This document shows positions 1 to 64,000 of a stretch of DNA of 64,000 bases, in pieces. The notes beneath the pieces were generated by a model. That model did no database searches. It saw only the letters and a program-made list of their open reading frames with translations, and was not told the origin of the DNA. The DNA lies in NCBI RefSeq assembly GCF_000789255.1, contig NZ_CP009552.1, positions 310,001 through 374,000 on the forward strand, given 5' to 3'. This DNA is from Geoglobus acetivorans (lineage in GTDB: Archaea > Halobacteriota > Archaeoglobi > Archaeoglobales > Archaeoglobaceae). Made by a program: the position numbers and the translations under genes. Each line of letters opens with the position of its first letter. Positions within the stretch are counted from its first letter, which is position 1.

Positions 1-1
1 A

Positions 2-400
2 GAAAGGGCAGAGATTAAAACCATTGAACAGAAGGTAATTGGTGCAGGCCCGGAAATTGCACAGATGCTGAATATAAGTGAGGGTGATGAGGTCAATTTC
101 CGGGTGGTGGATATTCTCTCAGCCGGGATCAGGTTTGCGAGGGCGGTGTCATACACCCCTCTTAAAAGACTGGACGAGAGCTTTAAGAGGGATTTGATGA
201 GTGCCGACATTCCTGTCGGTAAGATTATAAGCAAATATAAACTGGAGGTCAGAAGGGAGATTAACTGGAGTTGTATAAAAGAAAATGATCTCGGCAAGTG
301 TCTTGTCAGGAATTACAGCATAATCCACAGGAGAGAGGTGCTGATAAACATAACTGAATCGTTCCCGTTCAGCGCCTTTGACAGTTTGAGGTGGGAGTAG
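2..400 (+). CDS. Chorismate-lyase-like protein (DUF98), 5'-truncated by window edge
   Basis: The reading frame is open from base 2, so only the C-terminal ~132 residues are in the window. The end reads RNYSIIHRREVLINITESFPF, the conserved Arg, Ile-Ile-His and Glu-x-Phe-Pro pattern of the archaeal chorismate pyruvate-lyase-like family (DUF98). In methanogens the family member removes pyruvate from chorismate to give 4-hydroxybenzoate, the aryl precursor of methanopterin. That role fits an organism that uses H4MPT, since mer and ftr are also in this window. Function is by family resemblance only. The next gene follows directly after the stop codon, so the two are probably one transcript. Confidence 0.7.
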   Translation, partial: ERAEIKTIEQKVIGAGPEIAQMLNISEGDEVNFRVVDILSAGIRFARAVSYTPLKRLDESFKRDLMSADIPVGKIISKYKLEVRREINWSCIKENDLGKCLVRNYSIIHRREVLINITESFPFSAFDSLRWE

Positions 401-880
401 ATGAATTTTAAGGAAATGGTAAAGGACTGGCTTGTTGAAGAGGGATTTTTCAGAGAGGAGGTCAGTGACGAAAATGCTGATTTTCATTACGTAATCGAGG
501 TCCCTCCCGGTTCGAATCAGGTAATTGACATCATCGCTCCAAGAGACAGGGATGTGGTCCTCATTGCCAGCGGAATCAGGCTGAGCGATGAGCACTATTC
601 GATGGTCATGTCGATGGATGAGAAAGAAAGGAGAAGATTCATGTGGACGGTAAGATTTGACCTGCTCTTTTTGCAGACAGAATTCCAGATAATTCCTGAT
701 GCGATGAACCCTCAGCTATTCCAGTTTACGAGGAAGCTCTATGCTGAAAACCTAACACGCCAGCTCCTCATGGATTCGATTTCTGAAGTGCACAAATGCA
801 AGCTCTACATTATATGGAGAATGAAGGAGAGATTTGAACGCTCGGAGAGAAAGGGGGACAGTGAAGTCATGTACCTCTGA
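401..880 (+). CDS. DUF2299 family protein
   Basis: Cytoplasmic protein of 159 residues with no membrane segment. The order of features (short N-terminal helix, VIEVPPGSNQVIDIIAPRDRDVVLIASGI beta-rich core, then a long helix-rich C-terminus) matches the archaeal DUF2299 family, whose biochemical role is unknown; the fold resembles type III secretion-chaperone-like proteins. It starts immediately after the stop codon of the chorismate-lyase-like gene, with GGGAG a few bases upstream of the ATG, so it is translationally linked to that gene. Nothing in the sequence gives an active site. Confidence 0.65.
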   Translation: MNFKEMVKDWLVEEGFFREEVSDENADFHYVIEVPPGSNQVIDIIAPRDRDVVLIASGIRLSDEHYSMVMSMDEKERRRFMWTVRFDLLFLQTEFQIIPDAMNPQLFQFTRKLYAENLTRQLLMDSISEVHKCKLYIIWRMKERFERSERKGDSEVMYL

Positions 881-918
881 AAGTTAATTTTTTATTGATT
901 GCAGCTTACGGAAGAACC

Positions 919-2145
919 ATGAAGGTGCTGATGGTCATTGTTGATGGCATGTCTGACAGGGGGAATGGAAATACAACTCCCTTAAAGTCTGCACACTCAC
1001 CAAATCTCGATTTTCTTGCTGAAAGAGGGATTACTGGAATAATGGACACGATAAGGCCGGGAATAAGACCGGGAAGCGATACTGCCCATTTTTCAATTCT
1101 CGGTTATGATCCGTTTGAGTACTATACTGGAAGAGGTCCAATAGAAGCTGCGGGTGCTGGAATTGATGTCAAACCTGGAGACATAGCCTTCAGGGTTAAC
1201 TTCGGGACGGTCGAGGGAGAAGGCAGTATTTTTGACAAAATCGTTGTGGACAGAAGAGCGGGAAGGATTCAGGACAAGGAAGAGCTTGTCAGGGCGATAA
1301 ATGAGAATGTGAAGCTTGATGGTGTGGAATTCATACTTGCAAACGCATCCGGCCACAGAGCAGCACTGGTTTTCAGGGGTGAGGGTCTTTCGGACAGAAT
1401 TACTGACAGCGATCCGAAGAAGGAGGGCAGGGCTGTTAAGAGGGTTGAGCCTCTCGACAGCTCAGCAGAGTTCACAGCAGAAATAGTAAACGAGTTCATT
1501 GAGAAAAGTCACGAGGTTCTTGAAAATCATCCGCTGAATGCGGAAAGAGCCGAAGCAGGACTGCCGAAGGCAAATGTCCTTCTTCTGAGAGGTGTCGGTA
1601 AGGCGGTCCACGTTCCAGAGTTTGAGGAGAGGTATGGCTTAAAGGCGGCGTTTGTTGCAGGGACAACGCTTATTAAGGGAATTGGCAGACTCATAGGGGC
1701 TGATGTTATTGAAAATTCGAAGTTCACCGGGAGCAGGGATACTGATCTCAATCTGAAGGTAGAAACTGCCTTAAAGGCTCTTGAAACGCATGACTTCGTT
1801 CTGCTTCACATCAAGGCTCCGGATGAGTTCGGCCATGATGGCGATTTTGATGGTAAAAAGGAATTCATAGAGAGGGTTGATCAGGCAATTACACCTCTCA
1901 GAGAACTTGATTTCTCCAGAGTGTGCCTGACGGTGCTTTCAGATCACAGCACGCCTGTGAGTGTGAGAGACCACTCTGCTGACCCCGTCCCGGTGATGAT
2001 TGTGCATGATGGTGTCAGGAGGGATGATGTTAAGGCTTTCAATGAGTTTGAGGTGTATAAAGGTGGACTGTGCAGAATAAGGGGAGAGGATTTGATGAAC
2101 ATTATCCTTGATCTGATAGGCAAGGCTAAAAAGTTCGGAGCGTAG
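919..2145 (+). CDS. apgM: 2,3-bisphosphoglycerate-independent phosphoglycerate mutase, archaeal type
   Basis: Interconverts 3- and 2-phosphoglycerate in the cytoplasm for gluconeogenesis/glycolysis. The protein opens with MKVLMVIVDGMSD, the first metal-binding Asp of the alkaline-phosphatase superfamily. Later motifs HIKAPDEFGHDGD and LSDHSTPVSVRDHSADPVP supply the remaining Asp/His metal ligands. At about 408 residues it matches the archaeal aPGAM family (about 400-415), not the larger bacterial iPGM. I chose the ATG at 919 rather than the TTG at 895 because the family begins directly with the beta strand before the metal-binding Asp. It is followed after 5 bp by the next gene. Confidence 0.92.
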   Translation: MKVLMVIVDGMSDRGNGNTTPLKSAHSPNLDFLAERGITGIMDTIRPGIRPGSDTAHFSILGYDPFEYYTGRGPIEAAGAGIDVKPGDIAFRVNFGTVEGEGSIFDKIVVDRRAGRIQDKEELVRAINENVKLDGVEFILANASGHRAALVFRGEGLSDRITDSDPKKEGRAVKRVEPLDSSAEFTAEIVNEFIEKSHEVLENHPLNAERAEAGLPKANVLLLRGVGKAVHVPEFEERYGLKAAFVAGTTLIKGIGRLIGADVIENSKFTGSRDTDLNLKVETALKALETHDFVLLHIKAPDEFGHDGDFDGKKEFIERVDQAITPLRELDFSRVCLTVLSDHSTPVSVRDHSADPVPVMIVHDGVRRDDVKAFNEFEVYKGGLCRIRGEDLMNIILDLIGKAKKFGA

Positions 2146-2150
2146 AGAGC

Positions 2151-3026
2151 ATGATGGAAAAGCTGGTTATCCCACCCGGTGTTGTGTTTGATGAAACCCA
2201 CATAAAACATGAGGGAGACGTGATAGTTGGGAACGATTCCTCAATCGGATTCGGCATCGATGCGAGGAAGATAGTCGTTGGGGACAGGGCGACGATAAAC
2301 GGAGATTTAATAGGAGATGAAATACGACTCGACTCGTGGGTTAAGGTTAAGGGAGACGTCCTGTGCAGAGGAGATGCTTTCATAGGCGAATTTTCGTCGA
2401 TTGAGGGTAAACTTACGGTTCACGGGAACCTTGAAATTGGAAGAAACGTTCGAATTGAGAAGGGATTTGAGGCGAGAGGTCTCATTACTATTCAGAACCC
2501 TCTGCCCGTAATAATCTTCCTGTTTGTTTACATCATGGAGCTTCTCAGGCTCGGTAAGCTTGATGAAGTTGAAGAGCTGTTCAGCGAGGAGTTTGAAAAT
2601 CCGCTGGTAATTCCCGACAACACCAAGTTAGCGATGGAGCAGATAAGGACTGGCAGAAACGCTGATTTCAGGGATAGCAAGATACTGGGGAATGTCAGAG
2701 CAAAAAACGTTATCGCTGAAAACGTTGAGCTTTACGGAAGTCTCAGGGGAAAGGATTTGCTAATTAGCGGCTCCAAAATTCACGGTGCGGTTGAGGGAAG
2801 GAGGGTATTTATCGTTGGTGAGAGTATTGTTTACGGGAGCGTCAGTGGTGAGGAAGTCCATATTGAGAAGGGATGCATGGTTGAGGGAACGATTGTGGGC
2901 AGGAAGGGTGTCTGGATAAGGGATAAGGTTGAGGCAGAAATTGAGCTTGAGGGTGAAGAGGAGGATGATGGACTGGGAGAAGAAGAGATTCAGAAAGATG
3001 TTTCCGAACATATACAGGGAACTTGA
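2151..3026 (+). CDS. Two-block left-handed beta-helix (polymer-forming/bactofilin-like) protein
   Basis: 291 residues. Residues ~20-115 and ~165-270 are runs of hexapeptide-like repeats rich in Gly-Asp and Ile-Val (GDVIVGNDSSIG, KVKGDVLCRGDAFIGE, SIVYGSVSGEEVHIEKG), as in bactofilins and left-handed beta-helix proteins. Between the blocks lies a very hydrophobic stretch (117-131, with VIIFLFVYIME) followed by a charged helical segment. The C-terminus is acidic. Bactofilin-like proteins form filaments or scaffolds; acyltransferases share the repeat but no catalytic His is evident here. The hydrophobic insert could attach it to the membrane. ATG at 2151 or 2154. It overlaps the next gene. Confidence 0.6.
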   Translation: MMEKLVIPPGVVFDETHIKHEGDVIVGNDSSIGFGIDARKIVVGDRATINGDLIGDEIRLDSWVKVKGDVLCRGDAFIGEFSSIEGKLTVHGNLEIGRNVRIEKGFEARGLITIQNPLPVIIFLFVYIMELLRLGKLDEVEELFSEEFENPLVIPDNTKLAMEQIRTGRNADFRDSKILGNVRAKNVIAENVELYGSLRGKDLLISGSKIHGAVEGRRVFIVGESIVYGSVSGEEVHIEKGCMVEGTIVGRKGVWIRDKVEAEIELEGEEEDDGLGEEEIQKDVSEHIQGT

Positions 3027-3225
3027 AGGCGACATTCTGCCTTCGGTCATTGATCACATAGAAAGGTGTCAGAGTGTTGATGAGGCTCATGAGGTTATTG
3101 AATACTTTCTCAAAATTGGGGAGATAAGTGAGGAGTATGCTGAATTTTTGAAGGAGAGTGAAATAGTTAAGGACCTCATAGGTTCGAGAAAACACGGGGA
3201 GTATACCCGGAGGGGTTTGAAGTGA
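2965..3225 (+). CDS. Small conserved archaeal protein (possibly DUF2095)
   Basis: About 86 residues, helical and charged, beginning MMDWEKKRFRKMFPNIYRELE. The FP-x-L/I-x-x-ELE opening resembles archaeal DUF2095 proteins, an assignment I make from memory with limited certainty. The start is placed at 2965 because GAAGAGGAGG lies just upstream; an ATG one codon later (2968) has better spacing. The 5' end overlaps the beta-helix gene by 62 bp and the 3' end overlaps the GTPase start (GTGA), so the three genes form one tightly coupled operon. No catalytic motif is visible. Confidence 0.55.
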   Translation: MMDWEKKRFRKMFPNIYRELEGDILPSVIDHIERCQSVDEAHEVIEYFLKIGEISEEYAEFLKESEIVKDLIGSRKHGEYTRRGLK

Positions 3226-4385
3226 TAGAAATAGGTTTGACCGGAAAGCCAAATGCGGGAAAATCCACTTTTTTCAAGTCTGCAACCATGGCTGATGTGG
3301 AGATCGCGAATTATCCCTTTACAACGATTGAGCCAAACGTCGGCGTGGCCCATGTACGGGTTGAGTGTGCGTGCAGGGAGCTTGGGGTTTATCCATGCGG
3401 TAACTGCATTGATGGATGGAGGTTTATACCTGTTAAGCTGATTGATGTTGCCGGTCTTGTACCGGACGCTCACAAGGGAAGGGGGCTGGGGAACGAGTTT
3501 CTCGATGACCTCAGACAGGCAGATGCCATAATCCACGTGGTGGATGCATCAGGCTCGACAGACATTGAGGGTAATGAGGTCGGTCTGGGAGAGCATGATC
3601 CTTTTGAGGACGTTGACTTTCTCGAAAAGGAGCTTTACATGTGGCTTTTCGGCATTTTGAAGAAAAACTGGGACAAGATGGTCAGGAGAATACAGATGGA
3701 GAAGAAGGATCCCGCCAGATACATACACGAGCAGCTTGCAGGTCTTGGCTTCGATGAGCTTACTGTTAGAGAAGGTCTGAGAGATGTCGGAAAGCAGTTC
3801 AATGAATTTTCGGACGATGATCTGCTAAACTTTGCAAAAAATCTGATGAATAGGAGATTCAAAATCCTCGTGGCTGCGAACAAGGCGGATAAGGCTCCAG
3901 AGGGTAACATAAAGAAATTCATGGATTCTGGCGCAGTCATCTGTTCGGCAATATTCGAACTCACGTTGAGGACTGCAAGCCAGAACGGATACGTCCGGTA
4001 TTTGCCGGGAGATGAAGATTTTGAGATCGTCAAAGAGCTGAATGAAAAGCAGAAAAAGGCTCTCGAGACTATAAGAGCCTTCATGAAAAAATATGGGGGG
4101 ACGGGAGTTCAGGAGGCGATAAACAGGATTGTGTTTGATAGGCTGGGTTACATAGTGGTGTATCCCGTCGAGGACGAGAACAGGTACACTGACAGCAAGG
4201 GCAATGTTCTTCCGGATGCGATGCTCGTGAAAAGGGGAACGACGCCCAGAGAACTTGCTTACAGAATCCACACGGACATTGGGAAAAACTATATCTATGC
4301 CGTTGATGCAAAGAGAAAGATCAGAATTTCAGAAGACCATGAACTTCAGAACGGAGACGTTGTAAAGATTGTTTCGGGTGCATAG
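3222..4385 (+). CDS. OBG/YchF-family GTPase with TGS domain
   Basis: Cytoplasmic P-loop GTPase of 387 residues. Visible motifs are the P-loop GKPNAGKST (8-16), the switch I region NYPFTTIEPNVG, G3 DVAGL, G4 NKAD and G5-like CSAIFE. A C-terminal TGS domain (~310-387) ends NGDVVKIVSGA. The Cys-rich segment CACRELGVYPCGNC after switch I is characteristic of the archaeal branch. Relatives bind ribosomes or RNA. The start is the GTG at 3222, preceded by CGGAGGGG and overlapping the previous stop codon as GTGA. Confidence 0.88.
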   Translation: MIEIGLTGKPNAGKSTFFKSATMADVEIANYPFTTIEPNVGVAHVRVECACRELGVYPCGNCIDGWRFIPVKLIDVAGLVPDAHKGRGLGNEFLDDLRQADAIIHVVDASGSTDIEGNEVGLGEHDPFEDVDFLEKELYMWLFGILKKNWDKMVRRIQMEKKDPARYIHEQLAGLGFDELTVREGLRDVGKQFNEFSDDDLLNFAKNLMNRRFKILVAANKADKAPEGNIKKFMDSGAVICSAIFELTLRTASQNGYVRYLPGDEDFEIVKELNEKQKKALETIRAFMKKYGGTGVQEAINRIVFDRLGYIVVYPVEDENRYTDSKGNVLPDAMLVKRGTTPRELAYRIHTDIGKNYIYAVDAKRKIRISEDHELQNGDVVKIVSGA

Positions 4386-4531
4386 CTGATCCATCAACCT
4401 ACACCTCTCAATCTTTTGAACTGACCGGATTGTGAGCTGATACTGTGTGTTTTTCCGTTGCATGGGTTATCAAGGTGCCATAATGTGTTGTTGCAGAAGG
4501 TGCTGGAAACGTCCTTGCTGCTGGAAAAATT

Positions 4532-4714
4532 TCAGCGTTCGAGTTCAAGGAATTTTTTGCCTTCTTCAGTCACTCTGTAAAGCCCGTTTTCATGCTTTTC
4601 TATTAAACCGAGAAATTCCAGCAATTCTGCGATGACTCTCTCTTCTTCGCCTTTAATCACAATTTCCTCTTTTTCCAGCATTTTTTCCGCTATTTCACCT
4701 ATTTTTGACTTCAT
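4532..4714 (-). CDS. Small winged-helix-like protein
   Basis: About 60 residues from the ATG at 4714, which has GGTG upstream: MKSKIGEIAEKML...ELLEFLGLIEKHENGLYRVTEEGKKFLE. The end (short helix, GLIEK turn, GLYRVTEEGKKFL wing) is typical of single-domain archaeal winged-helix regulators. No effector domain is present. The gene stands alone, divergent from the PsiE-like gene, with a TATA-like box at about 4760-4770 on its strand and an imperfect palindrome between box and start. That arrangement suggests autoregulation. Its targets are unknown. Confidence 0.55.
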   Translation of the reverse strand: MKSKIGEIAEKMLEKEEIVIKGEEERVIAELLEFLGLIEKHENGLYRVTEEGKKFLELER

Positions 4715-4731
4715 GCTTTTACACCTTTCCC

Positions 4732-4756
4732 ACAACAATAATTATGATTATGTTGT
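4732..4756. promoter_or_regulatory. Imperfect palindrome in the divergent promoter region
   Basis: The arms begin ACAACA and end TGTTGT around an AT-rich centre. It lies between the TATA-like box and start codon of the small winged-helix gene. A direct repeat AACAATAATT occurs inside it (4734-4743) and again at 4779-4788, on the other side of the TATA-like box. This is a plausible operator, probably for the winged-helix protein itself. No binding data are implied. Confidence 0.35.
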
Positions 4757-4927
4757 CTTCATATTTAAATCTTTCGAAACAATAATTGGGATTTTTCTCG
4801 GAAATATTTCATTTAGCAGTTTTGCATATATTTGTATATATGTTAATTTTTCCAAACAATTCGATGTAGAATATGTTTACATAGTGTTTTCAAAACAGTA
4901 TTTAAGCCGTGCTGACAATGTATCGTC

Positions 4928-5338
4928 ATGTGGAATCTCAGGTTTGAGTATCTTAACCGGGTATATGATATTGCGATCTATCTCATGAGCCTGGTTGTTA
5001 CGGTGCTCGTTGGGGTGAAGATGGTTTCCATTGTTGTTCAGATTCCTGAGGCAGTACTTACACTGTCTCCGTCATCCTTCGATACGCTTATCACCGAAAT
5101 ACTGACTTTTTTCGTTCTAATTGAGCTTGCAAAGGCTTTCACAGAATATCTCGAGTTTAAGAGGGTCAGGCTCCACATCATGGCTGAGCTTGCATCGATA
5201 TTCACCATAAGGGAGCTTTTGATATCTCTATACAAGCAGAATTTTGACTGGACGATTCTGATTGCTTTCTCCGTACTGATTCTCTCGCTAACTCTTGTGA
5301 GAACAATGGCGCTGAAGTACAAACCATCGAGGACGTAA
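4928..5338 (+). CDS. PsiE-like four-helix membrane protein
   Basis: 136 residues with four predicted membrane segments (about 12-38, 52-72, 82-100 and 112-128). The spacing resembles the phosphate-starvation-inducible PsiE family, including an acidic/basic loop (EYLEFKRVRLHIMAEL) between helices 2 and 3 that is well conserved in that family. Its biochemical function is unknown. The ATG is about 26 bp after GTATTTAAGC (4899-4908), so the mRNA is probably leaderless. The IS element inserted 49 bp after its stop codon, leaving the gene intact. Confidence 0.6.
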   Translation: MWNLRFEYLNRVYDIAIYLMSLVVTVLVGVKMVSIVVQIPEAVLTLSPSSFDTLITEILTFFVLIELAKAFTEYLEFKRVRLHIMAELASIFTIRELLISLYKQNFDWTILIAFSVLILSLTLVRTMALKYKPSRT

Positions 5339-5373
5339 GGTGCATCACTCTCTTTTTTGTCCTCGCCGGGTAG

Positions 5374-5387
5374 CTGTTCAGATTTTT
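5374..5387. repeat. Target-site duplication, left copy
   Basis: CTGTTCAGATTTTT, identical over 14 bp to 6351-6364 on the other side of the insertion sequence. The perfect identity means the insertion has not been rearranged at its ends. Confidence 0.85.
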
Positions 5388-5413
5388 TGTCTTTTCCCGA
5401 AATTATTTCCCAC
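5388..5413 (+). repeat. Left terminal inverted repeat of the IS element
   Basis: 26 bp beginning TGTCTTTTCC and ending ATTTCCCAC. It matches the reverse complement of 6325-6350 at 21 of 26 positions, with the inner 9 bases identical. Confidence 0.8.
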
Positions 5414-5429
5414 TTCAACAAACCCCCAT

Positions 5430-6335
5430 GTGAAACTTGACGAGAAAGCGATAAAATGGATTATCAGAGAGAAAGAGAAGGGTACACCGACAAAGGAGAT
5501 AGCAGAGATCGAAAACATAACACCAAGAAGAGTAAATCAGATCTACAAGCAATACAAAGATACTGGAGAAATACCAAAGCCAAAGAAACCAGGTAGACCT
5601 AAAAAAGAACTATCAGAAGAAGAAATAGAAGCCATAAAAGAAGCCTATGAAGAGTACAGGTGTAATGCAGTAGTTCTCCAAACAATCTTAAAGGAAAGAG
5701 GTTACAGAATAAGCAAGAACAAAATACACGAAGTGTTGAGAATGAACGGCTATGCTAAGGAGGAGAAGAACAAGAAAAAGCGTAAAAAGTGGATAAGGTA
5801 TGAGAGAAAGCACTCTATGGAATTATGGCATGCAGACTGGTTTTTCTATAACGGGAAGTGGATAATTGCTTATCTGGACGATGCTTCCCGTCTGATTACT
5901 GGTTACGGAGTATTTGATAAAGCAACATCTGAGAATGCCATAAAAGTGCTAAAAGAAGCCATGGATGATTATGGCAGGCCGGAATCAATCCTGACGGATA
6001 GAGGTACTCAGTTCTACGCATCTGCAGGGGAGAAGAAGGCTAAAGGAGTATCTAAATTTGAGAAATTCCTTGCAGAGAATGAAATTAAGCATATTGTGGG
6101 TAGGGTGAATCACCCACAAACGAATGGAAAGATAGAGAGGTTCTATGGAACGCTGGAAGCTAAAATCAAGTATTTCGATACAGTAGATGAATTCATGGAG
6201 TGGTACAATCACAAAAGACCCCACATGAGTCTCAACTTAGATGAACTGGAGACTCCCTATAAAGCATTTTTGAGAAAGTTGACTCCTGAGAGAATATTGA
6301 GTTATTCGTGGAGGTGGTTTGATGGTGGGAAATGA
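5430..6335 (+). CDS. IS481-type DDE transposase
   Basis: 301 residues. The N-terminal helix-turn-helix (~1-50; EIAEIENITPRRVNQIYKQY) is followed by a PGRPKK AT-hook-like linker (54-59), a second helical DNA-binding region, and an RNase H-fold rve catalytic core. The catalytic triad is visible as D136 (HADW), D190 (LTDRG) and E236 (NGKIERFYG), so the enzyme should be active. I place the start at the GTG at 5430: codons further upstream in this frame lie outside the element or in its inverted repeat, and homologous-looking sequence begins at VKLDEKAI. The stop codon lies inside the right inverted repeat. Confidence 0.88.
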   Translation: MKLDEKAIKWIIREKEKGTPTKEIAEIENITPRRVNQIYKQYKDTGEIPKPKKPGRPKKELSEEEIEAIKEAYEEYRCNAVVLQTILKERGYRISKNKIHEVLRMNGYAKEEKNKKKRKKWIRYERKHSMELWHADWFFYNGKWIIAYLDDASRLITGYGVFDKATSENAIKVLKEAMDDYGRPESILTDRGTQFYASAGEKKAKGVSKFEKFLAENEIKHIVGRVNHPQTNGKIERFYGTLEAKIKYFDTVDEFMEWYNHKRPHMSLNLDELETPYKAFLRKLTPERILSYSWRWFDGGK

Positions 6336-6350
6336 TTTTAGGAAACTACA
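6325..6350 (-). repeat. Right terminal inverted repeat of the IS element
   Basis: Reverse complement begins TGTAGTTTCC and ends ATTTCCCAC, pairing with 5388-5413. It contains the transposase stop codon. Confidence 0.8.
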
Positions 6351-6364
6351 CTGTTCAGATTTTT
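6351..6364. repeat. Target-site duplication, right copy
   Basis: CTGTTCAGATTTTT, identical to 5374-5387. The remaining sequence to the acyl-CoA ligase start is AT-rich and holds TTTTTAAATC (about 6435-6445), a TATA-like box at leaderless distance from the ATG. Confidence 0.85.
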
Positions 6365-6464
6365 GGTAAACTTTAAATATGCTATTTCATTCCGCATACT
6401 AATTCATGATATTTTTATAAATTAATAATGGAAAATTTTTAAATCATGCAATCTGACTAATCCC

Positions 6465-8177
6465 ATGCTTGGTGTTGAGGGGAAACTCATAACAGAAATT
6501 GATCCGAAGGATATCAACCAGTTCTGGGAGAAAAGTTATGACAGTGGAGTTCCATCTGAAATTGAAATCCCTGAAATTCCACTCTATGAGCTTCTTGACA
6601 GAACTGCAGAAAAGTTCCCGGACAAGATTGCAATAGACTTTCTTGGAAAGAAGTTAAAGTATGGGGAGCTTAAAGAACTCTCTGACAGAGTGGCAGGCTT
6701 TCTGAAAAGCCTTGGTGTTGGCAGGGGATCGAGAGTGGTAATAGACATGCCAAACACTCCGCACTATGTGATTGCATATTACGGAATTCTCAAAACCGGA
6801 GCAACTGTTGTTCAGGCCAACCCACTTTACACCGAAAGGGAGCTGAGACACATAGCTGAAAACAGCGAGGCGAGAATTTTCTTCGCTGTTGAGAATGCAT
6901 TTTCGAAGGTTTACGAGCTTAAAAAGGAGGGAATAATTGACAGGATAATAGTCTGCAGAATTGAGGATTATCTGCCTTTCCCACTGAATTTTCTTTACAG
7001 GCTGAAGAAGGAGAAGGTGAACATTCCGAAGGATGACGGAATAGCCTTCTGGACTGACGTGGTGAAATCTGATCTGATTTCGTCCCCTGAAAAGGTGGAT
7101 CCCAAGGAGGACATTGCGGTATTTCAGTACACTGGCGGGACTACAGGGCTGCCAAAAGCAGCAATGCTCACACATTACAATCTTGTAGCCAATACCTATC
7201 AGATCATCCACTGGCTCCCGGAGTTCAGCGAAAAGGATGTTGTAAGCGGGATTCTGCCCTACTTCCACGTGTATGGAATGACGACAAGCATGAACATGCC
7301 AATTGCTGTGGGAGCAAAGATTGTCATGCTTCCTGACCCGAGAGATATAAAGAGAATACTGAATGCCATAGAGAAACACGGGATCACGCTCTTCTTTGGG
7401 GTGCCAACACTGTTCAATGCAATAAACACACACCCGGACACACCCAAAAAGAATCTGAGGAGTATAAGGGCGTGTATAAGTGGTTCTGCTCCACTGCCGC
7501 TTGAGGTCAAGAGAGAATTTGAGAGGATAACCGGTGGAAAGCTTGTTGAGGGATATGGGCTGAGTGAAACGTCTCCTGTTACACATGTCAACCCAATCTA
7601 CGGCACAAACAAGGAGGGCAGCATAGGTATACCCATTCCGAATACCTACGCCCTCGTCATAGACGAGGAAGGAAAAGTCCTTCCTGTGGGCGAGATTGGA
7701 GAGCTCGCAATCTTCGGCCCACAGGTGATGAAGGGCTACTACAAGATGGAGGAAGAAACAAGAAAAACCTTGGTCAGCGGATGGCTTCTGACTGGAGACA
7801 TGGCCAAGATGGACGAGGACGGCTACTTCTACATAGTGGACAGAAAGAAGGACGTCATCATAGCGGGAGGATACAACATCTATCCGAGAGAGGTTGAGGA
7901 GGTCCTCTACGAACACCCCGCCGTACTGGAGGCAGCTGTTGTTGGTGTCCCTGACAAATACAGGGGAGAAACAGTAAAGGCATTCATCGTCCTGAGACCC
8001 GAACACAGGGGAAAGGTCTCAGAAAAGGACATCGAACAGTTCTGCAGGCAGAAACTTGCAGCCTACAAGGTCCCCAGAATAATCGAATTCGTCGACGAAC
8101 TTCCAAAATCAGCAGTCGGCAAGGTGCTGAGGAGGGTTCTCAGAGACCAGGAAGTTAAGAAAATGGAACAATCCTGA
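6465..8177 (+). CDS. Long-chain fatty-acid--CoA ligase (AMP-forming)
   Basis: Activates fatty acids to acyl-CoA through an acyl-adenylate, feeding beta-oxidation, for which Archaeoglobus relatives carry many paralogues. 570 residues. Motifs are the adenylate-forming P-loop YTGGTTGLPKAAMLTH, motif GYGLSETSPVTH, the hinge TGDMAKMDEDGYFYIVDRKKD and the C-terminal lysine region PKSAVGKVLRR. Length and motif order are those of the FadD family; true chain-length preference cannot be read from sequence. Start at the ATG 6465, with a TATA-like box about 26 bp upstream and no SD, so probably leaderless. The IS element lies just upstream and may influence expression. Confidence 0.9.
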   Translation: MLGVEGKLITEIDPKDINQFWEKSYDSGVPSEIEIPEIPLYELLDRTAEKFPDKIAIDFLGKKLKYGELKELSDRVAGFLKSLGVGRGSRVVIDMPNTPHYVIAYYGILKTGATVVQANPLYTERELRHIAENSEARIFFAVENAFSKVYELKKEGIIDRIIVCRIEDYLPFPLNFLYRLKKEKVNIPKDDGIAFWTDVVKSDLISSPEKVDPKEDIAVFQYTGGTTGLPKAAMLTHYNLVANTYQIIHWLPEFSEKDVVSGILPYFHVYGMTTSMNMPIAVGAKIVMLPDPRDIKRILNAIEKHGITLFFGVPTLFNAINTHPDTPKKNLRSIRACISGSAPLPLEVKREFERITGGKLVEGYGLSETSPVTHVNPIYGTNKEGSIGIPIPNTYALVIDEEGKVLPVGEIGELAIFGPQVMKGYYKMEEETRKTLVSGWLLTGDMAKMDEDGYFYIVDRKKDVIIAGGYNIYPREVEEVLYEHPAVLEAAVVGVPDKYRGETVKAFIVLRPEHRGKVSEKDIEQFCRQKLAAYKVPRIIEFVDELPKSAVGKVLRRVLRDQEVKKMEQS

Positions 8178-8184
8178 TATCAAA

Positions 8185-8198
8185 TTTTTTCTGTTTTT
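8185..8198 (+). terminator. T-rich probable terminator after acyl-CoA ligase
   Basis: Runs of six and five T residues begin 8 bp after the stop codon. Oligo-T tracts are the usual intrinsic stop signal of archaeal RNA polymerase. No hairpin is needed or seen. Confidence 0.5.
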
Positions 8199-8265
8199 AT
8201 CTTGTTCTCCAGAAATGGTTTGAGAATCTCCCCAAAAAATATATTTTTCAAAATCAACATATGTC

Positions 8266-9672
8266 ATGAAAAATTACGATGCGATAATAATAGGTACCGG
8301 TTCGGGGGTATCTATTGCAAACAGACTCCTCAGAGATAGGCCTGATGCGAGAGTTGCAGTTATTGATAAGGATAAACCCGGTGGAATATGTCTTACAAGA
8401 GGTTGTATACCCTCAAAGCTTGTAATTTCTCCTGTGGAGATTCTCCACGACGCTGAACGGCTATCCGGGCTTATTGAGGTCAGGGACATTCGGGTAAACT
8501 TCAGAAAAATTATGGAGAGGATGAGGGAAAAGGTGGGCAGAGAAAGCAGCATGATCGAGAGATCGCTTGAGGAGATGGAAAACATTGATTATTTTAAGAA
8601 AGAGGCATCTTTTACTGCGCCATACACATTAAAGGTTAGCGGGGAAGAGATAACTTCAAAAAAGATCTTTATTGGCTCAGGGTCAAGGCCCATGGTACCG
8701 GAAATAAAGGGGCTGAGGGATGCGGGCTTTCTGACAAGCGACACGCTGCTTGAGCTTGAAGACATGCCAGAAAGCATGATCATCGTTGGTGGAGGATATG
8801 TTGCGGTTGAATACGGAAACTTCTTTGCTCGGGCTGGCTGCGATGTAAAAATAGTCGAAATGATGCCTCGCATTCTTTCAAACGAGGAGCCGGAAATTTC
8901 TCGAATCGTACAGGAAGAGCTTTCGAATCATGCAGAGCTGTTTACATCACATAGGGTTACAGGCGTTGAAGGAAATGGAAAAGTAAAGCGCATTGTTGCG
9001 GAAGGTCCAGGCGGGAAAATAAAGATTGAAGGTGAAGAAATACTCGTGGCTGTGGGTAGAGAATCCAACTCCGACATTCTGAAACCCCAGCTGAGTGGAA
9101 TAGAAACAGATGAGAGAGGATGGATAAAGGTCAACGAATTCCTTGAAACTTCCGTTCCTGGCATTTACGCAATAGGGGATGCGAACGGGAGGTACATGTT
9201 CAGGCACGTGGCAAACAGAGAAGCGGCCACAGCCTATGCGAACGCCTTTCATGATGCCGGAGTGAAAATGGACTATTCTGCTGTACCTCATGCTGTTTTT
9301 ACTCAGCCAGAGGTTGGGAGTGTTGGTATGGCTGAGAAAGAGGCCGTGGAGAGGTTTGGTAGGGAGAACATACTGATAGGATTCGAGGAGCTGAAAACGA
9401 CCGGAAAGGGTCTTGCCATGAACTCAAAAGGATTTGCCAAGGTGATTGTTCACGGCGAGACTGGAAAGATTCTCGGAGGCCATATTGCGGGCAAATCAGC
9501 GTCAGTACTCGTTCAGGAGATTGCCACGCTAATGGCTCTCGATGCTACGTACCACGCTGCATTACATGCGCTGCACATTCATCCATCCCTCAGCGAGGTT
9601 GTAAGCTGGGCATTCGGCAACCTCATGAGCGTTGACGAATATCACCGGATGATGGAAAAACTTGGTTACTGA
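8266..9672 (+). CDS. Dihydrolipoamide-dehydrogenase-like flavoprotein disulfide reductase
   Basis: Group I pyridine-nucleotide disulfide oxidoreductase, 468 residues. FAD-binding GTGSG near the N-terminus, redox disulfide GGICLTRGCIPSK (Cys-x4-Cys), NAD(P)-binding GGGYVAVEYG and the FAD motif TSVPGIYAIGDANGRYMF are all present. The C-terminal dimerisation domain has the His-Glu active-site pair in HIHPSLSEVV. No 2-oxoacid dehydrogenase genes are nearby, so the substrate could be lipoamide, a low-molecular-weight disulfide or a metal ion. The ATG at 8266 follows AAAATATATTTTTC. The 3' end overlaps the convergent radical SAM gene by 7 bp. Confidence 0.82.
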   Translation: MKNYDAIIIGTGSGVSIANRLLRDRPDARVAVIDKDKPGGICLTRGCIPSKLVISPVEILHDAERLSGLIEVRDIRVNFRKIMERMREKVGRESSMIERSLEEMENIDYFKKEASFTAPYTLKVSGEEITSKKIFIGSGSRPMVPEIKGLRDAGFLTSDTLLELEDMPESMIIVGGGYVAVEYGNFFARAGCDVKIVEMMPRILSNEEPEISRIVQEELSNHAELFTSHRVTGVEGNGKVKRIVAEGPGGKIKIEGEEILVAVGRESNSDILKPQLSGIETDERGWIKVNEFLETSVPGIYAIGDANGRYMFRHVANREAATAYANAFHDAGVKMDYSAVPHAVFTQPEVGSVGMAEKEAVERFGRENILIGFEELKTTGKGLAMNSKGFAKVIVHGETGKILGGHIAGKSASVLVQEIATLMALDATYHAALHALHIHPSLSEVVSWAFGNLMSVDEYHRMMEKLGY

Positions 9673-10793
9673 CAGATTTGCTTTACATCGTAAATGTTGC
9701 ACATCACAGGGTCGCAGCCCAGAATGTCTCCGGAGTACATCAAAGCCCTGTATCTGCAACCTCCCCTGCATTCGCCCACATACTGGCATGAGCATTTAAG
9801 TTCGTCGAGTCTCCAGATATACCTTTTTTTCAGATTTTCCCAGCAATTTTTGAGACCATTTCTGATGTTTCCACACGGTTCTTCAAAAAACCCGCATTTT
9901 ACAATGTTGCCGTCGGGATCCATCTCGCAGTAATGGGTACCGCAGGCATACCCCTGGATGCTCGGATAGCTCCTCTTCCCAAAGCCGTAATTCTGGAGCA
10001 CCTCCTTTATACTGTCTGGAGGTGGCAGGAGGTCTTTTTCCGTAACGGGAACGTCTATACTCCATCTGTAAACATTCAGGCTTTCGAGAACTCTACTCAT
10101 CTTTTCAAACTCGTTTATGTTGTATTTTGTAACCATTGTTGCAATGCTAACATCTACGCTTCCTGAGAGGGATTTGATGACATCTATCAGCCTTTCCCAT
10201 CCGGCATTTCTCAGCTTTCGGTGCCCTTCGAACCCATCCAGGCTGATCTGGACTTCATCAACGAGTTCTGTGATTTTATCCATTCTGTTATCCTTCAGGA
10301 GATATCCGTTCGTCATAAGGACTATTCTGAACGGGTATTTGCGGGCGTATTCCAGCAGAGTAAAGATTTTGGGGTGAAGCAGCGGTTCTCCTCCTGAAAT
10401 AAGCAATTTAAGTCCGCCAATACCGTAAAACTCGTCAATTGCTTTCCTGAACGTGTCCTCGTTTACATGGGAAATCTTCTGGTGGATGTAGCAGTGCTGA
10501 CATTTAAGGTTGCAAGAATGTGTTACAGAAATGAGGAAGTGTCTAAGGGAAGGTTCGCTCTGCTCAACATACGTGTTCTCCTTGCTTTCTGAACTGACCT
10601 CAAGAATCTCTTCTGAAATCAAAAAATTCAGGATTTCTTCATCAGCTTCTCTTCTACTTCCATCACAGTTCAATAAAAAATAAAAGGCTTCATCATCGAG
10701 TTCATACAGGGTGTCGCTTTTTGCATTGTAAGCGTAATAATTACTGTCGAACTTCCTCAGCAGGACCCTTTCTGCAAGCCTGAGATGCTGCAA
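9666..10793 (-). CDS. Radical SAM/SPASM protein with PqqD-like N-terminus (peptide-maturase type)
   Basis: 375 residues. Residues 1-65 (LAERVLLRKFDS...YELDDEAFYFLLNCDG) resemble PqqD-type RiPP recognition elements. A radical SAM core follows, with CNLKCQHC (Cys94, 98, 101) and a GGEPLLHP motif. The C-terminal SPASM region has Cys at 334, 336, 342, 346, 360 and 365, enough for auxiliary Fe-S clusters. This architecture is typical of enzymes that modify ribosomally made peptides, although some members act on protein subunits. The start is a TTG at 10793, overlapping the four-cysteine gene upstream by 53 bp, so translation is coupled. The substrate is unknown; the two small Cys-containing ORFs upstream are the obvious candidates. 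Confidence 0.8.
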   Translation of the reverse strand: MQHLRLAERVLLRKFDSNYYAYNAKSDTLYELDDEAFYFLLNCDGSRREADEEILNFLISEEILEVSSESKENTYVEQSEPSLRHFLISVTHSCNLKCQHCYIHQKISHVNEDTFRKAIDEFYGIGGLKLLISGGEPLLHPKIFTLLEYARKYPFRIVLMTNGYLLKDNRMDKITELVDEVQISLDGFEGHRKLRNAGWERLIDVIKSLSGSVDVSIATMVTKYNINEFEKMSRVLESLNVYRWSIDVPVTEKDLLPPPDSIKEVLQNYGFGKRSYPSIQGYACGTHYCEMDPDGNIVKCGFFEEPCGNIRNGLKNCWENLKKRYIWRLDELKCSCQYVGECRGGCRYRALMYSGDILGCDPVMCNIYDVKQICQ

Positions 10794-10971
10794 GCTCTAT
10801 CTCCTCCAGCGTCAGTCTGCCTGTTTCGACAAAATATTTCAGCACTTTGTAGCCAGCGCATTCAAGAGTGTCTCCGGGTTTGTAGAAATCACAGGCCCTG
10901 CAGATTGCGGTTCTGTAATCAATCTCAGCATGAGTCTCCACACTTGCAGATACCCGTATCTCTCCTCTCAA
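10741..10971 (-). CDS. Small four-cysteine protein upstream of the radical SAM enzyme
   Basis: Up to 76 residues with exactly four cysteines (24, 27, 38, 66 from the TTG start): AICRACDFYKPGDTLEC then ...AASQACRKG. CxxC plus two more Cys could bind zinc or an Fe-S cluster, or be sites of modification. Only a TTG (10971, with AGGTGA seven bases upstream) or a GTG (10941) is available as start, so the N-terminus is uncertain; the core from about IDYRTAIC is the well-supported part. Archaeal SPASM enzymes of the AF_0577/Mhun_1560 type are recalled as having small Cys-rich partners. I cannot confirm that this protein belongs to such a family. Confidence 0.6.
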   Translation of the reverse strand: MRGEIRVSASVETHAEIDYRTAICRACDFYKPGDTLECAGYKVLKYFVETGRLTLEEIELAASQACRKGPAEEVRQ

Positions 10972-10987
10972 CTTTGCTCACCTTCAT
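10925..10987 (-). CDS. Candidate 20-residue cysteine-containing peptide (MKVSKVERRDTGICKCGDSC)
   Basis: An ATG at 10987 opens 20 codons ending in TGC TGA. GGGTGAT (10992-10998) is a good SD site four bases before the ATG. A TATA-like box, CTTATATAG (11018-11026), lies in the right position upstream, so this is the first ORF of the radical SAM transcript. The peptide is basic for ~10 residues and then ends CKCGDSC, three cysteines in the last seven residues. A leader plus Cys-rich core next to a PqqD/SPASM enzyme is the layout of a RiPP precursor. It overlaps the start of the four-Cys gene in another frame, so it could instead be a leader ORF that couples translation. Confidence 0.45.
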   Translation of the reverse strand: MKVSKVERRDTGICKCGDSC

Positions 10988-11017
10988 GTCGATCACCCAA
11001 TTAACTGCGTTAAGAAA

Positions 11018-11026
11018 CTATATAAG
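11018..11026 (-). promoter_or_regulatory. TATA-like promoter of the radical SAM operon
   Basis: On the minus strand it reads CTTATATAG, preceded by an A-rich BRE-like AAAAAGA. Transcription should begin near 10995-11000, a few bases before the SD and ATG of the 20-residue ORF. The remaining 70 bp to the pheT stop codon are AT-rich with no further gene seen. Confidence 0.5.
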
Positions 11027-11094
11027 TCTTTTTATTAAAAAAAGATGTCTATTTACTATCATGTAATACTTTATTTTGCATTCTTGTTACCACA

Positions 11095-12738
11095 TCAGAT
11101 GAGAATACCAGTATTGAACAGCTTTGAAAGTTCCAGCTCGAACCCAACCACGGGCATTGTTATCTCGAATCTTTCCAGAACTTCCGGATGCAGTTCTCCA
11201 AAGACCCCGACTTTTTTTCCTCTGACGATAATATCTGCTCTCCGCCCCTTTATGAAGGCCCTGTCATCACTTTCCTGAGCTTCCCACTCGATGTCCAGCT
11301 CATGCATCACCGCCTGCACAACACTTCTGATCTCTGCAAAATTGGCTCTCGAGTGAGTTACACAGGCTGCGAGGCTGAGTCTGTTTTTCGTATTCACGAC
11401 GACGTCTCCCACCTCAAAAATCCTCTGGGGCATCGCTTCATGCTTGTTGTGTCTTAACAGTTCTATTAGCTTAGGGAGTATGTGGGTTCTCAGAACTGTA
11501 TGCTCCTCGGTCAGAGGGTGCATAACAGGGGTGTAGTCGTCCCAGGGCCTTGCAGTTCTGTTCATGTATTCGTACATTGTCCTCTCATTTGTGAGTGTGA
11601 ATGTTATCACTTCTGTAAACCCGAGACCAATCATTATCTCTTTTACAATATCCTTGAGGTTGTTCCATTCATGTTCCCTTCCGACACCAGGTGTCTGGGG
11701 ATATCTTGCAGCAATTCTGTCGTAGCCATATCCAATGGCTATATCTTCAATCACATCCCAGGGGTGCATCACATCTGCCCTGTATGGAGGGATGGTTACA
11801 GTTACCTCATCATCACCGATTTCAAAGCCGTATCTCATTCTTCCGAGTGCGAGTCTCAGTTCATCGTCGTTTAGTGTGAAGCCGAGGAGGGAGAAAATTT
11901 CTCTTTTGCTCACATTCATCTTTTCTGGAGTCATGTCTGGAGTTCTTTCCACCCTGTCAGGATAGATTATTTCCACGCTTTCGATAACTCCACCTCTGTC
12001 TGCAAACATGGCGGTGAGTATTCTCAGGGCTTTGTCAACGTTCTCGTCAAACCCTGTAACGTCAATGAACAGTCCAGAGGTTCCTTCTCTGACTCTTGTC
12101 TTTTCAGCATTTATGACTGGAGGGAATGAAATTACCTCGTCTTTTGCATCTATGATCATGGGGTATTTTTCTGAGTTTTCGAGAATGAAGCCGTACTCCT
12201 GTCCTTTGGGGTGTGCTTCAAGGATTTCCTTCACACTCATGTCCCTGTCGAAGTCGAGTGGAACGAATGAAAAGTTCTCATCAACTGCCGTATAGTGGAG
12301 TGGAAAGTTCACCCTGTTCAGGTCGTGTATTCCAATTGCCATCTTTCTTCTGTTTCTGCCGATCGTCCAGTGCAGGTCTTCCTGAATCTGAATTATGGAT
12401 CTCAGGAGTTCTTCATTAACGTGAATGTTTCTGACGATACAGCCGGTTATTCTTGGCCTTACACTCAGGACACTTTCATCGACATATATCTTCCAGTTTC
12501 CCTCGTTCACCTTGTAATCCCTGTAACCAAATTCGATGTCGAGGAATCCTCTCAACGCTCTTGCGACACCCTCAACGCTGTACAGGTCAGGACGGTTCGG
12601 GAAAAATTCAACATCAAGGTGATCGTCAGCTATACGTTCAATATCGCATCCGAGCATGGGTAATTTTTTTAGTATTGTGTTTCTATCGACCCCAACCATT
12701 CTCTCAAGCTCGTCCCAGTATAGTGTTATAACTGGCAT
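11095..12738 (-). CDS. pheT: Phenylalanyl-tRNA synthetase beta subunit
   Basis: Beta chain of the alpha2-beta2 enzyme that charges tRNA-Phe. At 547 residues it is the archaeal/eukaryotic-length form. B3/B4 editing-domain sequence (FFPNRPDLYSVEGVARALRGFL near the N-terminus), the B5 domain (~270-345, GYDRIAARYPQTPG following) and a C-terminal catalytic-like module (WDDYTPVMHPLTEEHTVLRTHILPKLIELL) are recognisable. The start ATG at 12738 gives the conserved MPVITLYWDELERMVG opening. The alpha subunit gene is not in this window. It diverges from the DUF59 gene, and the 100 bp between them must hold both promoters. Confidence 0.93.
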   Translation of the reverse strand: MPVITLYWDELERMVGVDRNTILKKLPMLGCDIERIADDHLDVEFFPNRPDLYSVEGVARALRGFLDIEFGYRDYKVNEGNWKIYVDESVLSVRPRITGCIVRNIHVNEELLRSIIQIQEDLHWTIGRNRRKMAIGIHDLNRVNFPLHYTAVDENFSFVPLDFDRDMSVKEILEAHPKGQEYGFILENSEKYPMIIDAKDEVISFPPVINAEKTRVREGTSGLFIDVTGFDENVDKALRILTAMFADRGGVIESVEIIYPDRVERTPDMTPEKMNVSKREIFSLLGFTLNDDELRLALGRMRYGFEIGDDEVTVTIPPYRADVMHPWDVIEDIAIGYGYDRIAARYPQTPGVGREHEWNNLKDIVKEIMIGLGFTEVITFTLTNERTMYEYMNRTARPWDDYTPVMHPLTEEHTVLRTHILPKLIELLRHNKHEAMPQRIFEVGDVVVNTKNRLSLAACVTHSRANFAEIRSVVQAVMHELDIEWEAQESDDRAFIKGRRADIIVRGKKVGVFGELHPEVLERFEITMPVVGFELELSKLFNTGILI

Positions 12739-12837
12739 TGCTTTGCCTGTTTCAATTCAGAATATAAAGTTTAACGAAAGTTTGCGGAACCGAAATAGTT
12801 AGTGGATAGAGATATATTGTTGCAGAGCTTAATTTTA

Positions 12838-13122
12838 ATGGTGAGTAAAATGGTGGAAAAATCTGAAGTCGTTGAAAAGCTGAAGACCGTTATTGACCCG
12901 CATACAAGACAGAGTGTCTGGGACATGGGTCTGATAGAACGAGTTGAGGTTGAAAATGATGTAGTGGATATCATCTTTAGACCCTCTTCCCCGTTCTGCC
13001 CAATAGGCCAGCAACTTGCGTTTGCCATCAAAAGGAGCGTTGAAGATCTTGGAGTTAAGGCGAGAGTTAAGGTCGTGGGTTACGTGAAGGAGAATGAATT
13101 AAATGAAGCGCTTTCCAGGTGA
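12838..13122 (+). CDS. DUF59/MIP18-family protein
   Basis: Small cytoplasmic protein of the MIP18 (DUF59) family, whose members act in iron-sulfur cluster assembly or delivery. The conserved VIDPHTRQSVWDMGLIERVEV (VxDPEl...D-x-GLI) and FRPSSPFCPIGQQL motifs are present, including the conserved Cys. Two starts are credible: the ATG at 12838, about 26 bp after a GATATATTG box (leaderless), or the ATG at 12850, which has GGTGAG four bases upstream. It leads a three-gene unit with a DUF2249 protein and a haem-copper-like membrane protein, suggesting a role in maturing or supplying that system. Confidence 0.8.
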   Translation: MVSKMVEKSEVVEKLKTVIDPHTRQSVWDMGLIERVEVENDVVDIIFRPSSPFCPIGQQLAFAIKRSVEDLGVKARVKVVGYVKENELNEALSR

Positions 13123-13128
13123 CCTGAT

Positions 13129-13326
13129 ATGGAAATAGTGGATGTCAGGGGGAAACCCCACCCCGAGAGGCCACCCTTGATACTGCAGAAATTGAGGGAA
13201 TCGGGCGAGGTGGAGGTGTGGGTTGAGGTGGAACCAAAACCCCTGATGGCCATGCTGAAAGAGCAGGGTTATACGATCGAGTCGAGCTTTGACGGGGAAA
13301 AGTGGATCGTCAGAATCCGGAAGTAG
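13129..13326 (+). CDS. DUF2249 (TusA-like) protein
   Basis: 65 residues: the IVDVRGKPHPERPPLILQKL opening is the DUF2249 signature and is related in fold to TusA-type sulfur-carrier domains. The usual TusA catalytic Cys is absent here, where the sequence reads RGKPHPERPP. Such proteins often accompany nitric-oxide or haem-copper enzymes and DUF59 proteins, although the biochemical role is unsettled. GGTGAC lies five bases before the ATG, and the gene sits 6 bp after the DUF59 gene and 20 bp before the membrane gene, so all three form one operon. Confidence 0.78.
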   Translation: MEIVDVRGKPHPERPPLILQKLRESGEVEVWVEVEPKPLMAMLKEQGYTIESSFDGEKWIVRIRK

Positions 13327-13346
13327 CACTTACTGGAGGATGTAAT

Positions 13347-14495
13347 ATGGGAAAGGTCTTCTGGGAGAACCTGCCTCTCAGGTTTATCTACACCGGGCTA
13401 ATGTACCTGCTGGTATCATCTCTTGCAGGTATCTTGGGATTGATGGAATTTCCAGTCAGACCCCTGCACTCTCACATGATGCTCGCGGGTTTTGTGAGCC
13501 TGACCATTATCGGTTCGATGTACCAGCTCGTACCAACCGTTACTGGAACGGAACTCAAGCTTAAAAATCTGGCTGAACTCAGCTATTATCTTGTCAATGC
13601 CGGGAGTCTGCTTCTCATTGCATCCTTTCTGTCATCGGTTCCTTTCTCTGTCTCAGGGATTTTTTACCTGGCAGGAGCGATTTCTTTTGCAGTCGTTATA
13701 GTGGTGACGCTCAGATACATGAGGCTCAGGAGCCCGGCAGTACCGTTTTTTGTAACGTCTGTGGCGTTTTACCTTGCGGGAATTCTGTATGCAACACTGG
13801 CCTTTTCAGGCATCACGTCATTCAGTATCTGGGCTCACAGCTACATCATGATGGCTGGATGGGTGGGAATCACGACGTTTGGCGGGCTTTATGAACTCTT
13901 CCCAATGCTTTCACTGAGAAAACTCAGAAGCACAGGGCTTGCGTACGCAACACTTCCGATGCTCATCTTCTCAGTACTGGTGACATCTTATGGATACCAC
14001 ATCTCCGAGAAATTTTATGTTTCGCTCGGAAAAGCAGTCTTCTCCCTCGCCTTCACCGTTCTCGTGATCAATCTTCTTCTAACGCTTTCCAGGAAATCTG
14101 AAACCCCTGCCCCACTTGATATTAGCGTTAAATTCTTCATTCCGGCGCTGTTCTTTGGTCTTGCTGGTGTCTTTGCAGACCTTTTTGGCATCGGGTGGTA
14201 TTCAGTATCTCATCTGTATCTTGTCGGATGGGTAACTCTCACAGTCATTGGTGCGGAGTATCACATAATCCCCATGATTTCATGGATGGACAAGTATTCT
14301 GCAAAGCTGGGTCTGGAGCAGGTTCCCATGATTGCGGATCTTTTCAACGAAAGGCTGGCAAACCTTCTGCTTTTGCTGTCGGTCGTAGGCGTTCTACTGA
14401 TCGTCTGGGATGCAGGAAGAATCTTTGGCGGAATGGTTCTGTTTGCTGTGTTTTTGCTGTTCACAACTGACATGGTCATGGTTCAGAGGAGGTGA
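13347..14495 (+). CDS. Haem-copper-oxidase subunit I-like membrane protein with threefold repeat
   Basis: 382 residues with about 12 membrane segments. A motif of the form H-(x)-H/Y-x-x-x-x-G-F/W-V...G-x-x-Y-x-x-x-P occurs three times: 41-63 (HSHMMLAGFV...YQLVP), 164-186 (HSYIMMAGWV...YELFP) and 289-309 (HLYLVGWV...YHIIP). Haem-copper oxidase subunit I has pseudo-threefold symmetry, and the HxH...GWV pattern resembles cbb3/NOR-type helices that ligate haem. The full set of CuB histidines is not obvious, so oxidase or NO-reductase activity is not established. SD GGAGGA is eight bases before the ATG at 13347. Co-encoded with DUF59 and DUF2249 proteins. Confidence 0.65.
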   Translation: MGKVFWENLPLRFIYTGLMYLLVSSLAGILGLMEFPVRPLHSHMMLAGFVSLTIIGSMYQLVPTVTGTELKLKNLAELSYYLVNAGSLLLIASFLSSVPFSVSGIFYLAGAISFAVVIVVTLRYMRLRSPAVPFFVTSVAFYLAGILYATLAFSGITSFSIWAHSYIMMAGWVGITTFGGLYELFPMLSLRKLRSTGLAYATLPMLIFSVLVTSYGYHISEKFYVSLGKAVFSLAFTVLVINLLLTLSRKSETPAPLDISVKFFIPALFFGLAGVFADLFGIGWYSVSHLYLVGWVTLTVIGAEYHIIPMISWMDKYSAKLGLEQVPMIADLFNERLANLLLLLSVVGVLLIVWDAGRIFGGMVLFAVFLLFTTDMVMVQRR

Positions 14496-14550
14496 AGGCG
14501 ATACAAAATCCGCCAAACCTTTAAAACCTCTCAGTTCTTCACTTTTATCA

Positions 14551-15300
14551 ATGGACGATCTTAGAGAGATTTTGAAGAAAGTTTCTGAACTGATGGCTGG
14601 AAGAGAGGTTACGACTGTGGAAGAGATCAAAAGGAATGCATACAGGGCGGTTCTGTCACATTTTCTGTCGAGGCATGTGGATAGGGCCAGGATGGAACAT
14701 CTGGTTTCCGAGGTGGTTGAAAGTCTGTGCGAAGTACCCGCGTCAATTAACAGTCTGCATTACTCTGAAGAGTTGAAAGTTGAAGGCGTCACCTTCAGAC
14801 ATATCCATACGTGCAAACCAACAGAGGAGAATCTGGAAAATGCGTACAGTGAGTACCTGGTGTCAAAAAAGCTCATTGATTCGATTGAGGTTATGAGAGA
14901 AGTTACGGATGTGTTTTTCAAAGGCTATGAAATCGATGATGGGCTGATCAGAGTATATTCAAAGGGCAAGTACAAATACGGGGTGTTTTACTCCCTTATT
15001 GATGACGTGGGGGAAGACCTGGAGATTCATGAACGGGTTGCTGCCAGTTTTGGCGGGGAATATGTGGTCGTTGTTCCAACAGAAAACGAACTTACCAGAT
15101 TTCTGAGGTTTTTCTCAAGGTATTCTGAGAGGGTAAAGAAGGCAGGTTTCAAGGTCTGGGTTGTCAATGTTGAGGAAAGGACGATTGATCCGTTCATCGG
15201 TTACCCGAAGGACTTTCTCCTCCTGAAGGGCTTTAAAAATCCCAGGGTTGCAACCCAGATAAATTCCCTCTGGAGAGTCCAGGTTGAGGAAATTGATTGA
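14551..15300 (+). CDS. Protein of unknown function, 249 residues
   Basis: I do not recognise a family. The protein is soluble, charged and begins MDDLREILKKVSELMAGREV. The C-terminal half (~120-249) contains alternating beta strands and helices (YKYGVFYSLIDD, GEYVVVVPTENEL, FKVWVVNVEERTIDPFIGYP), reminiscent of nuclease-like or Rossmann-like alpha/beta folds, but no catalytic motif is certain. TTTAAAA at about 14519-14525 lies 26-30 bp before the ATG, supporting a leaderless single-gene transcript. Two cysteines (C57, C87) occur near the middle. Whether it works with the upstream membrane operon is unknown. Confidence 0.6.
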   Translation: MDDLREILKKVSELMAGREVTTVEEIKRNAYRAVLSHFLSRHVDRARMEHLVSEVVESLCEVPASINSLHYSEELKVEGVTFRHIHTCKPTEENLENAYSEYLVSKKLIDSIEVMREVTDVFFKGYEIDDGLIRVYSKGKYKYGVFYSLIDDVGEDLEIHERVAASFGGEYVVVVPTENELTRFLRFFSRYSERVKKAGFKVWVVNVEERTIDPFIGYPKDFLLLKGFKNPRVATQINSLWRVQVEEID

Positions 15301-15332
15301 TAAAAATCGAAAAGATTATACCACTCTATTAA

Positions 15333-16346
<1,014 letters not shown>

Positions 16347-16386
16347 CTCAGCAATTTTTTTATTTCTTTTCTTCCGTCTAAGCACA

Positions 16387-17691
16387 ATGTTTGAAATGCT
16401 GAGAGTTGAGGCAAGAAAAGCTGCAAAAATTCTGGAAGGGCATGATTTTGCGAGAATATATACCCATTATGATGCTGATGGCATTTCAGCCGGGGCCGTA
16501 ATCTCTGCTGCACTCTACAGAATGGGTAAGGCCTTTCATCTGTCCTTTTTAAGCGGGCTGAACGAAAAGATTGATGTTGACGACGACCTCATTATTTTTG
16601 CCGACATGGGGAGCGGTTATCCTGATATTATCTCCGACATCGATGCAGATGTGGTTGTTGTTGATCACCACTTTCCTGTTGGAAGAATTGAGCCAAAAAA
16701 GGAATTTGCTCACATAAATCCGCATCTTGCAGGAATTGATGGATCCTATGAGCTGTCCGCAAGTGGAACAGCATACGTTTTTGCAAAAGAGCTTGGAGAT
16801 AACACAGATCTGTCATCTGTAGCTCTGGTTGGTATCATAGGCGACAAACAAAAGATTTCCGGAGGAAATGCTGAAATCATTGGTGAGGGTGTTAAGGAGG
16901 GCTATATCGAGCAAAAAGAAGGTCTGAGGATGATTTCAGGGAAAATCAGAGATGTTCTCAGGTTAAGTCTTGAGCCTTTCCTTGATTTCTATTCAAAGGA
17001 GGATGAGCTTGAGGAATTCCTGAGCCAGGTTGGCATTGATGGTGAAAAGGAATTTGACGAACTATCACGGGACGAGGAAAGAAAACTCGCCAACGGAATA
17101 GTTCTGAGAATCCTGAAAATGAATTCCTATCCTGGTGTTGTTGAGGACTTTACCGGGATGAGATTTTATCTGAAAGCCGAACTCATACAGAACGCCGTGA
17201 TGATGAGCGAGGTCGTGAATGCCACTGGCAGAAAGGCAGCGAATGCAATAGGTCTGGCGATCTGTCTGAGGGATGAAAGCTTTCTGGATAAGGGATTTGA
17301 GCTGTGGAGGGAGTTCACAGAGGGGATTCATGAGGAAATCGAGAGAAGAAGGCATGAGGTTCAGGAAGGAGAATGCATACGCTATCTTGTCATGGAAAAT
17401 GGCACCTCCACAGGACCGATAGCGTCAGTTTTTTCAAGATATCTGTTTGCGGACAGGCCATTTATTGCGGTAAATATAAAGAAAGATGGCAGGGTAAAGG
17501 TCTCGGCAAGGTCTAATCAGAAAATAGCGGAGAAGCTCGATCTTGCCGAGATTATGAGGGTTGCGGCAGAGAAAGTCGGGGGCAGAGGGGGAGGACACGT
17601 GGTTGCTGCCGGTGCAAACATCAGCGATGATGCCGTTGATGACTTCATCAGGGAGGTGGATCGGCTGTGCTGTTCTCAGTTAAGCTCGTGA
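16387..17691 (+). CDS. Archaeal RecJ-like DHH-family phosphoesterase
   Basis: 434-residue DHH-family nuclease. Motifs are THYDADGISAG (motif I, with the Asp pair), ADMG (II), VVVDHHFP (DHH motif III) and the C-terminal DHHA1 glycine motif GGRGGGHVVAAG. Archaeal proteins of this length include the GINS-associated nuclease GAN, which associates with the replicative helicase, and other single-strand-specific exonucleases. The sequence does not settle which. The start ATG follows a T-rich region 40 bp after mer. Its last 25 bp overlap pcc1, so the two are co-translated. Confidence 0.82.
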   Translation: MFEMLRVEARKAAKILEGHDFARIYTHYDADGISAGAVISAALYRMGKAFHLSFLSGLNEKIDVDDDLIIFADMGSGYPDIISDIDADVVVVDHHFPVGRIEPKKEFAHINPHLAGIDGSYELSASGTAYVFAKELGDNTDLSSVALVGIIGDKQKISGGNAEIIGEGVKEGYIEQKEGLRMISGKIRDVLRLSLEPFLDFYSKEDELEEFLSQVGIDGEKEFDELSRDEERKLANGIVLRILKMNSYPGVVEDFTGMRFYLKAELIQNAVMMSEVVNATGRKAANAIGLAICLRDESFLDKGFELWREFTEGIHEEIERRRHEVQEGECIRYLVMENGTSTGPIASVFSRYLFADRPFIAVNIKKDGRVKVSARSNQKIAEKLDLAEIMRVAAEKVGGRGGGHVVAAGANISDDAVDDFIREVDRLCCSQLSS

Positions 17692-17891
17692 TCGATGAGG
17701 GACATCCGGAAATTATCTCAAAAGCCCTGATGCCTGACGACCTCGAGTGGGCGAAAAGCCAGTATGAGGATGGCAGGCTTGTGGTTGAGGTTAAAACTCA
17801 TAAAATAGGTGCCTTGATAAATGCGGTTGAGGACTTTTTCATGAATATCAAAGCCTCTTCATCTGCTTTAAACGCTCTGGAGCGATTTTGA
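17667..17891 (+). CDS. pcc1: KEOPS complex subunit Pcc1
   Basis: 74 residues in the compact two-helix/three-strand Pcc1 form: KLVIDEGHPEIISKALMPDD at the start and a helical LINAVEDFFMNIKASSSALNAL at the end. Pcc1 is the dimerisation subunit of KEOPS, which makes the universal t6A37 modification of tRNA. The GTG at 17667 is the start, with GGGAGGTGG seven bases upstream. It overlaps the RecJ-like gene at its 5' end and the convergent ribL gene by 44 bp at its 3' end. The other KEOPS genes are outside the window. Confidence 0.85.
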   Translation: MLFSVKLVIDEGHPEIISKALMPDDLEWAKSQYEDGRLVVEVKTHKIGALINAVEDFFMNIKASSSALNALERF

Positions 17892-18294
17892 GAATTCTTT
17901 CCACGATTTTTGCAGTGCTGCAAAGCTCACATTCCTCTCTAATGGGTATCCTAACGACTTCTGCATTGATGCCCCGTTTTTTCAGCTCGTCTCTGAGCCA
18001 TGCCTCATTAAAATGCTGATCATGCCCAAGTGCGATCACGTCAGGTCTCAACTCCTCAATCGGTTTGAAGATATCTTCTTCATCGCCGAGAATTGCCATA
18101 TCAACGGGTTTCAGGGCTTCAACAACTCGCACTCTCTGTTCTTCGGGAATGATCGGTTTCGGCTTATGTTTGACATTCCGCTCCCTTGCAACAATAACCA
18201 CGAGATAATCGCCAAGCTTTCTGGCCTCTTCGAGAAATCTTATGTGCCCCGGGTGAATGATGTCAAAAGTTCCTGTTGCCACCACCTTTTTCAT
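17848..18294 (-). CDS. ribL: FAD synthetase RibL / cytidylyltransferase-family protein
   Basis: 148 residues, a minimal nucleotidyltransferase of the HxGH family: VVATGTFDIIHPGHIRFLEEARKLGD holds the nucleotide-binding HPGH. Archaeal RibL transfers AMP from ATP (or CMP from CTP) to FMN to make FAD. The late GHDQHFNEAWLRDELKKRGI and the Cys pair near the C-terminus (ECELCSTAKIVERI) match archaeal RibL proteins; a glycerol-3-phosphate cytidylyltransferase is the alternative. The gene is monocistronic, transcribed towards pcc1, and the two 3' ends overlap by 44 bp. Confidence 0.8.
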   Translation of the reverse strand: MKKVVATGTFDIIHPGHIRFLEEARKLGDYLVVIVARERNVKHKPKPIIPEEQRVRVVEALKPVDMAILGDEEDIFKPIEELRPDVIALGHDQHFNEAWLRDELKKRGINAEVVRIPIREECELCSTAKIVERILKIAPERLKQMKRL

Positions 18295-18417
18295 CCAGTC
18301 AGGAGGTCCGGATGGGCTTATAACTGTTTTGCTGTTCTGCGACCTGTGTTCTCATGGCCCGATTGCCGTGTTTTACATCCAATGGAAAATTGTTTAAATC
18401 CTGATGGGTTAATTTCA

Positions 18418-19458
18418 ATGGTGTTCGTCTTTGAATATCTCAGGAACATCAACCATCTGAGGAGGGAGCTGGAGTCGAGAGATAGAGCATATTACAGAGC
18501 CAGAAAATACCTGCTCAATCGATTCGGGTTTGACGTGGATGATTGCCTGCCTGAACTGTCTGGCGTGGGTTTCTGGAGGCAGTTTCTGACGCCAAATTTC
18601 GAGAACCTTGTGGGTGAAATCCTCGCGAGGCTTTATGGCATGGAGAGATTTGACCTTACTTATCTGAAGGATGGGTTTACAACGAGAAATCCGTTCAAAT
18701 ACAGTCTTGTGAGGCCAAAATTTGTAATAAACGATGGCAGAAGATGGATTTTGAGGAAGTATTTCCTGGCTGACCGCTTCCTGAATCATCAGGTTATTGA
18801 GGATATTGGCTCTCTGGATAATTTAAAAAAGGCTTACCGGGTTCATATAGACTTTGTTGAAAATCTCGGGTACAGCTCCGATTCATGGGACATTTCAGCC
18901 TTTTTTTCGACCTTTGTTAAATGTTCTCTGGAAACTCTGGAACGGAAGGATGCTGGCAGGGTGTTCAGGACAGTCTTTGTTCTCACGTCTCGGAATGACG
19001 TCCTTGTAAGGAAGAAATTCGAGTTCAATGGCGAGATGTATCGGTCAGAGAACGAGACTCTGAAATTCGGAGATCTGATTGAGCTTGCTGCAGAGGGTCT
19101 GGTCATGCCAGCAACATCCACGTACTATTCGGAGCTTTTTTACCTTCTGCCGGGAATTCTTCTGCCCAAATTCGTCCAGATTGAGGCTGTGTTTGAGACT
19201 GCTGACGAATGCATACAGACCCCGGCACTCCAGGGCTTCAGAAAATGCAAGGAGATTACGGGCGTATATCCTCTCGTAATTCCAATCCCTGATTTCAATG
19301 TTGAGGATGGTTTCAGGTTTACGAAAAATCCTGCCTGTACGACCGTCTGTCTCCCGGTAGAGGAGGCGTTCGAGGCTGTCAATCCGGAAAGCTCGATAAG
19401 CTTTTACCGGACAGCATACATGATCGGAAAAAGGCTGGTTCAAACGTTCAAAAGTTAG
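18418..19458 (+). CDS. Protein of unknown function, 346 residues
   Basis: I do not recognise this family. The protein is soluble, rich in aromatic and charged residues, and starts MVFVFEYLRNINHLRRELESRDRAYYRARKYLL with a helical, coiled-coil-like N-terminus. Several cysteines occur (C42 region, CSLETLER, ADECIQTPAL, CKEITG, CTTVCLPVEEAF), the last two forming a CxxxC-type cluster. The ATG at 18418 lies about 26 bp after TTGTTTAAATCC, so the mRNA is probably leaderless and monocistronic. An in-frame extension upstream exists but is non-conserved-looking sequence crossing the promoter. The 3' end overlaps the convergent methyltransferase gene by 4 bp. Confidence 0.6.
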   Translation: MVFVFEYLRNINHLRRELESRDRAYYRARKYLLNRFGFDVDDCLPELSGVGFWRQFLTPNFENLVGEILARLYGMERFDLTYLKDGFTTRNPFKYSLVRPKFVINDGRRWILRKYFLADRFLNHQVIEDIGSLDNLKKAYRVHIDFVENLGYSSDSWDISAFFSTFVKCSLETLERKDAGRVFRTVFVLTSRNDVLVRKKFEFNGEMYRSENETLKFGDLIELAAEGLVMPATSTYYSELFYLLPGILLPKFVQIEAVFETADECIQTPALQGFRKCKEITGVYPLVIPIPDFNVEDGFRFTKNPACTTVCLPVEEAFEAVNPESSISFYRTAYMIGKRLVQTFKS

Positions 19459-20801
19459 ATTTTCCTCAACCTGGATATGAAAAATCCTGAAGTGTCGTGC
19501 AGATGTGGGTAGAGTCTCACAACCCTGTCTGCGTCGGGGAATGTTTTTTTCCCGTATTTTCCTATTCCTGAAACGCCAATCGGCAGGTTGAGGGCGTATA
19601 TGCTGAACAGCCCCCTTAGTTTAAGCAGGTTACCCTCATTCTCTTCAAATGTTATGCTGCAGGTGGAGTAAACGACTTCATCACCAATTCTCAGTGCGTT
19701 TGTGAGCATTTTTCTCTGAAGTCTGAGGAGAGACTGGAACTTCTTTGCATCGTATCTCCACTTCACGTACGGGTAGCCTCTTACCGAGCCTGTGGATGAG
19801 CATGGGGCGTCAAGCAGAACCTTGTCAGCCTGAGCCTTGAATTTTGATCCATCTTCCACATGAATTTCAACATTTTTTATGCCGAGTTTTTTCATTCTCA
19901 GGCGCATTCTCTCGACCCTTTCTTTTGAGTTATCGACAGCAATAATCTTCCCCCTGTTCTCCATCATTGCGGAAATGTGACTCGTCTTTGATCCCGGTGC
20001 GGCGGCAAGGTCAACCACAACATCTCCAGGCTCGGGAGATAGTGCATGGCTCACAAGAGCTGAACCGAGGTCCTGGAGAACAAAATCTCTGTCGTATCCA
20101 TCAAGCAGGGTCAGGGGTTTTTTGTAGCTCACGACCCTGAAGACCTCTGGCAGAACAGTCTCCTCCAGGTTCACCCCCTGACCTTCAAGCACCTTCCACA
20201 GATTTTCTGGAGATATCCTTATGGTGTTTGCCCTGACATAGAGTGTCTGATTGAGGTTTGCGATGAGAAGGTTTTCATAATCCGGAAGTGTTTTTTCGGC
20301 GAATTTTATATACCATTCCGGATGAAAATACTTCAGAGCGAGATACTTTCTCCTGCTTCTATTTCTGATTTTTCTAAGCTCGCTTTCGACGTCAAGTTTT
20401 TCGGCGTTTCTGAGTATTGCGTTAACAAAACCTGCTGCTTTCGGGCTGATTTCCTTGGCAATCCTTACAGCACTGTCTGTTGCGAGGGCCGGATGCACAC
20501 CCTTGAAGAACATCTCATAAATTGCAATTCTGAGTAAATTCCTTATAAACGGGTTTACGCTGCCGAGATTCCTGAATCCGAGGGAATTTTGCAGGATGAA
20601 ATCTATATAGTTCCTTCTCTTTGCAACTTCAAAAACGTAGGCGTGGACGCTCCCTCTGATCCTGTAGTCCAGGTTCTTATCTCTGAAGTACTCTCTGAGA
20701 GCCGATTTCTCTGAAATCGTGTTCTCCTCGAGCAGTTGAAGTACTTCTGCCGCAAGTTTTTGGGTAGGGACTACATTACCACCATCTGTGCGTGCCAGCA
20801 T
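19455..20801 (-). CDS. NusB-domain RNA (cytosine-5)-methyltransferase, RsmB/NSUN family
   Basis: 448 residues. Residues ~10-130 form a NusB-like RNA-binding domain, and ~165-448 a SAM-dependent m5C methyltransferase. Visible motifs are the SAM-binding DLAAAPGSKTSHI, the DAPCSSTGSVRG motif IV containing one catalytic Cys, and the STCSITFEENEG motif VI containing the nucleophilic Cys. This architecture is that of Fmu/RsmB, which methylates rRNA; archaeal relatives also act on tRNA. The 5' end overlaps the DUF424 gene by 31 bp, placing it at the end of the aIF2-beta operon. The target RNA cannot be read from sequence. Confidence 0.87.
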   Translation of the reverse strand: MLARTDGGNVVPTQKLAAEVLQLLEENTISEKSALREYFRDKNLDYRIRGSVHAYVFEVAKRRNYIDFILQNSLGFRNLGSVNPFIRNLLRIAIYEMFFKGVHPALATDSAVRIAKEISPKAAGFVNAILRNAEKLDVESELRKIRNRSRRKYLALKYFHPEWYIKFAEKTLPDYENLLIANLNQTLYVRANTIRISPENLWKVLEGQGVNLEETVLPEVFRVVSYKKPLTLLDGYDRDFVLQDLGSALVSHALSPEPGDVVVDLAAAPGSKTSHISAMMENRGKIIAVDNSKERVERMRLRMKKLGIKNVEIHVEDGSKFKAQADKVLLDAPCSSTGSVRGYPYVKWRYDAKKFQSLLRLQRKMLTNALRIGDEVVYSTCSITFEENEGNLLKLRGLFSIYALNLPIGVSGIGKYGKKTFPDADRVVRLYPHLHDTSGFFISRLRKI

Positions 20802-21067
20802 TCTCCTATCTTCAAAACTCTGTTTTCATCCACGATTCCCATGCTGATTGCGAGCTTCACGGCCCTCTCTCCTGAGATGTTGGCGATTGTGGCCTGTCTG
20901 AGCATTTTCTTCACTTCGCTCTCCTCGTAACTTTTTTCACCGTAAAATTCTTCTCTGATTTCGATTTTCAGCTCACCCTCTCTGAAATCCCTGCCAATCA
21001 GTTCCTCATCACACACTGCAACAAGCACTTCGCCTTTGACTCTGTACACCTTCATTCTGTATTTCAT
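20771..21067 (-). CDS. DUF424 family protein
   Basis: 98 residues: MKYRMKVYRVKGEVLVAVCDEELIGRDFREGELKIEI is the conserved opening of archaeal DUF424, followed by the ATIANISGERAVKLAISMGIV segment. The family is archaea-specific, uncharacterised, and is repeatedly found next to the aIF2-beta gene, as here (4-bp overlap). That association suggests a role in translation or RNA handling but does not prove one. It overlaps the m5C methyltransferase gene at its 3' end. No catalytic residues are evident apart from a conserved Cys near position 19. Confidence 0.85.
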   Translation of the reverse strand: MKYRMKVYRVKGEVLVAVCDEELIGRDFREGELKIEIREEFYGEKSYEESEVKKMLRQATIANISGERAVKLAISMGIVDENRVLKIGECWHAQMVVM

Positions 21068-21471
21068 AACCCCTTAACGGAATGTTTTGCACCGCAGGCA
21101 AGGCATTTGACGAAGAGCACCCTCTCCTCTCTTACGAACTCGGTGTCTGGCGCTCCACATTCCTTGCAGATGACGTATGTTTTGACATAATCATCGATTT
21201 CCTTCTGCACCTCTCTTTCCGAGAATTTTCCCTGAAGAATGAGCCTTCCGGACTCAACAACACCTGCGGTTCCGAGTGATCTTACAAGATATTTGTAAAG
21301 ATGCTCCTCACTTCTGTTTATCATTTTGGCTATTGACCCGAAATTCTTTACGATTGTTCTGCTACCCTCTTTCTGAACACTCACTCTCGGAATTTCAAAC
21401 CTATCTCTGCTGGTGACCTTTTCCGGGAGGAGAGCGTAAGCCCTTTCAAGCAGTTCATCATAACTCTTCAT
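21064..21471 (-). CDS. Translation initiation factor aIF2 subunit beta
   Basis: 135 residues, part of the aIF2 trimer that delivers initiator Met-tRNA to the ribosome. The core domain carries RVSVQKEGSRTIVKNFGSIAKMINRSEEHLYKYL and a C-terminal C4 zinc ribbon: CKECGAPDTEF...FVKCLACGAKH. The start is the internal ATG at 21471 (MKSYDELLERAYALLPEKV), since the family begins here; upstream in-frame codons belong to the GIY-YIG gene. It overlaps that gene by 14 bp. The operon GIY-YIG, aIF2-beta, DUF424, methyltransferase is co-oriented and overlapping. Confidence 0.93.
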   Translation of the reverse strand: MKSYDELLERAYALLPEKVTSRDRFEIPRVSVQKEGSRTIVKNFGSIAKMINRSEEHLYKYLVRSLGTAGVVESGRLILQGKFSEREVQKEIDDYVKTYVICKECGAPDTEFVREERVLFVKCLACGAKHSVKGL

Positions 21472-21862
21472 AATCCAACCTCTCTGCAAGCACATAATTA
21501 AGTTTTTTCGCCTGTTCGACAAACTCTTCAGGGTAGCTCTCTGAATAGTAAAGGTGTGAATAGCATTTGCAGTCTGAGCTACCAAAACCTTTTATTCCTT
21601 CCATGGAGCTTGATGCAAGCTCAGCAAGCCTGTGTTCGTCAGCCAGACATCTGTATGCCTCAATAGCTCTTGCATTTACACTGAGATAATCAACATGCCA
21701 TCTCAGCTTCTTTTTCCTGGAAAAGTGTCTTTTCACCCTCTTGGAGAAGCCTCTTTTTGCAGAGCCAGTGTAAATGTAATACCCCTTTCTGAACTTTATT
21801 CTGCCAAGCCTGCCGACCTCGATTTCTTTGTCTTCGTCAAGTCTGAATATCACAAAATACAT
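21458..21862 (-). CDS. GIY-YIG nuclease-family protein (DUF123)
   Basis: 134 residues. The N-terminal FRKGYYIYTGSAKRGFSKRVKRHF contains the Y-Y-x-Y-x-G-S variant of the GIY-YIG motif and the following catalytic Arg. KLRWHVDYLSVNARAI and the Cys/His motif GSSDCKCYSHLYY towards the end are typical of archaeal DUF123 proteins. A DNA nuclease or repair role is likely but unproven. On the minus strand CATATATAAATAC (about 21885-21897) is a TATA-like box in front of it, inside the 3' end of the E1-like gene, making it the first gene of the aIF2-beta operon. Confidence 0.82.
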   Translation of the reverse strand: MYFVIFRLDEDKEIEVGRLGRIKFRKGYYIYTGSAKRGFSKRVKRHFSRKKKLRWHVDYLSVNARAIEAYRCLADEHRLAELASSSMEGIKGFGSSDCKCYSHLYYSESYPEEFVEQAKKLNYVLAERLDYEEL

Positions 21863-21885
21863 GTTTTGAAAATTGCTGCCAGTAT

Positions 21886-22641
21886 TTATATATGACCGTA
21901 TCTCTCTGGATTGATTTCCCTAATTTTTCCACTGCAAAGCTCACAGTTATCTCTCTGTCTAACCTTTATCTCGTACCACTCCATGGATGCCAGATCTACT
22001 CTGATCATTCTTCCCTCAAGGATGTCCCCAAACTCCGATAGCAGTTTTATCGTCTCGGCAGCCTGAATAGTACCGAAGAAACCGGCGGTGAATCCGAAAA
22101 TTCCAGGAGTTTCATGCTCAATTGCTCTTGGGTAGATGCACCTGTAGCACGGGCTTCCATTTTGATATGTGAATGTTATGGCCTCTCCTTCGGTCTCAAA
22201 GACGGCTGCATGGATCATGGGTTTTTTGAGCAGGAAGCATGCATCGTTTATGAGGTATCTCAGCCTCATCGAATCCACACACGAAACCACAACGTCCCAG
22301 TCTCTGAAAATTTCGAGAATATTGTCTGGGGATAGCATGAACGGATACGCTACAGCTTCAATCTCTGGATTGAGCTGGTGTATGTATTTTACGGCGGATA
22401 TTGCTTTGTTCTCTCCTGTCCTACCTGCGTGGATTGTCTGCCTGTTTAGGTTCGTTACCTCAACCTTGTCGTGATCAACGACGCCTATTCTGCCAACACC
22501 GGCAGCCGCAAGGTATGTGATTACCGGACTGCCTAATCCTCCGGCCCCAATGACGATTACTCTTGCTTTTTCAAGCCTCTTTTGCCCCTCTTCTCCAAAA
22601 AATGGGATTATTATCTGTCTATGGTATCTCTTCCAGTTCAT
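21886..22641 (-). CDS. E1-like ThiF/MoeB/HesA-family adenylyltransferase
   Basis: 251 residues. ATP-binding Rossmann motif VIVIGAGGLGSPV, the acidic DHDKVEVTNLNRQ that binds ATP, and the zinc cysteines in CYRCIYP and CELC are present. These enzymes adenylate the C-terminal glycine of ubiquitin-like proteins such as ThiS, MoaD or SAMP for thiamine, molybdopterin or tungstopterin synthesis, tRNA thiolation or protein conjugation. A catalytic Cys in the crossover loop is not obvious. No small ubiquitin-like gene is adjacent, so the partner is unknown. The start overlaps the DUF362-ferredoxin gene by 23 bp. Confidence 0.85.
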   Translation of the reverse strand: MNWKRYHRQIIIPFFGEEGQKRLEKARVIVIGAGGLGSPVITYLAAAGVGRIGVVDHDKVEVTNLNRQTIHAGRTGENKAISAVKYIHQLNPEIEAVAYPFMLSPDNILEIFRDWDVVVSCVDSMRLRYLINDACFLLKKPMIHAAVFETEGEAITFTYQNGSPCYRCIYPRAIEHETPGIFGFTAGFFGTIQAAETIKLLSEFGDILEGRMIRVDLASMEWYEIKVRQRDNCELCSGKIREINPERYGHI

Positions 22642-23716
22642 ATCTTCTGCTACCTAGTCCGAGTTCTTCGGCATACTCAACCAGTCTTTCGGGAGAAGTC
22701 CAGCTCCAGAATTTTTCCTTTATGAGCGCTTTGGAGGTCAGGCTTTCCTTTTTGTAGGCATCTAGACTTGCCGTGTCGATGGAGACTATGTCGTTCGAGG
22801 CGTAAACGCCTATGTCTGACACCTGGGGTGGGGCACTGTAGGGGTGGCAGTCGCAGTGTGGAGTTATGTCAATTGCAAAATTCAGAAATGCGAAATTCCC
22901 TTTTCCCACGGTATCGATCACTGCTTTGGCCGCCTCAACTATTCTTTCGGCAATGTCATCCCCATCAAGCCAGGGACCGAGCTTTATTGCCCTTTCCTCG
23001 CACACCTCCGCGCATCCCAGGCATTTCAGACATTTGTCGAGGTCGATTGAATAATTTTCAATGGCATCAAAGGGACAGATTTCGACGCATCTGTCACATT
23101 CCGTGCACTTTTCCTTATCGATCTCTGGCGGGGATGGCAGGTGTATGTCAAACTTTGTCGTTTTCGTCACGCACCCAACACCGATGTTCTTCAAACTTCC
23201 TCCAACTCCTCCTCTCATGTGGAGTTTGAAGTGAGTAACTGCAACGACAAAATCTGTCTCGGCTATGGCCCTCGCAACATGCACTTCCTTCAGGTGCCTG
23301 GCATTCTGTCTAACCCTGATCGCATCAAAACCTCTCAACCCGTCTGCGATAATTATCGGTGCTCCGACAGTCTGGGATGTGAATCCATTCTCTTCGGCAA
23401 TCTCAATTCTGCCTATGGCCGTGGTCCTGTCTCTTGTCAGGCCAAGCCCTGTTGTCTCGGTTACATAGATTTTTGCTTTCTTCTCTTTAATTTTCTCAAC
23501 GACCTTTCTCACAAAAAGTGATCTGAGCATTTTCGTTGTACCTCTGTCTCCGAAATGGGTTTTAACGGCTACAATATCTCCTTTGTCGATGTTATCCAGA
23601 ATACTGCTTTCTTCAATCAATCTTTCAAGCCGTGAGACCAGACTTTTATCGGGCTGATACCACCTTGTTGGGTCTGTTATTTCAACATCTGCAGGGGTGA
23701 AAAACACTTTTGACAT
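22619..23716 (-). CDS. DUF362 protein with two [4Fe-4S] ferredoxin motifs
   Basis: 365 residues. A DUF362 domain (1-~195; IVAVKTHFGDRGTTKMLR, HFKLHMRGGVGGSLKNIGVGC) is followed by a ferredoxin insert with CTECDRCVEICPFDA and CLKCLGCAEVCEERA, eight Cys for two [4Fe-4S] clusters, then the rest of DUF362 (ITPHCDCHPYSAPPQVSDIGVYASNDIVSIDTASLDAY). The family is redox-related but uncharacterised. It precedes the E1-like gene with a 23-bp overlap, suggesting a joint role such as cofactor or sulfur chemistry. An AT-rich divergent promoter (23717-23767) separates it from the surface protein. Confidence 0.85.
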   Translation of the reverse strand: MSKVFFTPADVEITDPTRWYQPDKSLVSRLERLIEESSILDNIDKGDIVAVKTHFGDRGTTKMLRSLFVRKVVEKIKEKKAKIYVTETTGLGLTRDRTTAIGRIEIAEENGFTSQTVGAPIIIADGLRGFDAIRVRQNARHLKEVHVARAIAETDFVVAVTHFKLHMRGGVGGSLKNIGVGCVTKTTKFDIHLPSPPEIDKEKCTECDRCVEICPFDAIENYSIDLDKCLKCLGCAEVCEERAIKLGPWLDGDDIAERIVEAAKAVIDTVGKGNFAFLNFAIDITPHCDCHPYSAPPQVSDIGVYASNDIVSIDTASLDAYKKESLTSKALIKEKFWSWTSPERLVEYAEELGLGSRRYELEEIP

Positions 23717-23767
23717 AGTTTGACATCTATTGCAAAATATTAAATATCTTTCGAAAAATGAGGTAAT

Positions 23768-24745
23768 ATGAAAGGATTGGCTGCCGTAATGGTTATACTC
23801 GCCCTGGTTTCAGTGGCTGGAGCTTTCGAGATAATGCTTGAAGGGTATGACGGTGGAAACGTAACTGTCAGGCTTATTTCCCTCGAGAATCAGAATGTCT
23901 CCAAGGAATTTACTGTCCAGAACAGCACTCTGCTAATCGACAATCTTGAAAATGGAACATACCATGTGATAGTGGATTACAAAGACCTCAGGTATACTGC
24001 CAACATTGTAATTCCTGAAACCGAATCCCTGACTGTGAACTTTGAAAAAACTGACGATGTATCAGTTATTGAGGCAGACAATATACACTACATACTGAAT
24101 TATGATAACAGCAATGGCTTCTTCGTGGTAATGGAGGTTCTTAACCTCAGAAATACCGGCAATAAGTACTTCTCCGGAAACTTCACAAAGAAACTGCCTG
24201 AGGGTGTGGACCATCTTTTCGTGGACCAGCAAACACTTGCACAGTCTGGTGTTTATTTTGAGAATGTCACTCAGGGTGAAGACTACATAGAAATTGAGAA
24301 TCTCACGGTTCAGCCCAACGGAACATTCACTCTTGCATTCATGTACTTTACCGGTGCTGACCCGGTCCTGATCGTGGATCACCCTGCAAAAGTGTTGAGA
24401 GTAATCTCGCCTGAGTTCATCAAAGTTCAGCTTCCAGAGAACTTTGTTCAGGAAAACACCATTACTAACTCAGAAGGAGTCGTTTACAGGGTCTACAGAA
24501 CTGATAACGTCTCATCCGGCAGCGTATTCCAGCTCCAGGCAGAAGTTGACCAGACCCAGGTCTCTCCGACAGGTACTGCACAGCCCGGGAATTCCGACAG
24601 CTCCGGTGTGAATACCACATTGCTGGCAGGAGTTGCCCTTATCGGGGCAGGAGTTGCAATACTTGCGTATTCCAGGTTTTCAAAGAAAGGGGAAGAGGGC
24701 GAAGAAGAGGAAGAGGACACAGGTGGATGGGAGATCAAGGAATAA
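23768..24745 (+). CDS. Secreted, C-terminally membrane-anchored surface protein
   Basis: 325 residues. An N-terminal signal peptide (MKGLAAVMVILALVSVAGA) precedes a large beta-rich extracellular region with many Asn-x-Ser/Thr sequons (NVT, NVS, NST, NGT, NFT, NLT), so it is probably N-glycosylated. A Ser/Thr/Gly/Pro linker (~270-285) leads to one membrane helix (about 287-303) and then a highly acidic tail (KKGEEGEEEEEDTGG). The intracellular acidic tail is unusual for a surface anchor. No PGF-CTERM motif is seen here. GAGGT precedes the ATG. Function unknown; the domain resembles archaeal carboxypeptidase-regulatory-like beta folds. It converges on pyrH with an 11-bp overlap. Confidence 0.65.
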   Translation: MKGLAAVMVILALVSVAGAFEIMLEGYDGGNVTVRLISLENQNVSKEFTVQNSTLLIDNLENGTYHVIVDYKDLRYTANIVIPETESLTVNFEKTDDVSVIEADNIHYILNYDNSNGFFVVMEVLNLRNTGNKYFSGNFTKKLPEGVDHLFVDQQTLAQSGVYFENVTQGEDYIEIENLTVQPNGTFTLAFMYFTGADPVLIVDHPAKVLRVISPEFIKVQLPENFVQENTITNSEGVVYRVYRTDNVSSGSVFQLQAEVDQTQVSPTGTAQPGNSDSSGVNTTLLAGVALIGAGVAILAYSRFSKKGEEGEEEEEDTGGWEIKE

Positions 24746-25394
24746 TCTCAGTTCCAATTTTTTCTCCTTTTAACGCCTTCTTCAGGTTTTCAGGAGTTCC
24801 CAGAAAAACCCTTGCGTTAATCCTGCTTCTCTGAATTATCTTGGCCGCAAGCAAATCGACAACGCTGCTGCTTCCTGCGTTGATTTCGCTTCTGGAGACG
24901 ATTTCGACAAGCTCTGATGATGTAAGCCTTTCATATCTCTGGGCCTGAGGATTCCTGTTTGGGTCTGAACTGTAAACACCGTCCACCGAAGTAGCGATTA
25001 AAAGCTCTTCCGCTCCTAAGAATTCCGCCACAATGGCCGCCGTGGCGTCGGTCGTGTGCCCTGGAAAAGTGCCGCCCATGACAACCTTTTTGCACGTCCT
25101 GAGGAGGATTTCCACTTCTTCGGGAGAATGTGGAATCTTGCTTGACGCATCACGTAGGGATGCGGAGAAAACCCTTGCATTCACTCTGGTGACATCAATG
25201 CCTATCATATCGCACAGGGTCTCATTTGCTCCCAGATCTCTTGCAATCTCTATGTATCTTCTTGCCAGTTTTCCACCGCCTACAACTATGACAAGCTTAC
25301 CGTCGAATTCGTTAACCACGTCTGCGAACTCCGAAATTTTGCTGGTTTTGAAGTCTCCGAAAAGAATTGAACCTCCAAGAGCAAGAACTTTCAT
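24735..25394 (-). CDS. pyrH: UMP kinase
   Basis: Phosphorylates UMP to UDP in pyrimidine nucleotide synthesis. 219 residues, the short archaeal form of the amino-acid-kinase family. GGSILF at the start, VVGGGKLARRYI (nucleotide-binding Gly-rich loop), GGTFPGHTTDATAAIVAEFLGA and ATSVDGVYSSDPNRNP are the diagnostic segments. Start ATG at 25394. It overlaps the convergent surface-protein gene by 11 bp at the 3' end. The intergenic region to the divergent TrmB-like regulator contains AT-rich promoter sequence for the latter. Confidence 0.93.
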   Translation of the reverse strand: MKVLALGGSILFGDFKTSKISEFADVVNEFDGKLVIVVGGGKLARRYIEIARDLGANETLCDMIGIDVTRVNARVFSASLRDASSKIPHSPEEVEILLRTCKKVVMGGTFPGHTTDATAAIVAEFLGAEELLIATSVDGVYSSDPNRNPQAQRYERLTSSELVEIVSRSEINAGSSSVVDLLAAKIIQRSRINARVFLGTPENLKKALKGEKIGTEIIP

Positions 25395-25512
25395 CCCTTC
25401 TCCTTTGTCCTGACGGGTAGAAAAACATTTCGAGTATACTGGAGTGTTTTGAATAAAACAATAAATAGTAAAATATTTATATCATCATGGAAAATAATAA
25501 TGAGGTGATATT

Positions 25513-25875
25513 ATGGAGTTATCCGATAAGGATGAAAGGCTTGTGGAGCTCTTAGCTGAAGCAGGCTTAAACAGGAATATTGCCAGAGTCGTGGTTTATC
25601 TTTCAAAGGTTGGAGAAACAATTTCGAGGGATATTGAACGTGAGGCTAATCTGAGGCAGCCTGAAGTCAGTCTTGCAATGAAGGAACTCAAGAACCTCGG
25701 GTGGATCAAGGAGAAGGAAATCAAGAGAAAAGGTAAAGGTAGACCGCTCAAGAGTTACAAGCTCAGTCTCGATATAAAGGATATCGTTAAGGAGCTCGTT
25801 GAAAAGAAGAGAGAGGAGCTTAAAAAACTTGAAAGCGAGCTTGAGGAGCTTGAAGAGCTGGTGGGGCTTAAATGA
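25513..25875 (+). CDS. TrmB-like winged-helix transcriptional regulator
   Basis: 120 residues. An N-terminal winged helix-turn-helix (~15-90; NIARVVVYLSKVGETISRDIEREANLRQPEVSLAMKELKNLGWIKEKEIKRKGKGRPLKSYKL) is followed by a charged coiled-coil (~95-118; EKKREELKKLESELEELEEL) likely to mediate dimerisation. No ligand-binding domain is present. It overlaps the alpha/beta-hydrolase gene by 4 bp (ATGA), so the pair is co-translated and may act in one stress or lipid-related response. GAGGTGAT lies four bases before the ATG, with TATA-like ATATTTATAT upstream. Confidence 0.78.
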   Translation: MELSDKDERLVELLAEAGLNRNIARVVVYLSKVGETISRDIEREANLRQPEVSLAMKELKNLGWIKEKEIKRKGKGRPLKSYKLSLDIKDIVKELVEKKREELKKLESELEELEELVGLK

Positions 25876-26579
25876 AACTGGATTTGATGCTGGGGAGGAA
25901 CCATGTCAGGCTGAATGTCGATGAGGCGGTTATAATCTGCCACGGACTGCCTTATGAGCAGGGTTCTGCTATTGACAAGAGTTACGATTTGATGGCAGAA
26001 TTTTTTTCAAAAAGGGGAATAGCTGCAGTTGTTTTTGATTTTTCCGGGACCGGGAAGAGTAAAGGTGACTTCAGCCTGTTATCCTGGCAGGAAGATCTTG
26101 AAAATCTTGTGGACAATTTTGAAAGGGTGCACCTTGTGGGCTTCAGCATGGGGGGCGCCATTGCATACGGTATTGATAACGCAGACACTTACAGCATAAT
26201 TGCCTCGCCATTCAGTGCCAGAATATTCGAAGACGGACTCCTTGAGGATATCTATTCCAACGCAATTCTTAAAAGAACACTCAGAGGACTTGAGAGTCTG
26301 GAATCATTCAAGAAAAAATTCAGAGAAGAATTTGAGATTCTCGCACCCGAAAATTCCATTCCGAAAAGGAACGTTCTTGTGGTTCATGGTGAACACGATG
26401 AAATTGTGCCTTTTGAAGAGGGTGCGAAACTTTTCAGGCATGCTAAAAGGCCTAAAAAATTCGTTAATGTGAAAAACGGGGACCATTTTCTCAGGAAGCA
26501 CAGAAAGGTTCTCGAAGTGGTGTATTCCTGGATTGTGGAAAAAAGAGAGGGGGAATCTGTGGAGCGCATCACTCTTTAA
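25872..26579 (+). CDS. Alpha/beta hydrolase
   Basis: 235 residues. The nucleophile elbow GFSMGG gives Ser as nucleophile, the acid is in HGEHDEIVP and the His in NGDHFLR, so the catalytic triad is complete. The oxyanion region [11 protein letters not shown] begins the fold (HG motif). Substrates of such esterase/acyl-hydrolase-like proteins cannot be inferred; a mono- or diacylglycerol-lipase-like role is possible given the fatty-acid genes elsewhere in the window. It overlaps the regulator gene upstream by 4 bp and the convergent adk gene downstream by 11 bp. Confidence 0.82.
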
Positions 26580-27222
26580 TGCTCTCGAGCAATTCCACTA
26601 TCTGGTTCCACACTTCTTCAATATTCTTCGTTCCGTCGACGTTCTTGAGTGATCCCTTTCTTGAATAATAATCTATGAGTGGGGCAGTCTGCTCTCTGTA
26701 CACTCTCAGCCTTTCTTTTACTGTCTCTTCTTTATCGTCGTCCCTCTGATAGAGGTCTCCTCCACATTTATCGCACTTCCCATCCACTTTTGGTGGACTG
26801 TATATCAGATTGTACACCGCTCCGCATTCCTTGCAGATCCTTCTGTAGACGATTCTTTTCAGGATCTCTTCATCGGGTACTGCAATGTTTATCACAGCGT
26901 CTATCCTTCTGTTCATCTCGTCGAGAATGTCATCAAGTGCTTCTGCCTGGTTTATTGTTCTTGGAAAACCGTCCAGAATGAATCCGCTCTCACAGTCAGG
27001 CTGCATCAACCTTTCTTTCACAATGCCGATGACAACCTCATCAGGAACGAGCTCTCCCTTGTCCATGTATTCTTTCGCTTTTTTGCCGAGCTCTGTACCT
27101 TTTGCAACCGCATCTCTCAGCATATCTCCCGTTGATATCTGGGGAATGCCATATTTTTCAACGATTCTTTTTGCCTGCGTTCCCTTTCCGGCTCCCGGAG
27201 GTCCGAGAAGAATAAGGTTCAT
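26569..27222 (-). CDS. adk: Adenylate kinase
   Basis: Makes two ADP from AMP and ATP. 217 residues, bacterial-type long form: P-loop GPPGAGKGT, the AMP-binding [10 protein letters not shown] and [13 protein letters not shown], and a zinc-binding LID (CKECGAVYN...CDKCGG, four Cys). The zinc-stabilised LID is common in thermophiles. AAACTTTTAATAAATTC (about 27238-27254 on the minus strand) gives a TATA-like box at leaderless distance from the ATG, so adk has its own promoter although it follows the ASCH gene by 34 bp. Confidence 0.94.
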
Positions 27223-27256
27223 GGTGTGATCTTGAAGTGAATTTATTAAAAGTTTC

Positions 27257-27790
27257 TCATTTTTGTTCGTTAATTATGGTGCAGGCTTTTCTCAGCACAT
27301 CCCTCACCTCTCCCCTCTTCCAGAGTCCCCCTAACCTGAGGGCAGTTTTTCTTATGCTTCCTGTCCTGAGAAATAGTTCGATTACTTTCTTTTCCTTGTC
27401 GTTCAGCCCATCACTCTTTAACGCTTTTTTCGCAATCTCCATTAAATCTGAATTTTTGTAGTACAGTTCTGCAGGATTTACCGGGGTTTCGAAGGGCGTA
27501 AACTCAAATTCTATGAGATACAGATTCTCTTCCTGAGAGTAGTACTGTTTCAGCTCTTGAAGAAGCTCATCTGCGCTTGAAAACCCCTCCTTTCTGGCAA
27601 TTTCATCATCAATTTCGCTGAAGCTGATCTGCCTTATGTTCTTTATTCTTGCTTTTCCGATAATCTTTCCTCCGCTATGCACGTAAACAAGTTCTTCAGG
27701 TTTTACGTAGACTCTCTTTCTGATTGTGGACGTTTTCTCACCCTTTAACAGCTTCTCGGCAAACTTTCCCTTGAATTCCAGATGTTTCAT
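27257..27790 (-). CDS. ASCH-domain protein with C-terminal helix-turn-helix
   Basis: 177 residues. N-terminal ASCH (PUA-like) domain: [23 protein letters not shown] with the conserved G-x-K-x-x-T-x-R nucleic-acid/nucleotide-binding signature, then [10 protein letters not shown]. The C-terminal ~65 residues ([34 protein letters not shown]) look like a short helix-turn-helix. ASCH domains bind RNA and include ribonucleases. The gene overlaps the radical SAM gene by 4 bp (ATGA) and a small winged-helix gene is at the operon start, so it may belong to an RNA modification system. Function is inferred. Confidence 0.7.
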
Positions 27791-28932
27791 ATCTCCTCCC
27801 CTAAGTATATTCCGTCCTTCGACCTGATTATTCTGAATTTAACGTGCTCTCCTACCGGCCTGTCTGTTATCACCGTAACCACTCTATCCTTAACCACGGC
27901 AATTTTCTCACCAAAATTCCTGCCATCCATTATGATTTTTCCCGTGTATACCTGCCCTTTTTTGACCTCTGACGGGTATCTTTTTCTCTTCTCTATTCCG
28001 AAGTCCTTCGGGCTTAGGACGAGTTTTACCCCGTATTCCTCCTCCCATTTCCGCAGTCTGTCGTAGAACGTTCTGAAAGACATCACGTGTCTGAGTTTTC
28101 GCCCCCCTCTGTAAGGTATGTACTTCTGTATACCGAGAGGGGGCCACTTCTTGCCTGCACCAATGTCCAGGGCGAATTCAATTATTTTTTCGATATCTTC
28201 ATCATTGACCCTTGGAACCCATACCGGTGCAATGAGGAGGTCTATTTTGCTGTTTGCAATCATCTCAGCAACGTTTTTGACCTTTTCCACCGGATATCTC
28301 ACACCGTAAATTTTTCTGGCTCTCTCTTCGTCAAGCGTGCTTATGCTGAGATTCACCCTGTCAATTTTTCCTTCAAGACTGTCGATTGTCTTCTCACCCA
28401 GAAGTGTTCCATTCGTCTGAACCGAGATGACTTCGGTTTCCCTGAATGATCTGAGTTTTTCCACTAGTTCTGTGAAATATGGATACAGTAACGGTTCTGC
28501 CTGCCCATCGATATGTGCTTCAACACCCTCTCCCTTGAATCCGGCGATCTTCGAATACCATTCAGCAAGATAATCCGGATCGATTATGTAGTCGTTGGCT
28601 TTGGTTCTGGTCCCCCTGCCCTCGTCAACACTGCAGAAAATGCAGTTGAGATTGCACCCCGTTATCGGTCGTATCTGGAGGAGGTTTGTTCCTCTGTCTA
28701 TTATTCCAAATGCAGCATGTCCCAGCAGAGGCACTCCCAGCTGTGCGGAGATGTAGTAAAGGTTCCGTTTTGTTGTATGGTGTATCACCCTCTTTTCGTC
28801 AGAGTACTGTATTATTTCTTCCTTCGAGTATTTTCTGCTCAGTTTTTCGTAAATTGATTTTTCTATTCTTATTTCTATAATCCTTCTTAGCAGAAAGACC
28901 TTTTCTCCATTCGCTTCGTACTCGGCTATCAT
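27787..28932 (-). CDS. Radical SAM protein with C-terminal TRAM-like domain
   Basis: 381 residues. CNLNCIFC (Cys93, 97, 100) is the SAM-cluster motif, with GQAEPLLYPYF in place of the usual GGEP and SVQTNGTLL downstream. The final ~65 residues (GQVYTGKIIMDGRNFGEKIAVVKDRVVTVITDRPVGEHVKFRII) fit a TRAM-type beta barrel, which binds RNA in methylthiotransferases and related enzymes. No second Fe-S Cys set of MiaB type is visible. An RNA-modifying role is therefore plausible but not shown. Start ATG overlaps the small winged-helix gene (ATGA) and the stop overlaps the ASCH gene, so translation is coupled across three genes. Confidence 0.75.
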   Translation of the reverse strand: MIAEYEANGEKVFLLRRIIEIRIEKSIYEKLSRKYSKEEIIQYSDEKRVIHHTTKRNLYYISAQLGVPLLGHAAFGIIDRGTNLLQIRPITGCNLNCIFCSVDEGRGTRTKANDYIIDPDYLAEWYSKIAGFKGEGVEAHIDGQAEPLLYPYFTELVEKLRSFRETEVISVQTNGTLLGEKTIDSLEGKIDRVNLSISTLDEERARKIYGVRYPVEKVKNVAEMIANSKIDLLIAPVWVPRVNDEDIEKIIEFALDIGAGKKWPPLGIQKYIPYRGGRKLRHVMSFRTFYDRLRKWEEEYGVKLVLSPKDFGIEKRKRYPSEVKKGQVYTGKIIMDGRNFGEKIAVVKDRVVTVITDRPVGEHVKFRIIRSKDGIYLGEEI

Positions 28933-29138
28933 GCTTTCTGCTTTTTCAGCACTTCAAAGCCCTTTTCAGTAAGTCTGTATGTTTCTCCCTCTTTGTTAAT
29001 AAAATTCTGCTCCACAAGTCTTGCAATAACGCTTTCAAGCATTTTTTCGGAGATTCGGACTGATTTTTTTATTGAGGTGAAATCCATATCTCCGTGTTCA
29101 AGCAGTGCCAGCACTCTGAGCATGTTTCCTGAAAGCAT
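28929..29138 (-). CDS. Small winged-helix protein
   Basis: 69 residues: MLRVLALLEHGDMDFTSIKKSVRISEKMLESVIARLVEQNFINKEGETYRLTEKGFEVLKK is a complete single winged helix of the MarR/ArsR-like type, with a YRLTEKG wing. It heads the operon with the radical SAM-TRAM and ASCH genes (4-bp overlap), so it could be either a regulator of the operon or a nucleic-acid-binding accessory. The start at 29138 has a MetLeuSerGlyAsnMet opening; the internal ATG at codon 6 is a possible alternative. Confidence 0.68.
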   Translation of the reverse strand: MLSGNMLRVLALLEHGDMDFTSIKKSVRISEKMLESVIARLVEQNFINKEGETYRLTEKGFEVLKKQKA

Positions 29139-29193
29139 ACTCTTATTGACGCTTTCGATTTATTAAACTCTTGCGCAAGGATTTTAATCGTAA

Positions 29194-29919
29194 GTGGAAA
29201 GAGTTTATGTGGATGCGCTGAGGGCAGGTCTGAGTTTTTTCACGACACTGCGTATGGGAGGTGATTTTGAAGATCTCACGAATAATCTGTATATAATGCC
29301 AGTAATCGGCGCTATCATCGGAGTGCTTGTGGGTGTGATGGGCTTTCCTCTTTTTATGCTCAATCTCGGTATGCTGGCCTTTATTGTTTATGCCGGGATT
29401 GAGGGGGTCAATCACATTGATGGGCTCGCGGATTTCTTTGACTCCCTTTTCGCTCCACCCGAGAAAAAAATTAAAGCTCTGAAAGACCTGAATATCGGTA
29501 CGGGTGGCGTGATCGCCGTTGCATCATATGCTGTTTTTTTAATTGCTCTGTTTGGACAGATGGACTTCAAAACGTATTTGCTTTCCATGGTTCTTGGCCA
29601 GGTTCTTGCAAAGCAGGGTATGCTCCACCTTATGCTTTCAGAAAAGCCACTGTGGGAAGGCATGGTATCTGAATTTACCAGAAACAGGAAAAGGCGGGAC
29701 TGGATTTCCTACGTTTTGACACTGTTCATCTCTGGAATTCTGATGCTGTTCGACCTTCTGTCCGTTGTTGTTTCTCTCATGGTTTATGCTGTTCTTCTTG
29801 TGCTGTTTCAGAAATATTTGAGGAGACGGTACGGTGGGATCAACGGAGATATGGTGGGTGCGCTGAACTGCCTGATCCTCCTTTCGGTGGTGATAGTCTG
29901 GGCCTCACTGCAATTGTAA
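29194..29919 (+). CDS. cobS: Adenosylcobinamide-GDP ribazoletransferase (cobalamin-5'-phosphate synthase)
   Basis: Membrane enzyme joining adenosylcobinamide-GDP and alpha-ribazole in cobamide synthesis. 241 residues with about six membrane segments. The Asp-rich active site motif GVNHIDGLADFFDSLFA (metal-binding D's) and the second, GGINGDMVGALN near the C-terminus, are present. Start is GTG at 29194. Its stop overlaps cobY by one base (TAATG), giving a cobS-cobY-pcm unit. CbiB, an earlier step of the same branch, is at 45.1-45.9 kb. Confidence 0.9.
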   Translation: MERVYVDALRAGLSFFTTLRMGGDFEDLTNNLYIMPVIGAIIGVLVGVMGFPLFMLNLGMLAFIVYAGIEGVNHIDGLADFFDSLFAPPEKKIKALKDLNIGTGGVIAVASYAVFLIALFGQMDFKTYLLSMVLGQVLAKQGMLHLMLSEKPLWEGMVSEFTRNRKRRDWISYVLTLFISGILMLFDLLSVVVSLMVYAVLLVLFQKYLRRRYGGINGDMVGALNCLILLSVVIVWASLQL

Positions 29920-30443
29920 TGTGCGGGGGAAAGGGAAGCAGAATGGGTTATGTTGAGAAGCCCATGCTATCAATCAATGGAGTCCGGCTAATAGACATGG
30001 CTGTGAATGAAGTTGAACGGGCTGGACTTGAAGCCATTTTTGTAACGTCGAGGTTTACCGAGAAAACTGAGAGGTATCTGATGGACAGAGGATTTGAGGT
30101 ATTTCGGGGTGACGGAACTGGATACATGCGGGACGTTCAGAAAGCTCTCGCAGAGTACGGGTTAACTCACCCCGTGCTGACTCTCAATTCTGATCTGTAT
30201 TATGTTGTGGGGGGGATAGTAGACAGGGTGCTTTCCCATTACTTTGCTGTGGACACACCTGCACTGACCACTGTGTATCCGAATGGGAGGCATGTGGGCA
30301 TTAACGTTTTCGATCCCATTTTTGGCGAGCAGGAGGAAGAAAAGATAATATTGGATGAGAGCACTGTAATCAATATTGATACCCCTGCTGACGTGGAGAG
30401 AGCGTTATGGATGAGTACTCTGAAAAGAGAAAAAGACTGGTAG
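29919..30443 (+). CDS. cobY: Adenosylcobinamide-phosphate guanylyltransferase
   Basis: Transfers GMP from GTP to adenosylcobinamide phosphate, the step before CobS. 174 residues from the ATG, with the nucleotidyltransferase loop CGGKGSRMG at the very N-terminus and KPMLSINGVRLID after it. The start is uncertain: the ATG at 29919 would omit the first beta strand, yet codons upstream in frame read L-G-L-T-A-I-V-M-C-G, exactly the expected strand. GGTGGTGAT lies a few bases before a CTG at 29898, so the true start may be that non-AUG codon. It overlaps the pcm gene by 37 bp. Confidence 0.85.
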   Translation: MCGGKGSRMGYVEKPMLSINGVRLIDMAVNEVERAGLEAIFVTSRFTEKTERYLMDRGFEVFRGDGTGYMRDVQKALAEYGLTHPVLTLNSDLYYVVGGIVDRVLSHYFAVDTPALTTVYPNGRHVGINVFDPIFGEQEEEKIILDESTVINIDTPADVERALWMSTLKREKDW

Positions 30444-31057
30444 AACGGCTGAAAAAAGAGATTGGTTTATCTGAAAAAGTTGCCAGAGCTATGCTTGAGG
30501 TACCGAGGCATCTTTTTGTCCCTCCTGAAGTAAGAGGCGAGGCGTACAATGATTATCCTCTCCTCATTGGGCACGGTCAGACAATAAGTGCACCCCACAT
30601 GGTTGCAATAATGTGTGAGCTTCTTGACCTGGAAGAGGGTGATAAGGTCCTCGAGGTTGGAGCCGGAAGCGGATACCATGCTGCAGTGGTCTCCAGAATT
30701 GTGGGTGAGAACGGTGCTGTCATAAGCGTGGAGCGAATTCCGGAGCTTGCAGATATGGCGAGGAAAACACTGGAAGCTCTTGGCTACACCAATGTGAAGG
30801 TCGTTGTGGGGGATGGAAGCATCGGCTATGAGCCTGAGGCACCGTACGATAAAATATATGTTACTGCCTCAGCTCCAAGAATTCCAGCAAAGCTTTTGAT
30901 GCAGCTGAAAAACGGTGGGAGGATGGTTATTCCTGTGGGTGATTTTATTCAGCACCTGTATGTGGTTGACAGGGATGAATATGGCCAGATTAAAACAAGA
31001 AACTGGGGGGCGGTGAGATTCGTTCCGCTTGTTGGAGAAAATGGCTTCAGAGAATAA
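30407..31057 (+). CDS. pcm: Protein-L-isoaspartate O-methyltransferase
   Basis: SAM-dependent repair enzyme that methylates isoaspartyl residues in damaged proteins. 216 residues, typical length. VPRHLFVP, the isoAsp-binding GHGQTISAPHMVAIMCELL and the SAM-binding VLEVGAGSGYHAAVVSRI are the hallmark motifs, with YVTASAP later. ATG at 30407 with GGAGAG six bases upstream; it begins inside cobY, so it is translationally coupled to the cobamide genes. The next gene, the symporter, is convergent after 15 bp. Confidence 0.93.
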   Translation: MDEYSEKRKRLVERLKKEIGLSEKVARAMLEVPRHLFVPPEVRGEAYNDYPLLIGHGQTISAPHMVAIMCELLDLEEGDKVLEVGAGSGYHAAVVSRIVGENGAVISVERIPELADMARKTLEALGYTNVKVVVGDGSIGYEPEAPYDKIYVTASAPRIPAKLLMQLKNGGRMVIPVGDFIQHLYVVDRDEYGQIKTRNWGAVRFVPLVGENGFRE

Positions 31058-31072
31058 AAAATGTAAAAAATT

Positions 31073-32671
31073 TTAAGCTTCCTCGACAAGCTCGTAGCAG
31101 TACTTTCTCACCCTCTCTTCTTCAGTGGGCTTCGTCAGGAGGGACACTATGATGAACAGCAGGAATCCCACCGGAACTGCCCAGACCTGATGCGGTGTTA
31201 CGAGCCATGCTGCCTTGTTGTCGCCGAAGAGTACCTGGTTCAGGAAGAACCATGCATGATGTCCAAGCACATTCTTTGCGTAGAGCCATGCGAACATGTG
31301 AAGGAAGAACATCACTATTGCGGTCGTCCACATTGCGGTTTTCGTTGCTCTTGGCCACCAGAGACCGAGTATGAGTCCGGGGCCGAGTGATGCTATGAGC
31401 GCAATGAATGCCAGTCCTGAGAGATCAAGGATCAGTGCTGGTGGGTTGATTGCCAGCAGCATGCTCACGAGCAGGAATACTGCTGAAACAATTCTTGCAA
31501 CGGTGATCGGCTTCTCCTGTACGTATCTGCTTTTCAGCTGCAGGCCGAAGATGTCTCTTGTGAACAGAGTGTTGACGACCATCGCCCATCCTGCTGCTGT
31601 TGACATTGCAATGGCAAGACCTCCTGCTGCAAGCACACCGAGAACGAACGGGTTTCCAAGCGCTTCAACTGCCGCTATCAGTGAATAGTCGAGAGGCGTT
31701 CCCACACCGTACTGCTGCTGGATAAGTGCCATTACTTTCAGCGCATTGTTGCCCGCTTCCTGAGCCAGTGGATGGTACATTTCAATTGCCGCTTTTGCTC
31801 CAGCACCGATAAGTTCAAGGCCGATGTAGAATATACCTCCGAAAAGTGCAGCCCAGAAGACACTCCTTCTTGCCGTTCTGATGTCCATTGCTGTGAAAAA
31901 CCTCACGACCGTGTATGGCATTACGGCAAATCCGAAGTGCCAGACGAAGAACCAACCTGCGAGTCCGATCCATGTTCCTGTAAACGGGTGTGGTGGTTTC
32001 GGATCTGCGGGACTGTTGAAAAATGTTGGTTTGCTCTGAAGAACCGTCTGATGAAACATCTCGAGACCGCCAAACTTCATCACGAGGGCAATTCCTGCAA
32101 TGACCGACGCTATGGTCATCAATGCTGCCTGAAATGCTGAGTTCCATGATGTGGCGATCATTCCTCCCCATATAACGTACAGCATGACGATTACCGTACC
32201 GATGATGACGCCGTAGATGTACTTCACTTTAAGAATTGCCAGGAGGAAAAGCGCCATTCCGATTATCGAAAGCGTGATGTACAGTATTGCCCCGAATGCA
32301 GCAATTATGGCAATCAGCCATCTCAGCCTGTCATCTCCGTACCTGTCTGCATAGTAATCTGCAAAGCTTGTTGGAGCGTATTTTCTGAGAGGTGCTGCTG
32401 TTATGAACGTGGCAAGACCCATACCCAGTATGATTGCTGCCATTGCCCACCAGAACGGATAACCGAGGATGAAGACAAAGGCAGGCAAACCGAGCATTGA
32501 AGCCGGGCTTAGATACGTCGATGTCAGTGCAAGCCCATTGACAAAGCTGCCTATCTGTCTTCCTGCCACATAATAGTCTGTAGCGCTCTTCAGCATCTTT
32601 CTGCTCCACCAACCGATGCCTATGGTTGCTATGAAATACAAAGCTGCAATACCTACAACCGTTGGGTCCAT
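31073..32671 (-). CDS. Sodium:solute symporter, acetate-permease (ActP/SSS) type
   Basis: 532 residues, about 13 membrane segments. DYYVAGRQIGSFVNGLALTSTYLSPASMLG near the N-terminus is the Na+-binding SSS signature and resembles the ActP acetate/monocarboxylate permeases. The small co-encoded partner (32671-32901) and nearby DUF294/exonuclease pair strengthen the acetate-type assignment, but a related carboxylate is equally possible. The ATG overlaps the partner's stop codon. Acetate uptake would suit an organism that oxidises acetate with the C1 genes seen in this window. Confidence 0.82.
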   Translation of the reverse strand: MDPTVVGIAALYFIATIGIGWWSRKMLKSATDYYVAGRQIGSFVNGLALTSTYLSPASMLGLPAFVFILGYPFWWAMAAIILGMGLATFITAAPLRKYAPTSFADYYADRYGDDRLRWLIAIIAAFGAILYITLSIIGMALFLLAILKVKYIYGVIIGTVIVMLYVIWGGMIATSWNSAFQAALMTIASVIAGIALVMKFGGLEMFHQTVLQSKPTFFNSPADPKPPHPFTGTWIGLAGWFFVWHFGFAVMPYTVVRFFTAMDIRTARRSVFWAALFGGIFYIGLELIGAGAKAAIEMYHPLAQEAGNNALKVMALIQQQYGVGTPLDYSLIAAVEALGNPFVLGVLAAGGLAIAMSTAAGWAMVVNTLFTRDIFGLQLKSRYVQEKPITVARIVSAVFLLVSMLLAINPPALILDLSGLAFIALIASLGPGLILGLWWPRATKTAMWTTAIVMFFLHMFAWLYAKNVLGHHAWFFLNQVLFGDNKAAWLVTPHQVWAVPVGFLLFIIVSLLTKPTEEERVRKYCYELVEEA

Positions 32672-32901
32672 CAGCCACCACCTCTCGCCTTTTCAGACCT
32701 CTCCGCCAGGTAGAAGTATATGAACGCCACAAGCGGTGGCATTATCATCGTCTCTATTACCCCGGCGTATATCGTCGGAGCAAGCACTGGTCCGATCCAT
32801 ACATGGTTCAGCCCTGTCATCGCTTCTATGGCCCACATCAGGAATGTGTAGCCATACATCAGCACTACACCTATCCAAAACGCTTTTGGAGGCCATGGCA
32901 T
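32671..32901 (-). CDS. Small two-helix symporter partner (DUF485/DUF4212-type)
   Basis: 76 residues with two membrane helices separated by a short loop (WIGVVLMYGYTFLMWAIEAMTG and AGVIETMIMPPLVAFIYFYLA). This size and layout match small integral proteins that accompany acetate-type SSS permeases (YjcH, DUF485, DUF4212). Its stop overlaps the permease start, so it is the first gene of that operon. GGTGATAG precedes the ATG, and a TATA-like ATTTATATTC lies at about 32930-32945 on the minus strand. The 130-bp region upstream holds no other gene. Confidence 0.7.
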   Translation of the reverse strand: MPWPPKAFWIGVVLMYGYTFLMWAIEAMTGLNHVWIGPVLAPTIYAGVIETMIMPPLVAFIYFYLAERSEKARGGG

Positions 32902-33031
32902 TCTATCACCTTACGTCAATTGAAAATAATTAAGAATATAAATTTTTCGCAATTTATCATTACTTAGCAAAAAATTATTAAATGAATGGAAAACGAGCTG
33001 TTTAATTCTTAATGATTTCCACCCGTAATCT

Positions 33032-33652
33032 TCAAAATGTGAAACTTCCTTTGTCCAGTCCGACTCTCTGTATAAATGAATTCAGGGCTTCAAATGTGTT
33101 TATTCCGTATTTTATAAGCCGCATAACTTGAATCTGGAATATGTGTGCTTCGATTAGTGCATCCGCAAGAGCGCTGTGCCTGTAATTCATTTCGACGTTG
33201 TATTTTCTTGCGAGAGCTTCAAGTGTGAGGTCTTCGTTTTTCGGCCTTTCTCCAAAAATTTCGCCTATGACTCTCTCCATCATGGCGATATCCAGAAATC
33301 TTTCTATTTTTACGTGTTTACCGCAGTTTTTGAATTCTTTTTCCAGGAATTCTATATCAATCGTGATTCCATGCCCGACAACTATTCTCTCCTGCAGCAT
33401 CTCTTCAATTTTGTGGGATAATGAGCAGAAATCTGGGGCATCCTCAATATCCTTCGGGATAATTCCGTGGTATTTGGCGGAGGCTATGCTCAGATCATCT
33501 ACGTTTTCCGGTCTTATGTATGCCGTAAACACGTCGTTCATCTGTATTCTGAGACCGTCCATTGGAATCATCGCTATGCTGATTATTCTGTCCTTTTTCA
33601 TGTTCAGTCCTGTGGTTTCAACATCAACCACCACGAATTTTTCCTCTCTCAA
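33032..33652 (-). CDS. DEDDh-family 3'-5' exonuclease
   Basis: 206 residues, DnaQ/PolIII-epsilon-like. VVVDVETTG (Exo I, D and E), VVGHGITIDIEFLEKEF (Exo II) and HSALADALIEAHI (Exo III, H...D) form a complete DEDDh active site, so it should be catalytically active on DNA or RNA. It overlaps the DUF294 gene upstream by 4 bp (ATGA) and is co-transcribed with it. In bacteria, the same exonuclease/DUF294 pair sits next to acetate permeases, and its function there is unknown. Confidence 0.87.
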   Translation of the reverse strand: MREEKFVVVDVETTGLNMKKDRIISIAMIPMDGLRIQMNDVFTAYIRPENVDDLSIASAKYHGIIPKDIEDAPDFCSLSHKIEEMLQERIVVGHGITIDIEFLEKEFKNCGKHVKIERFLDIAMMERVIGEIFGERPKNEDLTLEALARKYNVEMNYRHSALADALIEAHIFQIQVMRLIKYGINTFEALNSFIQRVGLDKGSFTF

Positions 33653-35400
33653 ATCCTGTCAACTCCGTAATAGCTTTTTACAAATTTCTGGAAATTCTTT
33701 ATTATTTTGAGACTCTCTCTCAGGATAGCCACATCGAGTTTCTCAAGCTCGTCGTATTTTATCACGTTATCTCCGGATTTAATCTGGTGTTTCAGCCTCA
33801 GATTCTGGATGTATTCGAATGATTCTTTAAGCTCCTCTGCCCGGCTCTCTCCGAAAACATCTATCAGGTGAGAAATGCGGGCAAGAGTATTCGGTTCCTG
33901 TATGTTGTTATCTATGGCAAAGACCCTCACGGCGTTCACAATAGGATATATCGCATGTTTTTTCAGGTCTATGCCTTTTTCGAGATCTTTTATTCCGAAA
34001 AACCCTATGGGTGGTTCAAGAGCCACCGCATCGAGGGCGAGAAACCTCATTGTCTGTTTGTTTTTGATTTCAAGTATGTGGTCAAAAAGCTCGTCGTACA
34101 GTTTTTTATCACCAAACATGTGTCTCATGTCCAGGAAAACTGTCAGAAGTCGCAGGTTTTTTGGTGTCGTGTTGGAAAACCATTCTGAAAACATTTTTTT
34201 CCATTCATCAATGGTGTAGTGCCATTTAACTGCCATGTATCCTGCCCTGCATTTCGGGATTCCTATATAATCGAGGGCGTCGTTCACGTCCTCCAGAAAA
34301 TCTTCAGGCAAACCGTTTTCGGTTATAACTGCGTTATCCTGGTCTGTGGCGATTATCTGCTCTCTCCTTCCACTGCTTCCCATGTTTATCCACGAAAAGC
34401 TTTTCTTCAGGGAAAATTCCTCTGACAGCTCGACAAGAACCTTGACGTACGTCCAGTCATAGATCGAGCTTATCATTCTGGAGAGGTCCTTGAATGAAAG
34501 GCCTCTTAACGCAAGCACCTTGATCTCTCTTTTCACCTCACCGAATATCTCTTTCATTTCTGCAAAGTCCTTGGCCCTTCTCATCTCGGCGTAAAGCCTT
34601 ACAATTTTTGCGAATGGTTCGAATATTGACAGAATATCCTTTATTGAAATTACCCCTTCAAGATTTCCGTTTCTGGTGATTACGAGATGTGTGATTCCGT
34701 TTTCCATCATTTTTACGTACGCTTCAAAAACTGGGTCTTCAATCTCAGAAGTTATGAGGTTCTGTGTCATGTAGTCTGAAACAGGTGCATCTATGTCTTT
34801 TTGAGAAACCGCTCTCTTCAGATCAGTGTCTGTGAATATTCCTGACAGTTTTCCTCCCCCTGTAACCACAACGCTCCCCACTCTGTTCTTCAGCATAACT
34901 TCTGCTGCATCTTTTACAGAATAACTTGGATAGCAGGTTACCGGAGGTCTGGAAATGAGGACTGAGACCGGTTTGAGGAATACTTCTTCTATTGCCTTAT
35001 CGAATGCAAGCTCACTGAACTTTTTCTCTCTGAAGACCTCAAAGAACTTTTTAAATCTGCTATTTTTGAAAGCAACCTTTTTAATCAGCTGTTTTTCGAA
35101 TATGTAGCACACCGTGTCCTCTATGGCCACAGCATCGGCGTCAAAATAGTCATTTTCTGACATTATGGTTGAGATTGGAAACAGCTCTCCTGAAGACAGG
35201 ATCTCTTCATGGTCATTTTTGATGAGGACTCTGCCAGTGTAAATGTAGAATATTTGACCTGGAACAGTATTTTTCGGGATTATTGTTTCCCCTTCTTCAA
35301 ATGCGTTTATTTCCATGGAATTTATGATCTCGTCAATTTCGTCTTCTGTCAGATAGCTGAATGGAGGGGTCTTCTTCAGCAGCTCTTTGGGTGGTATCAT
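33649..35400 (-). CDS. cNMP-binding/CBS-pair/DUF294 nucleotidyltransferase-like protein
   Basis: 583 residues. A cyclic-nucleotide-binding-like domain (~8-110; GETIIPKNTVPGQIFYIYTGRVLI) precedes a CBS pair (~150-275; motifs SVVVTGGGKLSGIFTDTDLKRAV and THLVITRNGNLEGVISIKDIL). A DUF294 nucleotidyltransferase-like domain then contains WINMGSSGRREQIIATDQDNAV (G-S-x-GR-x-E...D-x-D-N, the polbeta-type motif). CBS domains sense adenylates, so the protein could link energy or second-messenger state to nucleotidyl transfer. It is co-translated with the exonuclease. Substrate unknown. Confidence 0.85.
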   Translation of the reverse strand: MIPPKELLKKTPPFSYLTEDEIDEIINSMEINAFEEGETIIPKNTVPGQIFYIYTGRVLIKNDHEEILSSGELFPISTIMSENDYFDADAVAIEDTVCYIFEKQLIKKVAFKNSRFKKFFEVFREKKFSELAFDKAIEEVFLKPVSVLISRPPVTCYPSYSVKDAAEVMLKNRVGSVVVTGGGKLSGIFTDTDLKRAVSQKDIDAPVSDYMTQNLITSEIEDPVFEAYVKMMENGITHLVITRNGNLEGVISIKDILSIFEPFAKIVRLYAEMRRAKDFAEMKEIFGEVKREIKVLALRGLSFKDLSRMISSIYDWTYVKVLVELSEEFSLKKSFSWINMGSSGRREQIIATDQDNAVITENGLPEDFLEDVNDALDYIGIPKCRAGYMAVKWHYTIDEWKKMFSEWFSNTTPKNLRLLTVFLDMRHMFGDKKLYDELFDHILEIKNKQTMRFLALDAVALEPPIGFFGIKDLEKGIDLKKHAIYPIVNAVRVFAIDNNIQEPNTLARISHLIDVFGESRAEELKESFEYIQNLRLKHQIKSGDNVIKYDELEKLDVAILRESLKIIKNFQKFVKSYYGVDRI

Positions 35401-35472
35401 CGGCTCACCGGATATAATTCATGATAAATGTTTTTAAAATATTTCCAAAATAGCTGGGGGAGACCCCCGGCC

Positions 35473-36693
35473 TCAGATAAACATTACACCTTTTGCTTCA
35501 AAGCTTACTGGTTTGTTGTCCTTCTTCAGGACCTTATCGACTGCTCTCTCAAAGTCAGCCATTGTTACTCTCGCTCTTTCCTGTTTTATTGCGAACATGC
35601 CTGCCTCTGTCACGATGGCCTTTATATCTGCACCGCTTGCACCTTCTGTCATCTCTGCAAGTCTGCTGAAGTCCACGTCATCTGCGAGTCTCATCTTTCT
35701 TGAGTGTATCCTGAAGATCTGTTCTCTACCCTCTGGGTTTGGAAGCGGTATCTCGATTATTCTGTCAAATCTGCCAGGTCTGAGTATTGCTGGATCCAGT
35801 ATGTCAATTCTGTTTGTTGCACCGATGATTTTCACATCTCCTCTTGGATCAAAGCCATCCATTTCAGCCAGAAGCTGCATTAATGTCCTCTGTACTTCCC
35901 TGTCACCGCTGGTATCGCTGTTGGTTCTTCTTGCGGCTATTGCGTCTATTTCGTCAATGAAGAGTATTGTCGGGGCCTTTTCTCTTGCGAGGTCGAAGAC
36001 CTCCCTAACAAGTCTTGCACCCTCTCCGATGTATTTCTGAACGAGTTCACTGCCGACGACTCTGATGAATGTGGCATTTGTTTCAGTTGCCACTGCCTTT
36101 GCGATGAGCGTTTTTCCTGTGCCAGGTGGACCGTAAAGCAGTACACCTTTCGGTGGTTCAATTCCGATTTCAGCGAACACCTCTGGCTTCAGCAGGGGTA
36201 GCTCAACAGCTTCTCTCACTTCATCGATCTGCCTGTCAAGCCCACCGATATCGCTGTATGTAACCTCGGGTTTCTCTTCAACTTCGAATCCATAGACCAT
36301 AGGGTCTTTCGGGGTGGGAAGTATGCTTATTATTGCGAGGGTTTGCTGATGCATTGCAACCCTTGCTCCGGGTTTCAGTTCTGAAAGATCTACATACTGT
36401 GAAACATTTACAAGGAATTTTGGTCCCGTAGAGCTTTTTACGACAACCCGTCCATCGTCCAGCACATCTGAAACGGTACCAACAAGGAGAGGTGGTGATC
36501 TTAATCTTTCAATTTCGCTTCTAAGCCTTCTAACTTCTCTTTCGAACCTAATTCTTTCTGATTCTACATATCTCTTCTCATCTTCAAGTCTTTTGTAAAG
36601 TTCTTTAAGCCTTTCATACTCTCTCTCGAGTAATCTTAACTTGAGCATGACATCCTCGTTCCCGGCTGGAGATTCTACCATATCGCCTGTCAT
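35473..36693 (-). CDS. pan: Proteasome-activating nucleotidase (PAN)
   Basis: Hexameric AAA ATPase that unfolds proteins into the 20S proteasome. 406 residues: N-terminal coiled coil (~20-65, [23 protein letters not shown]), OB domain (~70-140) and AAA core with Walker A GPPGTGKT, Walker B LFIDEID, sensor SRH region ([20 protein letters not shown]). The C-terminus is MFI, where the usual gate-opening HbYX motif has Phe instead of Tyr. M5 is an alternative start (36681). The minus-strand gene lies between the DUF294 gene and the divergent MBF1 gene. No proteasome subunit gene is in the window. Confidence 0.93.
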
Positions 36694-36798
36694 ATTTCTC
36701 TTCCCTATTCTTTTTTTGACCCGTTTTCCGGGGGTCTCCGATTAAAGTTATATAACTTCAAGTATTTTAACTTATTGGAAATTTGGCAGGGGATAGCA

Positions 36799-37275
36799 AT
36801 GGAGTGTGAGATCTGCGGGAAGGAGATTAGGGGCAGAACTTTCAGGATTGTCGTTGAGGGAACAGAATTAAGAGTGTGTGCTTCATGCAAGGAATACGGA
36901 GTTGAGGACATATCATCGTCATCACAGCACGGTACTGTGAGGGTGGTCAGGAAAGAAAGAAGCAGACCCTCAAGACCAATAGTGTTTACTGAGGAGCTTG
37001 TTGAGAACTACAACGAGATAATAAAGCGAGAAAGGCAGAAGAGGGGCTGGAGTCAGGAAGAGCTTGCCAGGAAAATTCAGGAAAAGGAATCACTAATACG
37101 GAAGATAGAGAATGCAGAAATAACCCCTGAACCGGAAGTTGTGGAGAAGCTGGAAAGGCTGTTTGATGTAAAGCTCAGAGAGAAGGTTCAGGAAGTGAAG
37201 ATCGAGAGTCAGAGAAAACTCGTTCCGACACTTGGCGATGTTGTTGTCATAAAGAAAAAGAAAAAGCAGGGCTGA
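36799..37275 (+). CDS. MBF1-type transcription coactivator (zinc ribbon + HTH)
   Basis: 158 residues. An N-terminal zinc ribbon (CEICGKEIRG...CASCKEYG) is followed by a linker and a Cro/C1-type helix-turn-helix (~85-140; IIKRERQKRGWSQEELARKIQEKESLIRKIENAEITPEP). This arrangement is the archaeal multiprotein bridging factor 1, which interacts with basal transcription and translation machinery. The basic C-terminus ends VVIKKKKKQG. The ATG at 36799 follows CAGGGGATAGCA. It diverges from PAN. Confidence 0.85.
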   Translation: MECEICGKEIRGRTFRIVVEGTELRVCASCKEYGVEDISSSSQHGTVRVVRKERSRPSRPIVFTEELVENYNEIIKRERQKRGWSQEELARKIQEKESLIRKIENAEITPEPEVVEKLERLFDVKLREKVQEVKIESQRKLVPTLGDVVVIKKKKKQG

Positions 37276-37311
37276 AAAAATTTTTAAATTATTTTTAATT
37301 AAGTTTAGGTT

Positions 37312-38451
37312 GTGAAAAGAGAGGAAATCTTGGTTCTCATTTCCGGGCTTCTCGGAATTTTTGTTGGACTCGGGCTTGCGAGATTTGCATACACGGTCAT
37401 TCTTGAACCCATGAGGGCTGGACTTGAACTTGGTTATACTGAAATGGGTTCAATCGCATCCCTCAACTTTTTCGGGTACGTTATTTTTTCACCTGTTGTG
37501 GGCATTCTGGCAACCAGGTATGGTTCCAAGAGGGTGGTTCTTGGGTCTATGGCAATTATTGTCGCATCTCTGTATCTCACTTCGCTTTCGCGAGGTTTTG
37601 TGGATGCAGGGCTTTACAGGTTTCTAACCGGGGCAGGGTCTGCTGGTGTGAATGTTGGACTGGTGGGTTTAATGGCGAAATGGTTTGATGAGCGGAGCAG
37701 GGGATTCGCTCTCGGCGTAATCAATTCTGGATCAAGCTGGGGCATCATCTTTGCGGGGGCAACGATACCTTACGTTGTCCTCTCCTATGGATGGAATGCA
37801 GGATGGGTGTTTCTCTCAGCGATATCACTTTTTGTTCTGCTGATGCTGTTACCTTTGAAAGAGGTACCTTCTGACTTTGTTCCGGAAGTGAAGGTGAAAA
37901 GTGGTGATGTTTACAGGCACAGGCCACTCATAGTGCTTGGGATATCGTATGTTTTCTTTGGGGCGTCATACATAATATTCGTGACATTCTACACGTCCCA
38001 CATCATCAAAAACGGAATAGATTATGAGGTCGCAGGGCATCTCTGGGCTATCGTCGGAATTCTGTCAATTTTGAGTGCCATTACCTGGGGAAGAATATCG
38101 GACAGGATTGGCAGAAAACAGGCAATTTCTGCCGTGTATCTGTTGATGGGTTCTGCGTTTCTTGTCTTTGCACTTGCTTCCAGCCTGGGGCTTTTCCTAA
38201 TCTCGACCCTGATGGCAGGTCTCTCGATGCTCGCAATACCCCCACTCGTCCAGGCTTACTGTGGTGATATTGCGGGTAAAAATTCTGCTTCGGCAGCAAT
38301 CGGGTTCGTAACTCTGTTTTTTGGGATTGGGCAGATGTTCGGGCCGGGTGTCGCTGGATTTCTTGCTGACTTGACAGGTGATTTTGTATTGCCCCTTGCA
38401 CTTGCAGGTACACTTGGGATCGCTGGTGGCATAGTCGTGAGGAAGACGTAG
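37312..38451 (+). CDS. Major facilitator superfamily transporter
   Basis: 379 residues with 12 predicted membrane segments. GILATRYGSKRVVLG after helix 2 and GRISDRIGRKQAISA in the second half are the MFS loop motifs (G-x-x-x-D/R-R-x-G-x-R/K). Closest in look to small YbfB/OFA-like MFS proteins; the substrate is unknown. A GTG start at 37312 follows TTTTTAAATTATTTTTAATT, an AT-rich promoter at leaderless distance. Monocistronic; the convergent cysS gene ends 114 bp downstream, and nothing further is seen in that gap. Confidence 0.82.
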   Translation: MKREEILVLISGLLGIFVGLGLARFAYTVILEPMRAGLELGYTEMGSIASLNFFGYVIFSPVVGILATRYGSKRVVLGSMAIIVASLYLTSLSRGFVDAGLYRFLTGAGSAGVNVGLVGLMAKWFDERSRGFALGVINSGSSWGIIFAGATIPYVVLSYGWNAGWVFLSAISLFVLLMLLPLKEVPSDFVPEVKVKSGDVYRHRPLIVLGISYVFFGASYIIFVTFYTSHIIKNGIDYEVAGHLWAIVGILSILSAITWGRISDRIGRKQAISAVYLLMGSAFLVFALASSLGLFLISTLMAGLSMLAIPPLVQAYCGDIAGKNSASAAIGFVTLFFGIGQMFGPGVAGFLADLTGDFVLPLALAGTLGIAGGIVVRKT

Positions 38452-38565
38452 GCGAAGGCATGTTGGCGCCTCTCATTTTTTCAGGCCCAGTCTGGACATT
38501 GTATCGGCAGACCCTATATTGTGAAGTTCACTCGCACAGAAGGGGAAAAAGTTGTGAAATATTGG

Positions 38566-39963
38566 CTAAGCAAGGTACCATCTTGTCCCGTGCTTGGTGT
38601 CTACGAGCATTATTCCTCTATTTTTGAACTCATCCCGTATCATGTCTGCCGTTTTGAAGTCCTTCATTCTTCTTGCCTCTTCTCTTTCAACTATCTTCGC
38701 CCTGTCTTCCTCGCCCAGTAGCGGTGATCGGCCGTAATCTTTGATGAGGCCCATTATATCCATCATTGTGTAAAGCTCATCGAACGCTTTTTCCAGGCTC
38801 TTGAGGCTTGCAGAGAACTGTCTGCTGTTTATGTTGGAGGCGAGTTCATGCATTACTGCCAAAGCTCTCGGCGTGTTGAAATCGTTTTCCAGCGCCTCCA
38901 CGAAACCATCCATTAGAGAGGGTATTTCTTCGCCTTCTCTGCCCACCTGGAATGTCTTTATGTGTGCAATCTCCATATCTGCATTCCGGAGAGAATTCAG
39001 CAAATATTCGTAAGATTTCTTTGCTTCAATCACCTTTTCTTCAGAGTAGTCGAGAGGATGTCTGTAATGGGCTGAAATGAGGAGGTATCTGAGAGCTAAA
39101 CCTCCATATTTCTCCACAACATCGCGTATTTTCACTATGTTCCCCAGACTCTTGCTCATCTTTTCCCCATTGACTGTTATGAAATTGTTGTGGATCCAGT
39201 ATCTGACAGGCTCGGTGTCGAAAAGAGCGTAGCTCTGGGCTCTCTCATTCTCATGATGTGGAAAGACAAGATCCATGCCCCCACCATGTATGTCAAACGG
39301 AACTCCGAGAATATCTGAGGACATGATGCTGCACTCTATGTGCCACCCCGGTCTTCCAGGCCCCCAGGGAGAGTCGAAATAAGATTCTGCCCTGAAATCC
39401 TCTTCTTTTGCTGACTTCCACAGAGCGAAGTCTCTTTTATCTTTTTTTTGCGGATCAGGCTCGATTCTGTGTCTTTCAAGCTCCTGAGTGCTTAATCCTG
39501 ACAGCTTTCCGTAGCTCTCGAACGCCGGTACGTGGAAATAAACGTCGTAACCGTTCTCTTTTCTGACAGTGTATGCGAAACCTTTTTCGATGAGCTTTTC
39601 TACTGCCCTGATTATTTGGGGGATATACTCCGACACCTTTGGTCTTATGCATTCCTTCACATTAAGCTCTTCTATGTCCTTCAGGAACTCATTAATGAAT
39701 TTGTTTGAGATCTCTAAGGCTTTTTTCCCCTCATTAACCGCTCTGCTGATGATTTTGTCGTCAATATCTGTAAAATTCTGGACGATTTTTACTCTGTGTC
39801 CCCTGAATTCCAGGTACCTTCTGAGTGCATCAAAAATAACGACATTCCTCGCATGGCCGATATGTGAGTAGTCGTAGGCGGTTATGCCACAAACATAAAT
39901 TCTCACTTCATTTTCAAGGTCCAGTTCGATCAGGTCTTTTTTCATGGTGTCGAAAAGTTTCAT
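38566..39963 (-). CDS. cysS: Cysteinyl-tRNA synthetase
   Basis: Class I synthetase charging tRNA-Cys, 465 residues. The HIGH motif is in YDYSHIGHARN, the zinc ligand Cys at C27 (VCGI), and the KMSKS motif in GEKMSKSLGN. GRPGWHIECS with the Cys and FPHHENE with the His residues complete the zinc site. The C-terminal DALR-type helical domain is present, and the length is normal. A canonical cysS is notable because some methanogens lack it. ATG at 39963 with weak SD; a TATA-like AT-rich stretch lies just upstream. Confidence 0.94.
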   Translation of the reverse strand: MKLFDTMKKDLIELDLENEVRIYVCGITAYDYSHIGHARNVVIFDALRRYLEFRGHRVKIVQNFTDIDDKIISRAVNEGKKALEISNKFINEFLKDIEELNVKECIRPKVSEYIPQIIRAVEKLIEKGFAYTVRKENGYDVYFHVPAFESYGKLSGLSTQELERHRIEPDPQKKDKRDFALWKSAKEEDFRAESYFDSPWGPGRPGWHIECSIMSSDILGVPFDIHGGGMDLVFPHHENERAQSYALFDTEPVRYWIHNNFITVNGEKMSKSLGNIVKIRDVVEKYGGLALRYLLISAHYRHPLDYSEEKVIEAKKSYEYLLNSLRNADMEIAHIKTFQVGREGEEIPSLMDGFVEALENDFNTPRALAVMHELASNINSRQFSASLKSLEKAFDELYTMMDIMGLIKDYGRSPLLGEEDRAKIVEREEARRMKDFKTADMIRDEFKNRGIMLVDTKHGTRWYLA

Positions 39964-40007
39964 AAATCAAAAATCAAATTAAAATTTAAATTACTTGCTG
40001 GGATTCT

Positions 40008-40622
40008 ATGATTGTGCGCAGAGTCATAGAGAAATTGCTCGGTAAAGATAGGGCGGCCAGGTTCAGGATATACACCAAGGTAACCGACCTTTCATCGATT
40101 TCGAGAAGGTATTTCGTAATAGGTTTTTTCGACGGTGTTCTTACAATTATGGGTCTGGTACTTGGAGCGCATCTGAGCGGGGAGGCAAATGCCACCGTAA
40201 TCTTCTCGGCCGGAATTGCAACCTCTCTCGCTCTGGGCATATCGAGCGGGTGGGGCGCTTATGAAGCAGAGAGGGTGGAGCAGACTTTATCTGCGCTGGA
40301 AAAGCGGAGAGCTTTGCTCAAGATGGATGGCGAGCAATGCCTGATTGATGATGCGCATGATTTTGCAATGAAGGTGAGCAGCTTCGTCCATGCCATTGCA
40401 CCGATTCCTGCCGGAGTGCTTCCTCTCAGTCCTTACCTCTTTCTTGAAGAGGATATGGCGTTTCTGGTATCACTTCTTACAGGATTCACGCTGCTTTTTA
40501 TTGTGGGCGTTTCCATGGGACGTGTATCCAGGTCGAATCTGATCAAATCCGGGGTCAGAATGGTGCTTGCGGGAGTGGCAACGCTGTTGATTGTCACTCT
40601 GCTGAGTCCGGCACACTTCTGA
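40008..40622 (+). CDS. VIT1/CCC1-type iron or manganese transporter
   Basis: 204 residues with about five membrane segments. YFVIGFFDGVLTIMGLVLGAHLSG carries the conserved D-G-x-x-x-x-x-G signature of the VIT/CCC1 family; the acidic cytoplasmic stretch EAERVEQTLSALEKRRALLKMDGEQ contains Glu/Asp and one Cys that may bind metal. The family moves Fe2+ or Mn2+ out of the cytoplasm. The hydrophilic domain is shorter than in plant VIT1. Preceded by an ATG at 40008 in an AT-rich promoter, diverging from cysS. Consistent with iron handling; FetAB-like genes are at 56-57.5 kb. Confidence 0.8.
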   Translation: MIVRRVIEKLLGKDRAARFRIYTKVTDLSSISRRYFVIGFFDGVLTIMGLVLGAHLSGEANATVIFSAGIATSLALGISSGWGAYEAERVEQTLSALEKRRALLKMDGEQCLIDDAHDFAMKVSSFVHAIAPIPAGVLPLSPYLFLEEDMAFLVSLLTGFTLLFIVGVSMGRVSRSNLIKSGVRMVLAGVATLLIVTLLSPAHF

Positions 40623-40625
40623 CAT

Positions 40626-40662
40626 TATTTCTTTTTTACACACTGAATAAAAAATAATAAAT
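40626..40662. terminator. Bidirectional T-rich terminator region
   Basis: ATTTCTTTTTTACAC after the VIT gene (plus strand) and, on the opposite strand, TTATTATTTTTTATTC after the SLC13 gene. Each is an oligo-T tract positioned just after a stop codon, as expected for archaeal termination between convergent genes. Confidence 0.45.
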
Positions 40663-40674
40663 TGAGAACGGGTG

Positions 40675-42486
40675 TTATGGTACCCACGCCGGCATTGCTG
40701 CTGGGTTTATGCCAAAGGCGAACTGAAGTATGAAGTAGCTCAGCAGCGAAACAAATACTATGCCTATGATGTTCAGAAGGAACCCTGTTCTTGCCATCTG
40801 TGGTACTTTCACATAGCCTGTCCCGTAAACGATGGCATTGGGTGGTGTTGCAACCGGCAGCATGAATGCAAAGCTTGCCGCTATCGCTGCAGGAATCATG
40901 AAGAATCTGGGATCGACGCCCATCGCAATTGCGAATCCTGCCATCACGGGCATCATGAGTGTGGCTATTGCAGTATTTGATGTCATCTCTGTTAGGAAAA
41001 TGACCAGCGTGGTGATCGCCAGCATGATTATCAGTGGATGAATTCCCTTAAGGAAGAGCAGCTGTTCGGCAATCCAGTTGGCCAGCCCACTTTTAGTAAA
41101 TGCTGAGCTGAGAGCAATTCCACCGCCAAAGAGAAGCAGGATTCCCCAGGGAATCTCTTTTGCATGATCCCAGTCGAGTGCGAATTCTCCTTTTCTGAAA
41201 TCGACAGGAATGAGGAACAGGGCTATGGCTGCAATCATCGCGATTACGTAATCGTCGACAAACGGCAGGTACGTTTTGATTCCCGGTATGGTCACTCCTC
41301 CAATAACCTTCGGCTTGCTGTTAATCCAGGCAAGGGCGGTTATGGCAAAAACCGCCAGTACAATCTTTTCTCCCCTGCTCCAGTTTCCGAGTTTTGCCAG
41401 TTCCTCTCTCACAACCCTGCGTCCTCCAGGGATTTCAGATATCTCCGGTGGAAGTAGCAGGAAGACCAGTGTTGCCCACGTTATGAACAGAAATACCCAT
41501 GAGATCGGAATACCTATTGCCAGCCAGTCTGTGAAGGATATTTCCGGTGCATTGGGAAACATTTTTGAGAATGTTCCCACGAAAATGGCGTTTGGTGGTG
41601 TGCCTATGATGGTTGCCACACCGCCAATTGATGCAGCGTAAGCAACACCGAGCATGAGTGCTGTACCAAATCTGAAATTGCCCGGGGTGAAATTCACATT
41701 TTTGAATTCTCCTCTTTTCTTCATGTCTTCCCCAATTGTGGCGACATGTATGATTATTGAAAGCGCTATGGGCATCATCATCATGGTCGTTGCCGTGTTC
41801 GAAATCCACATGCTCAGGAAGGCAGTGGCGACCATGAACCCGAGGATAACGAGTCTCGGGCTTGTGCCGATTGCGTTGATTATCAGTAGTGCGAGCCTTT
41901 TGTGCAGGCCCCATTTCATCATTGCCGATGCTATAAAGAACCCACCCATAAACAGGAATATCACCTTGCTGGCATAGCTTGGAGCCACGCTGGTTATTTT
42001 GCTAACGTTGAAAAGCGGCAGAATCACAAGCGGGAGCAATGCGGTTGCGGGCAGTGGTATTGACTCGCCCATCCACCATACTGCCATCAGCAGTGCCAGT
42101 GCAAGCACAATCTGCATGTCCCTGCCCTTCTTGACGATCGAATCGTACAGCTTTCCGTCCTTTTCCTTTATCAGATTCAGCAGCCCATGGAGGTCGTGGA
42201 TTTTCACGATCTTTCCGTTTTCCAGTGAGGCGTAACCGGCATTTTCAATTTCCAAAAGAACGTTATCGCTGATTTCCGAATTCTTGACAGCACTCTTCAG
42301 GAACGTTGATGGTACCGGCATGAGGACGATGGCTATGAAGAGTATTGCGCCGAGAATCAGTGAGTACCTCTGTCTTTTGGTGTATTCGTGCCTGTCTTCG
42401 TCGGGGATCAGGACATCAGCAATGCCTCCCTCCTCGAAGTCCTCTTCAATTTTCTTCACGATTTTATCAGCATCGCTCAAGGGCAT
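40675..42486 (-). CDS. SLC13/DASS-family sodium-dicarboxylate transporter
   Basis: 603 residues with ~12 membrane segments. The SNTATTMMMMP and TSNTAIATLMMPV motifs (Ser-Asn-Thr) are the Na+/substrate-binding hairpin tips of the DASS family, each in one of the two inverted repeats; GGVATIIGTPPNA matches the other conserved segment. A hydrophilic N-terminal region (~1-40) and a long loop are present. The likely substrates are C4-dicarboxylates such as succinate, fumarate or malate. Malic enzyme and a ribbon-helix-helix regulator lie directly upstream in divergent orientation. Start is ATG 42486 or GTG 42489. Confidence 0.85.
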   Translation of the reverse strand: MPLSDADKIVKKIEEDFEEGGIADVLIPDEDRHEYTKRQRYSLILGAILFIAIVLMPVPSTFLKSAVKNSEISDNVLLEIENAGYASLENGKIVKIHDLHGLLNLIKEKDGKLYDSIVKKGRDMQIVLALALLMAVWWMGESIPLPATALLPLVILPLFNVSKITSVAPSYASKVIFLFMGGFFIASAMMKWGLHKRLALLIINAIGTSPRLVILGFMVATAFLSMWISNTATTMMMMPIALSIIIHVATIGEDMKKRGEFKNVNFTPGNFRFGTALMLGVAYAASIGGVATIIGTPPNAIFVGTFSKMFPNAPEISFTDWLAIGIPISWVFLFITWATLVFLLLPPEISEIPGGRRVVREELAKLGNWSRGEKIVLAVFAITALAWINSKPKVIGGVTIPGIKTYLPFVDDYVIAMIAAIALFLIPVDFRKGEFALDWDHAKEIPWGILLLFGGGIALSSAFTKSGLANWIAEQLLFLKGIHPLIIMLAITTLVIFLTEMTSNTAIATLMMPVMAGFAIAMGVDPRFFMIPAAIAASFAFMLPVATPPNAIVYGTGYVKVPQMARTGFLLNIIGIVFVSLLSYFILQFAFGINPAAMPAWVP

Positions 42487-42588
42487 CACCTGAAGTTCAC
42501 AGAGGCTGGAAATTTTTTAATTTTTCGGAGAAAATAATTTAAATTCAATTCTAACTGATAAATAATTGAAGATTATTAAAATTTTTAA

Positions 42589-43119
42589 TCATTTTAGAAC
42601 GATTCTGAGCTTTCCTATGCTCTCTCTTATTTCGGCATCAATATTCTGAGCTTTCAGGATGTTTTCAAGGAATACCCGGATAAACTTCATCTCGGAAGGA
42701 CAGGACAGTATCAGCGTGTAACTCCCGTCCGAATCTTCCTTGTATCTGAAAAAGTTTCCGGGTTCCATGTAATCAAGAATGCTTTTGACATCTCTCAGAC
42801 CCTTGTTGTAATACTGGATTCCATGCTCTATCCCTGATTTCACTATCAGTTCCCAGAACCTGTCATCTGCTTTCTCATTGAGTTCGTCCCAGATTGCGCA
42901 CCAGTGTTCAAGGTCGACTATAACGTGTTCACCTTCGGAAAGGAAATCTATGTATGTTTTCAGGGCATTTTCAGTAAATCCTGGAGAGAATTCAGTGGCA
43001 TGGTACAGGTTTATGGCCTCCCTGACTATCTCGCTTACAGATTTCCCTGTCTTTCTGATGAGTTCGTTTATCTTTTCCAGAGTCTTGGAATCAAGGCTTA
43101 CGGAGGTCCTGTGTACCAT
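42589..43119 (-). CDS. Ribbon-helix-helix transcription regulator
   Basis: 176 residues. VHRTSVSLDSKTLEKINELIRKTGKSVSEIVREAINLY at the N-terminus is a CopG/Arc-type ribbon-helix-helix DNA-binding motif. The larger C-terminal part (~50-176) has a mixed alpha/beta pattern that could bind an effector, as NikR does with nickel, but no metal ligand cluster is obvious. The ATG at 43119 lies about 25 bp from AGTATTTAACC, so a leaderless start is likely. It lies between the dicarboxylate transporter and malic enzyme, making these its probable targets. Confidence 0.72.
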   Translation of the reverse strand: MVHRTSVSLDSKTLEKINELIRKTGKSVSEIVREAINLYHATEFSPGFTENALKTYIDFLSEGEHVIVDLEHWCAIWDELNEKADDRFWELIVKSGIEHGIQYYNKGLRDVKSILDYMEPGNFFRYKEDSDGSYTLILSCPSEMKFIRVFLENILKAQNIDAEIRESIGKLRIVLK

Positions 43120-43203
43120 GGTGTGAAAGAGTATTACCATGGTTAAATACTTTCCTTAGAATCCGGCCACTTTGTGTTTGAATTATTAATGTCTCTGGAA
43201 TCG

Positions 43204-43221
43204 TTACTTCCCGGGTAATAA
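43204..43221. promoter_or_regulatory. Imperfect palindrome upstream of malic enzyme promoter
   Basis: TTACTTCCCGGGTAATAA; 14 of 18 positions agree with its reverse complement, centred on CCCGGG. It lies immediately upstream of the TATA-like AATATATACG (about 43226-43235) of the malic enzyme gene and within the divergent intergenic region of the ribbon-helix-helix gene. A plausible operator; not tested. Confidence 0.3.
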
Positions 43222-43257
43222 TCAAATATATACGCTTGAAGTTTCAAATTATATATC

Positions 43258-44553
43258 ATGGGAGATACTGGCGAGATGTATAGAAAGGCAATTGAGATCC
43301 ACAGGAAGTTTCACGGTAAAATCGAAACCATGATCAAGATACCCTTCAGAGGACTTGAGGATTTCAACTATCTCTACACCCCTGGAGTTGCGAAGGCCTG
43401 TGAAGAGATTGAAGCCAATCCGGATGAGGCCTATGAATTAACCTGGAAATCAAACAGCGTTGCAATTGTTACAGATGGCTCGAGAACCCTGGGCCTCGGT
43501 GATATCGGCAGTCTGGCTTCTTTACCTGTAATGGAAGGTAAGGCACTTATCTTCAAGCTTTTTGGCGGTGTCGATGCAATACCACTGCCAATCAACGAGC
43601 ATGATGCGGGCAGGTTTATTGAAATCGTTGAAAAAATCTCTCCGTCTTTTGGAGGGATAAATCTTGAGGACATCGAAAGTCCCAAGTGCTTTTACATTCT
43701 TGAAAAGCTGAAAAACAGGCTCGATATTCCTGTATGGCACGATGATCAGCAGGGGACGGCAACGGCTACACTGGCGGGGTTGTTTGGTGCTCTGGATGTT
43801 GTGGGGAAAAAGCTCGAAGAGGTGAAAATTGCGGTTATAGGTGTCGGAGCGGCAAATTCGGCAACAATTCGGCTGCTGCTCAGGTCGGGAGTTCCGGGAG
43901 AAAACATTGTTGCGGTCGATTCAAAGGGAACGATTTACGATGGGCGAGAAGACCTCGATGCGGGGAATTACAAAAAGTGGATTGCCGAAAAGACGAATCT
44001 GAATAGGGTCAGAGGGGGTATAATGGAGGCTATGAAAAATGCAGATGTCGTCATTGCGGCAAGCAAACCTGGCCCCGGGGTTATTAAGAAAGAATGGATA
44101 GGGCTCATGAACGAAGATGCAATTATATTCGCCGAAGCAAATCCCGTACCTGAAATTTTGCCCGAAGATGCAATAGAGGGTGGTGCCAGGATTGTAGGAA
44201 CCGGAAGGGGTGATTATCCCAATCAGATTAACAACAGTCTGGTCTTTCCTGGTGTTTTCAGAGGGGTTCTTACCGTGAGGGCCAGAGAAATAACTGACGA
44301 CATGGCGATAGAAGCCGCAAAAGCTCTTTATGAGCATGCAAGGCCCAATCTGTGTGAGGATTATGTAATTCCGAGAATGGATGAACTGGAAATACACGAA
44401 AAGGTGGCCTTTAGAGTTGCCAGAAAAGCGGTGAAAGACGGACTGGCGAGAAAAGAGATGAACGATTCGGAGATCAGAAACGAGATAGACAGGATTCTGA
44501 AAATCACGGAAGAAAAAGTAAGGATAATTTCTGACTTTCTCAGCAGTTTATAG
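43258..44553 (+). CDS. NAD(P)-dependent malic enzyme (oxaloacetate-decarboxylating)
   Basis: Converts malate to pyruvate and CO2, feeding C4 acids into acetyl-CoA or NADPH. 431 residues, compact prokaryotic/archaeal form. Motifs are YLYTPGVAKACEEI (catalytic Tyr region), TDGSRTLGLGDIGSLASLPVMEGKALIFK (catalytic Lys), HDDQQGTATATLAGL and the NAD-binding VIGVGAANSATI. The ATG at 43258 follows a TATA box, AATATATACG, about 26 bp upstream, so leaderless transcription is likely. With the SLC13 gene and RHH regulator it forms a likely dicarboxylate-utilisation module. Confidence 0.92.
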   Translation: MGDTGEMYRKAIEIHRKFHGKIETMIKIPFRGLEDFNYLYTPGVAKACEEIEANPDEAYELTWKSNSVAIVTDGSRTLGLGDIGSLASLPVMEGKALIFKLFGGVDAIPLPINEHDAGRFIEIVEKISPSFGGINLEDIESPKCFYILEKLKNRLDIPVWHDDQQGTATATLAGLFGALDVVGKKLEEVKIAVIGVGAANSATIRLLLRSGVPGENIVAVDSKGTIYDGREDLDAGNYKKWIAEKTNLNRVRGGIMEAMKNADVVIAASKPGPGVIKKEWIGLMNEDAIIFAEANPVPEILPEDAIEGGARIVGTGRGDYPNQINNSLVFPGVFRGVLTVRAREITDDMAIEAAKALYEHARPNLCEDYVIPRMDELEIHEKVAFRVARKAVKDGLARKEMNDSEIRNEIDRILKITEEKVRIISDFLSSL

Positions 44554-44986
44554 TTTTTGTTTCTTCAACGAAAACGACATCTCCTTCTATTTTCTCTACC
44601 CTCAAAATCAGAAATGGCCTTGTTATTTCCTGAGTTACGAAGCAGGTTTCAGATGGTTCAGCAAGCTCAATATAAACCTTGACTTTGTCACCTTCTTTTA
44701 CAATTTCCTTAACTGCAATCATGTATCCTCCTGTTGGCCGTTCTCCCATGAAAAGAGCCAGATAGCTGTACTTCTCAAAATCGGGGTTTTTTATAATCAT
44801 GCCGGTCTTGTTCCAGAATTCCAGATATTCTGTATCGTTTCTTATCACGAAGTAGGCTTTCTCGGGGAAAGGTGCATAAATCCCCTCGGCTATCCTTTCG
44901 AAACTCACCCTGTTCTCTGATTGAGCACATCCCAGTGCGACAATCGAAATGAGTAGGACTGCGAGCATGTAAACGTAACGATTCAT
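44540..44986 (-). CDS. PrcB-C-like lipoprotein
   Basis: 148 residues. MNRYVYMLAVLLISIVALGCAQSE has a signal peptide with a lipobox (IVALGC), so the mature protein is probably lipid-anchored outside the membrane. YSYLALFMGERPTGGYMIAVKEI matches the conserved core of the PrcB C-terminal domain (G-x-x-P/R-T-G-G-Y-x-I), found in protease-associated proteins. Its role here is unknown. I chose the ATG at 44986 because it begins the signal peptide; upstream sequence would precede it without hydrophobicity. It overlaps the end of the malic enzyme gene by 14 bp. Confidence 0.72.
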   Translation of the reverse strand: MNRYVYMLAVLLISIVALGCAQSENRVSFERIAEGIYAPFPEKAYFVIRNDTEYLEFWNKTGMIIKNPDFEKYSYLALFMGERPTGGYMIAVKEIVKEGDKVKVYIELAEPSETCFVTQEITRPFLILRVEKIEGDVVFVEETKTINC

Positions 44987-45075
44987 GTGGTCAGAACATT
45001 TCTTTAATTGATAAATGTTTCCAATTGTTCTGTGAAATTGCATCAAATTTTATATTGCTCAGAACGACTTACGGT

Positions 45076-45909
45076 GTGTTCGAGCTACTCCTTGCAATGG
45101 TCTTCGAGCTGGTGAGGGCTGAACCACCGGAAAAGATCCACCCCACAGTATGGTTCGGCAGGATTGTTGGGTTTCTTGATAATGTCCTCCCGGGCAGCGT
45201 TCTATCTGGCTTAATTCCTCCTGTTTTAACAGTATCTGCAGCAATCCTGCTTGCGGGGACTGCTCAGTTCATTCAGGAACCATTCAGAACTTTGTTTTCT
45301 GCATATCTGCTTTATTCCTCTATTTCTGTGAGAAGCATGGTTGAGCATGCACTGGCATGCATTCAGGACGGGAGGCCGAAGGCCGGTATGGTTGGGAGAA
45401 TCGTAAGCAGGGATGTTTACAGCCTTGAAGACTGGCAGCTCAACTCAGCAGTTATTGAAAGCGTGGCTGAAAATTTTGTTGATGGGGTTCTCGCTCCTCT
45501 GCTCTACTATTCTGTTTTTGGGGTTTATGGGGCGCTTGTTTACCGGGCAGTGAATACCTGCGATGCCATGCTCGGATACAGGAAAGGAAAATATGAGCGT
45601 TTCGGCAAAATATCTGCGAGATTTGATGACATTCTGAACTTCGTTCCTTCAAGGCTCTCACTTCTGCTCTTCACGGTTCTCAGCAGAAAGTCTCTTCTGT
45701 GCGGGCTTAAATTCAACCCCAAGCTTAATGGGCATGCCATTCCGGCTATGGCGGGGTTACTGGGGGTTAAGCTTGAGAAGCCCGGGTCGTATTCAATAAA
45801 CTGTGGGAAGGAGCCCGATGCGAATGATGTGGTTAGGGCGGTACATTACTTCAAAGTACTGTCAGGAATGACAGTGATATTAGCATTGATATCAGAGATG
45901 CTGGTATGA
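45076..45909 (+). CDS. cbiB: Adenosylcobinamide-phosphate synthase
   Basis: Membrane enzyme that amidates adenosylcobyric acid with aminopropanol phosphate in cobamide synthesis. About 277 residues, multiple membrane segments, with the N-terminal LVRAEPPEKIHPTVWFGRIVG and the Asp/Gly pattern GRIVSRDVYSLEDWQLNSAVIESVAENFVDGVLAPLLYY typical of CbiB/CobD. The most likely start is the GTG at 45076, which is ~26 bp after TTTTATATTGC, making the transcript leaderless; TTGs upstream would overlap the promoter. It converges on the DUF401 gene with a 59-bp overlap. Same pathway as cobS and cobY at 29-30 kb. Confidence 0.85.
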   Translation: MFELLLAMVFELVRAEPPEKIHPTVWFGRIVGFLDNVLPGSVLSGLIPPVLTVSAAILLAGTAQFIQEPFRTLFSAYLLYSSISVRSMVEHALACIQDGRPKAGMVGRIVSRDVYSLEDWQLNSAVIESVAENFVDGVLAPLLYYSVFGVYGALVYRAVNTCDAMLGYRKGKYERFGKISARFDDILNFVPSRLSLLLFTVLSRKSLLCGLKFNPKLNGHAIPAMAGLLGVKLEKPGSYSINCGKEPDANDVVRAVHYFKVLSGMTVILALISEMLV

Positions 45910-46996
45910 GGTACCTGTAAACCCTGTAAAGGTCGGCTTTGAAATACTGGGCTGTAAGCACGAGGCAGAGATGCATGGGGGAAAGTATGACACCCATAAT
46001 CCCTCCGAGAAATACGAGAAGCACATGGCTCCTGATTATTTCACCCACTCCGGTGAATGATGTCAGCAGAGGCAATGCAACGCTCGTGTAGCTAAGTTCG
46101 ATTCCCGTTGCAAATCCGATTAAAAATGTCAGGGCAAAGCTTGCCACGTATGGGTTTGAAAAACTCAGAACTTCGCTGTAAAACGACTGTGATGCCCCGC
46201 TGACCTGAATTGCACTCTTGTAGATCATGACCCCTATCACCAGGACAATTATTTTCCAGTCGAACGCTTTTCCAAGCATGTGTCCCACTTTTGAGAATGC
46301 CTTATTTGCCAGAACGATGCTGAAAAATGAAATCAGAAGGGCCGCGAGCAAATCTCCAGTGAGAACTGCAAAAATCACGATGAGGAGGACAGGGTACATG
46401 TATTTCAGATTTTCAAAGTTAGCCTTGCTTTTCACCGCATTGCTTTTAATGCGCATAAAAACCGCTCCTGCAGCGATCATAGAAATCAGAATCGGAAATG
46501 TTGAGCTGGCTATTTGCAGGTAGTTTGCTGATAGAATTCCCATTGCAATCACTATGTTCGGATAGAGGGGCCAGAATGTAACCCATACGTGTCTGAACCA
46601 GTAGTTTATGAAGACTGCCTTTTCTGCCCCTATCTTCAGCTTCTGGACAAGGTCTTTTATCATGACTGCGGAGACGAGCGCTCCTCCTGGCATGGGGAGC
46701 AGACCGATGAGCATGGGGATTATAGCAACGCTAAATTTCCCGGAAATGGAGAAAACAGATTCTGTTATTTTGTCGAGCATTCCTGTGATCTCCATTGCGT
46801 ACCCTATGGAATGGGCCAGAATGACTATTGCAACGAGTTTCCAGGTGAAAATGTCCGTGAGAGCTATTTCAATGCTTTCTGGATTGGTGGACAGTGCAAG
46901 AAATATCGCTCCGGTGAGGACGGCAAGAGATATCTCGAATTTTATGAGGGCAAGGATTATGATTATGGAAACAAAGAGGGCCACGACGACATCCAT
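45851..46996 (-). CDS. DUF401 family membrane protein
   Basis: 381 residues, about 11 membrane segments. PMLIGLLPMPGGALVSAVMIKDLVQKL and INYWFRHVWVTFWPLYPNIVIAMGI are the conserved segments of archaeal/thermophile DUF401, a family related to ion/organic-acid transporters. The substrate is unknown. A TATA-like AACTTTTATTTTTC lies about 26 bp before the ATG, so it is probably leaderless. The gene ends inside cbiB (59-bp overlap), a large convergent overlap for this genome. Confidence 0.82.
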   Translation of the reverse strand: MDVVVALFVSIIIILALIKFEISLAVLTGAIFLALSTNPESIEIALTDIFTWKLVAIVILAHSIGYAMEITGMLDKITESVFSISGKFSVAIIPMLIGLLPMPGGALVSAVMIKDLVQKLKIGAEKAVFINYWFRHVWVTFWPLYPNIVIAMGILSANYLQIASSTFPILISMIAAGAVFMRIKSNAVKSKANFENLKYMYPVLLIVIFAVLTGDLLAALLISFFSIVLANKAFSKVGHMLGKAFDWKIIVLVIGVMIYKSAIQVSGASQSFYSEVLSFSNPYVASFALTFLIGFATGIELSYTSVALPLLTSFTGVGEIIRSHVLLVFLGGIMGVILSPMHLCLVLTAQYFKADLYRVYRYLIPASLISMLISLSFLTVL

Positions 46997-47118
46997 GAAG
47001 TCTGGAATACCTTCAGAAAAATAAAAGTTTTACCTGCTTTCGCTAATGCAGAGATATTTTGGTGGATACCCTGAAATGTTGCGTTTTCATCCATGTAATC
47101 TGAACCAAAGGCATGTTT

Positions 47119-48738
47119 TCACAATATTATGCCTGCGAGAATAAAGGATATTATGTAATTCAGAGCAGAGAACACACCGAACAGGTAAAGTCCACTTTCA
47201 CCATACTTTCTGAATGCGAAATCCATCTTCTTGAAGAATTCCTCACCCATTGTTCTTATCTGCACATCTTCAGAGGAGTACAGAACTCCTGCATCTTTGA
47301 GGTCCATGTTTTCCAAAGCCTTTTTCAGAAATGATTCGATTATTTCGGCATCTTCCATATTTGCTGGCATGTATCCTATTTTTGGCGAAATTCCGGTTTT
47401 TGAGTGATTGTCCGTGGTTATTATATCCAGTTCTATACCGTATTCCCTGCCAACGTCGGCGAGGTAGTCTCTGAGGGTCTTTTCCATGTTGTTTGAATCT
47501 ATCATCAGGATGCCATGAAGCTCACCGTCAAATGACATAACGAGGAGGGCAAGCTTCCCGCAGATTCTTTCGTTCTCGTAGTCTTCTGAGCTGTAATAAA
47601 CTTTTAACTCATTACATTTTTCCTTAGGTTTTTTACTCGCCTCTTCCATCAGAAAGTATATTTCAGTCAGGTCTTCAGGAGTTATCTGGTATCTGCTCAT
47701 GTATGCGTTGTGAGCATCAATTACAACAGGATTTTTGAAAAAATTTTCAGCCATGAGCCTGATTTCCTGGGGAATGTCGTCTATTCTCTCCTTCCCATGG
47801 ATTATCAACAGGGTGAAGTCCTCGGCCGGATAAACTTTCAGCATGAAATTTTTACCGGAAACCGAGTAAGGTTTCATAAACGAGGTCTCCTCATAATCTC
47901 CAGCGACATTGACTATTCTCTCGACCTCTTCTCTGCTTACCGGATTCGTTGAATGAGTGGATACTGCATGGAGGAACATGGAATGGTACTTCAGCGCCTC
48001 GTTGACGAGTTTGGCTCCGCCGATATCTCTGAAAGGTCCCGGATGAAATTCCGGGGCTATTATGCTCCATTTTCCGACTTTGATTAAATGCACTCTGCCA
48101 GTATGTATCCTGGAGAATTTTTTGAGAGCGGTTTCAAAGATTTCAGGCAAACCTTTCAGCCAGTAGAGGACGAAGCTCCTTAAAAGTTCTGGGATTTTCA
48201 GCTCTTCATCTCTGCCGAGGTACCTTATGAACAGGTGTCCGAAAAAGATTCCTGCTATTGTCGAGATTGTGTATGCGAGGGTTCTGTGTGGAGCGCTGAA
48301 CGAAAAGATGTAATCCACCGGATACAGGACGAGAAGGATGATCAGTGGTGCGGAATAGCTGAATTTTTTTGATGTGAAGTATAAGGCTATCGTCAGGATG
48401 AATGCTACAACCGATGGAGAAATGATGATGTAATCCGGATTCGTGAGGTGTATTGCAATTATGTCTGCAATTTCTATGAGAATCAGGAAAAATAATGCAA
48501 GAAAAAACGTTCTCCTGCTGTTGAACCCGGACTCAAGGAGTTTTCCGAAAATGAGCAGAAGAATTATCAGGGCCAGCCCTATGAAGAAATACCTCATGAC
48601 AAAAAACGATTTTCCGGATATTCCGTTGAGATATGATGCAAGGATTATGCTCGTAACCCCTATTGCTATGCTCACTCTCTTTTTCGGGACAGAAAAAATT
48701 TTGGAATAGAATTTTTCCAGAAGTTTTTCATCAATCAT
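47119..48738 (-). CDS. DUF2070 family membrane protein
   Basis: 539 residues. Six or seven membrane helices fill residues ~15-180, followed by a ~330-residue cytoplasmic domain and a final C-terminal membrane segment (~515-537). The soluble part contains [21 protein letters not shown] and [14 protein letters not shown], both rich in His/Asp and suggestive of a metal-dependent esterase or phosphoesterase, and [12 protein letters not shown]. Conserved in archaea as DUF2070, function unknown. It overlaps the ftr gene by 4 bp at its 5' end, so it is co-translated with a C1-pathway gene. Confidence 0.8.
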
Positions 48739-49643
48739 CCGTACTGCTCAATGATGTCTCTCAAATAAATCTTGTGCTGCCCCAGCTTTCCACCGTAATT
48801 TCCGGCGGATATCCTGAGGACGCCGTCGATCCTGCTTACGACCTCCATGCAGACATACATGGCTTTTTTAACATCCTCGAGGGTTGTGCCGTTTATCACG
48901 ATCTCGGGTATGCTCTTAACCCCGTCGGGAACCATGGAGTCGGAAATCTTGTTTTTGAGCGTGGGACAGTAATAGTGATTCGTTGTTGGACCAATTTCGG
49001 GATACTTTGTTTCAGGCTTTGAGCCAGCAGAACAGATGTCGAAGGATGTTATCACGTTATCCATATTCTTTAAAGCCTCAACAGCAGCCTCTCCCGCTTC
49101 GAGAGCGGATTCCTCACTGTCGCAGAAGAACCACACGTTACCGCCAGCAACACCCTCGGCATAGCCTATGTATCTCTCGATTATGAACTCGCCAAACATT
49201 ATCGGGACTCTGATGACCTTCCTGCCCCACATCTCCTCTTCCCACTCGTAGCCATCCCCACATCTGCCGATGTTCAACTCTGCATCGAAGTGAGTATCGC
49301 TATCAGTTGCGTTGAAAACCCTCGTCGTGGGAACGACAAGAATTCCCTGCCTTATTCTCTTGCTCATCTCCCTTGTAAGGATGCTTTCGAAATTCTTGCT
49401 CTTGGCCACCCATATCTGGGCAATCGCTCCGATTCTTCCATCAGGAGTCTCTTCAGGCGAGACGAATTTTTCTACCCCACCCTCTGATTCGCCAAAAACC
49501 GTTGAAGGCAGTGCTGTTGAGTTGTATGCGGCTTTTTTCAGCAACCACTTCTGCTTTGCGGTTATCAAAATTCTGGAATAGATTCCATCAAACGCCTCGC
49601 AGTACGTATCCTCTACAGGCACACCATTCAGTTCCAGTCCCAT
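48735..49643 (-). CDS. ftr: Formylmethanofuran--tetrahydromethanopterin N-formyltransferase
   Basis: Transfers the formyl group between methanofuran and H4MPT in the C1 pathway shared by methanogens and Archaeoglobales. 302 residues, normal length. [30 protein letters not shown], the [30 protein letters not shown] segment and [15 protein letters not shown] at the end are diagnostic. A TATA-like AACTATATATTTG lies at leaderless distance before the ATG on the minus strand. The following gene is DUF2070. Related C1 genes: mer at 15.3 kb and mfnD at 61.4 kb. Confidence 0.94.
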
Positions 49644-49872
49644 GAGTATGGTCTGGCGGACAAATATATAGTTTGCTGGATAACGTTAAATCATCCATGG
49701 AATTTATGGCAATTAATAGTTATTGAAACCACAGGGAGCCGAACAGAACTTTCCCGGGGTGTGTGCGGTGAACCGGTGATGGTGTTAATCTCACTTTTTG
49801 CTGTGTTTTTCGATCATCGCAAGAATGCCGCCCTCGGTGCAGGGGTCGTGGAGGTTCAGAAACCTTTTATAG

Positions 49873-49884
49873 TTGAAATTTCAA
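49873..49884. promoter_or_regulatory. Perfect 12-bp palindrome overlapping the katG promoter
   Basis: TTGAAATTTCAA lies directly downstream of a TATA-like CTTTTATAGT (49863-49871) and near the expected transcription start of katG. CGAAATTCG follows at 49896-49904. AT-rich palindromes of this sort are typical of Fur/PerR-type peroxide regulators, which is an inference. The remaining ~190 bp upstream show no gene. Confidence 0.45.
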
Positions 49885-49921
49885 ACATTATTAATCGAAA
49901 TTCGAAAGATGGTGTTTTGGA

Positions 49922-52111
49922 ATGCATGAAGGAAAAAATACGAAACCGGAAGATGGGGAGAAGGTGCTGTTCACACCGGAAAAGAAAAAGTGGTCCAATG
50001 TTCTGAATCTGAGAGTTTTGCACCAGAACTGCCTGAGAGCAAACCCTATGGGAGATGATTTTGACTACGCAAAGGAGTTTGAGAAGCTCGACTTTGACGA
50101 GGTGAAGAAAGATATAAAGAAAGTTCTCACGACCTCTCAGGACTGGTGGCCTGCAGATTTCAGGCACTACGGGCCTCTTTTCATAAGGCTCGCCTGGCAC
50201 AGCGCCGGAACATACAGAATCATTGACGGCAGAGGTGGAGCCAACAGAGGGATAATAAGGCTCTTCCCCCTGAGGAGCTGGCCAGATAACATAAACCTCG
50301 ACAAGGCGATAAGGCTGCTGTGGCCGGTTAAGAAGAAGTACGGCAGGAGGATTTCCTGGGCGGATCTGATAATACTGGCCGGAAACGTGGCTCTCGAGTC
50401 AATGGGGTTCAAAACCCTTGGTTTTGCAGGTGGGAGAGAGGATGTCTATGAGCCTCAGGAGGACATTTACTGGGGTGAAGAGGATGAATGGCTTGAGTCT
50501 CAGAGGTTTGTCGAAGACGACCTGGAAGGGGCTTTGGCCGCCACCCAGATGGGTCTGATATACGTCAACCCGGAAGGGCCCGGAGGAAACCCCGATCCGG
50601 TAGAGGCTGCAAAGCACATAAGACTGGCTTTCCGCAGAATGGGGATGAACGACGAGGAAACGGTTGCGCTGATAGCTGGTGGCCACACATTCGGCAAGTG
50701 CCATGGGGCAGCTCCCCAGAGCTATCTCGGGCCGGAACCAGATGCTGCACCTGTAGAGCAGCAGGGACTGGGGTGGAAGAACAGCTATAGATCGGGCAAG
50801 GGACCCGACACGATTACGAGCGGATTGGAGCTTACATGGACTCAGAACCCGACGAAGTGGACGACCCTCTTTCTCAAAAACCTGTTTGAGTACGACTATG
50901 AGCTTATAAAGGGGCCGGGAGGAGCTTACCAGTGGATTGCAAGGGATGCAGAGGAAAACATTCCCGACGCTCATGATTCGGAGAAAAAGCACAGGCCAAT
51001 GATGCTCACAACCGATCTTGCTCTAAAGTTCGATCCCGTTTACTCGAAAATAGCGAGGAGGTTTCTGGAGAATCCAGAGGAGTTCCAGAGGGCTTTTGCG
51101 AGGGCATGGTTCAAGCTGACGCATCGTGATCTCGGACCGCCGAGCAGGTATCTTGGCCCGGAAGTGCCAGAAGAGCAGTTCGTCTGGCAGGAGCCCACGC
51201 CGAAAGCAGACCACGAGCTTGTCAGTGATGAGGATGTCAGAAGCCTTAAGAGATGGGTGCTGGAGTCCGGGCTGTCAGTCTCGGACCTCATCTACGTTGC
51301 TTGGTCGGCAGCCTCCACGTTCAGGGGAAGCGACTTCAAGGGCGGAGCAAACGGAGCGAGAATCAGACTTGAGCCACAGAAAAGCTGGGAGGTCAATATG
51401 CCTGAAAGGCTCGAAAAAGTGCTGGGAATCCTCAGGGAGATACAGAGGAAGTTCAACGAGAGCCAGAGTGGAGATAAAAGGGTCTCTCTTGCCGACCTGA
51501 TAGTCCTGGCTGGCTGTGCTGCAGTTGAGGAGGCTGCAGGAAGGGCCGGATTTGATGTTTCTGTTCCATTCACTCCGGGAAGGGTGGATGTTTCACTGGA
51601 GCAGACGGATGTGACGTTCTGGAAAATGGTTGAGCCAGTTGCAGACGGTTTCAGAAACTACTTCAGGAGAGAAAAGTGTCCCTACTCTCCCGAGGAGATG
51701 CTGGTTGACAAGGCCCAGCTTCTAACTCTTACTGCTGCCGAAATGACGGTTCTGGTTGGAGGGCTGAGGGTTCTGAACGCAAACTACGGCGGAACAGACT
51801 ACGGTGTGCTGAGCGATAAACCCGAAACACTGACAAACGACTTCTTCGTCAATCTGCTCGACATGGGCATTGAGTGGAGGCCAGTCTCTGATGACAGATA
51901 TCTCTTCGAGGGATATGACCGGAAAAACGGAGGACTGAAGTGGAGGGCGACGAGGGTCGATCTGATCTTCGGCGCGAACAGCCAGCTCAGGGCAATTTCC
52001 GAGATCTACGCTGCTGACGATGGAAAAGAGAGGTTCGTCACAGACTTCGTCAGGGTGTGGGTCAGGGTCATGAACCTCGACAGGTTCGACCTGAATAGGG
52101 TACCATCGTAG
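49922..52111 (+). CDS. katG: Catalase-peroxidase
   Basis: Bifunctional haem enzyme that removes hydrogen peroxide. 729 residues with the doubled peroxidase fold. [12 protein letters not shown] holds the distal Arg89, Trp92 and His93; LIYVNPEGP supplies the Tyr and [26 protein letters not shown] the Met and proximal His of the Met-Tyr-Trp adduct. The second half (~430-729) is the degenerate repeat. GGTG lies seven bases before the ATG at 49922. KatG in an anaerobe suggests occasional oxygen exposure. An oligo-T tract follows at 52129-52142. No adjacent perR/fur gene is visible. Confidence 0.95.
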
Positions 52112-52128
52112 CTCTGCAAGAGTAAACC

Positions 52129-52142
52129 TTTTTCTCTTTTTT
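52129..52142 (+). terminator. T-rich probable terminator after katG
   Basis: CTTTTTCTCTTTTTT follows the katG stop codon by about 17 bp. The DUF72 gene begins 18 bp later behind its own TATA-like ACATTTATC, so transcription of the two genes is probably separate. Confidence 0.45.
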
Positions 52143-52159
52143 ACACATTTATCTGTGCA

Positions 52160-52852
52160 ATGATAAAGGTGGGCTGCTGCGGTATTCCAACATCAATGGA
52201 GAAATATTTTCAGATGTTTGATGTCGTGGAGGTGCAGAAGACCTTTTACAGGCCCCCCAAACCTGAGACGGCTGAAAGGTGGAGGGAGCTTGCGGGTGAA
52301 GGCTTTGAGTTTACGGTTAAGGCATTTCAGGTCATAACCCATCCGCCATCCTCTCCCACCTACAGGAAAGCCAGGCTGAAGATGGACGATGGCGGTTTTT
52401 TCAAACCCATCAGAGCAGTTTTTGATGCGTGGGAGCGAACGAGGGAGGTGGCAAAAATTCTGGACTCCAGTGTAATTGTCTTCCAGACTCCCAGGTCTTT
52501 CAGGGAATGTGAGGAGAATGTGAGGAATATGAGGGAGTTTTTCAATTCAATCGAGAGGGACTTTGTATTCTGCTGGGAACCGAGGGGATGGAGCAGCGAG
52601 GCTATAAAGGATGTATGTCAGAAGCTTGACCTTGTGCATGTGGTCGATCCCTTCATCAGCAGGAGCATGTATGGTGAAATCAGGTATTACAGGCTCCATG
52701 GCTTCAACTACAGGCACAAATACAGCGATGATGAACTTGAATGGCTTTCTGAAAGAGTTTCGGGAGAAAAGACATGCTATGTCCTGTTCAACAACATGCA
52801 CATGCTCGATGATGCCGTCAGGTTCAGGGAGATACTGAGTGAGAGAAAGTAA
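52160..52852 (+). CDS. DUF72 family protein
   Basis: 230 residues with a TIM-barrel-like profile: IKVGCCGIP opens the fold, VEVQKTFYRPPKPETAERWRELAGEGFEFTVKAFQVITHPP and FCWEPRGWSSEAIKDVCQKLDLVHVVDPF are hallmark segments (including R/E residues) and YYRLHGFN lies near the end. DUF72 (YecE-like) proteins are widespread and uncharacterised. The ATG is ~15 bp after ACATTTATCTG. It is separated from the DUF554 gene by 29 bp and may be co-transcribed with it. Confidence 0.85.
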   Translation: MIKVGCCGIPTSMEKYFQMFDVVEVQKTFYRPPKPETAERWRELAGEGFEFTVKAFQVITHPPSSPTYRKARLKMDDGGFFKPIRAVFDAWERTREVAKILDSSVIVFQTPRSFRECEENVRNMREFFNSIERDFVFCWEPRGWSSEAIKDVCQKLDLVHVVDPFISRSMYGEIRYYRLHGFNYRHKYSDDELEWLSERVSGEKTCYVLFNNMHMLDDAVRFREILSERK

Positions 52853-52881
52853 ATATACCCTTCGGCAGGAGCAGGATTGCA

Positions 52882-53574
52882 ATGATTGGGACACTGATCA
52901 ATGTGGCCTCTATAGTCTTCTTCAGCATTGCGGGAATTGCAATAGGGTCAAAAATTGGAGAAGAGCTGAAGGAATACCTGATGAAAGTTCTCGGACTCGT
53001 TGTGCTTTTAATTGGCGTTGAAATGGCATTCGAGACGACAAACTTTGCCATTCTGACTCTGACCATTCTGACTGGCTCGGTCATGGGAAGTGTGATGAAA
53101 ATTGAGGAAAGACTCGAAGAGATAGGACTGAAGATAGAAAGGAAATTCGAAGGTTCGAAGTTTGCTGACGGATTCGTGGCATCAACACTTCTTTTCTGCG
53201 TTGGTTCGATGGCAGTCATAGGTCCGATTCAGGAAGCCCTCACGGGAGACAGCACACTGCTCATGACTAAGGCCATGCTCGATGGCATTGCATCCCTCGC
53301 CCTTTCCTCCGCTCTCGGGATAGGCGTCGCCTTTTCAGCAATACCTGTGCTGCTGTATCAGTCCTTTTTCTATTTTACGGCTCTTGGGGTGAGGGAATAC
53401 GCCACAGACCTTTTGATAACCGAGCTTACTGCAACAGGGGGCGTTATGATAGCCGCAATAGGGATAAACCTCATGAAGTTGACAAACATGAAACCCGGAA
53501 ACATGCTTCCCTCTCTCCTCGTTCTTCCGGTCTATCTGAAAATCTTTTCCATACTCACAGCGGTGATGTCATGA
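52882..53574 (+). CDS. DUF554 family membrane protein
   Basis: 230 residues with about seven membrane segments, beginning MIGTLINVASIVFFSIAGIAIGSKIGEEL. FCVGSMAVIGPIQEALTGDSTLLMTKAMLDGIASLALSSALGIGVAFSAIPVL is the conserved core of the YdfK/DUF554 family. These are transporter-like proteins of unknown substrate. GGAGCAGG lies ten bases before the ATG. The stop codon overlaps a possible small ORF as ATGA. Confidence 0.85.
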   Translation: MIGTLINVASIVFFSIAGIAIGSKIGEELKEYLMKVLGLVVLLIGVEMAFETTNFAILTLTILTGSVMGSVMKIEERLEEIGLKIERKFEGSKFADGFVASTLLFCVGSMAVIGPIQEALTGDSTLLMTKAMLDGIASLALSSALGIGVAFSAIPVLLYQSFFYFTALGVREYATDLLITELTATGGVMIAAIGINLMKLTNMKPGNMLPSLLVLPVYLKIFSILTAVMS

Positions 53575-53639
53575 GGGTCATGCTGACAGTAATCATAGAT
53601 GGCGTGAACAGAAGTGTTTACGAAAAACTGAAGTTCTGA
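53571..53639 (+). CDS. Possible 22-residue small ORF after DUF554
   Basis: The ATG overlaps the DUF554 stop codon (ATGA) and encodes MRVMLTVIIDGVNRSVYEKL plus Lys-Phe before TGA. Re-initiation at the stop codon is a normal mode of coupling in this genome, which is the only support. The hydrophobic-then-charged composition is not a signature of any family I recognise. It could be a remnant of a longer gene or chance. Confidence 0.25.
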   Translation: MRVMLTVIIDGVNRSVYEKLKF

Positions 53640-53698
53640 AAATTGCAACCCGTGAATTTGAGAAAAAAATTGAAATAAATTTGAAAGTTGAGATTCTG

Positions 53699-55210
53699 TC
53701 AGTTCTCTCTTTTACGCCGTCCTGTCATGTATATTCCCAGCAGGGCGGCAATCGCAGTTATTGCACTCACCACTCCAAATCCTGGCGTCGATTCTGCTTC
53801 TCTCTCTGCACTCTCTGCATTAGCCTTCGGTGTGGCTTTACCCTCTTCTGCCAGTGTTTTGATGTTCTCTATCTTCTTCTGTGTGTCGTACCATGCTATC
53901 ATCCTGCCGTACTTGTCCATGACCGTGTCAACGATACCGCTCCAGTGGGCAAAGTCGTAACCCATCATCGAGGCACCCATCTTCCATCTCCTGCCATCGT
54001 GGTGCCAGATGTAGTACCACATGAGTTCAGGATACTCGTCCAGCGGGTTGCTCTTGTCTGCAAGCCCCTCGTCGTAGATTTTCTGTAGGAATTCCTTTGC
54101 CGACTTGGCAACTACATTGTAGTCCTGAACCGACTGATCAAATTCCACAAAGTATCTGTCAACCCATGAAGGTGAGTGGCACCCTCTGCATACCTTCTTC
54201 ATCTCCTCCCTGTTCTGACTGGCTTTTTCCCCGTCCGGCTTGGCCTTGCCCACAGGCACGAGATTGGACGGATACCACTGAGGAGTGCTTATTGCAGGCT
54301 GCAGTTCCCAGTAGAGCCTCTCTCCAACGTCGTGGGTCGTTCTGGCTCCATTGAACCCACTCATGTGGCAGACCGCACATGTCGGTGCAGGAGTGTTCTC
54401 AGGCGTTAATCTCTCCTCTTTCAGGAAGCTGTGGTTCTCGAGGCTGTAGTAAATATTTCCGTGCTTGCTCTCCTCATATATCTCAATCTGCGGGTGGTCA
54501 GGACCGAGATGGCACTGCCCACACGTTTCAGGCTTTCTCGCCTCAGCCCTGTCAAATTTGTGCCTTGTGTGGCATGCGGAACAGCTCCCCAGACTGCCGT
54601 CGGGGTTCATCCTGCCAATGCCGTTGTTGGGCCATCCCTTGACAATCTTTCCGTCCTTGACAATCACAGCACTGCCATGACAGCCCTCACAGTTCAGCGT
54701 GTTCTTGTAGCCATCAATCTCGTCGAGAAGTCCCACCCTGTCGAGAATGCCAGATGCTGGGAAAAGGGCTGAGACCGTGTTGCCCATGTGTTCGTATGGG
54801 TCCTCTGCAAGAAAGACGTCGTTCGTAGGAGCCTCGCCTTCCTTAACAAGGCCCTTTGAGATAACATCCCTGTACCATAGCTTGTAGGGGCCTATGAGTG
54901 CAGTCCAGGCGTGTTTGCTCCTCATGAACTCCTCGTACTCCTTCGGGTGGCACTTCTGGCAGTGCAGTGGTGAGACAACAGGGGTTATTCTGTAGCCATT
55001 GTGGTTAATAACGCTTGGATCGTTTATACCCTTAATCTCACCGTGACAGTCCAGGCATGTAACTCCTGCCTTTGCCATTGCAGAATCCTCGTACTGGCTG
55101 ACTATTCCAGGAGTTACGGATTTGTGGCAGCCAATACAGGGCTCTTCTGCAGATACAATTGCTGTCAATGCCATTATGGCTATAAGAGCAGACAGTATTG
55201 CCCTCTTCAA
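53699..55210 (-). CDS. Surface-anchored eight-haem c-type cytochrome, HAO-like
   Basis: About 503 residues. A signal peptide (KRAILSALIAIMALTAIVSA) precedes eight CxxCH haem sites (CIGCH, CLDCH, CQKCH, CEGCH, CSACH, CGQCH, CAVCH, CRGCH). The number and spacing and the conserved MWYYIWHHDGRRWKMGASMMGYD segment fit octahaem hydroxylamine-oxidoreductase/eHAO-like cytochromes. The C-terminus TPGFGVVSAITAIAALLGIYMTGRRKR is a PGF-CTERM signal for archaeosortase anchoring. The role could be extracellular electron transfer or N-compound reduction. The start is TTG 55210, since GGAGGTGA lies five bases upstream; GTG 55219 is an alternative. Confidence 0.82.
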   Translation of the reverse strand: MKRAILSALIAIMALTAIVSAEEPCIGCHKSVTPGIVSQYEDSAMAKAGVTCLDCHGEIKGINDPSVINHNGYRITPVVSPLHCQKCHPKEYEEFMRSKHAWTALIGPYKLWYRDVISKGLVKEGEAPTNDVFLAEDPYEHMGNTVSALFPASGILDRVGLLDEIDGYKNTLNCEGCHGSAVIVKDGKIVKGWPNNGIGRMNPDGSLGSCSACHTRHKFDRAEARKPETCGQCHLGPDHPQIEIYEESKHGNIYYSLENHSFLKEERLTPENTPAPTCAVCHMSGFNGARTTHDVGERLYWELQPAISTPQWYPSNLVPVGKAKPDGEKASQNREEMKKVCRGCHSPSWVDRYFVEFDQSVQDYNVVAKSAKEFLQKIYDEGLADKSNPLDEYPELMWYYIWHHDGRRWKMGASMMGYDFAHWSGIVDTVMDKYGRMIAWYDTQKKIENIKTLAEEGKATPKANAESAEREAESTPGFGVVSAITAIAALLGIYMTGRRKREN

Positions 55211-55219
55211 TTCTCTCAC

Positions 55220-55336
55220 CTCCGGTGAACAATAGTCTGCTATGGTTTTAAAATTTACGATAATTTAGTTAATTAAAAACGAAATCTCGTAAAAACCCGT
55301 AAAATATTTATAAGCGTTGCTTCAAATTCACTGTCT
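55220..55336. promoter_or_regulatory. Divergent promoter region of the cytochrome and its neighbouring regulator
   Basis: AAATTTTAAAACC (around 55240-55252, minus strand) and AAATATTTATAAGCG (55302-55316, plus strand) are TATA-like boxes for the two genes. Between them lies ACGAAATCTCGT (55279-55290), a 12-bp imperfect palindrome (10 of 12 symmetric), followed by two CGTAAAA copies (from 55288 and 55298). This is a plausible operator for the HTH protein next door. Confidence 0.4.
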
Positions 55337-55975
55337 GTGCCTGTCTCCCTGACAGATAAAGAGCTAAAAATAATCTCAATTCTGAAAAGTGGCAGTAAAA
55401 TGAGTGCAGGGGACATTAAAAGGGTCTTTGAGAGCAGAGGTGAACAAATCCCATATACAACGATATCCTCAGCTCTTGAGAAGCTTTATTCAGAAAAAAT
55501 TCTCGACCGGGTGGAAGTAAGGTCAAGGGGGAAATACGGGAAAAAGTATCTGTATTATCTGAGCGAGGACTTCACTTCTGTGGATAATCTTGGTCCAGTG
55601 GCAGATATGGTTAAAAGTCTTTTTTCGGCCATTGATGGGGTTCATTCGAGCGATTCCGTGGCATTTGTAGATCGGAATGGGATTCTGACGTTGCTCTATG
55701 GCAACGGCCGGATTATTAACGACAGTGGAGTAATTGGTAAGAGAGTTGACAGTTTCCATTCTGGAGTAACGGCAAAGTTCGTCAGACAGATTTTTGAGGA
55801 GCTGAAAAGCAAAAAGAGAGATTTTTTCAGGAGAGTCGTTAATTTCGAGGGCAGGAATTATGAAAAGTATTACTGCGGAGTTTGGTCCTCTGATGGTGAG
55901 TTTCTTGGAGTTCTGGTTATAACGAAGGTCGAGGGGAATGCGGAGAAGCTTCCGCGCGAGATTATGTACCCGTGA
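55337..55975 (+). CDS. Winged-helix regulator with C-terminal sensory domain
   Basis: 212 residues from a GTG start that lies about 26 bp after AAATATTTATAAG (leaderless). Residues ~1-80 are a BlaI/PadR-like winged helix (MSAGDIKRVFESRGEQIPYTTISSALEKLYSEKILDRV...GKYGKKYLYYL). Residues ~85-212 (FVDRNGILTLLYGNGRIINDSGVIGKRVDSFHSG...EGRNYEKYYCGVWSSDGEFLGVLVITKVEG) resemble PAS or heme/ligand-binding domains used with archaeal regulators. It diverges from the eight-haem cytochrome gene and could control it in response to redox or an electron acceptor. Ligand unknown. Confidence 0.72.
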   Translation: MPVSLTDKELKIISILKSGSKMSAGDIKRVFESRGEQIPYTTISSALEKLYSEKILDRVEVRSRGKYGKKYLYYLSEDFTSVDNLGPVADMVKSLFSAIDGVHSSDSVAFVDRNGILTLLYGNGRIINDSGVIGKRVDSFHSGVTAKFVRQIFEELKSKKRDFFRRVVNFEGRNYEKYYCGVWSSDGEFLGVLVITKVEGNAEKLPREIMYP

Positions 55976-56037
55976 AGCAATTTCTCTTTAAACTCTGGCC
56001 AGTTTTGCAGGCACCCTTTTTGAACAATCACGCCTGG

Positions 56038-56805
56038 TTAGATTTCCTCTATGAGCTGATGGGCTGGTGTGAACAGTCTTTTCTTGATCAGGTATGTTGC
56101 ATAAACTGCTGCGACAATACCTGAGCTGATGATCATGAAGAATATGGCTATCTGGTAGACCGTAGCAGTTACTGGGTTGATTCCGGCCATGAGCATTCCA
56201 GTCATCGCACCGGGGATGAATATTATGCCAAGAGTCCTCATGTTGTCTATGCTCGGTATAAGAGCAGATTTTATTGAAATTCTTTCATACTGCTCCATTG
56301 CCAGCTGGGCAGTGGCGCCGAGAGCAAGCATGGCCTCAATCCTGTTTCTGTTGTTTCTGACCTCACTCAAGAGCCTGTTGAGCGTCAGTGAGCAAATGTT
56401 CATCGCATTACCAAACGCCATGCCTGCGAGTGGGATAACGAACTCCGGTTTCAGAGGTATCACCCTGAGGGCAGTCATAACTGCAAGTGATACTGCGGCA
56501 CCCACTGCAATGCTCGGTGTGGTTATCCACACCGCACCCGGTATGCCAACTCTCTTGGCGGAGGTGTAACCAGCAAGCAGAGCCATGGCGATGAATATTG
56601 GTATGGCGAAAGCGGGCCATACCGGTGATGTGAAGACGTATGTGAGCACTGCTGAAAGAATCATGAGCTGGACCAGACCCCTCAAAGCGGCGGATGAAAA
56701 ATCCATGGCTATTCCGATTTTTCTGAGGTACGACACGGTTATGACAAGGATTGCAAGGGTTGAAGCGGAGATGAGCCTGACCAGAGGTTCAGCGTACATA
56801 TACAT
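56038..56805 (-). CDS. FetB-type (UPF0014) ABC exporter membrane protein
   Basis: 255 residues with about seven membrane segments. GLVQLMILSAVLTYVFT and PLAGMAFGNAMNICSLTLNRLLSEVRNNRNRIEAMLALGATAQLAM are the conserved motifs of the FetB/YbbM family, the permease of an iron-exporting ABC system. The start ATG at 56805 follows GGGGAG and overlaps the ATPase stop; an ATG two codons on is an alternative. With the ATPase it should pump iron or another metal out of the cell. Confidence 0.85.
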   Translation of the reverse strand: MYMYAEPLVRLISASTLAILVITVSYLRKIGIAMDFSSAALRGLVQLMILSAVLTYVFTSPVWPAFAIPIFIAMALLAGYTSAKRVGIPGAVWITTPSIAVGAAVSLAVMTALRVIPLKPEFVIPLAGMAFGNAMNICSLTLNRLLSEVRNNRNRIEAMLALGATAQLAMEQYERISIKSALIPSIDNMRTLGIIFIPGAMTGMLMAGINPVTATVYQIAIFFMIISSGIVAAVYATYLIKKRLFTPAHQLIEEI

Positions 56806-57472
56806 CTCCCCACGACACTCTTCCGGGCACGTTAATTGCAACGATTCTGCCAGCCTTCATAACTGCAACTCTGTCTCCAATCCTTTTTGCCTGCTCGACG
56901 TCATGGGTTACCCATAAAACCGTCAGCTCTCTTGCCCTCACCAGTTTTAATATAAGGTTTTCAATTTTTCTTGCATTTTCAGGGTCTAATGAGGCCGTAG
57001 GCTCATCGAGAAGCAGAATTTCGGGTTTTAATGCCAGAGTTCTCGCTATAGCAACCCTCTGCTGCTCACCACCACTGAGCTTGCCCGCATCTTCATCGAG
57101 GAGGTCACCAATACCGATTTCTGCGGCCAGCTTTTCAACAGTCCATTCTATGCTCCCATCTTTGCTAAAATGTTTGAGACCCCAGGCGATGTTTTCTCTG
57201 ACACTCCCTTCGAACATTACCGGAAACTGAGAGACCATTCCTACGATTCTCCTCAATCTGATAGGATCGTAATCTCTGATGGATATACCATCTATCAGTA
57301 TCTCTCCATCATCAATTTCTGTCAATCTGTTGATGCATCTCAGAAGCGTTGATTTGCCGCTGCCTGATGGCCCGGCGATTACCATGACTTCTTTTTTTGC
57401 CACCGTTAGATTGACACCCCTCAGGATTTCTTTCCCCTTTATGTTTTTCCTCACATTCAGTAGCTCGATCAT
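56789..57472 (-). CDS. FetA-type ABC transporter ATPase
   Basis: 227 residues. Walker A GPSGSGKST, Q-loop region, signature LSGGEQQRVAIARTLA, Walker B LLLDEPTASLD and the H-loop WVTHD are complete, so it should hydrolyse ATP. Paired with the UPF0014 permease (17-bp overlap), it is the FetAB-type metal exporter ATPase. Its start overlaps the PadR-like gene's stop (ATGA), giving a regulator-ATPase-permease operon. Confidence 0.88.
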   Translation of the reverse strand: MIELLNVRKNIKGKEILRGVNLTVAKKEVMVIAGPSGSGKSTLLRCINRLTEIDDGEILIDGISIRDYDPIRLRRIVGMVSQFPVMFEGSVRENIAWGLKHFSKDGSIEWTVEKLAAEIGIGDLLDEDAGKLSGGEQQRVAIARTLALKPEILLLDEPTASLDPENARKIENLILKLVRARELTVLWVTHDVEQAKRIGDRVAVMKAGRIVAINVPGRVSWGDVYVR

Positions 57473-57768
57473 TCCAGTACCTCGCTGAAAAGCTCTTTGA
57501 TCTTATTTTTGGCAATTTCGAGCATTTTTGATCCATCTTCTGTGGTTCTGTACACTTTTCTCACTTTTCCACTCACAACGATTTTTCTTGACTGGAGCAG
57601 TCCATCTCTCTCCATTTCGTGAAGTATTGGGTAGAGTGTTCCGGGACTTAGGGAGTAACCGTGTCTCTCAAGCTCTCTCATCATCCATGCCCCGTATATT
57701 TCTCCCTTCGATGCGTGGTACAGGATGTGTATCCTCACAAAACTGAGGAAAAGTTTTCGTTCAAGCAA
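57469..57768 (-). CDS. PadR-family transcriptional regulator
   Basis: 99 residues with a TTG start at 57768 preceded by AAGGTGAT three bases upstream. RIHILYHASKGEIYGAWMMRELERHGYSLSPGTLYPILHEMERDGLLQSRKIVVSGKVRKVYRTTEDG is a PadR-type winged helix; a short C-terminal helix probably dimerises. It is the first gene of the FetAB operon. A perfect inverted repeat lies between TATA-like box and start, the position expected for autorepression. Confidence 0.82.
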   Translation of the reverse strand: MLERKLFLSFVRIHILYHASKGEIYGAWMMRELERHGYSLSPGTLYPILHEMERDGLLQSRKIVVSGKVRKVYRTTEDGSKMLEIAKNKIKELFSEVLE

Positions 57769-57783
57769 GGTATCACCTTCCGT

Positions 57784-57798
57784 TATCGACTTTCGATA
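57784..57798. promoter_or_regulatory. Perfect inverted repeat, probable PadR operator
   Basis: TATCGA-CTT-TCGATA, 6-bp arms with a 3-bp centre, immediately upstream of the regulator's SD site (57772-57779). A TATA-like CATTTATTTAC lies at about 57800-57812 on the minus strand, so a bound protein would block transcription of the FetAB operon. Confidence 0.55.
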
Positions 57799-57925
57799 TT
57801 GAGTAAATAAATGTTTCCTGCCGTAATGTGTTACAAAAATGAGGTCTTGCAAGGTGCACCAGATAGCTATATCCGGATTACATCAGACTCATTCTGTCGG
57901 CTTCTCTGCTGATGCAGTGGATCAA

Positions 57926-58399
57926 TTATCTTTCTGGAGTGCAGCAATCTTCCGATGGGGTTTCAGGAATGGCTGCCCGGGCGTCTTCCGCTTTGGCTCT
58001 GGTTTCGAGGATCTTATTTATAAAGTTCGTATAATTGGGTTTGCAGCACCTCCCTGACGGGTTTGTGATAAGACAATGCCCTCCGTTTCCTATTCCTGTC
58101 ATTCTTTCCACCTCCTCAACGCTCCTCGCCCCTCTATCTATCGCTTCAATTACATCTTCCTCTGTAACCTGCTTGCAGTAGCACAGCGGCTTTGGTGAGC
58201 CTTTCTCCTTGAAAAACACCTTTGTTTTCACTTCTTTAACTGTGAATGTGACCTTTCGGCTGAAATACACGACATCGCAATCCGGGTTCGGGCAGAAGTG
58301 GAAGTCATCGTCTATAAGGTGCCAGTATTCGGGATCGAGGTGGTTACCGAGCGTTATTTTCTTCACCTTCCAGCCTTTCGTTCCGCAAACGCACTTCAT
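57926..58399 (-). CDS. CopZ-like Zn/[2Fe-2S] protein without metal-chaperone domain
   Basis: 157 residues. The N-terminal part resembles the Archaeoglobus CopZ N-terminal domain, with Cys/His ligands for zinc (MKCVCGTKGW, FHFCPNPDC) and a BFD-type [2Fe-2S] site (CYCKQVTEEDVIEAIDRGA...GRCCKPNY; Cys73, 75, 118 and 119 candidate ligands). The usual C-terminal heavy-metal-associated MxCxxC domain is missing; instead the end carries DCCTPE. It could be a redox or iron-release protein (bacterioferredoxin-like) rather than a copper chaperone. It lies upstream of the FetAB operon in the same orientation. Confidence 0.7.
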   Translation of the reverse strand: MKCVCGTKGWKVKKITLGNHLDPEYWHLIDDDFHFCPNPDCDVVYFSRKVTFTVKEVKTKVFFKEKGSPKPLCYCKQVTEEDVIEAIDRGARSVEEVERMTGIGNGGHCLITNPSGRCCKPNYTNFINKILETRAKAEDARAAIPETPSEDCCTPER

Positions 58400-58498
58400 C
58401 CTGCCACCTCTTCTGTACTGTCTGACTCAACAGTTTTTAAGGATTTATCAGCATGTTTTTTTATATTCTGTTCGTGCTGGTGATGGGTTGAGGGACTC

Positions 58499-58585
58499 AT
58501 GTCTGCTGAAAATCTTGGTCAGAACTGCATCGGTCTGGATGGTGCCGGTTGTCCGGATGGAACATCCGATTCTGTAAAACCATAA
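58499..58585 (+). CDS. Possible 28-residue two-cysteine peptide upstream of leuA
   Basis: ATG at 58499 with GAGGG four bases upstream and a TATA-like TTTATATTC (about 58458-58466) before it. The peptide contains NCIGLDGAGCPDGTSDS and ends just before the leuA TATA box. The codons are uninterrupted for 28 residues. It is too short for family assignment; with only two Leu codons it is a poor candidate for a leucine attenuator. Low confidence. Confidence 0.25.
   Translation: MSAENLGQNCIGLDGAGCPDGTSDSVKP
58554..58568. promoter_or_regulatory. Perfect inverted repeat upstream of the leuA promoter
   Basis: CGGATG-GAA-CATCCG, two 6-bp arms with a 3-bp centre, about 15-20 bp upstream of the leuA TATA-like box. 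An activator or repressor site is conceivable. It also lies inside the possible small ORF (58499-58585), so it may be a chance structure of coding sequence. Confidence 0.3.
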
Positions 58586-58596
58586 GTTTTTATTAA
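58582..58596 (+). promoter_or_regulatory. TATA-like box of leuA
   Basis: TAAGTTTTTATTAAG lies about 26 bp before the leuA ATG at 58616, with no SD site in between, so leuA is probably leaderless. Confidence 0.45.
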
Positions 58597-58615
58597 GAAA
58601 CCCCGATTGGGAACC

Positions 58616-60109
58616 ATGCGCACTGTCACCATATATGACACCACTCTCAGGGATGGAGAGCAGATGCCGGGTATCTCTTTTCCCAAAAGTTACAAGATTC
58701 AGATAGCCAAGCAGCTTGACAAACTTGGGGTTGATGTTATTGAAGCTGGTTTTCCCGCCGCAACACAGGGAGAGTTTGAGGCGGTAAGGGAAATAGCGAA
58801 CCTTGGACTTAACGCCAGAATCAGCGGACTGGCGAGGCTCGTAAATGAGGACATCGACAGGGCGATTCAGGCTGATGTTGATATGGTTCACATATTCATC
58901 TCAACTTCAAAAATTCAGATTGAACATACCGTTAAGAAGACCAGAGAAGAAATCGTTGAGATGGCCGTTGAGGGCGTGGAATATATAAAATCACATGGCG
59001 TTGAATGCATGTTTTCTGCAATGGACGCCACAAGAACTGAGGTCGAATACCTGAAAACGATTTACAAGGCTGTTGAGGATGCTGGCGTTGATATAGTCAA
59101 CGTTCCCGATACGGTTGGAGTTGCGACACCATTTTCAATGTATGAACTGATCTCAGAGCTTAAAAAGGCTCTTGAAGTTCCCGTGGATGTGCACTGCCAC
59201 AATGACCTCGGTCTGGCCGTGGCGAATACCTACGCAGCCGTTAAAGCCGGGGCGGATCAGGTACAGGTTACGATAAATGGTATTGGAGAGAGAGCAGGAA
59301 ATGCGAGCCTTGCGGATGTTGTTATACTGATAAAAGCGGTTGAGGGACTTGATACCAACATAAAAACCGAATACCTCGTTGAGACTGCAAGGCTGATCGA
59401 GAGGCTTACCGGAATCAAACTTCCTCCAAACACCCCTATAGTTGGGGACAATGCATTCAGTCATGAAAGTGGAATTCACGCCCATGGTGTGCTGAGCGAG
59501 GCAACGACCTTTGAGCCGGGAATCGTAACTCCTGAAATGGTTGGACACAGGAGGCGGATTGTCGTCGGAAAGCATGCCGGAAGGCACCAGATCAAGAAAC
59601 TGCTTGAAGATGCCGGATATGCTGTCGGTGATGATGTCCTCACGAAGATTGTGGATAAGGTAAAGGAGCTTGGAGATAAGGGCAAGAAGATAACAGATCT
59701 GGACGTTATAACCCTCGCCGAAGTTCTGATGGGTGAGGTCAGGAAGGAAGAGAGAGTCATACAGCTGGACGAGGCGACGGTAATTACAGGAAACAGGATC
59801 ACACCAACAGCCGTGATAAATGCTGATGTCAACGGTGAGAAAAAGATAACCTCTGCAATAGGGGTTGGACCGGTTGATGCGGCTTTGAGGGCTGTTGCCG
59901 AGCTTGTGGGAAAACAGATAAGGATAACTGAGTTCAGGATGGACGCAATAACCGGAGGGAGCGACGCTCTTGCGGAGGTGTATGTGACTGTTGAAGACGA
60001 GGAGGGAAGAAGCTTCACCTCGAGAGGGGCAGGAGCCGACATAGTTATGGCGAGCGTGGATGCCGTCATAAACGCGGTGAACTATCTGATGAAAATGAGG
60101 AACAGATGA
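58616..60109 (+). CDS. leuA: 2-Isopropylmalate synthase family enzyme
   Basis: Condenses acetyl-CoA with a 2-oxo acid, in leucine synthesis. 497 residues. [13 protein letters not shown] opens the TIM barrel, with the metal-binding [15 protein letters not shown] and GERAGNASL motifs. The C-terminal ~130 residues form the regulatory domain ([36 protein letters not shown]). Archaeal paralogues include citramalate and (R)-homocitrate synthases, so leuA versus cimA is not fully settled by the motifs. ATG at 58616. The gene overlaps tatD by 4 bp and heads the operon leading to mfnD. Confidence 0.87.
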
Positions 60110-60855
60110 TGGAGTTGGCAGACATACACAGCCACCTGAATTTCGGCAATTTCAAAAAGGACAGGGATGAGGTGATAAGAAGGGCGAAAATTGCAGGGCT
60201 ATCTTTTATCATCGATTCCGGTTTCGATTACGGTTCAAATGAAAAATCCCTCATCATTTCGAATGAGTACGAGGGCTATGTCTTTTCGACTCTCGGTTTT
60301 TCCCCAAACAGGATTGGGAAGTCTGACTACAGGTATGTTACCGGTCAGATTTCGGAGAATCTGGACAGCGTAGTGGGGATTGGTGAAATAGGGATCGATC
60401 TGAAAAAGGCACAGGCTGATTATGAAACGCAGAAAGAAATATTTCTCCATTTTCTTGAGCTGGCTGAGGAGTTTGAGAAACCTGCAGTTATCCACGCAAG
60501 GAAAGCTGAGGAGAAGGTGTTTGAGCTTCTGAAGGGCAGGGATGTTGTGGCGGTTTTTCACTGCTATACTGGGAGTGAAAAGCTTGCCGGGAGGATTGTG
60601 GATGCAGGGATGTACATCTCACTCTCCACACTCATCTGTTATTCTGAAAATGTCCAGAGGGTTGCTGAGGTGGTGGAGCCTGAAAACGTGATGTTTGAAA
60701 CAGATAGTCCTTTTCTCTCTCCTCTTAAGGGCAGAAATGAGCCTGCAAACGTGCAGCTTGCATATCAGAAATTTGCGGAAATCAAGAACATGAGTGTGGA
60801 TGAGGTAGCCATTAAACTTATAAAAAATGCAAGAAATGTATTCAATATAGTTTGA
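60106..60855 (+). CDS. TatD-family metal-dependent hydrolase
   Basis: 249 residues. HSHLNF (H-x-H), GIGEIGID with the Glu, [17 protein letters not shown] and [10 protein letters not shown] give the conserved metal ligands of the TatD DNase family. Members act as nucleases or in tRNA and protein quality control. ATG overlaps the leuA stop (ATGA). Followed after 32 bp by the NYN gene. Confidence 0.85.
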
Positions 60856-60887
60856 TGTTGCATCCATGGCATCGATTGGTGGTGATT

Positions 60888-61391
60888 ATGGCGATAAAGT
60901 CCACACTGAGTGTGTCGAAGATTCAGAAGTTTAAGAAGATACTTTCGTCAAGAAAAGAGGGTAAAAAACGGATTGGTGTTCTGGTCGATGGTCCTAATGT
61001 TCTGAGAAAAGAGTTCAATCTTAATCTAAAAGAAATACGGGATATTCTTTCTGAGTACGGGGATATAAAGATTGCAAAGACGTTTCTGAATCAGTATGCT
61101 GGAGAGAAGCTGGTTGAGGCTATTGAGAATCAGGGTTTCGAGCCGATAATAACCTCTGGAGACGTTGACGTGAGGATGGCCGTCGAGGCCATGGAGATAA
61201 TCTACAACGATTCCATTGATGTCCTTGCTCTTGTTACGAGAGATGCGGATTTCAAGGCGGTCCTCAAAAAGGCCATGGAACTGGGTAAGGAGACCATAAT
61301 CATAGGTTTTGAGCCAGGTTTTTCAGCTGCTCTCAAGAACTCGGCAGATATTGCCATAGTTCTGAATGAGGACGAATATGAGGAAGAGTAA
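60888..61391 (+). CDS. NYN-domain (PIN-like) putative ribonuclease
   Basis: 167 residues from ATG 60888, which has GGTGGTGAT immediately upstream. IGVLVDGPNVLRK holds the first conserved Asp/Asn pair, and VLALVTRDADFKAVL, with VDVRMAVEAMEI before it, provides the remaining acidic residues of the NYN/PIN active site. Such proteins are metal-dependent ribonucleases in RNA processing. It overlaps mfnD by 14 bp. The RNA target is unknown. Confidence 0.83.
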   Translation: MAIKSTLSVSKIQKFKKILSSRKEGKKRIGVLVDGPNVLRKEFNLNLKEIRDILSEYGDIKIAKTFLNQYAGEKLVEAIENQGFEPIITSGDVDVRMAVEAMEIIYNDSIDVLALVTRDADFKAVLKKAMELGKETIIIGFEPGFSAALKNSADIAIVLNEDEYEEE

Positions 61392-62301
61392 GCTTTTCAT
61401 TTACGAACATGGAGTATGCGGTGAGGCACTCCCGGAGAGCATTGCTGTTGAAGGACTTGCCATGTTCAAGAGCATGCTCGATTTCTCTGAATACTATGAC
61501 CTTGTATCTTTCGTAAGGCCGGAGTTCAGATCGTTTTTCAGGTTTGGAGACGGGAATTTTGATGAAGCTCTTGAAATGGCGGATCATGCGTTAATTGTGG
61601 CTCCTGAAAACGACTGGATTCTGCACGATCTGACGGAAAGGATTGAAAAGGCGGGAGTTGAGAATCTTGGAAGCTCTTCAAAGGCCCTGAAGATAACCTC
61701 GGATAAATGGGAACTTTACCGTAAACTGAAAAATAGGGTCAACGTTCCCGAAACGTCACTGAAGGAGCTGGATTGTGAGTATGTTGTAAAGCCGAGAGTG
61801 TCGTGTGGAGGAGATGGGATAAGGGTGGGTGGAGAGGTCCCTCAGGGACATGTTGCCCAGGAGCTTGTTAACGGAAAACATCTGAGTTTCAGTTTTTATG
61901 TAAACGATGGCGAGATACACCTTCTTAGTGTTAATGAGCAAATTCTCAAGGATTTTGAGTACCGGGGAGCGGTGATTCCCGCCGAATATGACGGAGATGC
62001 AGCGGAGGAGGCTATCAGGGCTGTAGAGGTCGTGGAGGGTCTCAACGGTTTCGTCGGAGTGGATGCTGTTGCCGGCAGTGAGACGTTCGTGATTGAAATA
62101 AATGCCAGACTGACAACGCCATCGGTTGCGTTCAAATACGCTTACGGGGTGGGCTATGCTGAAATGAGGGAGATGATACTTAAGAATGGCCATGCTGAAT
62201 TCAGGCCATTGAGGAGAATCATGCTTTTGAAAGGTAAGGGAGATGGATACGTTCAGCATGGAGAACATTCCATAATTTTAAAAACAATTCAGGAATTCTG
62301 A
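61378..62301 (+). CDS. mfnD: ATP-grasp tyramine--L-glutamate ligase (methanofuran pathway)
   Basis: Ligates glutamate to tyramine, an early step of methanofuran synthesis. About 307 residues. LFIYEHGVCGEALPESIAVEGLAM opens the family, then YVVKPRVSCGGDGIRVGG (ATP-grasp lid), and FVIEINARLTTPSVAFKYAYGVGY holds the Mg2+-binding E-x-N motif. The family also includes carbamoyl-phosphate-synthase-like ligases, but these segments and the neighbourhood of ftr/mer-using metabolism support MfnD. Start ATG at 61378; a weak GAGG precedes. Followed after 6 bp by the glycosyltransferase fusion. Confidence 0.82.
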   Translation: MRKSKLFIYEHGVCGEALPESIAVEGLAMFKSMLDFSEYYDLVSFVRPEFRSFFRFGDGNFDEALEMADHALIVAPENDWILHDLTERIEKAGVENLGSSSKALKITSDKWELYRKLKNRVNVPETSLKELDCEYVVKPRVSCGGDGIRVGGEVPQGHVAQELVNGKHLSFSFYVNDGEIHLLSVNEQILKDFEYRGAVIPAEYDGDAAEEAIRAVEVVEGLNGFVGVDAVAGSETFVIEINARLTTPSVAFKYAYGVGYAEMREMILKNGHAEFRPLRRIMLLKGKGDGYVQHGEHSIILKTIQEF

Positions 62302-62307
62302 AGTCAA

Positions 62308-63870
62308 ATGTTTACGATTATCGTTCCCGCTCACAATGAGGCGAAAAGGCTGGAAGAGAGTATTGAAACACTTGTGAATTTTTTGAAGAAAAATTTTGAC
62401 GAATTTGAGATAATCATAGCTGAAGATGGCTCCACTGACGGCACTGACAGAATAGCACAGAGCTTGGAGGAAAAATACTCTTTCGTCAGGCATCTGCACA
62501 GCGATGATCGGCTCGGAAAGGGCAGGGCCATTTTTGAAGCTGCGAAGATTTCGAAGTTTCCTGTAGTTCTGTATATGGATGCTGACCTCTCGACCGATCT
62601 AACACACATAAGGGATTTGCTCATTGCCATTGATGGGGGTTATGACATTGCCATCGGTTCGAGGCTGGTCAGGGGGAGTGAAATTAAAAGACCGCTGAAA
62701 AGAGAACTTCCATCCAGACTTTACAATCTGCTCGCAAGAAAAATGCTCGGTTCAAATATAAGGGATCATCAGTGTGGCTTCAAGGCTTTCAGGAAGGACG
62801 TGCTGCTTAAGCTCGGGGAAATGGCGAGAGATAACCACTGGTTCTGGGATACGGAAATACTTGTTCTCGCTCAGAAAAAGGGATACAGGATAAAGGAAAT
62901 CCCGGTGAGATGGAAACATAATGAGGGAAGCTCAGTTAGCGTTATGAAAACCTCTCTTTATCTGTTCTCAAGTTTGCTCAGACACTCTGAAAGGGCGTTT
63001 CTGTACTTTTCCATAGGGGTTACCTTTTTGATCTTTGCAACGCTTGTGTACTTTGCAAATCCGGATAAACTGGTTCAGTCCTTCAGAGCTCTGAATTATG
63101 TAAACATCCTCATCGCATTCCTCATTTATCTTGCGTCTTTTCTCCTCAGGGGGGTGAGGTACGAGCACCTCATGAAAAACATCGGGGGTAGTGCAGGAGT
63201 GGGATATGCGGTGATGGCGACTGCCATAAGCCAGACCCTCAACATTCTCACGCCGGTGAGGATTGGCGATCTGGGAAGGGCTTATGTTTATTCGAGGAAG
63301 GGCATTTCCTACCAGACCAGCTTCAGCGGGCTTGCTGCTGAAAGGATATATGATGTGATTGCGATCCTTATAATAGCGTTTTTCAGCATTGCTTTTGTTG
63401 GAATGGCGTATTTCAGGATGCTTTTTTATGCAGTCATATTTCTCGGAATAATTATTGCTGGGGTAATCTTTCTCTCAAAGACGAGAGGATATGTGGCGAA
63501 GGTGATGGGGGACGCAAAGGGTCTGATATTTTCAAGAATGGCATTGTTTTTCATCCCTCTTTCCCTCTCCATATGGATGGTCGATGTTTTCGTATGTTAT
63601 ATTGTCCTCAGGTCTTTCTCCGATGTCCCCCTGTATCTCCCTGCATTTGCAGTGGCGATGGGAAATGTCGTCAAAATCCTGCCATTGACTCCTGGAGGAA
63701 TCGGGACGTATGAGGCAACACTAACTCTGATCCTGAGTTCGTGGATTGCCCGGGATAAGGCACTTGTCGTGGCAATAGCCGATCACGCCATCAAAAACAT
63801 CGGCACTCTGGTGCTTGGTTTGCTGTCTTCGATAAAACTGGGATTGAGCCTGAGGGAGATGAGAAAATGA
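62308..63870 (+). CDS. GT2 glycosyltransferase fused to flippase-like (UPF0104/LPG-synthase) membrane domain
   Basis: 520 residues. Residues ~1-230 are a dolichyl-phosphate-mannose-synthase-type GT2 domain: FTIIVPAHNEAKRLEESIE, EDGSTDGT and YMDADLST (D91, D93) bind the nucleotide sugar. Residues ~235-520 form about eight helices of the LPG-synthase-TM/UPF0104 type (GGIGTYEATLTL near the end is the hallmark). A single protein could therefore make a lipid-linked sugar and move it across the membrane for glycan synthesis. Function of each half is by family. It overlaps the last gene as ATGA. Confidence 0.82.
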   Translation: MFTIIVPAHNEAKRLEESIETLVNFLKKNFDEFEIIIAEDGSTDGTDRIAQSLEEKYSFVRHLHSDDRLGKGRAIFEAAKISKFPVVLYMDADLSTDLTHIRDLLIAIDGGYDIAIGSRLVRGSEIKRPLKRELPSRLYNLLARKMLGSNIRDHQCGFKAFRKDVLLKLGEMARDNHWFWDTEILVLAQKKGYRIKEIPVRWKHNEGSSVSVMKTSLYLFSSLLRHSERAFLYFSIGVTFLIFATLVYFANPDKLVQSFRALNYVNILIAFLIYLASFLLRGVRYEHLMKNIGGSAGVGYAVMATAISQTLNILTPVRIGDLGRAYVYSRKGISYQTSFSGLAAERIYDVIAILIIAFFSIAFVGMAYFRMLFYAVIFLGIIIAGVIFLSKTRGYVAKVMGDAKGLIFSRMALFFIPLSLSIWMVDVFVCYIVLRSFSDVPLYLPAFAVAMGNVVKILPLTPGGIGTYEATLTLILSSWIARDKALVVAIADHAIKNIGTLVLGLLSSIKLGLSLREMRK

Positions 63871-64000
63871 CTGACGTCGTTTCCGGTCTGATAGTACTTG
63901 TAGTGGCCATGGTCTTTCTCTCGAATCTGTTTGAGCATTACTACATTTCGAAACTGCTTTCAGTTGTTCTGCTGTCTTTCATAATCTATGCTTTAGCCCA
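63867..64000 (+). CDS. Hydrophobic membrane protein, 3'-truncated
   Basis: The ATG overlaps the previous stop codon (ATGA). The first 44 residues (MTDVVSGLIVLVVAMVFLSN, then LFEHYYISKLLSVVLLSFIIYALA) are two membrane segments with a short loop; the frame runs off the window. Too little is visible to assign a family. It is co-transcribed with the glycosyltransferase fusion and may work in the same envelope pathway. Confidence 0.55.
   Translation, partial: MTDVVSGLIVLVVAMVFLSNLFEHYYISKLLSVVLLSFIIYALA

Follow-up and report, generated by a model that had tools for sequence, protein, structure and literature searches.

A 20-residue cysteine peptide encoded with a small cysteine protein and a radical SAM/SPASM enzyme in Geoglobus acetivorans and other archaea: a candidate peptide modification system

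The window analysed here is a stretch of 64,000 nucleotides from the iron-reducing archaeon Geoglobus acetivorans, corresponding to positions 310,001-374,000 (G000:C1) of a chromosome of 1,860,815 bases. An operon on its minus strand runs from a TATA box through a Shine-Dalgarno-like site and a 20-codon ORF to a small Cys ORF and a radical SAM ORF (Table 1); all of these parts, which had been proposed in an initial annotation of the window, are present where it placed them. The small Cys ORF and the start of the radical SAM ORF overlap by 53 bases, and the GTG at 10941 is taken as the likely start of the former because related loci align only from about there. A TATA-like box lies at a similar position upstream of nearly all copies of the 20-mer that are found beside the enzyme gene (cis copies), and a GGTGA-type site precedes most of them. 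Within the six frames of the 64-kb window, the 20-mer is the sole instance of a C.C..[ST]C-stop terminus, and Rfam gave no match within positions 9000-12000. It is virtually certain that the peptide, the Cys protein and the enzyme constitute a real gene system. Elsewhere in the window, an integrase-core (rve) transposase-like ORF lies near the operon (5340-6335), and the 397-residue product of positions 13302-14495 matches the COX1 family weakly, in a lineage of anaerobes; next to its gene lie an ORF resembling DUF2249/TusA and another for Fe-S assembly.

Table 1. Features of the operon, in window coordinates
Feature	Coordinates	Strand	Basis
TATA box TTATATAG	11018..11025	minus	sequence; similar boxes in relatives
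Shine-Dalgarno-like site GGGTGATC	10991..10998	minus	sequence
20-residue peptide MKVSKVERRDTGICKCGDSC, proposed precursor; C-terminal core ICKCxxSC	10925..10987	minus	conservation, purifying selection
Small Cys protein, ~66 aa, [IV]CxxCxFY...LEC	10741..10941	minus	GTG is the probable start, with some uncertainty
Radical SAM/SPASM protein, 375 aa, TTG start, proposed maturase	9666..10793	minus	PF04055 E 5.7e-20; alignments A1 and A6; PDB profile matches
N-terminal region, residues 1-75, RRE/PqqD-like by position	10569..10793	minus	weak profile matches
CNLKCQHC, [4Fe-4S]/SAM motif (C94, C98, C101)	10491..10514	minus	invariant in A1 and A6
SPASM region, seven Cys: C284-G295xxxxC300-C334-C336-C342-C346-C365	9699..9944	minus	all seven invariant in A1 and A6

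The designation of the largest protein as a radical SAM/SPASM enzyme is borne out by the CxxxCxxC motif and the seven SPASM cysteines, and these ten residues are predicted to be the cluster ligands of a SPASM protein with two auxiliary clusters. The Pfam SPASM model itself matches only one of 17 members (E 0.0035), and no radical SAM or precursor model of NCBIfam reaches its curated cut-off. In a profile search of solved structures, the best matches were SkfB, CteB (5wgg, which we take to be CteB) and PqqE, with SkfB placed first or second. The N-terminal region had also been described as a PqqD-like domain. Here the position fits, and a PqqD-like/RRE domain is plausible at residues 1-75, where an RRE would sit, whereas the profile matches are weak: PF05402 matches one of 19 members (E 0.074, not significant), and a PDB search with this region alone gave no match. 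The alignment of the A6 profile with CteB begins at residue 16 and runs through the N-terminus of CteB. Thioether formation at Cys is common to CteB and SkfB, as is an N-terminal RRE, which in the case of CteB has been shown to bind the leader (PMC8326336). A single-sequence AlphaFold model of the enzyme was too poor to use (mean pLDDT 45).

Every complete orthologous locus in the same family and in G038 carries a 20-mer with the same C-terminus upstream, followed by the Cys ORF. The peptide is conserved in 16 cis copies and in copies elsewhere in the genomes. The consensus of its homologues is MKIxKVxRxKxGICKCxxSC, with C14, K15, C16 and C20 invariant; the alignment made from the orthologous loci gives MKVKKVERRKxGICKCxxSC, in which K5 is invariant as well. 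Across all copies, the peptide comprises 20-22 residues with three Cys. Among copies of equal length, synonymous sites are saturated (0.65 to 1.0) and nonsynonymous change ranges from 0.02 to 0.20, giving a pN/pS of about 0.3 or less. As judged from these substitution patterns, the 20-mer is under purifying selection, with its amino acids kept while synonymous sites are saturated, and this conservation is the peptide's own because the Cys ORF does not overlap it in loci such as L047 and L055. The 20-mer has no NCBIfam match, and neither small ORF matches Pfam.

The peptide is also encoded away from the enzyme. Such trans copies occur in eight of the 20 positive genomes of the same class (G002, G004, G007, G016 and G038, and two each in G018, G036 and G037) and in most genomes of family f36. 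Those of the same family as G. acetivorans follow the pattern MKIxKVxRxKxGICKCHxSC plus one residue, with His after CKC, and a promoter around TTATTATACAT is common to most of them. The Cys protein and the enzyme are encoded together, with the peptide elsewhere, in G036, G037 and most f36 genomes, and G. acetivorans itself has only the cis copy, which is not beside copper genes. The occurrence of extra copies far from the enzyme resembles the pattern of RiPP precursors that act in trans.

Enzyme orthologues were found in 18 other genomes in a search of 60, and an enzyme profile found the protein in 24 of 394 genomes of the phylum; a single-protein scan returned only two distant matches in genome contigs and none in viral contigs. 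With a peptide search profile built from 25 sequences, the 59 genomes of the same class divide into 20 that encode both enzyme and peptide and 39 that encode neither (Fisher p 3.6e-16, not corrected for relatedness; such p-values overstate independence because the genomes are related). In a second archaeal class, the enzyme occurs in 21 of 200 genomes and the peptide in all 21 of these, although the peptide score is weak in one (G459). The sole clear exception is G455 (family f36, 91% complete), which has two peptides (L151) and in which the enzyme was not found; an assembly gap or a loss may account for this. Three further peptide matches in the second class are partial and probably due to chance. 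The system is thus present in at least 41 archaeal genomes, and it is conserved and probably non-antibiotic. Its short encoded candidate precursor is conserved and co-occurs with the proposed modifying enzyme, as expected of a RiPP system. Conservation of the small ORFs beside homologous enzymes had been put forward as a check of the initial annotation, and the outcome agrees with it: within the class of G. acetivorans, no genome has the 20-mer without the enzyme or the enzyme without the 20-mer, and the Cys protein was always found to adjoin the enzyme.

The small Cys protein is encoded beside every intact radical SAM gene examined, including those of the distant families f31 and f36, and is found once per genome. 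It had been described as a four-Cys protein; its conservation next to the enzyme holds, but only three of the four cysteines are conserved (C13, C16 and C27 in alignment A2, in the arrangement CxxC...LEC), and the fourth (QAC) is optional. It may be a partner of the enzyme, for instance a small Fe-S or electron-transfer protein.

The gene context of the peptide suggests copper and thiol chemistry. An extracytoplasmic rhodanese is encoded within ~2 kb of a trans copy in 10 of 17 genomes examined, where random placement would give 0.11 genomes, an expectation based on one to four rhodaneses per genome with the per-genome counts entered by hand. The rhodanese gene lies downstream on the same strand in the same class and is convergent in f36, and because orientation differs between the two lineages, the peptide-rhodanese link has been retained in two arrangements. 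Within the same family, a membrane-anchored thioredoxin-like protein often adjoins the rhodanese. In G009, genes for CopA, CopZ (both named from their sequence), the peptide, the Cys protein and the enzyme follow one another in one direction, with a gap of ~25 bases between CopZ and the peptide; in G018, a copper-type ATPase is encoded ~0.8 kb downstream of one peptide copy on the same strand. DUF411, presumably the CopG family, is found in 13 of the 20 enzyme-positive genomes of the class (one below the curated cut-off) versus none of the 39 negative ones (p 1.9e-8 by genome). Counted by genus, the association is 7 of 10 versus 0 of 6, and as the p-value is then only 0.011, relatedness explains part of the signal; DUF411 is missing from seven of the 20 positive genomes, and copper genes are physically linked to the system in few. 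The DUF411 proteins found here carry CGCC; a CxCC motif is present in bacterial CopG, a copper protein that resembles thioredoxin (PMC7558416). Neither a protease nor an exporter accompanies the trio of peptide, Cys protein and enzyme. Four genomes have MoaA/MobA/MfnA-like neighbours, which are absent elsewhere and look like local synteny.

Several further loci were noted. The G. acetivorans genome has rhodanese homologues without a peptide nearby in two settings. One of them, a copper and cytochrome c gene cluster at G000:C1:1716000-1724000 (L201), encodes CcmF, a CcmH-like protein, a Temptin-like protein with CTLCH, DUF411 with CGCC, a rhodanese, copper ATPases and HMA domains; in the other, the neighbours of the rhodanese homologue are an exported protein rich in Met and a protein resembling thioredoxin. 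In two genera of a sister family (G036:C28, L061; G037:C11, L182), a trans peptide directly precedes an exported CTTCH protein, which in L061 matches PF24784 Temptin_C (E 2.7e-9). Small exported proteins rich in Met, Gly and Tyr (MMGYGMM) are encoded beside peptide or rhodanese loci (L114:3777-4199, L115:3177-3470 and L200:2685-3206), and the one such protein that was scanned gave no Pfam match.

The best explanation of these observations is that the three genes constitute an archaeal RiPP-type peptide modification system, the product of which most likely functions in copper or reactive-sulfur handling; we give this reading a probability of roughly 0.6. The basic N-terminal half of the 20-mer (MKIxKVxRxKxG) would be a short leader to which the enzyme binds through its N-terminal region, and the radical SAM/SPASM enzyme would modify the C-terminal core ICKC(H)xSC. 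The favoured modification, which is tentative, would be a crosslink involving Cys, of the kind made by CteB or SkfB. The three-Cys protein would be an obligatory partner (electron donor or peptide carrier), and precursor copies elsewhere in the genome would be processed in trans. The product would most likely act with the extracytoplasmic rhodanese, the thioredoxin-like protein and copper proteins, although a copper or thiol role is itself a tentative assignment. Conversion of all three Cys to thioethers would leave no thiolates for copper binding, and the proposed chemistry and the copper role may therefore conflict. The initial annotation had suggested that both small ORFs are substrates. 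For the 20-mer, the case is now strong because it is also found in trans and only in enzyme-bearing genomes, one incomplete genome apart, and we infer that it is very probably the substrate of the enzyme; the Cys protein is instead taken as a partner. The suggestion of a metal-binding cofactor gains circumstantial support from the copper-linked neighbours.

Other assignments of roles within the trio have to be weighed against this reading. The small three-Cys protein might itself be the substrate, with the 20-mer as a partner or as a peptide that uses the product afterwards, given that the Cys protein adjoins each intact enzyme gene, including those of genomes with the peptide in trans (G036, G037, G336, G363 and G342). 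However, its CxxC...C pattern resembles a metal or Fe-S site, and it is present once per genome, whereas the 20-mer is multi-copy and in trans like a precursor; this arrangement is unlikely, and both small proteins may be needed. It is slightly less likely still that the 20-mer stays unmodified, as a metallothionein-like or zinc/copper-binding peptide, and that the enzyme has another target. CKCHxSC could plausibly form a thiolate/imidazole metal site and copper-linked genes lie nearby, but the absence of the peptide from all 39 enzyme-negative genomes of the class is left unexplained. The 20-codon ORF might also be an upstream ORF with a regulatory function, which would respond to copper or cysteine and govern expression of the downstream genes, since it lies ahead of the Cys protein gene in cis and of a rhodanese gene at some trans loci, and since copper genes of some bacteria are preceded by cutF, which encodes a small protein with a CxxxC motif (PMC7558416). 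This is very improbable, as about ten trans copies (L145, L147-L149, L151-L153, L168, L185 and L186) have their next downstream gene on the opposite strand, and the co-occurrence with the enzyme would remain unexplained.

Two explanations place the system in other pathways. A role in c-type cytochrome maturation or extracellular electron transfer was considered because genes resembling CcmE/CcmF in G205 and CcmH in G484 (named by eye) are found close to the unit and because several of the iron-reducing hosts have many cytochromes c (PMC4600277). However, G038 (~100% complete) has the full system with two peptides and no CcmC/CcmF match, whereas CcmC/CcmF is present in 55 of the 59 genomes of the class, including 36 of the 39 without the system. 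Moreover, A. sulfaticallidus has a single (monoheme) cytochrome c and A. veneficus has 16 (PMC4600277), yet the system is present in G028, taken as the former, and absent from G010, taken as the latter. A cytochrome c maturation factor was rejected on these grounds, and the broader role is largely refuted. There is similarly little chance that the enzyme modifies a small molecule, e.g., a tetrapyrrole as in the case of AhbD/NirJ, with the small ORFs as accessories. AhbD (96.5 bits) and NirJ2 (91.8) are indeed the best NCBIfam scores of the window protein, but the cut-off is 500 bits, another radical SAM protein in the genome resembles AhbD/NirJ more (by eye), and the profile search of solved structures favours peptide maturases.

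The proposed RiPP-type system shares features with several known systems and is identical to none of those compared. As in SCIFF/ranthipeptide biosynthesis (CteA/CteB), a radical SAM enzyme with an N-terminal domain and a two-cluster SPASM region accompanies a Cys-rich ribosomal peptide conserved across a lineage, and the SPASM region and core of the archaeal enzyme align with CteB. However, the archaeal precursor has 20-22 residues and three Cys, as compared with ~45 residues and six Cys in SCIFF, and is not a SCIFF peptide by this measure; the archaeal system also has an additional three-Cys protein, trans precursors and no NCBIfam match. The sactipeptide maturases (SkfB, AlbA and StsB) are related in that SkfB is among the two best PDB profile matches and the Cys donors lie in the peptide, but the archaeal unit is without exporter, immunity or protease genes and its scores are far below the NCBIfam cut-offs. 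The PQQ pathway (PqqA, PqqD and PqqE) likewise combines a peptide of ~20-24 residues with a SPASM enzyme, a PqqD-like recognition domain (here only proposed) and a cofactor product (here only possible). Unlike PqqA, the ICKCxxSC core has no Glu or Tyr in any aligned copy, so that the peptide is not a PqqA and the crosslinked residues must differ from those of PQQ; PqqB, PqqC and PqqF are also lacking. Metallothioneins and copper-binding peptides resemble the 20-mer in the spacing of Cys (CxC and xSC) and in the copper-linked neighbours, whereas the 20-mer is far shorter and tied to a radical SAM enzyme, and its metal binding is only putative. With methanobactin and other MNIO (DUF692) copper RiPPs, the idea of a copper-related ribosomal peptide would be common, but the archaeal unit has no DUF692 enzyme and depends on another enzyme class.

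Radical SAM RiPPs are known mainly from bacteria. A search of the open-access literature on RiPPs, Archaeoglobus and radical SAM enzymes found no related account, and the peptide-enzyme system is undescribed as far as family libraries and open literature show; a precursor gene this short is likely to be missed by gene finders. There is a fair chance, though somewhat less than even, that these genes represent a new archaeal class of RiPPs, in which 20-22-residue three-Cys peptides with a CKC(H)xSC core are modified by one SPASM enzyme with a three-Cys partner, precursors are dispersed in trans, and the mature peptide serves as a cofactor in copper or persulfide chemistry. The finding thus raises a testable question, namely, whether archaea employ a radical-modified peptide for the handling of metal or sulfur.
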